Shown here one piece after another: positions 1-37,074 of a stretch of DNA of 37,074 nucleotides. This DNA is from Colwellia sp. GTDB taxonomy: Bacteria; Pseudomonadota; Gammaproteobacteria; Enterobacterales; Alteromonadaceae. Made by a program: the position numbers and the translations under genes. How positions within the stretch are numbered: the first letter of the stretch is position 1; every line of letters begins with the position of its first letter. The stretch spans positions 1-37,074 of the forward strand of contig JAPHTO010000167.1 of NCBI GenBank assembly GCA_026196955.1, in the 5' to 3' direction. Under the pieces are notes generated by a model that was given only the letters and a program-made list of their open reading frames with translations, was not told where the DNA came from and ran no database searches.

Positions 1-1478
1 AGCATATTTTTGTGGTGCCTGCTGTTGGGGGAACCGCTAGGCAGGTAAGTACAGGTGATTTTCATCATTCAGGAAAAATTAATTGGAGTGCTGACAGTCA
101 AAAAATCATTATTGCAGCAGATCGCCATCAAGATTGGGAGTATCGTCCATTAGAGTCAGACATCTATCAAATAAATATTGATGATGGTGATACTGTTGCC
201 TTAACTCAGCAGTCTGGTCCAGATTTTGAGCCTAGCATAAGCCCTGATGGTAAAAGTATTGCTTTTTTACGCATTGAAGATAGAAAATTGTCTAGCCAAA
301 ATGCTGATGTTTATGTGATGACAAGTGCGGGTCAGAAAGTTAACAATTTAACCAAAGGTTTTGATCGAACGCTGGGCAATATTCAATGGTCACTTGATGG
401 TAAGGGTATCTATTTTGCCTATGATGATCATGGTTTAAAACGTTTAGCTTATGTTGATTTGAAAGGAAAGATTAAGAAGATCAAAGCTAAACTTGGTGGA
501 CAATCTTTAGGGCGACCATACACGTCAGGAGACTATCGCGTCGCGGGTAAAAATCAGCTTGTTTATACTATGGCTAATACCCAGCGTCCTGCTGATTTAG
601 CGGTGATTAAGCCTAAAAGTAAAAAACAAAAAACAATACCATTGACCCAGTTAAATGATGACTTGTTTGCGAATAAGCAAATGGCAACTGTGCAAGCACT
701 AACAGTGAAATCGAGTGCAGATAACCGAACTATAGAAGCTTGGATAGCCTTACCAGCAAATTTTGATAACACAAAAAAATACCCGCTTATTTTAGAAATT
801 CATGGTGGCCCACATGCTGCTTATGGTCCTAATTTTGCGAGTGAAATTCAATTGATGGCCGCGAAAGGCTATGTGGTTGTTTGGGCAAACCCCCGTGGCA
901 GCACTTCTTATGGTGAAGAGTTTGCTAATTTAATTCATCATAATTATCCCTCTTCAGATTATGATGATCTTATGAGTGTTGTTGATGGTGTTATTGCTCA
1001 AGGCTATATAGATCAAACGAATTTGTTTGTAACGGGTGGCTCAGGAGGTGGTGTATTAACTGCTTGGATTGTCGGCAAAACGGATCGCTTTCGAGCGGCT
1101 GTGGTAGCTAAACCCGTAATTAACTGGCTCAGTTTCGCCTTAACTGCTGATGGCTATACTTATTATACTCAGTATTGGATGCCCGGCATGCCATGGCAGC
1201 AGGTTGAACACTTGTGGAAACATTCGCCGTTATCGTTAGTTGCGAATGTAAAAACACCAACCATGTTGATTACAGGTGAGGTCGATTATCGAACACCAAT
1301 GAGTGAAACAGAGCAATATTATCAAGCGCTCAAACTACGTAAAGTCGATACAGCTATGGTGCGTATTCCCAAAGCCCATCACGGTATAGCAGCAAGACCA
1401 AGTAACCTAGTTCAAAAAGTGGGTAACATTATTGCTTGGTTTGATAAATATCGTCTTGCGCAAGCTAACTCGCATTAG
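1..1478 (+). CDS. S9 family (prolyl oligopeptidase-type) serine peptidase, 5' partial
   Basis: The reading frame is open to the left edge (codons for H-I-F-V precede the first GTG at 12), so this is the C-terminal part of a longer protein. The first ~200 residues look like WD40/TolB-type beta-propeller repeats (for example SPDGKSIAFLR and WSLDGKGIYFAYDD). The rest is an alpha/beta-hydrolase domain. The oxyanion region HGGPHAAYG, the nucleophile elbow GGSGGG, the acid in GEVDYRTP and the histidine in KAHHGI form the expected Ser-Asp-His order of the S9C/dipeptidyl-peptidase-like group. Such enzymes cleave peptides, often near proline or N-terminal residues, and are frequently periplasmic. The signal peptide would lie outside the window. 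The substrate is not predictable. The next gene starts 71 bp downstream and is not obviously related. Confidence 0.9.
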   Translation, partial: HIFVVPAVGGTARQVSTGDFHHSGKINWSADSQKIIIAADRHQDWEYRPLESDIYQINIDDGDTVALTQQSGPDFEPSISPDGKSIAFLRIEDRKLSSQNADVYVMTSAGQKVNNLTKGFDRTLGNIQWSLDGKGIYFAYDDHGLKRLAYVDLKGKIKKIKAKLGGQSLGRPYTSGDYRVAGKNQLVYTMANTQRPADLAVIKPKSKKQKTIPLTQLNDDLFANKQMATVQALTVKSSADNRTIEAWIALPANFDNTKKYPLILEIHGGPHAAYGPNFASEIQLMAAKGYVVVWANPRGSTSYGEEFANLIHHNYPSSDYDDLMSVVDGVIAQGYIDQTNLFVTGGSGGGVLTAWIVGKTDRFRAAVVAKPVINWLSFALTADGYTYYTQYWMPGMPWQQVEHLWKHSPLSLVANVKTPTMLITGEVDYRTPMSETEQYYQALKLRKVDTAMVRIPKAHHGIAARPSNLVQKVGNIIAWFDKYRLAQANSH

Positions 1479-1549
1479 TACTTGTATCACCAAAGAGTTC
1501 TATTAAAATTACTGTGGTCACTGTATTTAAACGCAATTAAGGATCCTAC

Positions 1550-2749
1550 ATGTCATCTTCATCAATAGATAAATCAAATCGTCCGAGTTTTAATTGGCAA
1601 GATCCCTTGTTATTAGAATCACTATTAACGGAAGAAGAACGTATGGTTCGTGATACTGCCCACCAATACTGCCAAGAAAAGTTAATGCCAAGAGTGTTAA
1701 TGGCAAATCGCAATGAAACTTTTGATGTAGAGATAATGAAAGAGTTAGGTGCATTGGGTTTATTGGGGGCAACTATCGAAGAGAAATACGGCTGTGCGGG
1801 CGTTAATTATGTGACCTATGGCTTAATTGCCAGAGAAGTAGAGCGTGTAGATAGTGGTTATCGCAGCGCCATGAGTGTGCAGTCTTCTCTGGTTATGCAT
1901 CCTATTCACGCTTACGGCAGCGAAGCCCAAAAAATGAAGTATTTACCTAAACTTGCCACAGGTGAGTACATTGGGTGTTTTGGGCTAACTGAGCCAAACT
2001 CAGGCTCAGATCCTGCCAGTATGGCAACCAAGGCAATATCAGTCGACGGAGGTTATTCACTAACGGGCACTAAAATGTGGATTACCAACTCTCCCGTTGC
2101 TGATGTTTTTGTTGTTTGGGGTAAGCTTGATGGCGTGATCCGAGGCTTTATTTTAGAGAAGGGCATGGCAGGTTTATCGGCACCTAAAATTGAAGGGAAG
2201 TTTTCATTACGTGCTTCATTTACTGGCGAAATCGTTATGGAAAATGTTTTTGTGCCTGAAGAAAACATCTTGCCAAATGCTCGCGGTCTATCCGGCCCTT
2301 TTGGTTGTTTGAATAAAGCGCGTTATGGTATTGCTTGGGGAGCATTAGGTGCGGCAGAGTTTTGTTGGCATGGTGCGAGACAATATACCCTAGATAGAGA
2401 GCAGTTTGGAAAACCACTCGCCGCAACACAACTTATCCAGAAAAAACTTGCTGATATGCAAACCGACATTAGCACAGGGTTAATGGCCTGTTTGCAAGTA
2501 GGACGATTAATGGATGCAGATCAATTGGCGCCAGAAGCTATTTCGTTAATAAAACGTAACTCTTGTGGCAAAGCGTTAGATATAGCGCGCACCGCGCGTG
2601 ATATGCATGGCGGTAACGGCATCAGTGATGAATTTCATATTATTCGTCATGTGATGAATTTAGAAGCGGTGAATACTTATGAAGGCACCCATGATGTGCA
2701 CGCTTTGATTTTAGGTCGAGCGCAAACGGGCATCCAAGCGTTTTTCTAG
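1550..2749 (+). CDS. gcdH: Glutaryl-CoA dehydrogenase
   Basis: FAD-dependent acyl-CoA dehydrogenase of 399 aa that oxidatively decarboxylates glutaryl-CoA to crotonyl-CoA in lysine/tryptophan degradation. The sequence is very close to the remembered human GCDH: the substrate-binding stretch [11 protein letters not shown], the FAD motif [27 protein letters not shown], and the C-terminal [17 protein letters not shown], in which Glu378 is the expected catalytic base. Length is normal for the bacterial enzyme. The ATG at 1550 follows AAGGA at about 1540, which supports the start. No lysine-degradation partner is adjacent, so the gene seems to stand alone. Confidence 0.95.
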
Positions 2750-2893
2750 TGCTGGTATTCTTTTCTCTTTAGCTAGTGAATTTTGACAGTCAGTTTATTG
2801 ATACTTTCTCTGCCTTATCTTTTGTACTCACTGGGGATTAATCAATGCTTAGTGTCAATAGATAAGACAGTCAAAAAGTTTTTTAATGAGCTA

Positions 2894-3172
2894 TTAGCTA
2901 CGTTCAGTCACTTCTAATAAATGGTAGCCAAACTGGGTTTTTACTGGGCCTTGCACTTCATTTAATGGCGCAGAGAATACCACTTTATCAAACTCAGCTA
3001 CCATTTGGCCTGGGCCGAAAGTGCCTAAATCACCACCTTGCGCTTTTGATGGGCAGTTTGAGTGCTCTTTAGCAACCTCTGCAAAATCTTTTCCTGCTTC
3101 AATTTCAGCTTTTAATGCTAAACATTGCTCTTCAGTATCTACTAATAAGTGGCGTGCTGCGGCTTGAGACAT
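2894..3172 (-). CDS. ppiC: Parvulin-type peptidyl-prolyl cis-trans isomerase PpiC
   Basis: A 92-aa single-domain parvulin with no signal peptide, so a cytoplasmic PPIase that helps protein folding by isomerising X-Pro bonds. Family motifs are visible: ARHLLVDTEEQC at the start, FAEVAKEHSNCPSK, GGDLGTFGPGQMV, FDKVVFSAP and the C-terminal TQFGYHLLEV. Length matches E. coli PpiC (~93 aa). The start is supported by AAAAGGA about 8 bp upstream of the ATG on the minus strand. It is divergent from the OxyR-like gene with a ~180-bp shared intergenic region. Confidence 0.95.
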   Translation of the reverse strand: MSQAAARHLLVDTEEQCLALKAEIEAGKDFAEVAKEHSNCPSKAQGGDLGTFGPGQMVAEFDKVVFSAPLNEVQGPVKTQFGYHLLEVTERS

Positions 3173-3187
3173 AGTTTTTCCTTTTCG

Positions 3188-3200
3188 ATCCCTAAGGGAT
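3188..3200 (-). repeat. Short inverted repeat in the ppiC 5' leader
   Basis: ATCCCT-A-AGGGAT is a 6-bp perfect inverted repeat around one base, 15-28 bp upstream of the ppiC start and just ahead of its ribosome-binding site. It could be a small operator or part of a leader hairpin. The function is not known. Confidence 0.35.
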
Positions 3201-3351
3201 ATGTATTAAATAAAATTCTTGCTAACGATAGCGTATCTGTTTACATATTTAAAGCAGGGTAAAAACTTTTATTGATAATAATAATTGCCTTAAGTTATCG
3301 CTTTTTCTAATATGAAATTATACTTTTAATCAAAAAAAGTGATTATTGAAA

Positions 3352-4269
3352 ATGGACAGTGTTTTTAGTCATAGATTGCCCAACCTTAAACATTTAAGTT
3401 ATTTATTAGCGCTAGATAAATATCAGCATTTTAATAAAGCGGCGCAGGCCTGTTTTATTAGTCAATCGACATTGAGTAGTGCTATTTCAAAGTTGGAACA
3501 GCAGCTTTGCTGCCAGTTACTTGAGCGCGAGCATAAGAGTTTTATTTTTACTCAACATGGCAAGCAAGTTGTTATTTTGGCTAGGCAATTATTACTTGAT
3601 GCTAATGAGCTGGTTTCATTCGCTCAGCAGCAAAGCGGTAATGATGCAGGGAGTGTGCGTTTAGGTTGCATACCCACTATTGCCCCTTTTTTATTGACTG
3701 ACTTGGTACAGCATAGTCAAAAAAAAATACCTAAGGTCGAGTTATATTTACGAGAAGACACCACGGAAAGCTTGATGCGGCAACTAGCCGATGGCGATAT
3801 TGATTGCGCTATTTTAGCATTACCAGTGCCAACGCATGATTTTGCGAGTCGCTCTTTAGGTAAAGATGCCTTCTATATTGCTGGCGATAAAACCTTAGTT
3901 AAGCAATTTGTAAAGACGGAAGATTATCAGTGTTTACCGGCAAGCAGCGTTTTTTTGCTTAATCAAGAGCACTGTTTAACTGAGCATGCTATCTCCGCAT
4001 GTAAGCTCACTGATCACAGTAAAATCAATAGCTTTTCAGCATCGAGTATTGCGACTTTAGTGCAAATGACGGCTTTTCATCAAGGGGTTACATTTTTACC
4101 TGCAATGGCCGTTAACAAAGGGCTTGGTAAGCGAGAAGCGTTAGCGATTTCTCCTATTCAAGATAATGTCTATCGTGAAATAGGCATGTTGTGGCGAAAT
4201 AATAGTATGCGCTCACCAACATTTAATAGCATTGGCAATATCGTTAGTGAATTACTTCTTAATGACTAA
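3352..4269 (+). CDS. oxyR: OxyR-type LysR-family peroxide-responsive regulator
   Basis: A LysR-type regulator of about 305 aa. The N-terminal winged helix is LKHLSYLLALDKYQHFNKAA with FISQSTLSSAISKLE as the recognition helix. The effector domain follows OxyR closely (GCIPTIAPFLL, LYLREDTTESL, DGDIDCAILALP, GVTFLPAMAV). Two cysteines separated by eight residues, in HCLTEHAISAC, match the redox pair Cys199/Cys208 of E. coli OxyR, so thiol-based peroxide sensing is likely. An in-frame TTG lies at 3346, but the ATG at 3352 is preferred. No strong Shine-Dalgarno is visible for either. It is divergent from ppiC. No katG or ahpC is in view, so its targets must lie elsewhere. Confidence 0.85.
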   Translation: MDSVFSHRLPNLKHLSYLLALDKYQHFNKAAQACFISQSTLSSAISKLEQQLCCQLLEREHKSFIFTQHGKQVVILARQLLLDANELVSFAQQQSGNDAGSVRLGCIPTIAPFLLTDLVQHSQKKIPKVELYLREDTTESLMRQLADGDIDCAILALPVPTHDFASRSLGKDAFYIAGDKTLVKQFVKTEDYQCLPASSVFLLNQEHCLTEHAISACKLTDHSKINSFSASSIATLVQMTAFHQGVTFLPAMAVNKGLGKREALAISPIQDNVYREIGMLWRNNSMRSPTFNSIGNIVSELLLND

Positions 4270-4398
4270 GGCCATAGTTGTAATGATACCTAGTTAAGAA
4301 AAAATTTAAAATTTTTCAAACTTTTTTCAAACTAACTACTACCTTATAAATAACAAAAGTATGCAAAATAAAAATAGCGAAAGGGCATAGGAATATGT

Positions 4399-5001
4399 GT
4401 GTTTAAACAAAGTGATGATGCATTAATTGCAAAAGCTTTAGCAGGTAAGAAATCTGCATGGGTAGCGTTGGTTAAACGATATGAGAAAAGCATCTTTAAC
4501 TATGCCTTACGTATGGTCAATAATCACGCGGATGCAATGGATCTAATGCAAGATATTTTTGTTGCCTTATACCGGAACTTGCATACTTTTAGGGCTGAAA
4601 GCTCGTTTAAAAGCTGGCTATTTAAAATTGCTCACTATCGTTGCATTGAGTTTTACCGTAAAAAAAGGCCGATGCAATCTATAGATGATATGCCTGAGCC
4701 ATTTGATGAACAGAGTAATGAATGCCCAGAGCGATCATTTGTTGAAAAACAGCAAGCGAGTGTACTTATGCAGGCTATGCAGCGCTTGCCTATTAAGCAA
4801 AAACTCGTGGTGGAATTAAAGTTTTTTCAACAATGCACATTTGAAGATATTGCGCAGCAGTTAGGGATATCAACGAATACGGCAAAATCTCAACTGTATA
4901 GTGCACTTGATAAGTTAAAGTTATTTCTACCCGCAAGTTTCGTTGGCAATACAGAGCGACAAGTTGCCCCTGATCAGAGTAGTGAGGTTAATCATGTTTG
5001 A
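4399..5001 (+). CDS. ECF-type RNA polymerase sigma factor (sigma-70 family)
   Basis: A 200-aa sigma factor with only regions 2 and 4, which defines the extracytoplasmic-function class. Region 2 is visible in HADAMDLMQDIFVALYRNLHTF and SSFKSWLFKIAHYRCIEFYRKK. Region 4 (LPIKQKLVVELKFF, then FEDIAQQLGISTNTAKSQL) carries the helix-turn-helix that reads the -35 element. The start is a GTG at 4399 preceded by a weak TAGGAA. The nearby ATG at 4395 is out of frame and closes at once. The stop overlaps the ATG of the next gene in ATGTTTGA, so the two are translationally coupled, as usual for a sigma/anti-sigma pair. The inducing signal is unknown, and autoregulation is plausible but not shown. Confidence 0.88.
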   Translation: MFKQSDDALIAKALAGKKSAWVALVKRYEKSIFNYALRMVNNHADAMDLMQDIFVALYRNLHTFRAESSFKSWLFKIAHYRCIEFYRKKRPMQSIDDMPEPFDEQSNECPERSFVEKQQASVLMQAMQRLPIKQKLVVELKFFQQCTFEDIAQQLGISTNTAKSQLYSALDKLKLFLPASFVGNTERQVAPDQSSEVNHV

Positions 5002-5617
5002 AGATGATGAAGATAAAGCATGGCAGCAAAGAAACGCATTGGCAGATAAAATTGCCCAGCAAGCTCAGGTAGAGCAAGAATTTGATGTGCCTAATTGGCA
5101 TAGAGAAGCTGCATTTGAGCAGTTTTCAACTAAGGCAGCAGCGCATGGCTTTCACCAGCCTTGGTGGCATCGTTTTGGTTTTGCGCCTAAACAAGGGTTC
5201 GCTGTTGCGGTAGTCGCTTGTTCGATGAGTGTTGTAGCTCTGTTGAGTGTGTTTATTAATAACAGTGTTAGTGTCGATGAACAAGCAATTGCCGCGTTAG
5301 TTAAAGCGCAGGTGGCTGAGCAATTAGATATTGAAGTTAATCGTAAGTTGCGTGAATTTGCGAGTGAGCAGCAAGTGGTTTTAGCCAATTACAAAGCTGA
5401 GCTTAGTGCACGGCAAGAAAGTAATAATTTACAGCTAGCAGGCTATGTTATTAATTCAGCAAGAAATGAGCGCAAAGAAGATTTTAGTGAATTGGTGAGC
5501 TTTATTAATTCACAACGCAAAGATGAGCAACTGGCACAAAAAATTAAATTTCAGCAATTAGAGCAAGCTATTGGTTTTCAAAAAGCAAATCTTCAGCATG
5601 TTAATACAACCCCTTAA
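4994..5617 (+). CDS. Single-span membrane protein, probable anti-sigma factor
   Basis: A 207-aa protein from the ATG at 4994, preceded by GTGAGG and overlapping the sigma-factor stop. An upstream in-frame start at 4943 would lie inside the sigma gene and is not preferred. A charged cytoplasmic N-terminus (~70 aa, with VPNWHREAAFEQF) is followed by one hydrophobic segment around GFAVAVVACSMSVVALLSVF. A polar, Gln/Glu-rich, probably periplasmic coiled-coil tail follows. The topology and coupling to the sigma gene fit an anti-sigma factor. The zinc-binding HxxxCxxC motif of the common ZAS anti-sigma class is absent, so the sigma-binding mode is unclear. The role is inferred from position and topology. 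Confidence 0.7.
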   Translation: MFEDDEDKAWQQRNALADKIAQQAQVEQEFDVPNWHREAAFEQFSTKAAAHGFHQPWWHRFGFAPKQGFAVAVVACSMSVVALLSVFINNSVSVDEQAIAALVKAQVAEQLDIEVNRKLREFASEQQVVLANYKAELSARQESNNLQLAGYVINSARNERKEDFSELVSFINSQRKDEQLAQKIKFQQLEQAIGFQKANLQHVNTTP

Positions 5618-5642
5618 ACCTTGTAACTGTAGGACTGAGCGA

Positions 5643-6584
5643 ATGAATAAATTAAACATTAAACCCAATGGCTTCCCTTTTTCGGCTAAAAAACTACTGA
5701 CAAGCTTAGCCATATCAGTGAGCTTGTTGACGTTAAGTGCTAACGCAGCTAATAAAGAAGCGAGTTATGATGGCTTAGCAAAGCAGTTAACGATTATGAA
5801 TAATATTTTTAAATCTTCACTGCAAGCGCAAGAAAATAAAAAGTTAAAAAGCGCTAAAGTGGATAGTTTGTATTTAGCTGGGCAAGGTGTTGTGTTCACC
5901 GTGAGTACTTCCAACTCATTTTTATTTAACCATCACGATTTAAACTTTGTTTTTTCTGACATGGCTGCGCCTGTCCCCCCTTTACCACCAGTTGGCAGTG
6001 ATGTTGAGCTTGAGTTTTTCACTGATGATGGAGAAATTATTGTTGATATGGAGTCAATGCATGAAGCACATGAGCAAGAGCGTGAACATTATCGCGATCT
6101 TCACGAGCAACAACGAGATCTAGCTCGTGAGTTACGTGATTTAGCACGTGAAAGTAAAGACTTGGCTTTTCAGCGTCGAAATATATCTAAAGAGGAACAA
6201 AAAGATATCAAAGCGGAACAAGAAGCATTAGAGCAGCAAAAATCAGCGTTAGAAAAGACGCAGCTTGAATTAGATAAAAAATTAAAGCAAATGAAAGTAG
6301 TACAGCAAAAACAATTAGTGAAAAGGCAAAAACAACGGAGTGAGCATAATGCTCAATTGACAAGTTCGCTCATAGAAACCTTATGCTTGTATGGTAATAG
6401 TTTGAAAGCTCTCCCTAAGAGCGAGCATGTAAGTCTTATCATTAAATCAGCAGGAGAAAAAGCTGGGCGAAGTGGTTACAAAGATCGAATTTATGTTTTT
6501 GCCAAAAAAGATATTTTGGCATGTACAAGTGACAAAATCACCAGCGTTAAGCTTGCGACAGTAGCAACCAGCTATCAATTTTAA
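5643..6584 (+). CDS. Exported coiled-coil protein of the ECF sigma operon, unknown function
   Basis: A 313-aa protein from the ATG at 5643, with AGGA at 5631, 25 bp after the membrane-protein stop. The start has a signal peptide (LLTSLAISVSLLTLSANA, probable cleavage after ANA). Residues ~25-105 form a globular segment containing YLAGQGVVFTVSTSN. A proline-rich link (PVPPLPPVG) and an acidic patch follow. Residues ~145-240 are a strongly charged heptad-like coiled coil rich in Glu, Arg and Lys. The C-terminal ~75 residues look globular, with two cysteines (TLCLYG and ILACTS). It is probably periplasmic and the third member of the sigma/anti-sigma operon, perhaps part of the signal-sensing arm. 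I do not recognise a named family. Confidence 0.75.
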   Translation: MNKLNIKPNGFPFSAKKLLTSLAISVSLLTLSANAANKEASYDGLAKQLTIMNNIFKSSLQAQENKKLKSAKVDSLYLAGQGVVFTVSTSNSFLFNHHDLNFVFSDMAAPVPPLPPVGSDVELEFFTDDGEIIVDMESMHEAHEQEREHYRDLHEQQRDLARELRDLARESKDLAFQRRNISKEEQKDIKAEQEALEQQKSALEKTQLELDKKLKQMKVVQQKQLVKRQKQRSEHNAQLTSSLIETLCLYGNSLKALPKSEHVSLIIKSAGEKAGRSGYKDRIYVFAKKDILACTSDKITSVKLATVATSYQF

Positions 6585-6620
6585 CTATTGTTTATTTAGC
6601 CGTAGAAGATACTTAAAGAG

Positions 6621-6662
6621 GAAAGAGGTTAATATTGCCAAGCAATTTTAGCCTCTTTTTTT
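6621..6662 (+). terminator. Rho-independent terminator of the ECF operon
   Basis: AAAGAGG (6622-6628) pairs with CCTCTTT (6652-6658), and ATTGC (6634-6638) pairs with GCAAT (6642-6646). The bases between continue the helix with a single mismatch, giving a stem of ~16 bp with a 3-nt loop. A run of T follows (6656-6662). It lies 37 bp after the third gene's stop. Confidence 0.85.
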
Positions 6663-6698
6663 GAAAACTATTAGTTAAGCTAGTTAAGCAAACTCAGG

Positions 6699-7112
6699 TT
6701 ATTTAGATTCAGAACACTTTTGAATTGAAGTTTTTGCTGTGAAGCTATTATTACCTACTTCATTACTTGCCTTACCTTCATCATCGTTACGAGTAAAAAA
6801 TGCAATTAATTGCTGTAACTTATCGTTGAAAATAATTGAGAATTCAAAGAAATAATTATGCTCATTGATGACTTGCTCTTGAGCAAAGCCAAAACTGTCA
6901 TGATTGTTTTCTAGAGTTAGGGTAATAGGCGTTAGTGTCGGTAAAGAATTAACATACATAAGGCCTGCGCTATTTTTATTATAGCTATATATAGTGTTGC
7001 TATCAGACAACATCAATGCTGGCTGTATTAATATCGTTTCTGCGCGGACAAGGTTAGTACACAAGGTAAAAGTAAGGACAATAGTGCAGACTAGTGCTAT
7101 TAATTTTTTCAT
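6699..7112 (-). CDS. Small exported protein of unknown function
   Basis: A 137-aa protein from the ATG at 7112. An upstream in-frame extension to 7217 is open but lacks the features of a start, whereas AGGGAGAG sits ~8 bp before the 7112 ATG. The N-terminus MKKLIALVCTIVLTFTLC with VRAE is a clear Sec signal peptide, cleaved probably after RA. The mature part (~110 aa) contains no recognised motif, is rich in Asn, Ser, Thr and Phe, and has a single cysteine near the end. The gene stands alone between convergent and distant neighbours. I do not recognise the family. Confidence 0.6.
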   Translation of the reverse strand: MKKLIALVCTIVLTFTLCTNLVRAETILIQPALMLSDSNTIYSYNKNSAGLMYVNSLPTLTPITLTLENNHDSFGFAQEQVINEHNYFFEFSIIFNDKLQQLIAFFTRNDDEGKASNEVGNNSFTAKTSIQKCSESK

Positions 7113-7333
7113 TATGACTCTCCCTTTTGTTAGTGCATCTTTGCAATGTCTTTTTAAATAAGTGACATGTTTTTTCGTTACATTTTCACTATAGATGTTT
7201 ACAAATGTAACTACCACACTATTGAGACAGGTTGTTTGTTATTTGCGATAAAAAGTTATCAGTCTATATGAACAGGGTTTTAGCAGAATTATTTCAATAG
7301 GATTTGTAAGCGAGACCATTACATAGTTAGTTA

Positions 7334-7377
7334 CACTTACACTCTAGCTGAGTTTGCTGTCAGCAAGAGTGTAAGTG
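7334..7377 (-). terminator. Long hairpin downstream of glcB
   Basis: CACTTACACTCT (7334-7345) and AGAGTGTAAGTG (7366-7377) are a perfect 12-bp inverted repeat. An inner stem, GCTGA (7347-7351) with TCAGC (7360-7364), extends it. It starts 14 bp after the malate synthase stop on the minus strand. No T-run follows, so it may be a stabilising 3' hairpin or a Rho-assisted end rather than a classical intrinsic terminator. Confidence 0.55.
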
Positions 7378-7390
7378 GGGTAATTAAGTA

Positions 7391-9568
7391 TTACGCAGAA
7401 AGTTGCGCTTTTTTATCAAGCCTAAATTGATGTAACAGTGGCTCAGTATAACCACTCGGCTGTTCAACCCCTTTAAACACAAGGGCTGAAGCGGCTTTAA
7501 AAGCAATGCTATTAACAAAATCATCACTCATCGCTTGGTAGCTTGGATCGTTAGCATTTTGTTCATCAACAATTTTAGCCATTTTCTCTAAGCTTGCTTG
7601 AACTTGCGCTTGGGTGCAAATACCGTGATGCAGCCAGTTAGCAATGTGTTGGCTAGAAATGCGTAGCGTTGCTCTATCTTCCATCAAGCCAACATCATTG
7701 ATATCGGGCACTTTTGAACAACCGATACCTTGATCAATCCAACGCACAACATAGCCTAAAATGCCTTGCGCGTTATTATCTAACTCTTCGGTAATTTCAG
7801 TTTCACTCCAATTAGTGTCAGCCGCTAATGGAATCGTTAGAATGTCATCTAAGCTCGCATTTTCACGTTGTATCAACTCTTGTTGTAAAGAAAAAACATT
7901 AACTCGATGATAATGAAGAGCATGTAATGTCGCTGCCGTGGGAGAAGGTACCCAAGCGGTATTTGCCCCTGCTTCAACGTGATTGATTTTAGTGGCTATC
8001 ATATTGGCCATTTGATCTGGAATAGGCCACATACCCTTACCAATTTGTGCTTTTTTACTAAAGCCACACGCTAAACCAACATCAACATTATTATTTTCAT
8101 AGGCACCAATCCAAGGTGTTAACTTGATATCTGCTTTTCGCGCCATTGGGCCCGCCGCCATAGACGTGTGAATTTCATCTCCAGTACGGTCTAAAAAGCC
8201 TGTATTGATAAATACTACGCGCGCTTTAGCGGCATGGATACAGTTTTTCAAATTGACACTGGTTCGCCTTTCTTCATCCATAATACCCATTTTTATGGTA
8301 TTGCGTGGCAAAGCTAAAGCATCTTCAACGCGTGCAAATAAAGTGTCGGCAAATTTAACTTCTTCAGGGCCGTGCATTTTTGGTTTAACAATATAGATAG
8401 AAGCTTCGCTGCTATTGCTAAGTTCAGCGTTGCCCTTGATGTCATGTAAAGCAATGAGGGAAGTAATCATGGCATCCATGATCCCCTCTGGCACTTCGCG
8501 CCCTTGATTATCAATAATGGCATTGTTTGTCATGAGATGACCAACATTACGAACAAACATTAAGCTGCGACCTTTTAATGAAACTTCAGTGCCAGTTAGT
8601 GTTTGATAGCTGCGATCACTATTCATTTTGCGGGTAAATTCTTGCCCATTTTTGCTAATCTGTTCAGTTAAATTACCCTGCATTAAGCCAAGCCAGTTGC
8701 TATAAGCAATGACTTTATCTTCACCATCAACAGCGGCCACAGAATCTTCACAATCCATGATGGTGGTTAAAGCTGATTCAAGGATAACATCACTAAGTGA
8801 TGAGGGATCTGATTTTCCTATGTTGCTATTTGCATCAAATACTAATTCTAGGTGTAGGCCATTGTGTTTAAATACTAGGGCATCGGGTTGACTTATGCTG
8901 CCAGTAAAGCCGATAAATGCACTCGCATTTTGTAAGCTAGTTTGCTCACCATTGGCTAAGCTAACTTTAAGTTGTTGCTCATTTAAGTGGTAGGCAACAG
9001 CCTCTTGATGGCTACCATTAATTAGCGGAATAGCTTGATCTAAATAATCTTTAGCAAAGCGAATGACTTTAGCGCCGCGCACAGGGTTATAGGCACTGCC
9101 TTTTTCTGCCCCCCCTTCGTTGCTAATAACATCCGTACCATAGAGCGCATCGTATAAGCTGCCCCAGCGTGCATTTACTGCATTTAAAGCAAAACGAGCA
9201 TTCATTATTGGTACTACAAGTTGAGGGCCAGCAATGCTGGCTAGCTCAGCGTCAACATTTTCAGTACTTATGGTAAAGTCATCGACAACAGGTGCTAAGT
9301 AACCAATATCTGTTAAAAACTGTTTATAGTTTGCAAAATCAAATTTATCGCCAAAGTTTGCTTGATGCCACTGATCTATTTGGCTTTGCAAATCTTCTCG
9401 CTTTGCCAGTAATTGAGCATTTTCACCGGACATGTCTTCAATGATTTTTGCAAAGCTTTGCCAAAAATGAGCAGAGCTTATTCCTGTCTCAGGGAGTGCT
9501 TTTTGTTCAATAAAATCAAAAAGATTTTGGTTTATTTGTAAGCCTTCTAGCTCAATGGTATTGCTCAT
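7391..9568 (-). CDS. glcB: Malate synthase G
   Basis: A 725-aa enzyme that condenses glyoxylate with acetyl-CoA to malate, in the glyoxylate shunt and glycolate use. Length matches the ~723-aa G isoform rather than the ~530-aa A isoform. Recognisable stretches include [22 protein letters not shown], the Mg2+/glyoxylate region [42 protein letters not shown] and [14 protein letters not shown]. The C-terminal part has [15 protein letters not shown]. The ATG at 9568 follows AAAGAGG. The gene is downstream of lrgB on the same strand, separated by 210 bp, so it probably has its own promoter. Confidence 0.97.
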
Positions 9569-9778
9569 GGTTGCCTCTTTAGCTTTGCTTGTTAGGTGCT
9601 ATGTTTTGTCACTATCTTGAAGGGTCTATTGAAAGTTTACTAAACATAAGAGAATTTCCTTGTGTTAATCCTATTAAGATAAACAATATCTGGCAATAGG
9701 CCTTTACCTATAACTACTATTTATTTCATGAATGATTGCTAGTGTATTGTTTTGTTTTATTTATAGCTAATGTGATGC

Positions 9779-10516
9779 CTAAGTGAAAAACATCATTAAA
9801 AACGGAATTAAAATAGGGATTATAAATGCTGTTAATACTGCTGATAATATTAATGCAACAGAGCTATATGCACCGGCACTGGGATCTTGACGAGTTAAGA
9901 TAATACTGCCAATCACATGACTTGCTGCGCCAATTGAAAGCCCTGTGGCTATTTTTGAACGAATATTAATAAACCGCAGCCAGCTTGGGCCGAGTAGTGC
10001 GCCTGAAAATCCTGCAATCATGATGGCAAAAGGTGTGATTGAGCTATCTCCTGACAATTGCTCTGTTAATGCTATACCAATAGGTGTTGTGACTGATTTT
10101 AATGATAATGAGATTGCAATGTCTGGCTGGTGAATGAGCAGCATGGTGATTGAAAAGCTCAGGGTGATAACAATAATCACCCCTAAAGCTAACAGTGAAA
10201 TAAGCTGCTGCCAATAGCGCCTAATTGTTTTCAGTTGTTGATATAAAGGAAACCCTAAGGCAACGGTGGCAGGCTCTAACAGGGCATGAATAAACTGGGT
10301 TGCTTGGCGATATGATTGATAGTTAATTTGGTTGTAAAGTAAAAAGGGGATCAAAACCAAAATAGTTAATATCATGGGGTTTAGCCAGATAAACTGCCAT
10401 TTTTGTTGTAAATATGCGGCAGCCTGATATAGCAATAAAGTCAATAAAGACAGACTTAAAGTGCTTGCTATATTAGCCGCTGTTATCGAAGATATGTTCA
10501 ACCACTCAACAAGCAT
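9779..10516 (-). CDS. lrgB: LrgB/CidB-family membrane protein
   Basis: About 245 aa from the ATG at 10516, one base after the lrgA stop codon. An in-frame extension to 10585 would overlap lrgA and is less likely. It is very hydrophobic, with about six or seven predicted spans. Family motifs are ALLEPATVALGFPLYQ, LKSVTTPIGIAL and IGAASHVIGS. LrgB works with LrgA. The pair was first described as modulators of murein hydrolases, but relatives are established pyruvate carriers in some Firmicutes, and the plant LrgAB-like fusion PLGG1 moves glycolate/glycerate. Placement beside malate synthase G and isocitrate lyase favours an organic-acid transport role here (inference). Confidence 0.9.
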   Translation of the reverse strand: MLVEWLNISSITAANIASTLSLSLLTLLLYQAAAYLQQKWQFIWLNPMILTILVLIPFLLYNQINYQSYRQATQFIHALLEPATVALGFPLYQQLKTIRRYWQQLISLLALGVIIVITLSFSITMLLIHQPDIAISLSLKSVTTPIGIALTEQLSGDSSITPFAIMIAGFSGALLGPSWLRFINIRSKIATGLSIGAASHVIGSIILTRQDPSAGAYSSVALILSAVLTAFIIPILIPFLMMFFT

Positions 10517-10517
10517 G

Positions 10518-10889
10518 CTAATTACTACCTTCAATACTCTTATCATTAGAGGTGGCCAAATAACGCTCAGCAACCATACCGACAAAAGTCAGCAGTATAA
10601 AAGTGGTGAAAACGATTGATATGACGATAGTGAAGCCATGGTGCTTAATCAACTCATAATGATTGATAACCCCAACAGCTGCCGGAATAAAACAAATGCC
10701 CATATGTTTGATTATCCATTGGTTGGCATGGGCTACTTTATTAGGGCTCAACCAGCCTAGCTGTAATAACAAACAATAAAAAATCATACCGTATAAACTC
10801 GCAGGCAAGCCAGCAATAAAGTGATTTACTAACTTGCCTAACCCTAAGCAAAAAGCGATTGCCAAGGCGGTATATAACACATTTTTCAT
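10518..10889 (-). CDS. lrgA: LrgA/CidA-family membrane protein
   Basis: A 123-aa protein with four hydrophobic segments and the family signature GLPASLYGMIFYCLLL followed by MGICFIPAAVGVINHYELI. It forms a two-component membrane system with LrgB, encoded immediately downstream with a one-base gap. It begins 18 bp after the LysR-family gene stop, so LysR-lrgA-lrgB is probably one transcript. No strong Shine-Dalgarno is visible, consistent with translational coupling. Confidence 0.92.
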   Translation of the reverse strand: MKNVLYTALAIAFCLGLGKLVNHFIAGLPASLYGMIFYCLLLQLGWLSPNKVAHANQWIIKHMGICFIPAAVGVINHYELIKHHGFTIVISIVFTTFILLTFVGMVAERYLATSNDKSIEGSN

Positions 10890-10907
10890 GACTGAATTGA
10901 AGGTGAG

Positions 10908-11855
10908 CTATTCACCTGATTGTACTTGCCTAGCGGCTTCAATAACCAATTGTCTAAACCAAATATGGCTGGCATCGTGATGCAACAATGGACTCCAGAT
11001 CATCTTTAATTCCATATCAGGAATTTCAAAAGGCGGCCTCACTATGATGTAGTTAGCGTCATTTTCATGCAATAACGCCGCTTTAGTAGGTAAAGTGGCA
11101 ATTAGGTTATCTTCAAATGCAAGTTGCATGGCAACATGGTAGTTACGAGTGAATACTTTAATATCCCGTTTTTTCCCTAACCGTGCGAGTGCCTCATCAA
11201 CCCAACCGAGCTTTTGAATGTCTCCAGGCGTCATCCCTATACCGACACCAAAGCCGGTTTTAGATACCCAAACATGCTTTGCAGCTAAATAAGAGTTTAA
11301 GTTAAATTTACTCACAACGGGGTTGTCAGCACTTAGCAAACATGAAAATGAGTCACGCCAAATAGACTTTTGGTGAAATGATTGTGGCAATTCCTCAAAC
11401 CTATTAATGGCCATATCAATTTTGCCTGCTTCAACATCATGAAAGGTAACATCACTGGGAGTCATAATATCGATAGTAATACTAGGGGCGACCCTATTGA
11501 GTAATTTTAATAGTCTTGGCAGTAGCGTTGAAGCCGCATAATCACTAGCCATAATACGAAATACGCGGGTACTACTTTTTTCGTTAAACTCTTCTTCTCC
11601 TTGCAATGTCTCCTCTAACTCAAGCAGTATCTTACGAATACTCGGTGCGAGTGTTCTTGCTCTTTCGGTAGGCACCATACCATCTGAAGTGCGCACTAAA
11701 ATAGGATCATTAAACAGCGTTCTGAGACGTTTTAAACCATTGCTCATGGCTGGTTGAGTAATGTTTAACTGGCTTGCAGCGCGGGTAACATTTTTTTCTC
11801 TCAACAGTACATCCAAATAAATAAGCAGGTTTAAATCAATTTTAGAAATATTCAT
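10908..11855 (-). CDS. LysR-family transcriptional regulator
   Basis: A 315-aa LysR-type protein. The N-terminal winged helix is IDLNLLIYLDVLLREKNVTRAA followed by LNITQPAMSNGLKRLR. The DPILVRTSDGMVPTERA stretch is typical of the NodD/LeuO-like subgroup. A periplasmic-binding-protein-like effector domain follows from ~residue 90. It is the first gene of a probable LysR-lrgA-lrgB operon and is divergent from aceA across 340 bp. The classical LysR arrangement suggests control of lrgAB and/or isocitrate lyase. The effector is unknown, but a C2-C4 acid is a reasonable guess. Confidence 0.88.
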   Translation of the reverse strand: MNISKIDLNLLIYLDVLLREKNVTRAASQLNITQPAMSNGLKRLRTLFNDPILVRTSDGMVPTERARTLAPSIRKILLELEETLQGEEEFNEKSSTRVFRIMASDYAASTLLPRLLKLLNRVAPSITIDIMTPSDVTFHDVEAGKIDMAINRFEELPQSFHQKSIWRDSFSCLLSADNPVVSKFNLNSYLAAKHVWVSKTGFGVGIGMTPGDIQKLGWVDEALARLGKKRDIKVFTRNYHVAMQLAFEDNLIATLPTKAALLHENDANYIIVRPPFEIPDMELKMIWSPLLHHDASHIWFRQLVIEAARQVQSGE

Positions 11856-12195
11856 AACGTTAATGACTCTTTGAAAAAATATAATTGAAATAGATATAAG
11901 CTAAATTTATGAAAGATACAATGATTTTTCTATTAGATTTTAGTATGAAATTGGAGTTTTTCTACAAGCCACTCTGTTAAGTAACTGTAATTAATCTATA
12001 AAAAATATTATTCCTGTTTAGTTAATAGTTATATTTCTTGTGTGAATGATGGTAATAGTAATTATATATTTCATAAATACTGCTGTGTTGGCTATTATTT
12101 TTGTTGTCCGGTGTGATTGCTTTCCAAGTGAGTTACATCAACCCAATTAGTGATACAACTTAGATTAAAGTTAAATAAGACCATTGGAGAATATT
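11856..12195. promoter_or_regulatory. Divergent intergenic region between the LysR gene and aceA
   Basis: 340 bp of AT-rich DNA with no credible ORF. It must contain the promoters of both divergent genes and, by analogy with other LysR regulators, probably a binding site. I could not identify a convincing T-N11-A dyad or sigma-70 promoter by eye. The aceA ribosome-binding site (TGGAGA, 12185-12190) closes it. Confidence 0.5.
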
Positions 12196-13794
12196 ATGTC
12201 TAATTATCAAAGTGCAATAGAAGCGGTTCAAGCAATTAAAGCAAAAGCAGGCAGCTCATGGGATCCTATTAATCCTGAATCTGTAGCCCGTATGCGTACA
12301 CAGAATAGATTCAAAACTGGTTTAGAAATAGCTCAGTACACTGCAGACATTATGCGTGCTGACATGGCTGCATTCGATGCAGACAAGACTAAATACACAC
12401 AATCTCTAGGTTGCTGGCATGGTTTTGTTGGCCAACAAAAAATGATCTCTATTAAGAAGCATTTTAATGGTCAAACAGATCGTCGTTACTTATACCTTTC
12501 TGGTTGGATGGTTGCTGCATTACGCTCTGAGTTTGGTCCACTTCCTGATCAGTCAATGCACGAAAAAACTTCTGTAGCCTCATTGGTTGAAGAGCTATAC
12601 ACCTTCTTACGTCAAGCTGATGCACGTGAACTAGGTGGCCTTTTCCGCGAATTAGACGCAGCGAAAGCGGCTGATGATCAAGCAAAAGCGGCTGACATTC
12701 AAAATCAAATTGATAACCACGTGACTCACGTTGTGCCAATTGTTGCTGACATCGATGCCGGTTTTGGTAACGCTGAAGCGACATATCTAATGGCTAAGCA
12801 AATGATTGAAGCCGGTGCTTGTGCTCTTCAAATTGAGAACCAAGTAGCTGATGAAAAACAATGTGGTCACCAAGACGGTAAAGTAACGGTACCTCATGCA
12901 GACTTCCATGCAAAAATTCGCGCTTTACGCCATGCTTTCTTAGAGCTAGGTATCGATAACGGTTTAATTGTAGCGCGTACTGACTCTGAAGGTGCTGGTC
13001 TTACAAAAGAGATTGCAGTTGTTAAAGAGCCAGGCGATTCTGGCGATATCTATAACTCTTACTTAGACGTTGAAGAAATCGATGTAGCTGATATGGCTGA
13101 AGGTGATGTATGTTTCAACCGTGATGGTAAGCTTGTTCGTCCTAAGCGTTTACCTTCAGGTTTATACCAATTCCGTCAAGGTACTGGTCATGAGCGTTGT
13201 GTATTTGACTGTATCGGTGCACTTAATGCGGGTGCTGATTTACTTTGGATTGAAACGGCAGTACCTACAGTACACGAAATCAAAGGTATGATGGATGATG
13301 TTCGTAAAGTTCACCCAGATGCGAAACTTGTTTATAACAACTCTCCATCTTTCAACTGGACGTTAAACTTCCGTCAACAAGCCTATGACGCAATGGTTGA
13401 AGCAGGCGAAGATGTTTCTGCATACGACCGCTCTAACTTAATGAGTGCTGAATACGATGAGACTGAACTTTCTGCTGTAGCAGATGAACGAACTCGTACC
13501 TTCCAAGCTGATACGGCACGTGAAGCGAATGTATTCCATCACTTGATTACGTTACCAACTTACCATACTACGGCGTTGTCTGTAGACAACCTAGCGAAAG
13601 AGTACTTTGGTGAACAAGGCATGCTTGGTTACGTTAAAAACGTTCAGCGTGAAGAAATCCGTCAAGGTATAGCCTGTGTTAAACATCAAAACATGTCAGG
13701 CTCTGATATGGGTGATGATCACAAAGAATATTTTGCTGGTGAGAATGCACTTAAAGCGGGTGGCGCGAAAAACACCTCTAACCAGTTCAACTAA
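12196..13794 (+). CDS. aceA: Isocitrate lyase (large ~530-aa type)
   Basis: A 532-aa enzyme that splits isocitrate into succinate and glyoxylate, the first step of the glyoxylate shunt. The ATG at 12196 is preferred over an in-frame TTG at 12184 because TGGAGA sits 6 bp before it. Visible motifs are GCWHGFVGQQ, VADIDAGFGNAEATYLMAK, the active-site signature KQCGHQDGKVTVPH, IVARTDSEGAGL and YNNSPSFNWT. The KQCGHQ form and the length match the large isocitrate lyases of Pseudomonas and cold-adapted Colwellia rather than the 434-aa E. coli form. It pairs functionally with glcB in the same region. Confidence 0.97.
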   Translation: MSNYQSAIEAVQAIKAKAGSSWDPINPESVARMRTQNRFKTGLEIAQYTADIMRADMAAFDADKTKYTQSLGCWHGFVGQQKMISIKKHFNGQTDRRYLYLSGWMVAALRSEFGPLPDQSMHEKTSVASLVEELYTFLRQADARELGGLFRELDAAKAADDQAKAADIQNQIDNHVTHVVPIVADIDAGFGNAEATYLMAKQMIEAGACALQIENQVADEKQCGHQDGKVTVPHADFHAKIRALRHAFLELGIDNGLIVARTDSEGAGLTKEIAVVKEPGDSGDIYNSYLDVEEIDVADMAEGDVCFNRDGKLVRPKRLPSGLYQFRQGTGHERCVFDCIGALNAGADLLWIETAVPTVHEIKGMMDDVRKVHPDAKLVYNNSPSFNWTLNFRQQAYDAMVEAGEDVSAYDRSNLMSAEYDETELSAVADERTRTFQADTAREANVFHHLITLPTYHTTALSVDNLAKEYFGEQGMLGYVKNVQREEIRQGIACVKHQNMSGSDMGDDHKEYFAGENALKAGGAKNTSNQFN

Positions 13795-13856
13795 TCAGTA
13801 ACATGTTAATGTGTTAAGTAGCAATCGGGGTTTATGAAATCTTGATGTAAGCTTGA

Positions 13857-13889
13857 AAAGCTAGCGTATTTATTTATGCTAGCTTTTTT
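13857..13889 (+). terminator. Rho-independent terminator after aceA
   Basis: AGCTAGC (13859-13865) pairs with GCTAGCT (13878-13884), flanked by A-rich sequence on the left and TTTTTT on the right. It starts 62 bp after the aceA stop and separates it from the response-regulator gene. Confidence 0.85.
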
Positions 13890-14075
13890 GTTTTAAGTTT
13901 TCTGTTTAAGAGTTTGTTTTAATTGGTTAACTTGTCTTGAAAAGATATTGATATAAAACTTGCGTGATATGTATCAAACCAACATAGTAATTAACTTGGG
14001 TATAGTTACAATTGTTGTTATATTACCTTTCGATAAAATTACCCTTTAATAATACGCTTGTGATTAGGAAATACT

Positions 14076-16574
14076 TTGCAGTCTTTTTCATCGAAACAAT
14101 TATTATTACTCAACACCAATGCTGAACGACTCGCAACACTAAATGCGTTGTTAGTTGAAAGCACTCAATTCAATATTTTGACCGCGTCATCCACGCGAGG
14201 CGCAATAGACATTTTAAAAACAGAGCCAATTGACTATGTTGTTAGTAATATCAACCTAGATAATTTTGATGGTTGGCGTTTAGCCAGAATGGTTCGCTCT
14301 GGGGTATTGAAATGCGCTGCAGATACTCCTTTTGTGGTGGTGGCCAATACCTGGTGTGAGCATCTTGCTAGCGCTACTGCCCGTGAGTTTGGTATTAACC
14401 GTTTAATTGCTTTTTCAGAGCATGACAAATTATTAAACATTATTAATGAAAACCAACTCACTCCCCTTGAGGACATGGAAAAAACATCAGTACTGGTGAT
14501 TGAAGATAATCCTGATACTCGTCATTTAGTGAGCAGGATTTTGACAAGTCGTTTTACCATTGATAGTGCAGAAAATGGTGAACTGGGTCTAGCGCTGTGG
14601 CGTAAAAAAAATTATTCATTAGTCTTGCTTGATGTCATGCTACCAGGCATGTCAGGTAATCAAGTACTTGATATTATCATGCAAGAAAACCCATCGCAGT
14701 CTGTAGTCATTATGACAGCCAATCACACCATGGAATTGGCAGAAGAATTAATGCTCAAAGGAGCCGCAGATTTTGTTACTAAGCCTTTTAGAGCTGAGCA
14801 ACTTCGCCGCGTTTGTGAAACCGCATCAAGACGTGAAGATTTTATCATTAGTAACTTACAATTTGCTGATAAAGTTGAATCGCTAAATCAAAGTCGCGCA
14901 CAATACAAGCAGGTATCAGAGCAGCATCAAAATTTATTAGATCAACTTGGCTCCATTATTATTGAGCTTGATAATGAAGGTCATATTTGCTTTTTAAATA
15001 AAGCATGGGAGAAGTTTACTGGTTATTCAATCGATGAGTCACATCAACGTTCATTGTTAGATTTCATGGAAAAGCCTCAAACTGCGGGTAGCTATATTTC
15101 TAACGAATTGAAAACTATTCTTTCAGGCTCTGTTCAATCACATCATTTTGAATTTAAACTAAAAAACAAATTCAATGAAGAGTTGTGGGTTGAAGCACGT
15201 TTTGAAATTACCACCGCAAAAGATCATAAAAGTCACAGTATTTCAGGGACGATAGACAACGTAACTTCACGTAAAAAAGCGCAAAATGATCTTGAATATT
15301 TAGCCATGCATGATGGATTAACGGGCTTATTTAATCGTTTGTATTTTGAAACAGAATTGAAGCAATTTACGGCAACAGCAGCGCGAGGTAATGGTCCTCA
15401 TGCGTTACTTTATTTAGATCTAGACCGCTTTAAAGTGATAAATGATACCTTAGGGCATCATCACGGTGATACAGTTTTACGTAATATTTCAGAATTAATA
15501 CACTCTCGGTTAAGAGAAAGTGATTTTATTGCGCGCATTGGCGGTGATGAATTTGCTTTATTATTCCCCAATACAAATCAAGAAACGGCACTGACACTAG
15601 CCACCAATATTTGTAAATTATTAGATGATTATCAATGTAAAATTGAAGGGCAAGTTTTTAAAGTTAACTGCTCTATTGGTATCGCTGAAATTGGTGGTGA
15701 GGACTTTTCTGGAGAAGAGTTTGCCGCTGAAGAGTATATGAAAAGGGCTGATATTGCCTTATATGCAGCCAAGAAACAAGGGCGAAATTTAGCGCATATA
15801 TATAGCCAACATGATGCTTTAAGTAAAGATTTACAAGCAAGCCTTGAATGGGCGAGAACGCTACATCAAGCTGTAGCTGATGATAATTTAGTGTTGCACT
15901 TTCAGCCTATTATTAACATTGCCACTAAAGAAGTTGCGTATTATGAGGCGTTAGTTAGATTAGAGCTCGACGGTAACATAATACCACCTGGTGAATTTAT
16001 TCCTGCGTTAGAGCGAGAAGGTGACATGAGCTTACTCGACAGGCAAGTGATCCGCAAAGCTATATATTATTTAGCACAGCATACTGAATTAAATAAAATC
16101 GCAATTAACCTATCTGCGCAAGGGTTTAGTGAAGAGCGTTTATTGCCGCTGATTAAAGATAAATTAGAAGAATATAATGTTAATCCTAATCGTATTATTT
16201 TTGAATTAACGGAAAGTGCAAGTTTAAGTAATATTACCGCGACACAAACGATGATTGAAAAGCTCAGCGCTTTAGGCTGTGCTTTTTCTATTGATGATTT
16301 TGGTACTGGTTTTAGTACCTTCAGTTATTTGAAACAACTTCCTGCTCAATCAGTAAAAATAGACGGCTCATTTATTGTTGATTTAGCTACCAACCCCGTT
16401 GATTTAGCACTCGTTAAAGCTATTTATGAAGTGGCTACCGCTTTAGGCAAAAAAACAGTGGCTGAATTTGTAGAAAATGAAGAAACCCTACGTATATTAG
16501 CCGAAGTTGGGGTGACATATGCACAAGGTTATCATTTAGGAAAACCCAAGCCAGTAGATGAAATATTTAGCTAG
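14076..16574 (+). CDS. Response regulator with two receivers, PAS, GGDEF and EAL domains
   Basis: An 832-aa c-di-GMP signalling protein. The start is TTG at 14076, supported by TAGGAA ~6 bp upstream. The next in-frame ATG is ~70 codons inside. Residues ~8-125 look like a receiver whose phospho-acceptor position is Asn58 and whose acidic pocket and conserved Lys are missing. Residues ~138-250 are a normal receiver (IEDN, Asp186 in LLDVMLPG, Lys236 in VTKPF). A linker coiled coil and a PAS domain (~285-400) follow. The GGDEF domain has GGDEF at 489-493 and an RxxD inhibitory site at 480-483. The EAL domain has Glu624-Ala-Leu, AINLSAQ, ELTES, DDFGTGFS and KID. Both catalytic halves look intact, so net activity is unpredictable. 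A ThDP enzyme follows 62 bp later. The histidine kinase at 22350-23915 is the nearest candidate partner. Confidence 0.93.
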   Translation: MQSFSSKQLLLLNTNAERLATLNALLVESTQFNILTASSTRGAIDILKTEPIDYVVSNINLDNFDGWRLARMVRSGVLKCAADTPFVVVANTWCEHLASATAREFGINRLIAFSEHDKLLNIINENQLTPLEDMEKTSVLVIEDNPDTRHLVSRILTSRFTIDSAENGELGLALWRKKNYSLVLLDVMLPGMSGNQVLDIIMQENPSQSVVIMTANHTMELAEELMLKGAADFVTKPFRAEQLRRVCETASRREDFIISNLQFADKVESLNQSRAQYKQVSEQHQNLLDQLGSIIIELDNEGHICFLNKAWEKFTGYSIDESHQRSLLDFMEKPQTAGSYISNELKTILSGSVQSHHFEFKLKNKFNEELWVEARFEITTAKDHKSHSISGTIDNVTSRKKAQNDLEYLAMHDGLTGLFNRLYFETELKQFTATAARGNGPHALLYLDLDRFKVINDTLGHHHGDTVLRNISELIHSRLRESDFIARIGGDEFALLFPNTNQETALTLATNICKLLDDYQCKIEGQVFKVNCSIGIAEIGGEDFSGEEFAAEEYMKRADIALYAAKKQGRNLAHIYSQHDALSKDLQASLEWARTLHQAVADDNLVLHFQPIINIATKEVAYYEALVRLELDGNIIPPGEFIPALEREGDMSLLDRQVIRKAIYYLAQHTELNKIAINLSAQGFSEERLLPLIKDKLEEYNVNPNRIIFELTESASLSNITATQTMIEKLSALGCAFSIDDFGTGFSTFSYLKQLPAQSVKIDGSFIVDLATNPVDLALVKAIYEVATALGKKTVAEFVENEETLRILAEVGVTYAQGYHLGKPKPVDEIFS

Positions 16575-16636
16575 AAAAATTTAACAGAAAAGATCAAAAG
16601 CCCCCTTAATACTCAAAATAATAACAGAGGTGTTTA

Positions 16637-18445
16637 ATGAACTTATCTTTACAAGCAAGCGAAAACTATGAAAAGGAAATCCAGATAGAAGAAGGATGGG
16701 ATAACGCGGATTTAATTATTGAGTTTTTAAAAACACTTGAAGTTGAATACATTTTTGGTGTTCCTGGGGGGGCAATAGAGCCATTATATAATGCGCTTGC
16801 TCGCGGAGTTAAGCATGGAGCTCCGAAGATTATTGTTGCGCGTCATGAAGCTGGCGCTGCTTTTATGGCCGAAGGCTATGCCAGAGAAACAGGCAAGCTA
16901 GGTGTTTGCTGCGCAACAACAGGACCGGGCTCAACCAATTTGCTAACGGGCGTTGCATCAGCTTATGCTGATAATGTGCCTATGATGGTGATTACAGCAC
17001 AAACGCCATTACCCAAGTTTGGTCGCAATGCTTTACAAGAGTCTTCTTGTACCGCCATCGACACAGTGGCTATTTTTCGACATTGCACACGCTACAGCAC
17101 ATTGATTTCTCACACCGAACAAATGCAAACTAAGCTTATTGCCGCTATTATGGCTGCAAACCGCACACCTAATGGCCCTGTGCATATCAGTATTCCATCA
17201 GATATATTACGACAACCAGTAACCAAAAACTCGGAAATGAAAATTGGTCGTTTAGTTCAAGAATTTACCTTAACAGATAATAATGCTGTAGATAAATTGA
17301 CTCAAATGCTTTCCAATACTTGGCGTGTGGCATTGTTTTTAGGTAAAGGGTGCGGGCCTGCTATTGATGAAATCATGGAATTTTCAGATCTTACCCATGC
17401 ACCTATTGTAACAGGGCCTTCAGGTAAACGCTGGGTAGACGGTTATCATACGCGTTATCGTGGCGTTTATGGCTTTGCCGGCCATCAAAGTGCACAAGAA
17501 ACCATGGAAGACGACACCATCGACTTACTCATTGCTGTAGGTACCCCCATCACTGAGCTTGGTACTAGTGGCTGGCATTCACATTTGCTCGGTGACAGGT
17601 TAGTACATATAGATTCAACGATTGAGCATTTTTCTCGTACACCTATGGCTCAACATCATGTTTGTGGCGATCTAAAGTCTATATTTAAACAACTTAATGA
17701 CAATGTTCGTCAGGGGTTAAAGTGGGGACGTTCATGGGGATCTGTCGATCCTATACAAATAAAGTTTCTTGAGAAAAAATCCTCTGCTATCGATCATGGT
17801 TATCAAATCACAGTGAATGATCCAAGCGCGTGTCATTCTGATGTTATCCCCTTAAAGCCCCAGCGAGTGGTAACTGAATTTTCTCAAAACATTCCCTCTC
17901 ATTTTCGATTACACCTAGACGCGGGTAATACTTGGGCATGGTTTACTCATTATTGTCATCGAAAAAACTCACAAGGCCATTACCATATTGCCATGGGCTT
18001 TGGCTCTATGGGCTGGGCAATAGGTGCGTCAATAGGTACTTGCTTTGGCAGTAAACAACCTTCTGTATGTATTACTGGTGATGGTAGCTACTTAATGTCA
18101 GGCCAAGAAATAACCGTGGCTTTACAGCATAAAATTCCGGTTATTTTTGTTGTGTTAAACGATAGTGAATTGGGAATGGTTAAGCATGGGCAAAAATTAG
18201 GTGGGGCAGAGGAAATAGGCTTTGAATTACCTGAAATAGACTACGCTATGATGGCACAGGCTATGGGAGTAGAAGGGTTCACTGTTAAGACGCCAGAAGA
18301 GTTAATCGCCATTGACTGGCAACGTTTAGGCGATAAACAGGCGCCAACAATGATCAATGTTATTATTGACCCAAATGAAGTTCCGCCAATGGGTCAACGA
18401 GTTAAAGGCTTGGCTGATAATGAATCAGCTACGCCAGGAGGCTAA
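16637..18445 (+). CDS. Acetolactate-synthase-like ThDP-dependent enzyme
   Basis: A 602-aa protein of the acetolactate synthase/pyruvate oxidase superfamily. The N-terminal Pyr domain has FGVPGGAIEPLYNAL and the activating Glu71 in ARHEAGAAFMAEGYAR, then TTGPGSTNLLTG. A central FAD/nucleotide-like domain follows. The C-terminal PP domain has the ThDP/Mg motif GDGS (481-484) ending in LND (507-509). GAGGTG sits 7 bp before the ATG. Family members decarboxylate a 2-keto acid and transfer or release the unit. No ilvN/ilvM-type regulatory subunit or other branched-chain gene is nearby, so routine isoleucine/valine synthesis is unlikely. It probably shares a transcript with the upstream GGDEF/EAL gene. 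Its stop is only 6 bp from the stop of a convergent citrate-synthase-like gene. Confidence 0.88.
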   Translation: MNLSLQASENYEKEIQIEEGWDNADLIIEFLKTLEVEYIFGVPGGAIEPLYNALARGVKHGAPKIIVARHEAGAAFMAEGYARETGKLGVCCATTGPGSTNLLTGVASAYADNVPMMVITAQTPLPKFGRNALQESSCTAIDTVAIFRHCTRYSTLISHTEQMQTKLIAAIMAANRTPNGPVHISIPSDILRQPVTKNSEMKIGRLVQEFTLTDNNAVDKLTQMLSNTWRVALFLGKGCGPAIDEIMEFSDLTHAPIVTGPSGKRWVDGYHTRYRGVYGFAGHQSAQETMEDDTIDLLIAVGTPITELGTSGWHSHLLGDRLVHIDSTIEHFSRTPMAQHHVCGDLKSIFKQLNDNVRQGLKWGRSWGSVDPIQIKFLEKKSSAIDHGYQITVNDPSACHSDVIPLKPQRVVTEFSQNIPSHFRLHLDAGNTWAWFTHYCHRKNSQGHYHIAMGFGSMGWAIGASIGTCFGSKQPSVCITGDGSYLMSGQEITVALQHKIPVIFVVLNDSELGMVKHGQKLGGAEEIGFELPEIDYAMMAQAMGVEGFTVKTPEELIAIDWQRLGDKQAPTMINVIIDPNEVPPMGQRVKGLADNESATPGG

Positions 18446-18451
18446 ATCCAT

Positions 18452-19300
18452 TTATTTGCGCTTAGGTAGCCCTCTAGGCGCAACGCCTGTGTATTCAATA
18501 TCTTCACACGCGAGGGGAAGAAACCCGCCGGCAATGTCGTCATTGGCTTCTGCGAAACACGCATGAACGCCTGAATGTACCCAAGTACTATAAATGCGGT
18601 ACATTTCTGTTGGTGTAAAGCCTTGATCGGTAAGAAAAGCCGTGACATAGCCAACATAGTTCATATTCTCTTGGTAATGCTCAGCAAGCGTTGTATGAAT
18701 TTTAAAAGCGAGCTTTAAGTGCTCGCCTTCTTTAAATCCTAGCTTTTTAGTTACGATTTCCATTGCTTCTACGCGCTCATCTCCTGTTGCTATTGGCCGT
18801 GCATAGCCTACGATAACAGGTTTAGTGCCAGGTTTTGTCTGCTTAGTTGCAAGCTCCTTCTTAATAATATCTAATGGCTCCATCCCTTGTTTATGCCACT
18901 TTAATGCCCGTTCAATAAACTCAGCACCGCCAGAAATTGAGCCGGGACCATACATTCTAGAGTCCGCTGAAAGAATTCCAGCGGCAACCCCCGCTACAGG
19001 AGAGCCCTTTACTGCGCCTATTAATGAGCCGTTTTGGTTGCACCAAATGCGAGAGTCAGGCCAACTTAAGCAAATGAAACTTGCCTCAAACCAGTCTGCA
19101 AGTACTTTACTTGGCATTTTACGGGTGACATTTAAAATAAGCGTTTGAAAAAAGGACTTTTTACCAACAAGATCATCCATCATAGAATAGCCGCAATTGT
19201 ATATGGCTTCGCCTATTCGCCAACCCCCTCGGTTTGTTGTTATTTTGCCTCGCTTAATTAGCCACTGTTCATTGGTCATTTTTGATTTCATAATCTTCAT
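18452..19300 (-). CDS. Short citrate-synthase-superfamily protein B
   Basis: About 282 aa. Alternative starts at 19291 and 19279 are possible, and none has a clear Shine-Dalgarno. The start overlaps the end of protein A by 32 bp, so the two are translationally coupled. Citrate-synthase features are spread through the chain: GGWRIGEAI, WPDSRIWCNQNGSL, AGILSADSRMYGPG, ISGGAEF (where LHGGANE is usual), GYARP (where GFGHR is usual), VHACFAEA and the C-terminal YTGVAPRGLP. By eye the three classical catalytic positions His/His/Asp are Ser123, Arg168 and Asn214. At this length it resembles citryl-CoA-lyase-sized proteins rather than the ~430-aa synthase. It may form a hetero-oligomer with protein A. 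Function unknown. Confidence 0.78.
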   Translation of the reverse strand: MKIMKSKMTNEQWLIKRGKITTNRGGWRIGEAIYNCGYSMMDDLVGKKSFFQTLILNVTRKMPSKVLADWFEASFICLSWPDSRIWCNQNGSLIGAVKGSPVAGVAAGILSADSRMYGPGSISGGAEFIERALKWHKQGMEPLDIIKKELATKQTKPGTKPVIVGYARPIATGDERVEAMEIVTKKLGFKEGEHLKLAFKIHTTLAEHYQENMNYVGYVTAFLTDQGFTPTEMYRIYSTWVHSGVHACFAEANDDIAGGFLPLACEDIEYTGVAPRGLPKRK

Positions 19301-20093
19301 CTTTTAAAAAAGGTATATCAGTTATCGGCTTGTTGGAAAATTGGATTCCATGAGCAAAAGCGCCTGGGCTAGCTAGCATTTGAAAAATGCCACTGCCAAG
19401 TCGAGGCTCAATATTTAAATCTAATAAAACTGCGGCTACAACGCCAGCTAACCGCCAGCCACAGCTATTATCTATTGGAAGAAAAGTTACAAAATTATTT
19501 GCCCAATTGAGGTAGCCATTATCTGGTGAAGACTGTAGTAGCTTGTCTTTAGCTTTAATAAGAAAAGGAGATTGTCCTCTAAAGTCTGTACCAAAGCCTG
19601 GTGCCAGTATCCAATCTTCTTCCTTGGGATCAGGTGTTGATTTAATGCAATTTTCAGCGACTGTTTTAGGAGATTCTCCAGCGTGTTTTCTTAAAAAGCG
19701 CATAGCACTTTCAACTTCTTTTGAGCCTCCATACGCTCCTCCCATGCCCATAATGGCGATAGGGAGTATATGATTGACATCTGTTCTGCCGACCGCAGCA
19801 TTGGCTGCCGTTCTTGAAGACGAGTGGCGAGGGCCTAGGTTGATCAAGAAAACTGATAATTGTCTAAGTAAATTCTTTTGTTCATCAGTAGGTAGCTCGC
19901 CGCTATAAAGTAAGAAAAAAACGTCGTTATAGTCGCAAGAATCCATAAGTTCCATTACATCGTATCCATGTATACGTGTTTCTTTTACTAAGAATTCATT
20001 ATCATCTGAGGGGAGCTCAGAGGTGATCTCACTCTTAATTTTTGATGTAAAGCTGTCATTTCGACTTTCTATTTTTACTTTTCTGTTAGTCAT
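19269..20093 (-). CDS. Short citrate-synthase-superfamily protein A
   Basis: A 274-aa protein starting 4 bp after the TonB-receptor stop. The N-terminal RIHGYDVMELM and FFLLYSGELPTDEQ are typical of the citrate synthase/citryl-CoA lyase fold. The core has GPRHSSSRTAANAAVG (88-102), GGAYGGSKEVESAM (118-131), APGFG (164-168), IDNSCG with Asp208, and the C-terminal AFAHGIQ. Compared by eye with citrate synthase, the first catalytic His is Tyr121, the His after PGFG is Thr169, and the Asp is kept. It is a full short-form domain, not half of a broken gene. It probably acts with protein B, but the reaction is unknown. It belongs to the operon with the TonB receptor and sensor kinase. Confidence 0.8.
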   Translation of the reverse strand: MTNRKVKIESRNDSFTSKIKSEITSELPSDDNEFLVKETRIHGYDVMELMDSCDYNDVFFLLYSGELPTDEQKNLLRQLSVFLINLGPRHSSSRTAANAAVGRTDVNHILPIAIMGMGGAYGGSKEVESAMRFLRKHAGESPKTVAENCIKSTPDPKEEDWILAPGFGTDFRGQSPFLIKAKDKLLQSSPDNGYLNWANNFVTFLPIDNSCGWRLAGVVAAVLLDLNIEPRLGSGIFQMLASPGAFAHGIQFSNKPITDIPFLKDEDYEIKNDQ

Positions 20094-20097
20094 TGTT

Positions 20098-22326
20098 TTA
20101 TATGCCTTTAGCTATCTGTAAATACACACTACGACCTTGAATAGGGTAATCTCCTATAGGGCCAAGGGCTTCAGAGACTAATGGGTGTGTTGGATCAAAA
20201 GCCTTTTCATCAAAGATATTTTTACCTAATAGCGACAACTTCCAGCTACCAGCATTATCTATCGACCAATGAAGAGCCATATCAACGGTTGCATAGTTAT
20301 CTAGCATTTTTCTTGAATCTTCAATTTCACGATTTCTTTTGCCAATCCAATTTAATTTTGTATTAAAGGCAATTTGCTCTGAAAAGTTAGTTTCATATAT
20401 TGCACTGAATAATTGCTCTGGTGCTAGGGGAGTAGTCACTTTGCTATCCTTATCTTCAGAATTTTGCCATGAATAATTAAGGGCTAGGGAGTGGTTGTTA
20501 TACTTCCAACTGAATTCAGTTTCAAAGCCATAACCTTGCTGATCTTTGGCATTTTGCGCCGTTGTAGTGGTTGCACCTGGATCGGCAACAAATTCAATTA
20601 AGTTTTTACTTTCATACCGAAACATATTCATTGACCAGTGAATATTATTTTGCAAATGCTGATTAAGACTAAACTCTATAGTGTCAATTGTTTCAGGGTC
20701 TAAATTCGGGTTACCTATACCAACGGGGTTATTAATGGCATAAAGAGTATCAAAAGCAGGTGCTCTAAATGCTCTACCATACAATAATTTTGTTGTTGTA
20801 CTTTGGTTTACTTCCCAAACCAAAGCCATGCGAGGATTTATAGTGGAGCCAAAGTCATCATAATAGTCATAACGTATGCCGGTAGTGAGCTCCCAATCAT
20901 TAGCAAACTGCCATTGATCTTGAATGCTAATATAGGCGTTTTCTCTATCGACATCCTTAACAAAGATGTAGGGAGTATTCGTGACATCGGTTAGCGTACC
21001 GTCGATAACCATGACTTGTCCCATGGCAAATAGTTCAGCCATTTTTTCAGTATCTATAACGCCTGGACCAAAATTTTTCTCTTCATTAGCAGTAAGCTTT
21101 CTTTGAGATATGCCCGCCCCAAACCGTAATTTATGCTCGTTTAGGTCGGTAGACAGTAAAGTAAAATCAAAAGAATTAAGTTTTTCGGTAGGTTGGGGGT
21201 TACCCAAGAAGCCATCAATAAATAAGCCCATGCCAATGGGGGCAACTAAATTTAAATTACCATCGGCCCCTATGGGTAATAATGCATTCTCTGGGAGTAC
21301 AGAAAATTTCGCTCTATCTTTCATTTTATAAAAACTATATTGAGCGCTTGCCTCCCATGTGGATATGTTCCAATCATAATTCAAATCAAATTGATAAATA
21401 GTTGTATTTTGCGTGCCTGTTGGATCTAATGCTTGTCCGGCCCCGGCACCAACTCCTGCATTATGATTGTCCCAATACCAAAAGTTAGACTCGATATTGT
21501 TAAAAGCACCGGTGAGCCGGATATCAATAATGTCGTAATTGGTATTTAACGCTTCAGGTGCTTTAGAGGCTGATGTACCTAAAACATCATCAAATATTGA
21601 TTGTAAATCACGAGTTAATATTCGGTCTTCATCACCGTCACTTTTCAATGTTTCTATAGCAAGCCCGAATTCTGCATTACCTAGTTTAAAAGCATTTTGA
21701 TACCAAAGGTTTGATGAGTTAAAACTACCATAACTCGCGCCATAAGTGGCGCTTTGTATTTCAGTTAGATCTTTGGTAATGACATTGATTACACCTGCGT
21801 ATGCATCAGCACCATAGACAGCAGATCCAGGACCGCGGATAACTTCAATTCTTGATATCGAATGTACTGGCATTTTAAATGCCTGTGGGCGCGCTCCAGT
21901 ATATTCTTCTCTGACTGGTAAGCCATCTATGAGAAAAAGAATTTGTGGGTTTTGGTCGGTGTGAATTCCTCTAATTGAAAAAGAGCTATTTAGTCTATTA
22001 AATGGGGAAGGGTAAACATGAAGTCCAGGAACATTTTCTAAGGCTTCCGATACGGTTTTTGCGCCCATACTTTCTATCTGTTTGGCAGTAATAACAGTGG
22101 CTACCGAAGGTGCTTTACGAATAAGCATCTTGTTTCCCGTGGCAATGCTTACAAACTCTTCATCACCATAAAAATCTTCTAGTGAGTCATCTATTTCATC
22201 GTTAAATTCATAATTTTCGTCATCATAGGGCTCATCATTAAAGCCGGAGCTGGCTAATAATAAAGGTGAGTTCATAGCAAAAGCAGCCATTAATGAGAGT
22301 GTTAAAATTTTTCGCGTAAAATACAT
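20098..22326 (-). CDS. TonB-dependent outer-membrane receptor
   Basis: About 742 aa from the ATG at 22326, with AAGGA 7 bp upstream. An in-frame ATG at 22347 sits right at the kinase stop and is less likely. The signal peptide is MYFTRKILTLSLMAAFAMNS. A short acidic stretch (residues ~30-55, many Asp/Glu) comes before the plug domain: APSVATVITAKQIESMGAKTVSEALENVPG, then SIRGI and IEVIRGPGSAVYGADAYAGVINVITK. The 22-strand barrel ends in a hydrophobic C-terminus (YLQIAKGI). The plug resembles FepA/BtuB/CirA-like receptors, but the ligand is not predictable. It lies between a sensor kinase and citrate-synthase-like genes, so it may import the signal or substrate of this cluster. Confidence 0.93.
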   Translation of the reverse strand: MYFTRKILTLSLMAAFAMNSPLLLASSGFNDEPYDDENYEFNDEIDDSLEDFYGDEEFVSIATGNKMLIRKAPSVATVITAKQIESMGAKTVSEALENVPGLHVYPSPFNRLNSSFSIRGIHTDQNPQILFLIDGLPVREEYTGARPQAFKMPVHSISRIEVIRGPGSAVYGADAYAGVINVITKDLTEIQSATYGASYGSFNSSNLWYQNAFKLGNAEFGLAIETLKSDGDEDRILTRDLQSIFDDVLGTSASKAPEALNTNYDIIDIRLTGAFNNIESNFWYWDNHNAGVGAGAGQALDPTGTQNTTIYQFDLNYDWNISTWEASAQYSFYKMKDRAKFSVLPENALLPIGADGNLNLVAPIGMGLFIDGFLGNPQPTEKLNSFDFTLLSTDLNEHKLRFGAGISQRKLTANEEKNFGPGVIDTEKMAELFAMGQVMVIDGTLTDVTNTPYIFVKDVDRENAYISIQDQWQFANDWELTTGIRYDYYDDFGSTINPRMALVWEVNQSTTTKLLYGRAFRAPAFDTLYAINNPVGIGNPNLDPETIDTIEFSLNQHLQNNIHWSMNMFRYESKNLIEFVADPGATTTTAQNAKDQQGYGFETEFSWKYNNHSLALNYSWQNSEDKDSKVTTPLAPEQLFSAIYETNFSEQIAFNTKLNWIGKRNREIEDSRKMLDNYATVDMALHWSIDNAGSWKLSLLGKNIFDEKAFDPTHPLVSEALGPIGDYPIQGRSVYLQIAKGI

Positions 22327-22349
22327 AAGGAGTTCCTTAGTAAGCATTA

Positions 22350-23915
22350 TTATTTATCTTTATTTAATGGTAATTTCACAGTAAATATTGAACCGACACC
22401 TAATTCACTGCTAACACTGAGTTTCCCGCCCATGAGCTGGCAAAAACTTTGGGTGATTGCCATTCCTAACCCTGTACCTTCAAACTGTCTAGTTTGACTG
22501 CCATCAACCTGAGTAAATTGCTCAAATATCAAGTTTAGTTTATCTTTTGCAATACCAACACCGGTATCGGTAATTGAAAAATGTAGAAAGTGTTTATCGT
22601 TACTAATCGCAAAAGTAATAATGCCATTTTTAGTAAATTTGCAGGCATTACTGAGCAAATTTAAAAATATTTGCATTAATTTTTGTCTGTCAAAAGTAAG
22701 GATAGGCGTTAGTGAGCCTATGTTTACAACGAGCTCATTATTATTTGCTGTTGCCATCGGTTGAACAGTATCAATAGTTTCATCAATTAAATTTTTGATA
22801 TTGATGGCTTTTAAATATAAGTCCATACGCCCAGCTTCAATTTTAGCGAGGTCGAGAATATTATTTATTAACGCAAGCAAGTTATGGGCACTGCGGATAC
22901 TTTTATTTAAATCTTCTGCTTGTGCGTCCATACACTCTAATTCTAAGTCTTCTCGCACAAGATCGGTATAACCAATAATGGCCTGTAAAGGCGTGCGTAA
23001 TTCATGGCTGATATTGGCTAAAAATTCAGATTTATGGCGGCTAGCCGTTAACGCACTATCTCTAGCAACGACTAGCTCTAGTGTTCTAATTTCAACTTCA
23101 GATTCTAAGGTATCGCGATTTTTTGCTAGAGCAATGTTTTGTTGCTCAAGTGTTGACATCATTTGATTATATATTTGTGCTATCTGCTTTATTTCTAATG
23201 GGCCTTTAACCGATGCCTTTGAATAAAGTCCTGAGTCTCTCGCAGTTTCCATAGTTTGAGACAAAACTAATAATGGCTCTATCATGCGGTTGATTACTAA
23301 GCGGATTAGCAAGGCTAAAATAAAGGCGATGATGGCGCCTATTGATAGATTATTGATAAAAATAGTGCGCTGAATTTGGTGTAAGGCACTTTTATTAAAC
23401 TTAATAATGACATAGCCCAAGGTTTTTAACTCAGCAGTTTCATCATTGGGATCTAGCATATCAGCGTCATAAATATCTTCTGAAAAAATAACAGGAGCGC
23501 TGAAAGTCCAGAAATCTTCATGCTCTGCGACTAGTTGGCTTTCTTTTATTATATTTTCGCTTAGCTCATTTTTTTGGAAGGATAGTTGCTCTGTAGAAGA
23601 GATAAGTTTTTGACCATCGCTTTTATATATAGCCACTCCAATGACAGAGGTAAATCCTAGTGTTTGCTTAATGGCTTCCTGCGCATTCTCTTCACTTCCT
23701 GTTAATAGCGCTAATACGGCTTGATCGGCAAAGTTGTTAGTCACTTGCCCATGATTATTTATGGTGGTTTTTCTCAAAATTTGACTGGATTGCCAAGCGG
23801 TAAGCGTTGAAGTGACGAGTGTTAATAGTATGATGCTAGCAACAATGATAGTTAAAAGTTGTTGCTTAAAGCTAACGGACGGGCTAAGAACTTTTTGTTT
23901 TGTTTTCATCAACAT
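22350..23915 (-). CDS. Membrane sensor histidine kinase (CHASE8-like sensor, HAMP, HisKA, HATPase)
   Basis: A 521-aa kinase. TM1 is around QQLLTIIVASIILLTLVTS. A ~140-residue periplasmic domain begins like CHASE8 (NFADQAVLALLTGSEENAQEAI). TM2 is around SIGAIIAFILALLIRL. HAMP and a coiled coil follow, then the H-box FLANISHELRTPLQAIIG and the HATPase N/G boxes NLLSNACKFT, ITDTGVGI and FEGTGLGMAI. There is no attached receiver, so it needs a separate response regulator. The start is at 23915 or 23909, both with weak ribosome-binding sites. It begins 11 bp after the periplasmic-binding-protein stop and ends next to the TonB receptor, so all three are probably one transcript. Confidence 0.92.
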   Translation of the reverse strand: MLMKTKQKVLSPSVSFKQQLLTIIVASIILLTLVTSTLTAWQSSQILRKTTINNHGQVTNNFADQAVLALLTGSEENAQEAIKQTLGFTSVIGVAIYKSDGQKLISSTEQLSFQKNELSENIIKESQLVAEHEDFWTFSAPVIFSEDIYDADMLDPNDETAELKTLGYVIIKFNKSALHQIQRTIFINNLSIGAIIAFILALLIRLVINRMIEPLLVLSQTMETARDSGLYSKASVKGPLEIKQIAQIYNQMMSTLEQQNIALAKNRDTLESEVEIRTLELVVARDSALTASRHKSEFLANISHELRTPLQAIIGYTDLVREDLELECMDAQAEDLNKSIRSAHNLLALINNILDLAKIEAGRMDLYLKAINIKNLIDETIDTVQPMATANNNELVVNIGSLTPILTFDRQKLMQIFLNLLSNACKFTKNGIITFAISNDKHFLHFSITDTGVGIAKDKLNLIFEQFTQVDGSQTRQFEGTGLGMAITQSFCQLMGGKLSVSSELGVGSIFTVKLPLNKDK

Positions 23916-23926
23916 AATTTCAAATA

Positions 23927-24913
23927 CTACTGCGGAAAAGTGAGCTTAAATAACTGTTGTTGCTCAGAGCTATACTTTAGCCCTAAGTGTGCAGCAGTAC
24001 GTAAATTAACAGCGAGTAACGTAGATTTTAATGCCGCAAAATTCTTCTGCTCTGGCTGTTTTTCTAGCTCCTGTACCATGGTGAATAAATGCTTACCTAA
24101 GGCAAAATTGTCAGGGTAAGTAGAAAATAGTACGCCCCGTTTTGCATGAGATGGCTTGCTAGAGAATACGACAATTTCTTTAGCCCAAGCTTTCTCTAAT
24201 ATAAGTGGTAAGGTAATTTTGTCATGTGATGAAATACGATCAAATGGTAGCCATATCGCATCCTCACTTAATTCATCTGAAGTAAAAATTTGTTGGTAGA
24301 AAGCAATTGCTGCTGCGGTATCGCTAACTTTTTGCAGGTTTAAAGTTAAACCTTTTTTCAGTGCTGCTTCTTTTGCTAATTCAATTAACCAAGCACTTCT
24401 TTCACTGTAGGCAACATGAATTTTTTTTATCTTGGGAGCCACTTGTTTTAGATAATCAAATAAGTATGCAGGATCAGTAATTAAGCTGATGCCAGAAACA
24501 CCATTAGGCATTATGGGTAAAGCCCCTGAGACAATTTGAAATTTCTTTGCTTGCTTATCTAAGGTAAATGTAGATAACTCTTTGGCTAGCTTCCAGCCTG
24601 AACGTCCCAAAACAATCACTTTGTTTATGTGTTTTTGCTTGAGGTTATTGGCTATTTCTTCAACATTGAAGTTTTTCTTAATTATGAATTCTTCAATATC
24701 AATGGTTTGGTTATTTTCTTGTGCTGCTTCGATACTTCCTGAAATGATACTTTGATAGATAGAGCTATAAGGCTCTCTGGCTTGAGGGTAAAAAATGGCA
24801 ACCTTGTTTGCGAATTCATCTTCGATATTTTGGGCGTAGGCATTACTGCCTAAAAAAAAGCGCGTAATTAAAAAGAGTAAGATAAAAAAAGTTTTTGCAA
24901 AACAACTATTCAA
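23927..24913 (-). CDS. Periplasmic substrate-binding protein of the PF04392 (ABC_sub_bind) type
   Basis: A 328-aa protein with a TTG start at 24913: an in-frame stop lies three codons upstream, no early ATG exists, and AAAGGTAA is 9 bp before the TTG. The signal peptide runs through FFILLFLITRFFLGSNAYAQ. The mature protein has VAIFYPQAREPYSSIYQSI, KVIVLGRSGWKLA and the C-terminal LLAVNLRTAAHLGL, typical of uncharacterised periplasmic binding proteins with two alpha/beta lobes. No ABC permease or ATPase is nearby. It is followed at 11 bp by a sensor kinase, so it probably presents a ligand to the kinase rather than to a transporter (inference). Confidence 0.82.
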   Translation of the reverse strand: MNSCFAKTFFILLFLITRFFLGSNAYAQNIEDEFANKVAIFYPQAREPYSSIYQSIISGSIEAAQENNQTIDIEEFIIKKNFNVEEIANNLKQKHINKVIVLGRSGWKLAKELSTFTLDKQAKKFQIVSGALPIMPNGVSGISLITDPAYLFDYLKQVAPKIKKIHVAYSERSAWLIELAKEAALKKGLTLNLQKVSDTAAAIAFYQQIFTSDELSEDAIWLPFDRISSHDKITLPLILEKAWAKEIVVFSSKPSHAKRGVLFSTYPDNFALGKHLFTMVQELEKQPEQKNFAALKSTLLAVNLRTAAHLGLKYSSEQQQLFKLTFPQ

Positions 24914-25018
24914 ATAGTATTACCTTTGCGGTTGTAACTCAGTGTTAAGTATACATTTATCTGAATAAAAGACGAGGCTAAATGAAATAAAAGTTATTGC
25001 GGAATATGAGTTTGCGGA

Positions 25019-25069
25019 TTACTTGCTTATTAGAGTAAGCAAGTAAGCTTATATGGCACTTACTTGCTT
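25019..25069 (-). repeat. Three-segment alternative hairpin region upstream of the binding-protein operon
   Basis: TTACTTGCTTA (25019-25029) pairs perfectly with TAAGCAAGTAA (25036-25046). The same central segment (25037-25047) also pairs perfectly with CTTACTTGCTT (25059-25069). The two 11-bp hairpins exclude each other. The element lies between the DUF481 stop (25093) and the TTG start at 24913. No T-run follows, so a classical attenuator is not proven. Confidence 0.6.
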
Positions 25070-25092
25070 GGATTCTCAATGATTAAAACAAA

Positions 25093-25872
25093 TTAAAAGT
25101 TATAAATTAAGGTCATTGAAGTTTCAGTATTAGTATTTTCAAACTCAGGCTCCACTTCAGTATCGTAATCAATACGTAAAGCAAATTTCAGTTGTAATGC
25201 ATCAATTAATTGTGCAGTAACAGAAGTTTCAGATTTATAAACACTATTTTCACCAGACTTCGTCGCTTGTTTTGCTACAAGGTGTTGCTTGAATTCAACA
25301 TAGTCATTGAATTTATGTGTATAAAGTGCCTGTGCTTGAACAATAAGATTAGTACTGCTGTTTGATGGATCAGTATCTGTGGCGCGGGTAACATCATATT
25401 TTACACCTGGGCCGATATCAGCGAAAAGTGATGATGTTTCGGTTTTATACCATTCACGACCCCAACCCGCTGAAAATGAACTTTGAGATTCAAAACCACT
25501 GAATTTATCTTGCTCGTGAGCAAGGTTACCGTATAGGTAGTTTTTGCCTTCAGCACCTATGGTGTAGTTAGTTTGAGTGGTTATATCCCATTTGTTATCC
25601 GTAGAAACAAATTCTTTATTGCCATCATCATCTTCTTTTTCAAGCTTTTTTGCTAAAATGTTGAAGGCAACAACAGAGCGCCATTTGTCTTTTTCATGTT
25701 TCAAATTAAAGCCGGCTTTTATATCAGCGCTTTTGGTATTGCCGGTTTTATATAGAAAGCCTAATTCAGCTGAAGCTGTAAATTCAGGTTTTTCTGCTGC
25801 TTCTTCTGCGAAGGTAGCAAATGAAGCTAGCGGAAGTAAGCATAATGAGGCTAGCGTAAGTTTACGATCCAT
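25093..25872 (-). CDS. DUF481 (YdiY-like) outer-membrane beta-barrel protein, copy 1
   Basis: 259 aa with a signal peptide (MDRKLTLASLCLLPLASFATFAEE). The mature chain has alternating polar/hydrophobic strands such as ASAELGFLYKTGNTKSADIKAG, SSFSAGWGREWYKTETSSLFADIGPG and a C-terminal aromatic residue (TLIYNF), typical of a small outer-membrane barrel of the DUF481 family. AAGGG is ~8 bp upstream of the ATG. It is a clear paralogue of the gene just upstream on the same strand (94-115 bp between them). Family function is poorly known, and some members respond to salt or magnesium. Confidence 0.88.
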   Translation of the reverse strand: MDRKLTLASLCLLPLASFATFAEEAAEKPEFTASAELGFLYKTGNTKSADIKAGFNLKHEKDKWRSVVAFNILAKKLEKEDDDGNKEFVSTDNKWDITTQTNYTIGAEGKNYLYGNLAHEQDKFSGFESQSSFSAGWGREWYKTETSSLFADIGPGVKYDVTRATDTDPSNSSTNLIVQAQALYTHKFNDYVEFKQHLVAKQATKSGENSVYKSETSVTAQLIDALQLKFALRIDYDTEVEPEFENTNTETSMTLIYNF

Positions 25873-25966
25873 GATTTTCCCTTGTAATGATAGCGGTATA
25901 GTAAAAATAAAGGAATTATAGCAGCTGTGAATTTAATGTTAAATGGCTGTCACGATTAAAGCGAAA

Positions 25967-26851
25967 TTAGAAGCTATAAACTAAGGTTACGGCTGTTTGA
26001 GTATCCATATTTTCTTTATTTTCCTCCACTTTAGTATTGTAATCTACAGTAAAAGTAAACTTTAATTGTAGCGTTGAAATTAGCTTAGTGGTGACGCTAG
26101 TTTCAGCTTTATAAACACTGTTATCGGCAGCGCTTAGGGCATGCTTTGCACTTAAAAACTGTTTAAATTCAACATGCTCGCCTAGTTTTCTGATATATAA
26201 GGCTTGCATTTGTACAATCCAGGAGTCTTCAGTTTTTTCTGGATCAGTTTCTGTTTTTCTGAATAGATCTCGCTTGTAACCTGGGCCTATATCAGCCCAA
26301 AGTGATGCTTGTTTACTTTTATACCAGTGGCGACCCCAACCAGTTGACACAGAGCTTTGGCTGACAAAACTGTTGAATTCACTGTCTTCATACCAAACAT
26401 TGCCAAAGATATAATTTTTTTCACCGCTATCTAAACTGTAGTTGGTTTGTGAGGTAAAGGTCCATTTTTGATCTGTGGTTTCGAAGTGGGTATCACCATT
26501 ACTATCTTTAACATCGGCTTTTTTTATTAGTAAATCAACATTTAGTAAGCTTAGCCAGCGCCCGTTTTCAAAGTGTAAATCCACACCACTTTTCATATCT
26601 CCACTGTTGCTATTTCCAGTTTTGTATAAAAAACCTAGCTCAGCAGAGCCGGTAAGCACTGGGGTAAGCATCACGGGCTCGGCTTCTTCAGCTTGTTTTA
26701 AACTCGTTAATATGTCTGCGGCTGTTGCCGCTGTACCCAAGTGTTTTTCACTTGCCTGAGCTTTATTATTCTCACCTTGAGAATTACTTCCTTGTGCATA
26801 AGCATTAATAGACAAGAGAAAAAATGAAATAAAAGCTAAATAACGGATCAT
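25967..26851 (-). CDS. DUF481 outer-membrane beta-barrel protein, copy 2
   Basis: About 294 aa from the ATG at 26851, with GAGAAAG just upstream. A longer TTG start at 26875 is less likely because it would put a charged segment before the signal peptide (MIRYLAFISFFLLSINAYAQ). A Gln/Glu/Ala-rich linker (~residues 20-60), absent from copy 1, precedes the barrel. The barrel matches copy 1 in many stretches: SAELGFLYKTGNS, TFTSQTNYSLDSGEKNYIFGN, SSVSTGWGRHWYKS, ADIGPGYKRD, VEFKQFL and the final LVYSF. This is a tandem duplication with strong divergence. Confidence 0.87.
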   Translation of the reverse strand: MIRYLAFISFFLLSINAYAQGSNSQGENNKAQASEKHLGTAATAADILTSLKQAEEAEPVMLTPVLTGSAELGFLYKTGNSNSGDMKSGVDLHFENGRWLSLLNVDLLIKKADVKDSNGDTHFETTDQKWTFTSQTNYSLDSGEKNYIFGNVWYEDSEFNSFVSQSSVSTGWGRHWYKSKQASLWADIGPGYKRDLFRKTETDPEKTEDSWIVQMQALYIRKLGEHVEFKQFLSAKHALSAADNSVYKAETSVTTKLISTLQLKFTFTVDYNTKVEENKENMDTQTAVTLVYSF

Positions 26852-27033
26852 TTCTTTCTCAATTTTATGGCGCAAAAAAATAGCTAAGGAGGCATTCGTA
26901 AGAGAAAGGCTTAGCTAGTTAAATTATTTTGATTTAAAAGCAAATGTACAAGCGAGGCGTAACAACAGCTATAGGTAAATCACAACATTAAAGAAGATTA
27001 TTATAATGAAGTTATGTTGAATTTAAAGGGGGG

Positions 27034-27063
27034 AGGTGTGGATATTTTAAGTTATCCACACCT
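27034..27063 (-). terminator. Hairpin downstream of the class II aldolase gene
   Basis: AGGTGTGGATA (27034-27044) and TATCCACACCT (27053-27063) form a perfect 11-bp stem with an 8-nt loop. It lies 83 bp after the aldolase stop on the minus strand. The following bases are C-rich, then TTT, so it is a weak intrinsic terminator or a stabilising 3' hairpin. Confidence 0.55.
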
Positions 27064-27145
27064 ATATTGAATTTTATGCGTGTTCAGCGCTTGCTATAGG
27101 AAACAATCTAAGTGTATTCATGCAGAACAAACAAAAAGCCAGAGC

Positions 27146-28210
27146 CTATTTAATCAATGCCGCCAATTTTCCTGTTTGATACAGGTTAAACATATTATCT
27201 AGGCTAATAGGTTTTATTTTACTAGCGTGACCAGCAGTATTAAATGCTTCATAACGAGCAACACAAATTTCAGACATTGCTTTTGTTGTTTCAGCTAAAA
27301 ATTTGCGAGGATCAAATTCACTTGGGTTATGAGCAAGGAAACGTCGAGTAGCACCTGTTGATGCTAATCGCAAATCAGTATCTATATTGACTTTGCGGAC
27401 ACCATTTCTGATGCCTTCTTGAATTTGTTCAACGGGTACACCATAAGTCTCTGGAATATTACCACCATATTCGTTAATAACCGCTAGCCATTCTTGTGGT
27501 ACAGACGAAGAGCCATGCATAACTAAATGCGTATTCGGAATACGAGCATGAATAGCTTTAATGCGATCAATCGCCAAAATATCGTCCGTTGGGGGACGAG
27601 TAAATTTATAAGCACCGTGGGAAGTTCCACAAGCAATGGCCAAAGCATCGACTTGCGTTTTTTGTACAAAATCTGCCGCTTCTTCTGGGTTTGTTAACAT
27701 TTGCTCCATAGTTAACTTGCCCTCTGCACCAATACCATCTTCTTCACCCGCTTCGCCTGTTTCTAATGAGCCTAAACAACCCAGTTCACCTTCAACAGAC
27801 ACACCACATGCATGCGCCATTTCAACGGTTCGACGTGTTACATCAACATTATATTCATAGCTACTTGGTGTTTTACCATCGTCCATTAAAGAGCCATCCA
27901 TCATTACAGATGAAAAACCTAACTGGATAGAGCGCTGACATACACTTGGTGAAGTACCATGATCTTGATGCATAACAACAGGAATATGTGGAAACTCTTC
28001 AATGGCAGCTAAAATTAAATGACGTAAAAATGGTGCGCCAGCATATTTACGCGCGCCAGCTGAGCCTTGTAAAATTACCGGACTATCTGTTTTATCTGCA
28101 GCAATCATGATTGCACGCACTTGCTCTAAATTATTTACATTAAATGCAGGGATGCCATATTCAAACTCTGCCGCATGATCAAGCATTTGACGCATAGAAA
28201 TTAAAGCCAT
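27146..28210 (-). CDS. fba: Fructose-bisphosphate aldolase class II (Calvin-cycle subtype)
   Basis: A 354-aa zinc-dependent aldolase that interconverts fructose-1,6-bisphosphate with GAP and DHAP. Motifs: [13 protein letters not shown], the zinc-binding [44 protein letters not shown] and [13 protein letters not shown]. The subtype with the [14 protein letters not shown] insert and long C-terminus is the CbbA/Fba form also used in glycolysis by many gammaproteobacteria. GGAG lies upstream of the ATG. A strong terminator (28372-28408) separates it from the class I aldolase gene upstream, so it probably has its own promoter. Confidence 0.96.
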
Positions 28211-28371
28211 TGATTACTCCTAAATTTAGCTAGTTGTTATTTTGTGGATAAGGTTGAAAACTTTCGGTATAGATGACGAAATTATATCAGAATTTAACCT
28301 GAACAGTCAGTAAAAGTTATACTTTTGGCAGTTTGATGAAGAAAGTCGCTGTTTTGTATGAAACTTACTAA

Positions 28372-28408
28372 AAAACCTTTTAAAAAGCAGGTCTTTTTAA
28401 AAGGTTTT
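28372..28408 (-). terminator. Strong terminator between the two aldolase genes
   Basis: A 15-bp perfect stem (28372-28386 with 28394-28408) with a 7-nt loop. The arms are an AAAACC end and an oligo-A/T core. On the minus strand it ends in GGTTTTTT, as expected for an intrinsic terminator of the class I aldolase transcript. The A-rich left arm could let it also act on plus-strand transcripts. Confidence 0.85.
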
Positions 28409-28450
28409 GGTGTTTTTGTTGGAAAGTTAACCACACTCTATTAACGTTAA

Positions 28451-29356
28451 TTAGGTTTTTGAAGCATTAAAAATACTGTCAATCGCGCTATCTAATGTGT
28501 TGGTAAACTCTATATCTGATTGTTTAGCACTTAGGCCTTGCGTTAAAGCGCGTGAGAAACTCGCTATCATTCCATGGTTCGCGGCAACTTTTGTATTGGC
28601 CAGCTCTCTAGTGTAACCGCCTGATAATGCGACTACCTTAATGATATTTTTATGGTTAATACAATCAGCATAAAAATTATCAGTATCAGGTAAGGTGAGT
28701 TTTAACATGACTCTTTGTTCACTAGATAGTTTATCCAATGCTTTTAGTAATGCTGCTTTTAGCATAACTTCCGCGGCTGGTTTTTCTGCGCTATTAATAT
28801 CTATTTCAGGCTCTATTATCGGGATTAAACCTTTAGCTAGAATTTGTTTGGCGACATCAAATTGCTGGGCAACAATGTCATTAATGCCTTGTTGGTTCGC
28901 TAACTTGATGACAGAGCGCATTTTTGTACCAAATACACCTTGGGAAACGGCTTTATCAAGTAATGAATCGAGATCGGGTATTGACTTCATTAATTGCACA
29001 TCGTTAACTTCATCACAAAGACCTTTATCAACTTTAAGAAAAGGAACAATCTGTTTCTCTTGCCAAAGGTATTGAGCAGAGGATTTTCCTTCAAACTCTC
29101 TATCCAAGGTATTTTCGAATAAAATAGCACCTAAGATACGTTCGCCAGTAAAGCTAGCATTGGTGACGATACGCGTGCGCATTTGATGAACTAAATCGTA
29201 CATTTGCTCATCATTAGTAAATTCACTATTTTCTATTCCATATAAAGCAAGGGCTTTTGGTGTACTGCCACCACTTTGGTCAAGGGCTGCAATAAATCCA
29301 TCTTCAGAGATCACTTTTTCAAGCATTGATGCTTTAGATCCTGATTCATTAGACAT
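28451..29356 (-). CDS. fda: Fructose-bisphosphate aldolase class I (S. aureus Fda type)
   Basis: A 301-aa Schiff-base aldolase. The ATG at 29356 has AAGGAGAT 8 bp upstream. A longer in-frame extension to 29401 has no such support. The sequence follows the staphylococcal class I aldolase: GFIAALDQSGGSTPKALALYGI, RTRIVTNASF, ILGAILFENTMDRE-like, VPFLKVDKGL, GTKMRSVI, IPIIEPEIDINS and VMLKLTLP, which carries the Schiff-base lysine, then VVALSGGYTRE. It is metal-independent, unlike its class II neighbour. Both enzymes catalyse the same step. Confidence 0.93.
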   Translation of the reverse strand: MSNESGSKASMLEKVISEDGFIAALDQSGGSTPKALALYGIENSEFTNDEQMYDLVHQMRTRIVTNASFTGERILGAILFENTLDREFEGKSSAQYLWQEKQIVPFLKVDKGLCDEVNDVQLMKSIPDLDSLLDKAVSQGVFGTKMRSVIKLANQQGINDIVAQQFDVAKQILAKGLIPIIEPEIDINSAEKPAAEVMLKAALLKALDKLSSEQRVMLKLTLPDTDNFYADCINHKNIIKVVALSGGYTRELANTKVAANHGMIASFSRALTQGLSAKQSDIEFTNTLDSAIDSIFNASKT

Positions 29357-29424
29357 AACTATCTCCTTAGGCTTGAGTTTTTCATATCGCTTGAAGCTCA
29401 ATTATTTTTTCGATGCATTAATTT

Positions 29425-29446
29425 ATGTATGCTTATAAGCATACAT
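29425..29446. promoter_or_regulatory. 22-bp perfect palindrome upstream of the class I aldolase (candidate operator)
   Basis: The half-site ATGTATGCTTA is followed directly by its exact complement, so the whole 22 bp is self-complementary with no spacer. It lies 69-90 bp upstream of the fda start, where an operator is expected. I do not recognise the motif. Confidence 0.6.
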
Positions 29447-29537
29447 TGCTGAGTATAGTGTTATTTTATTGTTTTGTTTACATTAAAAAGTTATAGCCTA
29501 ATAATTATAGTGTTACCTTATTTATTAGGCTTATATG

Positions 29538-29590
29538 CCAAACCACTTCAATAGACGAGTGTCAGTTGAGTGTGCATTTGAGTGGTTTGG
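29538..29590 (-). repeat. Inverted repeat downstream of pgk
   Basis: CCAAACCACT (29538-29547) and AGTGGTTTGG (29581-29590) are a perfect 10-bp inverted repeat with a 33-nt loop, extendable by CAA/TTG with one bulge. It begins 14 bp after the pgk stop on the minus strand. There is no T-run, so it is at best a Rho-assisted end or mRNA-stabilising hairpin. Confidence 0.45.
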
Positions 29591-29604
29591 GTATTTGGCA
29601 GTTA

Positions 29605-30786
29605 TTACTGTGATTTTGCTCTTTGCTCAAGAATGTCTACCGCAGGTAATTTTTTGCCCTCTAAGAACTCTAGGAAAGCACCGCCACCGGTTGAGATATA
29701 AGAAACTTTATCTTTGATATTGTATTTATCTACAGCGGCTAACGTATCGCCACCACCGGCAATTGAAAAAGCTGCACTGTCAGCAATTGCATTTGCAATG
29801 GTTTCTGTGCCTTGACCGAATTGGTCAAACTCAAATACTCCAACGGGGCCATTCCACACAATAGTGCCAGCACCTTTGATGATTTCTGCTAACGCTGCTG
29901 CTGATTCAGGGCCAATATCAAAAATCATTTCGTCATCACTTACATCGCTTACTTTTTTCAAGCTCGCTTTAGCTGTTGGTGAAAACTCATTAGCAACAAC
30001 AACGTCAGTAGGCACTGGAATATCGCCATTGTTTGCTTGGGCTTGTTGGGTTAAACGTTGTGCTTCTGCAACTAAATCAGCTTCGAATAATGACTTTCCA
30101 ACGTTATGGTTTGCAGCCGATATAAATGTGTTTGCAATGCCGCCACCAACAATGAGTTGATCGACAATGCTTGATAGTGATTCTAAAACCGTTAACTTTG
30201 TCGATACTTTAGAGCCACCTACAATGGCTACTAATGGGCGAGCAGGATTATCAAGCGCTTTGCCTAAAGCATCTAATTCACCTACAAGTAATGGGCCTGC
30301 ACAGGCAATAGGGGCAAACTTTGCCACACCATGTGTGCTAGCTTGTGCGCGATGGGCAGTACCAAAAGCGTCCATGACAAAGACATCACAAAGGCTAGCC
30401 AGTTGCTTGGCTAATGCATCGTCATTTTTCTTTTCGCCTTGATTAAAGCGCACATTTTCAAGAATAATTAATTCACCGGCTGCTATTTCTACACCGGATA
30501 AATAGTCAGTTACTAAACGAACAGGGTAATTAATCGCGCTAGCTAAGTAATCAGCAACGGGCTTTAACGAGTATTCTTCATTGTACTCGCCTTCAGTTGG
30601 ACGACCAAGGTGAGACATCACCATGACTTTAGCGCCTGCTTCTAGCGCTTGTTTTATCGTTGGCAATGCTGCTTGTAATCGAGCATCTGAGGTAATTTTT
30701 CCTGCTTGAACAGGAACGTTTAAATCTTCACGGATTAAAACGCGCTTATTGGCTAAATCTACATTAGCCATGTTAATAATTGTCAT
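29605..30786 (-). CDS. pgk: Phosphoglycerate kinase
   Basis: A 393-aa glycolytic kinase that transfers phosphate between 1,3-bisphosphoglycerate and ADP. Typical stretches: [82 protein letters not shown] and [11 protein letters not shown]. The ATG at 30786 with GGAG 8 bp upstream is preferred over an in-frame start at 30798. It starts 33 bp after rdgC, suggesting co-transcription. The expected upstream partner epd/gap is not present here. Confidence 0.97.
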
Positions 30787-30819
30787 GTTTGACTCCACAT
30801 AAATAGTAATTCTGTATGA

Positions 30820-31743
30820 TTAATCTTTTTCTAAACAGTCGGTTGTTTTTAACGAAAATTCGGCTAATAAATCATGAATAAAGCGGTTTAATTCACCTGC
30901 CATTAAGGCAAAGTCAGCATCGAGTTTAGCCACGATGTCATCGCTATCAATATCTTCATTTTGATCCTGTATCACATCGAAAAACTTAATGCGCTTAATT
31001 GATAAATCATCACATAGCATGAAAGATAATGATTCATCCCATTCTAGGGCAACTTTAACCATATACTTGTCAGCATCTAAATGAGATTTAATTTCGTCAC
31101 TTTCTAAGTCTTGATTTTTAACTCGGATCACCGCGCCGTCATCACCTAAGGCATTGAATTCTGCTTCCATGCCCAATTGAAATTTTGCCCCTAAATCTTT
31201 TTTAACGAGCCAATCTGTCATGGTTTCATCGGCTTGAACATCAGGCTCTAAACTGGTTACGGGTAAAGTACCTAATACTTTGCGAAGTAGTGCTAATAAA
31301 TCTTCAGCTTTACCGCGCGCACTAGCGTTAATGACAATAATGTTATCTTTAGGGCTGATATACGCATGAGTATCTGAGATACGAGAAAAAGCACGGGGTA
31401 ATAATTCAAAGATAATATCTTCTTTAAATTGTTCTTTTTCTTTTTTAGTGGCGCCGCGCCCTTGTTCTTGCTCAAGCAGGTTAATTTTTTCTTCAACCAT
31501 ATCTTTTATAACGGGAGCGGGTAATATTTTTTCTTCTTTACGTGCGCAAATTAAAAAGCTGCCGTTAGCACTGTGAATACATGATTGACCATGTTTACCT
31601 AGTGCATTAACCCAGCCAAAGTGAGCAAGCTCTGTAGAGCCACAAGGAGTAAAAAGGTGCTCAGATAGGTGTTTTTCTAAGTCTTGCTCTGAATGTTCAA
31701 AAGGGCGAGTGAAAGCGAAAAAATATAGGTTCTTAAACCACAT
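30820..31743 (-). CDS. rdgC: Recombination-associated protein RdgC
   Basis: A 307-aa non-specific double-stranded-DNA-binding protein that forms a ring-shaped dimer and modulates RecA activity. The beginning MWFKNLYFFAFTRPF, the segment FTPCGSTELAHFGWVNALGKHG, and EEKINLLEQEQGRGATKKEKE followed by FELLPRAFSRISDTHAYI are all diagnostic. Length is normal. AGGATCC lies just before the ATG. It leads a probable rdgC-pgk transcript. Confidence 0.97.
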   Translation of the reverse strand: MWFKNLYFFAFTRPFEHSEQDLEKHLSEHLFTPCGSTELAHFGWVNALGKHGQSCIHSANGSFLICARKEEKILPAPVIKDMVEEKINLLEQEQGRGATKKEKEQFKEDIIFELLPRAFSRISDTHAYISPKDNIIVINASARGKAEDLLALLRKVLGTLPVTSLEPDVQADETMTDWLVKKDLGAKFQLGMEAEFNALGDDGAVIRVKNQDLESDEIKSHLDADKYMVKVALEWDESLSFMLCDDLSIKRIKFFDVIQDQNEDIDSDDIVAKLDADFALMAGELNRFIHDLLAEFSLKTTDCLEKD

Positions 31744-31840
31744 AAATTGGATCCTAGGTAATAACTGCTAGTATTTAAAAAAAGCCATATTACCTGAAAA
31801 CAATAACTGAAAATAGTGTTGAAAAAAAACAAATAGGCAA

Positions 31841-33589
31841 CTAACTTCTCATATCAGGGATAATGATGTGATAACTTAAGCCTTGCTCTTTTTCGCTACT
31901 CGCTTCAATGGTGCCGTTAAGGGTATCAACAACTAAATTACTGACAATATGTGTACCTAAGCCTGTGCCGCCTTTCTCTGCCTTAGTGGTATAAAAGGGG
32001 TCAAATAAGTGTTCTAACGCTTTTGGCGATATGCCATGACCATTGTCACGAAAATCCATATGCAGCTTGTGTTGAGTAAAGTGAACATCAATATCAATTT
32101 CACCGCGATTAATCCCTTCAAAACCATGAGTGATTGAGTTAATTATTAAGTTAATCATTATTTGTGCGATAGCACCGGGGTGTGAGTATATTTCAATACT
32201 TTCATCACAATGCACCTTGATGCAATGACTGGTTTGCTTTAATTTTGGATGAAGTGAGTGAATTATTTCATCCAGGTATTTAGCAACATTGATTAACCTT
32301 ATTTTATCGCTAGTTTGATCGACAGCAACATGCTTAAAGCTGGTGATTAATTCTGAAGCTCTTTTTAAATTTGCAGTGAGTAATTCGGTGCTTTGATTGG
32401 CATTGCTGATAAATTTATCAATAGCTTGCTTTGAAATTTTTTTCTGATTTAAGCCTTCTTGTAGTTGTGCAATGGTATCTAGCAGGTAACTTGCTGAGGT
32501 GATGCTAATCCCAATAGGGGTGTTGATTTCATGGGAGATCTCCGCAGATAACATGCCTAAAGATGCCATTTTTTCAGCTTCTAATAAACGTTCTTTCGCC
32601 TTATTAAGCTCTAAAATTGAATTTTTTAATTCTGTATTGGTGGTTAGTAGTGTCTGTTCTGTTTTACTGCGTCGTATATTTTCTTCTTTGAGCGTTTGTT
32701 GATGCGATAACAGCTTTTGTTGCTGTACTTCCATTTTTAACATTGTGTTACTTAAGGAAGAGGTTTTTTTAGCCACTTCTTGCTCTAACTGTATGTTTTG
32801 CTCATCTAGTCTTTCGTTAGCGAGATTGGTTTCTTGCTCTGATAAGGCGAGTTTGTCTTTATAATCAACCAGTTCATCAATTAAATTATTGTAGGCATCT
32901 CCTAACACGTTGAGTTCGTTTTTTTCATAATTCATGGCATGAAGTTTAGAGGCTTCCGGGTCATCTAAGTCAACTTGTCTAATTTGTTCTGTAAGCTCTT
33001 GCAATGGAGTGGTGAGTAACTGATTAAAAGCGAGTGTGAATAAAAAAACTAAGAAGGCTGTTTTTACAATAGCATTACCAATAAGAAAATAAATACCAAC
33101 TTCAATGCGGCTAAAAATAACGGCATTACTTGATAATAAGGTCACTCTGCCTACTGAGGTCGTTCGTCCTGAAAACTCAAAAATAAGTGGAAAAGAATGG
33201 CCAAATAGTCCTTCCGTGATAGAGCTTATCCCTTGAGCCTCGCCGCTTATTCCTTCTTCGTTATCAATGTTGAGTTTTTCTGGAGATATTGCTTCACCTA
33301 ACTGGGTGATAATATTGTTAGCTTCATCAGTAACTGTGATGCCTTTTATCATAGGAATAGCAACTAAACCTTCTGAAATGTCGATAGCTTGTTGGGTGTT
33401 TAGCTCCCACACAGCACGCGTTAAGCTGCCGCTAATGGTTTTCTCTAAGGTTAGTAGCTCACTGTTGATGTGATTTTTGGTATTAAAGTATTCAGCAACA
33501 ATTTGAATGCCTGTGACACTCACCGTCAAAATAAAATAAAAGGAGAGTACTCTGGTGAGTAGTTTGCGTGAAATACTGGTAATTTTCAT
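31841..33589 (-). CDS. Orphan membrane sensor histidine kinase
   Basis: A 582-aa kinase. TM1 is around LSFYFILTVSVTGIQIV. A ~140-residue periplasmic domain contains SLTRAVWELNTQQAIDISEGLVAIPMI, a sequence common in sensor kinases and GGDEF/EAL proteins. TM2 is around KTAFLVFLFTLAFNQLL, then a HAMP-like region and a long coiled coil (~residues 230-345). The H-box is ASLGMLSAEISHEINTPIG (NtrB-like variant). The ATPase boxes are NLIINSITHGFEG, FRDNGHGIS and GGTGLGTHI. No response regulator is adjacent. The divergent neighbour is a Pho-type porin, but a link is unproven. The ribosome-binding site is weak. Confidence 0.9.
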   Translation of the reverse strand: MKITSISRKLLTRVLSFYFILTVSVTGIQIVAEYFNTKNHINSELLTLEKTISGSLTRAVWELNTQQAIDISEGLVAIPMIKGITVTDEANNIITQLGEAISPEKLNIDNEEGISGEAQGISSITEGLFGHSFPLIFEFSGRTTSVGRVTLLSSNAVIFSRIEVGIYFLIGNAIVKTAFLVFLFTLAFNQLLTTPLQELTEQIRQVDLDDPEASKLHAMNYEKNELNVLGDAYNNLIDELVDYKDKLALSEQETNLANERLDEQNIQLEQEVAKKTSSLSNTMLKMEVQQQKLLSHQQTLKEENIRRSKTEQTLLTTNTELKNSILELNKAKERLLEAEKMASLGMLSAEISHEINTPIGISITSASYLLDTIAQLQEGLNQKKISKQAIDKFISNANQSTELLTANLKRASELITSFKHVAVDQTSDKIRLINVAKYLDEIIHSLHPKLKQTSHCIKVHCDESIEIYSHPGAIAQIMINLIINSITHGFEGINRGEIDIDVHFTQHKLHMDFRDNGHGISPKALEHLFDPFYTTKAEKGGTGLGTHIVSNLVVDTLNGTIEASSEKEQGLSYHIIIPDMRS

Positions 33590-33902
33590 ATAGCTGTCTT
33601 AATGAACCTATGTAAATACAATAAAGCTATGTACTTTATATTTTGATTCTAGCGAGTTTTTCTGAGGTAGAAAACAATTTTACCAACTTTAATTCTTTTC
33701 TGAAATTTATCCGCTAGTTAATCAGCCATGAGTATTGCAGCAAAGTCATAAATCAGTAACATGGGCAATATTTTTCAATGTTGTCATATTTATGTAATAA
33801 AATGGTAATAATATGTTCGCCAATATTTAGCTTACTGGATCATTAATCGAGTAAGTGACAACAATTTAGAATAAATTTAACAGCAAAAATTAAGGTGAAA
33901 AC
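33590..33902. promoter_or_regulatory. Divergent intergenic region, orphan kinase / porin
   Basis: 313 bp without a credible ORF. It contains the porin promoter described separately and presumably the kinase promoter. Nothing else stands out. Confidence 0.5.
33781..33814 (+). promoter_or_regulatory. Pho-box-like promoter of the porin gene
   Basis: TTGTCAT-ATTT-ATGTAAT (33781-33798) is two 7-bp direct repeats at 11-bp spacing, close to the E. coli Pho-box consensus CTGTCAT-N4-CTGTCAT. Ten bp later is TAATAT (33809-33814), a good -10 element. This is the normal geometry of a PhoB-activated promoter, in which the box replaces the -35. The porin ATG is 88 bp beyond. Confidence 0.6.
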
Positions 33903-34862
33903 ATGAAACTAGCAAAAACTACATTAGGCTTAGCCGTTTTTTCTGCTCTGTCATTCTCTGCCATGGCAGAAGAGTTACCGAGTGTTGATATTTATGGTCG
34001 AGCTGACATGTCTATTCAATCATCTGACGAAGGCGAAGGTAGCTTTTCTGAAATTAAAAGTAATGCTTCTCGCATTGGGCTTAAAGGTGATTATAAGATA
34101 AATGACTCATTAACAGTGGTTTATAAAGCTGAATTTGAAGTTGATTTAGACGGCGATAGTGACGACGTTTGGAAAGCACGTAATCAATATGTTGGCTTAA
34201 AAGGTGACTTTGGTGAAGTGTTGCTTGGTAAAAATGACACTATGTTGAAACAGTCGCAAGGTAAAACTGATCTCTTTAGTGATCATAATGCTGATATTAA
34301 ATACCTTTGGGTGGGCGAAAATCGTTTAAGCGATACCCTTACCTATAAATCGCCAAAATTTAACGGCTTCCAGTTAGGGGCAACTTATGTTGCAGAAGAT
34401 GAAGTTGACGGTAAAGATGCTTTATCTGTTGCCGCGTTTTATGGTGATAAAAAACTGAAAAAGAGTAAAATTTTCGCATCAGTAGCGATGGACTCAGAAG
34501 TGAAAGGTAAGTCGAAAGATGGCGCTGCCAGCGGATACTTCGACACCGTTAGAGCCACAGTGCAAGGTAAACTTGCAGGCTTTACTGTTGGTTTAATGGT
34601 ACAAAACCAAGAGAACATAGACACAGGTGCAGAAATGGACGGTGTTATGGTTTCAGCTAAATACAGTATTGGTGCTGCAACATTAAAAGGGCAATACCAA
34701 TTAGCGGATCACAAAGATGGTGATGATCGTAGTGGCATTACTGCTGGTGTAGATTATAAGTTAGCTAAAAGCACTAAGCTTTATGCCTTTTATACTAGCT
34801 TTGACCTAGACACAGATAATGACGAAGACTATTTAGCAGCGGGTATTCAATACAACTTCTAA
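33903..34862 (+). CDS. Gram-negative outer-membrane porin (probable phosphate-starvation porin)
   Basis: A 319-aa OmpC/OmpU-type porin. The signal peptide is MKLAKTTLGLAVFSALSFSAMA. The mature start VDIYGRADMSIQ, the strand SNASRIGLKGDYKINDSLTVVYKAEFEVD, NQYVGLKGDFGEVLLGKNDTM, the later LSDTLTYKSPKFNGFQLGATY and the terminal aromatic residue (GIQYNF) are typical. AAGGTGA lies before the ATG. It is the first of the porin-phoB-phoR group, preceded by a Pho-box-like promoter and followed by a terminator, so it is transcribed separately from phoB. It is probably induced in phosphate limitation (inference). Phosphate selectivity cannot be read from the sequence. Confidence 0.9.
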   Translation: MKLAKTTLGLAVFSALSFSAMAEELPSVDIYGRADMSIQSSDEGEGSFSEIKSNASRIGLKGDYKINDSLTVVYKAEFEVDLDGDSDDVWKARNQYVGLKGDFGEVLLGKNDTMLKQSQGKTDLFSDHNADIKYLWVGENRLSDTLTYKSPKFNGFQLGATYVAEDEVDGKDALSVAAFYGDKKLKKSKIFASVAMDSEVKGKSKDGAASGYFDTVRATVQGKLAGFTVGLMVQNQENIDTGAEMDGVMVSAKYSIGAATLKGQYQLADHKDGDDRSGITAGVDYKLAKSTKLYAFYTSFDLDTDNDEDYLAAGIQYNF

Positions 34863-34882
34863 GTTGGTATTAATACTTGACG

Positions 34883-34907
34883 AAAAGCCGCTTTTGCGGC
34901 TTTTTTG
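34883..34907 (+). terminator. Rho-independent terminator after the porin
   Basis: AAAGCCGC (34884-34891) and GCGGCTTT (34896-34903) form an 8-bp stem with a TTTT loop, followed by TTT. It starts 20 bp after the porin stop. Confidence 0.93.
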
Positions 34908-34964
34908 TTAGTTTTAAATAGCTAATTCTCTTGCTATTGTTAAGATTGGTAATTATTTAATCGA

Positions 34965-34982
34965 TTGTCACAAAAATGTCAC
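34965..34982 (+). promoter_or_regulatory. Pho box upstream of phoB
   Basis: TTGTCAC-AAAA-ATGTCAC is two 7-bp direct repeats at 11-bp spacing, near the Pho-box consensus. It ends 57 bp before the phoB ATG, consistent with the known positive autoregulation of phoB-phoR. The -10 region (CACAAT around 34993) is weak. Confidence 0.7.
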
Positions 34983-35039
34983 GTTTACGGTGCACAATAA
35001 CACTACTATTAATTACATGAAGTAACTTAAGGCGTATGT

Positions 35040-35738
35040 ATGAGTGGATACATTTTAGTTGTTGAAGATGAAACCCCTATCAGAGAGATGATCACTTTTG
35101 TGTTAGAACAAAATGGATTTAACTCCGTTGAAGCGAGTGATATCAAACAAGCAATGGACAATATTGTTGAGCCTTATCCTGATTTGATTTTGCTCGACTG
35201 GATGTTACCAGGAGGCACAGGCGTTAAACTTGCTCAGTCTTTAAAGCAAAATGAATTTACCCGCAATATCCCTATTATTATGCTTACAGCTCGTGCTGAT
35301 GAAGATGATAAAGTGAAAGGGTTAGATGCCGGTGTTGATGACTATGTCACTAAACCTTTTTCTCCTAAAGAATTGATTGCAAGGATTAAAGCTGTAATAC
35401 GTCGAGTTTCTCCAACATTACTAGCCGAAAAGGTTGAATTTCATGGCTTGAAATTAGACCCTGTTTCACATCATGTCACCATTAATAATGAAGCTTTAGA
35501 TCTTGGCCCGACTGAGTTTAGGTTGCTGCACTTTTTTATGACGCATACCGAGCGCGTATATTCTAGAGAGCAATTGCTTGATAATGTATGGGGGACAAAT
35601 GTTTATGTTGAAGATAGAACCGTTGATGTACATATCAGGCGTTTGCGAAAAGCCATATCGGGTGCTGGACATGAAGAATTTATTCAAACGGTGCGAGGTG
35701 CTGGGTATCGTTTTTCTGGCAAAGTGAAAACGAGCTAA
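35040..35738 (+). CDS. phoB: Phosphate regulon response regulator PhoB
   Basis: A 232-aa OmpR-family regulator. Receiver: [14 protein letters not shown], Asp53 in [38 protein letters not shown]. The C-terminal winged helix ends in [33 protein letters not shown] and TVRGAGYRF. These are close to E. coli PhoB, including the [15 protein letters not shown] recognition helix. AAGG lies ~8 bp before the ATG. A Pho box precedes it, and phoR follows after 151 bp. Confidence 0.95.
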
Positions 35739-35889
35739 GCTATTTCCTTATTATTTTCATGCGCTGATTGCTAGCTTTATCTAGCTTGCTTATTAACGCG
35801 CGTGATAGACACTTAATATTCAGCTTTTATTAACCGTATTAGCATTGCGTTACCTTTTAAAATACTATTGTTAAGTATGTGAATTCCCT

Positions 35890-36972
35890 ATGTCCAACCA
35901 ATCAACATTATGTGCAGTTCATTCTGTCAAAGAAACAAAAGAAGCCACCAGCCAAGATAAACATGATTTCCGTTTTCATTCCGGTATTGAAGCTTTGCCA
36001 GATGCGGCCTTAGTGCTATCACCAGAGCTTGTTATTTTAGCTGGAAATAAAAAAGCGCAGCGTTTATTAGGGGTAAGGTTTCCTGACAATGTCGGTCAGC
36101 ATATTACCGAATTATTGACAGCACCAGAATTTGCTGACTATTTGGCGCAAGATCATTTTGATACGCCTTTGTCAGTTGTTTCTCCGTTAAACGACGAACT
36201 CCAATTAGAAATTTCGGTGATGGCATTTGGTTATGAACGTGTCATATTGATTGCCAGAGCTATTGCTAAGTACCATAGATTAAAAAGAATGCGCCGTGAG
36301 TTCGTTGCCAATGTTTCCCATGAGTTAAAAACGCCACTGACAGTTGTACGCGGTTACGTGGAAATGATTCAAGAAACTGAGCATGCATTAGATCCTCATT
36401 GGCAAAAAGTCTTTGGCACCATTGAAGGTCAAGTCAGCCGTATGGAGCGCTTGGTTGAACAGTTGCTAAGTTTGTCAAAAGTTGAAAACAATCGTGATGA
36501 TATAGACATGGATCAGGTTAATATGCCGTTTGTGATCAAGAACTTGGTTGAAGATGCTAAATGGCTAAATCAAGAGAAATGTCATGAAATACGGGCAAAT
36601 ATCACCGATGAGTTTGGTGTTTATGGTATTGAAACCGAATTAAAAAGTGCTTGTGCAAATTTAATATCAAATGCGATTGCTTATACCCCTACCCAAGGCG
36701 TTATTGATGTTAGCTGGCAACGTAATGGCGATAAAATGATCTTCAGTGTTAAAGATAATGGTGATGGTATAAAAGCAGAACATGTTAACCGATTAACAGA
36801 GCGCTTTTATCGTATTGATAAATCACGCTCTCGAGATACAGGTGGCTCAGGTTTAGGTTTAGCGATTGTCAAACATGTTCTCTTGCATCATAAAGCTGAG
36901 CTTGTCATCACCAGTGAATGGGGCAAGGGCAGCGAATTTGCTATCTATTTTGATGAAGCGGTAGTGTTATAA
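35890..36972 (+). CDS. phoR: Phosphate regulon sensor kinase PhoR, N-terminally short form
   Basis: A 360-aa kinase. The PAS domain begins at EALPDAALVLSPE (residue ~33). HisKA has FVANVSHELKTPLTVVRGYVEM with His144. HATPase has LISNAIAYTP, VKDNGDGI, LTERFYRIDKSRSRDTGGSGLGLAIVKH. These match E. coli PhoR closely. There, however, the phospho-histidine is residue 213, so about 70 N-terminal residues, including the two transmembrane segments, are missing. The first ~32 residues here are polar. An in-frame stop (35872-35874) blocks a longer start. It is either a soluble PhoR or one whose anchor was lost. PhoR signals with PstSCAB/PhoU, whose genes are not in this window. Confidence 0.9.
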   Translation: MSNQSTLCAVHSVKETKEATSQDKHDFRFHSGIEALPDAALVLSPELVILAGNKKAQRLLGVRFPDNVGQHITELLTAPEFADYLAQDHFDTPLSVVSPLNDELQLEISVMAFGYERVILIARAIAKYHRLKRMRREFVANVSHELKTPLTVVRGYVEMIQETEHALDPHWQKVFGTIEGQVSRMERLVEQLLSLSKVENNRDDIDMDQVNMPFVIKNLVEDAKWLNQEKCHEIRANITDEFGVYGIETELKSACANLISNAIAYTPTQGVIDVSWQRNGDKMIFSVKDNGDGIKAEHVNRLTERFYRIDKSRSRDTGGSGLGLAIVKHVLLHHKAELVITSEWGKGSEFAIYFDEAVVL

Positions 36973-36986
36973 CCGCTTCACTCAAC

Positions 36987-37074
36987 TCACCTAGTAATAT
37001 CTACCATTAAGTCATCAGCTATGTGCTCTAATGCCGAAACTAGCGTATCAACATCAGCTTCATTCATGGCAACC
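36987..37074 (-). CDS. 3' end of an unidentified gene
   Basis: The minus strand is open from the right edge to a TGA at 36987-36989, giving 28 residues ending in LVSALEHIADDLMVDITR. The preceding VAMNEADVDTLV resembles the tail of PLP-dependent fold-type I enzymes, but this is too short to assign. It is convergent with phoR, with 14 bp between the stops. Confidence 0.45.
   Translation of the reverse strand, partial: VAMNEADVDTLVSALEHIADDLMVDITR

Follow-up and report, generated by a model that had tools for sequence, protein, structure and literature searches.

A recurrent gene cluster from Colwellia with a putative ThDP-dependent carboligase, a TonB receptor and a sensor kinase: a candidate system for making and sensing a signal molecule

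Introduction

On a contig of Colwellia sp., genes for carbon–carbon bond enzymes lie beside genes for outer-membrane uptake, sensing and c-di-GMP turnover (Table 1). The locus raises the question of whether the two halves serve one function and, if they do, whether the molecule that would be sensed is the product or the substrate of the enzymes. An earlier note on the window, i.e., the whole 37,074-nucleotide stretch that was analysed, had described the gene order, spacing and motifs of positions 14076..24913, and this description was confirmed, including the minus-strand gaps of 11 bp, 23 bp or less and 4 bp and the overlap of 32 bp. Judged from the search listings, openly licensed PubMed Central yielded no description of the locus.

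Table 1. Genes of the locus, with the evidence for each assignment.
Feature	Coordinates	Strand	Evidence
REC-PAS-GGDEF-EAL regulator	14076..16574	+	Pfam and translation: two receiver domains, PAS, GGDEF, EAL
Putative ThDP-dependent carboligase, HKA-synthase-like	16637..18445	+	Profile scores, Pfam, structural relatives, pocket residues
CSb, citryl-CoA-lyase-fold protein with altered active site	18452..19300	-	Profile score, fold match, residue counts
CSa, citryl-CoA-lyase-like paralogue and likely partner of CSb	19269..20093	-	Profile score, Pfam, residue counts
TonB-dependent outer-membrane receptor	20098..22347	-	Plug and barrel by Pfam; SIATG motif at residue 67
BarA-like membrane histidine kinase	22350..23915	-	Profile score, Pfam; HELRTP at residue 304
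SBP, periplasmic binding protein (PF04392, TrpX-like)	23927..24913	-	Profile score, Pfam; adjacent to the kinase

Extent of the Locus and Its Recurrence

Between positions 11900 and 27000 no Rfam match reached the gathering threshold, and no tRNA or tmRNA was found across the whole window. When six related loci were searched by tblastn, the flanking isocitrate lyase gene was present in two (L001 and L002) and the flanking DUF481 gene in L002 only; both were rejected as members of the module because they are so rarely kept. LrgB is encoded in the Colwellia flank in the window, L001 and L002.

The grouping extends beyond the Colwelliaceae and is common to many distantly related bacteria. Among 61 regions with CSb, CSa was found in 58, the ThDP protein and the TonB receptor in 50 each, the SBP together with the kinase in 39, and all six families in 35. 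As the regions were selected through CSb matches, these frequencies are conditional on CSb; several of the regions stem from one genus, the loci counted also served to build the family profiles, and the bit scores of fragments within one region were summed before thresholding. The regions fetched came from the six related loci, nine further matches outside the genome itself, 45 of the 49 genomes of the class sample with CSb (own genome included; G536, G561, G562 and G701 were left out) and 15 more, with some shared between these sets. Another 11 regions fell outside the 61, and since two of them (L122 and L123) proved to be contig-edge pieces of the true family, the control consisted of the remaining nine (L112–L120), all of them with a lone, distant citryl-CoA-lyase-like gene; in these no module partners were found at the same thresholds. 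Within this control, L114 holds a distant, sub-threshold ThDP match of 273 bits, and L116 one REC domain.

The earlier note had proposed that both halves serve one pathway, and had named, as the result that would speak against it, that the enzyme genes occur independently of each other and of the sensor/TonB genes in most relatives. In 369 genomes of the class, CSb and the ThDP protein occurred together in 41 (CSb only in 3, ThDP only in 7), and CSb and the SBP in 39 (CSb only in 5, SBP only in 8). Independent occurrence was therefore not seen, and the strong co-occurrence supports a common function. Of the genome searches underlying these counts, one was run at E 1e-170 and another at E 1e-25, and five genomes with weak CSb matches (G484, G605, G659, G705 and G755, of which G605 has the SBP) were dropped beforehand. 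At the family level, all three proteins were found in 23 of the 34 taxonomic families that hold any of them, so that candidate synthase and receptor genes are co-inherited at both levels, with phylogeny ignored here as in the Fisher values.

Could the genes merely be neighbours with separate functions, whose lasting proximity reflects common ancestry or co-transfer? The co-occurrence test ignores phylogeny, several genomes carry the parts on separate contigs or loci (L126, L135–L139 and L151–L154), and the pairwise distances of the CS pair are nearly uncorrelated with those of the SBP (0.04–0.14 in 28 loci, 0.18–0.21 in a wider set), which we count against a single system, as we do the absence of the SBP from 8 of 48 genomes with the ThDP protein and of the ThDP protein from 7 of 47 with the SBP. 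However, the co-occurrence persists when the parts lie on separate contigs and when it is counted per taxonomic family, and fusions occur in both the enzyme half and the sensor half (see below), which makes a loose neighbourhood a very improbable explanation. Pairwise distances tie the ThDP protein to the SBP and to the kinase. The 22 of 61 regions in which the SBP/kinase pair is missing from the fetched stretch also count against a single system, though several of their genomes carry that pair elsewhere. A tblastn search of 72,556 plasmid records gave no match to CSb.

The Enzyme Half

The ThDP protein scores 296.8 bits against TIGR00118, below the cut-off of 538, and its own genome encodes two other proteins above that cut-off. 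The residues for ThDP activation are kept (Glu71 in 43/43 proteins; GDG and Asn508 invariant in 35), whereas the acceptor pocket, whose Trp and Arg we assume to act as in E. coli AHAS II, is changed: the Trp of acetolactate synthase is Gly518 in all 43 proteins, and the two Arg positions of ARFDDR hold Arg in 2/43 and 0/43. A housekeeping acetolactate synthase was rejected for these reasons, and ordinary acetolactate-type chemistry finds no support. The nearest solved relatives, in both sequence and fold, are BbmA and CsmA (PDB 8x3x, 8xod and 8x3z), titled “ThDP-dependent HKA synthase”, HKA presumably standing for alpha-hydroxy-beta-keto acid; no paper on these synthases was found in openly licensed PubMed Central. 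Judged by its sequence, the protein is an HKA-synthase-like carboligase rather than an acetolactate synthase.

CSb adopts the citryl-CoA lyase fold. Against NF004869 (cut-off 212 bits), CSb and CSa score 49.8 and 67.6 bits, and CSa reaches 26.0 against a Pfam cut-off of 27. The positions of the His, His and Asp that we take as the catalytic residues of citrate synthase and citryl-CoA lyase were placed through alignments to 6hxp. At or beside the His positions CSb has Tyr117 (56/61) and Arg168 (61/61), and at the Asp position Ala, Gly or Asn in 49/61; CSa has mainly Thr, Pro or Ser there, and the window's own CSa reads Tyr121, Asp170 and Ala216. Because the usual catalytic His and Asp are thus not conserved in either protein, ordinary citrate-synthase chemistry is unsupported for the pair. 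With two citrate synthases above the Pfam cut-off elsewhere in the genome, and given the low scores and lost residues, an ordinary citrate synthase was rejected as the identity of CSa and CSb. Some CSa proteins may retain a nearby His, since one lies near the first catalytic His (column 121) in 17/58 and one column off the second (column 170) in 22/58, and the presence of His248 in 55/58 makes catalysis through other residues possible. CSa, a paralogue of CSb, is likely its partner, and the two may form a complex; compared with the citryl-CoA lyase/ATP-citrate lyase module (6hxp, 6hxn), the present locus has two divergent adjacent paralogues without the conserved His and Asp.

In L083 the ThDP protein and CSa are fused in a single reading frame of 886 aa. 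The CS pair is exchanged in L131, where a methyltransferase is found, and in L132, where a ketosynthase III is found, and both loci retain the SBP, kinase, TonB receptor and ThDP protein. Further enzymes in module regions include SDR, O-methyltransferase, asparagine-synthetase-like and FkbH-like proteins.

The locus might alternatively serve to detect and break down a nutrient or host compound, which the TonB receptor would import, the SBP and kinase would report, and the ThDP enzyme and CSa/CSb would cleave in the cytoplasm. Cleavage of carbon–carbon bonds is possible for ThDP enzymes and citryl-CoA lyases, TonB receptors usually take up scarce external compounds, an enoyl-CoA hydratase that could hint at catabolism recurs in four module regions, and the distant single gene of control region L112 adjoins genes for CoA-transferase III and a LysR protein and looks catabolic (both clusters recur in L120). 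But the replacements of the CS pair are biosynthetic in type, Pfam scans of recurring neighbour clusters revealed no inner-membrane permease except the LrgB of the Colwellia flank, and L104 retains the enzymes with a soluble-looking multi-domain kinase (Ser/Thr kinase/AAA/GAF/histidine kinase, next to a LuxR-type regulator near the ThDP gene, with the same clusters in L105 and L107) in a stretch where neither TonB receptor nor SBP was found. In L145, also lacking matches to these two, a FIST protein and a histidine kinase lie near the ThDP gene; such other sensors, in stretches where receptor and SBP were not found, favour a signalling role. Breakdown seems improbable, and what would be sensed is more likely the product than the substrate.

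The Receiver Half

The SBP gene adjoins the kinase gene on the same strand in 39/39 regions, an arrangement of the LuxPQ/TorTS type. LuxP–LuxQ, which senses AI-2, and TorT–TorS likewise combine a binding protein with a histidine kinase; to our knowledge, their loci contain no synthase and no TonB receptor. The regulator carries an EALVR motif at residue 624 and, as read by eye, a GGDEF motif with an RxxD I-site, and is likely to provide a c-di-GMP output. The c-di-GMP link drawn in the earlier note gains support from L022 and L095, where the kinase is fused with REC-Hpt-REC-GGDEF-EAL in a single protein beside the SBP; in 11 of the 39 SBP regions no GGDEF was found, which counts against a signalling role.

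In the TonB receptor, plug (PF07715, 88.9 bits) and beta-barrel (PF00593, 131.3 bits) were recognised and no further domain was found. Its likeness to models of B12, heme and siderophore receptors, all below their cut-offs, would suit a metallophore or other secreted, chelator- or cofactor-like natural product that is taken up again by the receptor and, on its return, adjusts lifestyle through the SBP and kinase; the varying partner enzymes, and the asparagine-synthetase-like enzyme in three regions, are in line with this. The neighbour clusters scanned, on the other hand, held no permease and no recurring family of peptide-synthetase or siderophore-synthetase type, and we hold such a product to be rather unlikely.

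A Possible Signalling Circuit

The explanation that we prefer for the locus as a whole, with chances evenly balanced, is a system that makes and senses its own signal. By coupling an acceptor with an activated acyl or aldehyde unit, the ThDP enzyme would build a core of the acyloin type (alpha-hydroxy-keto). The molecule would then be completed by CSa and CSb, whose place a methyltransferase or a ketosynthase III would take in other bacteria. Once outside the cell, it would re-enter the periplasm through the TonB receptor and there itself be bound by the SBP, which would then set the kinase; phosphorylation of the REC-PAS-GGDEF-EAL regulator by the kinase would change c-di-GMP. This model builds on the observed co-inheritance, adjacency, ThDP–CSa and kinase–REC-GGDEF-EAL fusions, altered active sites and enzyme exchange. 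Against it we count that small diffusible signals are not usually imported by TonB receptors, and that the scan of recurring neighbour clusters turned up no exporter, although, since each cluster was annotated through one or two of its members and most single neighbours fell outside the scan, an exporter or permease could have escaped.

In CqsA/LqsA alpha-hydroxyketone signalling, the synthase is a PLP enzyme and sensing is by a kinase; the present locus may share the product class and the kinase sensing, but with a ThDP enzyme instead. We know of no autoinducer synthase that resembles the candidate synthases. In NspS–MbaA of Vibrio cholerae (PMC8967002), a periplasmic binding protein passes the status of its ligand, the self-made norspermidine, on to a membrane protein, which in turn controls c-di-GMP. 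There, MbaA is itself a GGDEF-EAL protein, whereas here a histidine kinase would act via a REC regulator or fusion; ligand and proteins differ, and the present locus adds a TonB receptor and synthase-like genes.

More tentatively, and with clearly less than an even chance, the locus may represent a widespread class in which an acyloin-type signal from a ThDP enzyme, finished by exchangeable enzymes (mostly a re-purposed CS pair), meets an outer-membrane-gated receiver of TonB receptor, SBP and kinase that sets c-di-GMP. If true, a signalling chemistry unnamed in the literature searched would be present in at least 28 taxonomic families of one class sample, and in some beyond the class; the outer membrane would act as the gate to its receiver, and the citryl-CoA-lyase fold would have been re-used, as a pair, for a different reaction. 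Among named organisms, module proteins were found in Colwellia maritima, Litorilituus sediminis and Aliikangiella species, and the ThDP protein in Pleionea mediterranea.

Gene content of the locus

On re-examination of the window, the gene order, strands and spacings described in the earlier note were confirmed, and profile searches assigned each gene of the plus-strand pair and the facing minus-strand set to a family (see the table). The two citryl-CoA-lyase-fold proteins, CSa and CSb (the CS pair), are short paralogues; together with the ThDP enzyme, TonB receptor, binding protein SBP and kinase they are called the module here. The nearest named relatives belong to Colwelliaceae. That the CS pair and the ThDP enzyme are housekeeping copies was excluded, because the same genome holds two further proteins above the citrate synthase cut-off and two above the acetolactate synthase cut-off. 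Among six related loci, the flanking isocitrate lyase recurs in L001 and L002, and tblastn found a relative of the two tandem DUF481 genes beside SBP only in L002.

Features of the module locus and its flanks
Feature	Coordinates	Strand	Basis
Isocitrate lyase, PRK06498 type	12184-13794	+	1009 bits, cut-off 446
REC-REC-PAS-GGDEF-EAL regulator	14076..16574	+	Pfam/profile matches
ThDP enzyme, three-domain	16637..18445	+	Pfam/profile matches
CSb	18452..19300	-	Pfam/profile matches
CSa	19269..20093	-	Pfam/profile matches
TonB receptor	20098..22347	-	Pfam/profile matches
Histidine kinase, BarA-like	22350..23915	-	Pfam/profile matches
SBP, PF04392	23927..24913	-	Pfam/profile matches
Two DUF481 genes	25093-26875	-	

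Conservation and co-occurrence

Searches with CSb gave 6 loci in a collection of 84,980 species, and positive genomes numbered 10 of 394 within the order, 49 of 369 within the class and 15 of 398 within the phylum. When 72 regions, the window counted in, were scored with six profiles, 61 held a true-family CSb, and of these 58 also held CSa (57 as a separate ORF, one fused to ThDP), always on the same strand and less than 2.5 kb away. One of the three regions without CSa, L103, belongs to a genome that has CSa at its ThDP locus, L150. ThDP and the TonB receptor were each present in 50 of the 61; SBP was present in 39, the kinase sensor region in those same 39 and adjacent to SBP in every one, and all six families together in 35. 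Four regions from a group outside the class (L108-L111) hold all six, with weak scores for SBP (~102 bits) and kinase (70-82 bits). Two regions from records named Desulfobulbus and Desulfuromonadaceae (L004, L006) have CSa, CSb and the TonB receptor, L004 also ThDP, and SBP was not found in the fetched stretch of either. In the nine control regions, L112-L120, where a distant CSb-like gene stands singly, none of CSa pair, TonB receptor, SBP, kinase sensor and ThDP passed the threshold; L114 has a distant ThDP match of 273 bits, below it. In L112 (Pfam) and L120 (same clusters) the CSb-like gene has a CoA-transferase III and a LysR regulator as neighbours, a different and perhaps catabolic use of the fold. 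Duplications were also seen: L073 has two copies each of ThDP and the TonB receptor, and L020 and L102 each carry a second TonB receptor.

Among the 369 genomes of the class, the SBP profile found 47 positives and the ThDP profile 48; for CSb, 44 were counted (42 strong and two contig-edge pieces, five weak ones left out). With phylogeny ignored, CSb and SBP coincide in 39 genomes (Fisher P 4e-39), CSb and ThDP in 41 (2e-43), and SBP and ThDP in 40 (3e-38). The exceptions are five CSb genomes without SBP and three without ThDP, eight SBP and seven ThDP genomes without CSb, seven SBP genomes without ThDP and eight ThDP genomes without SBP. The earlier note had assigned the enzyme half and the sensor/TonB half to one pathway, and the independent occurrence that would speak against this is not what was found: 36 of the 55 genomes with at least one of CSb, SBP and ThDP hold all three. 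By taxonomic family the numbers are 28 for CSb, 30 for SBP, 29 for ThDP, 23 for all three and 34 for any. In several genomes the parts coincide yet lie on separate contigs or loci (L126, L135-L139, L151-L154).

Exchange of partner enzymes

The exceptions are informative about the function of the module. L131 has no CS pair, and its genes run in series from kinase through SBP, TonB receptor and a SAM methyltransferase to ThDP. In L132 the space between TonB receptor and ThDP is taken by a ketosynthase III and a 131-aa protein that has no Pfam match, and in L133, a stretch without ThDP, a leucine-carboxyl-methyltransferase-type enzyme adjoins the TonB receptor of the SBP-kinase pair. Module regions also contain an O-methyltransferase (L004), SDRs adjoining module genes (L003 by Pfam; same cluster in L005, L006, L025, L072 and L073), asparagine-synthetase-like enzymes (L076 by Pfam; same cluster in L018 and L021) and an FkbH-like protein (L104 by Pfam; same cluster in L105 and L107). 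The CS pair is therefore one among several partners, and the additional enzymes are mostly of biosynthetic types. An enoyl-CoA hydratase in four regions fits this pattern poorly, as does an ABC-F-like ATPase cluster in 10 of 72 regions (8 of 61 CSb regions), which in L100 and L102 has two ABC domains and no membrane part by Pfam. The ATPase regions are L071, L079, L080, L096, L099, L100, L102, L112, L122 and L124, some with the gene directly beside ThDP.

Catabolism by the module enzymes is argued against by the biosynthetic character of the enzymes exchanged for the CS pair, and by the absence of a permease among the recurring neighbours scanned, bar LrgB in a Colwellia-only flank. The missing permease also speaks against a plain metallophore as the product, as does the lack of recurring assembly enzymes among those neighbours.

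Sensor and output

The kinase after SBP is a single polypeptide in L022 and L095 (1,505 and 1,494 aa), with HisKA, HATPase, Hpt, two REC, GGDEF and EAL domains, and from these fused sequences we infer that the separate regulator in the window is likely the partner of its kinase. GGDEF domains occur in 33 and kinase catalytic domains in 46 of the 61 CSb regions, and neither in the nine controls. The output is not always c-di-GMP, since 11 of the 39 SBP regions have no GGDEF within the fetched stretch, and alternatives are present in L085 (a REC-SpoIIE protein) and L089 (a chemoreceptor with CheW and CheR, by Pfam). The chemotaxis genes adjoin the module on the opposite strand in L089 and, by shared clusters, L086 and L092. 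In L104 (same clusters in L105 and L107) the stretch showed neither TonB receptor nor SBP, and CSb is followed by a Ser/Thr-kinase/AAA/GAF/histidine-kinase protein and a LuxR-type regulator. In L145 (Pfam) the ThDP gene adjoins genes for a soluble kinase and a FIST protein, which may form another kind of sensor; a module-type ThDP beside a FIST-type protein and kinase was also recognized in L146 and L151 by inspecting the sequence.

Proposed mode of action

The reading we favour, on which our confidence is evenly balanced, is a system that makes and senses its own compound: the product of the enzymes would leave the cell, the TonB receptor would carry it back in, and the returned product would act through SBP and the kinase on c-di-GMP. 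No exporter was seen among the recurring neighbour clusters scanned. LuxP-LuxQ is similar in working mode; the module adds a TonB gate and a candidate synthase, and is not a member. NspS-MbaA (PMC8967002) also works in a way resembling that proposed here; the module differs from it by the same two additions and does not belong to it. No published description of the module was found in the openly licensed PubMed Central papers searched; that it represents a new class of signal is a tentative suggestion, and somewhat doubtful.

An exploratory comparison of pairwise distances in 28 loci with all six families, species-tree signal included, gave rank correlations of 0.60-0.81 among CSa, CSb and the TonB receptor and of 0.42-0.58 among ThDP, SBP and kinase. 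Against the first group the kinase reached 0.33-0.40 and SBP 0.04-0.14. SBP could thus recognise a ThDP-made core, and the TonB receptor the finished molecule. With L108-L111 added the pattern was less sharp (TonB receptor-SBP 0.58, TonB receptor-ThDP 0.52).
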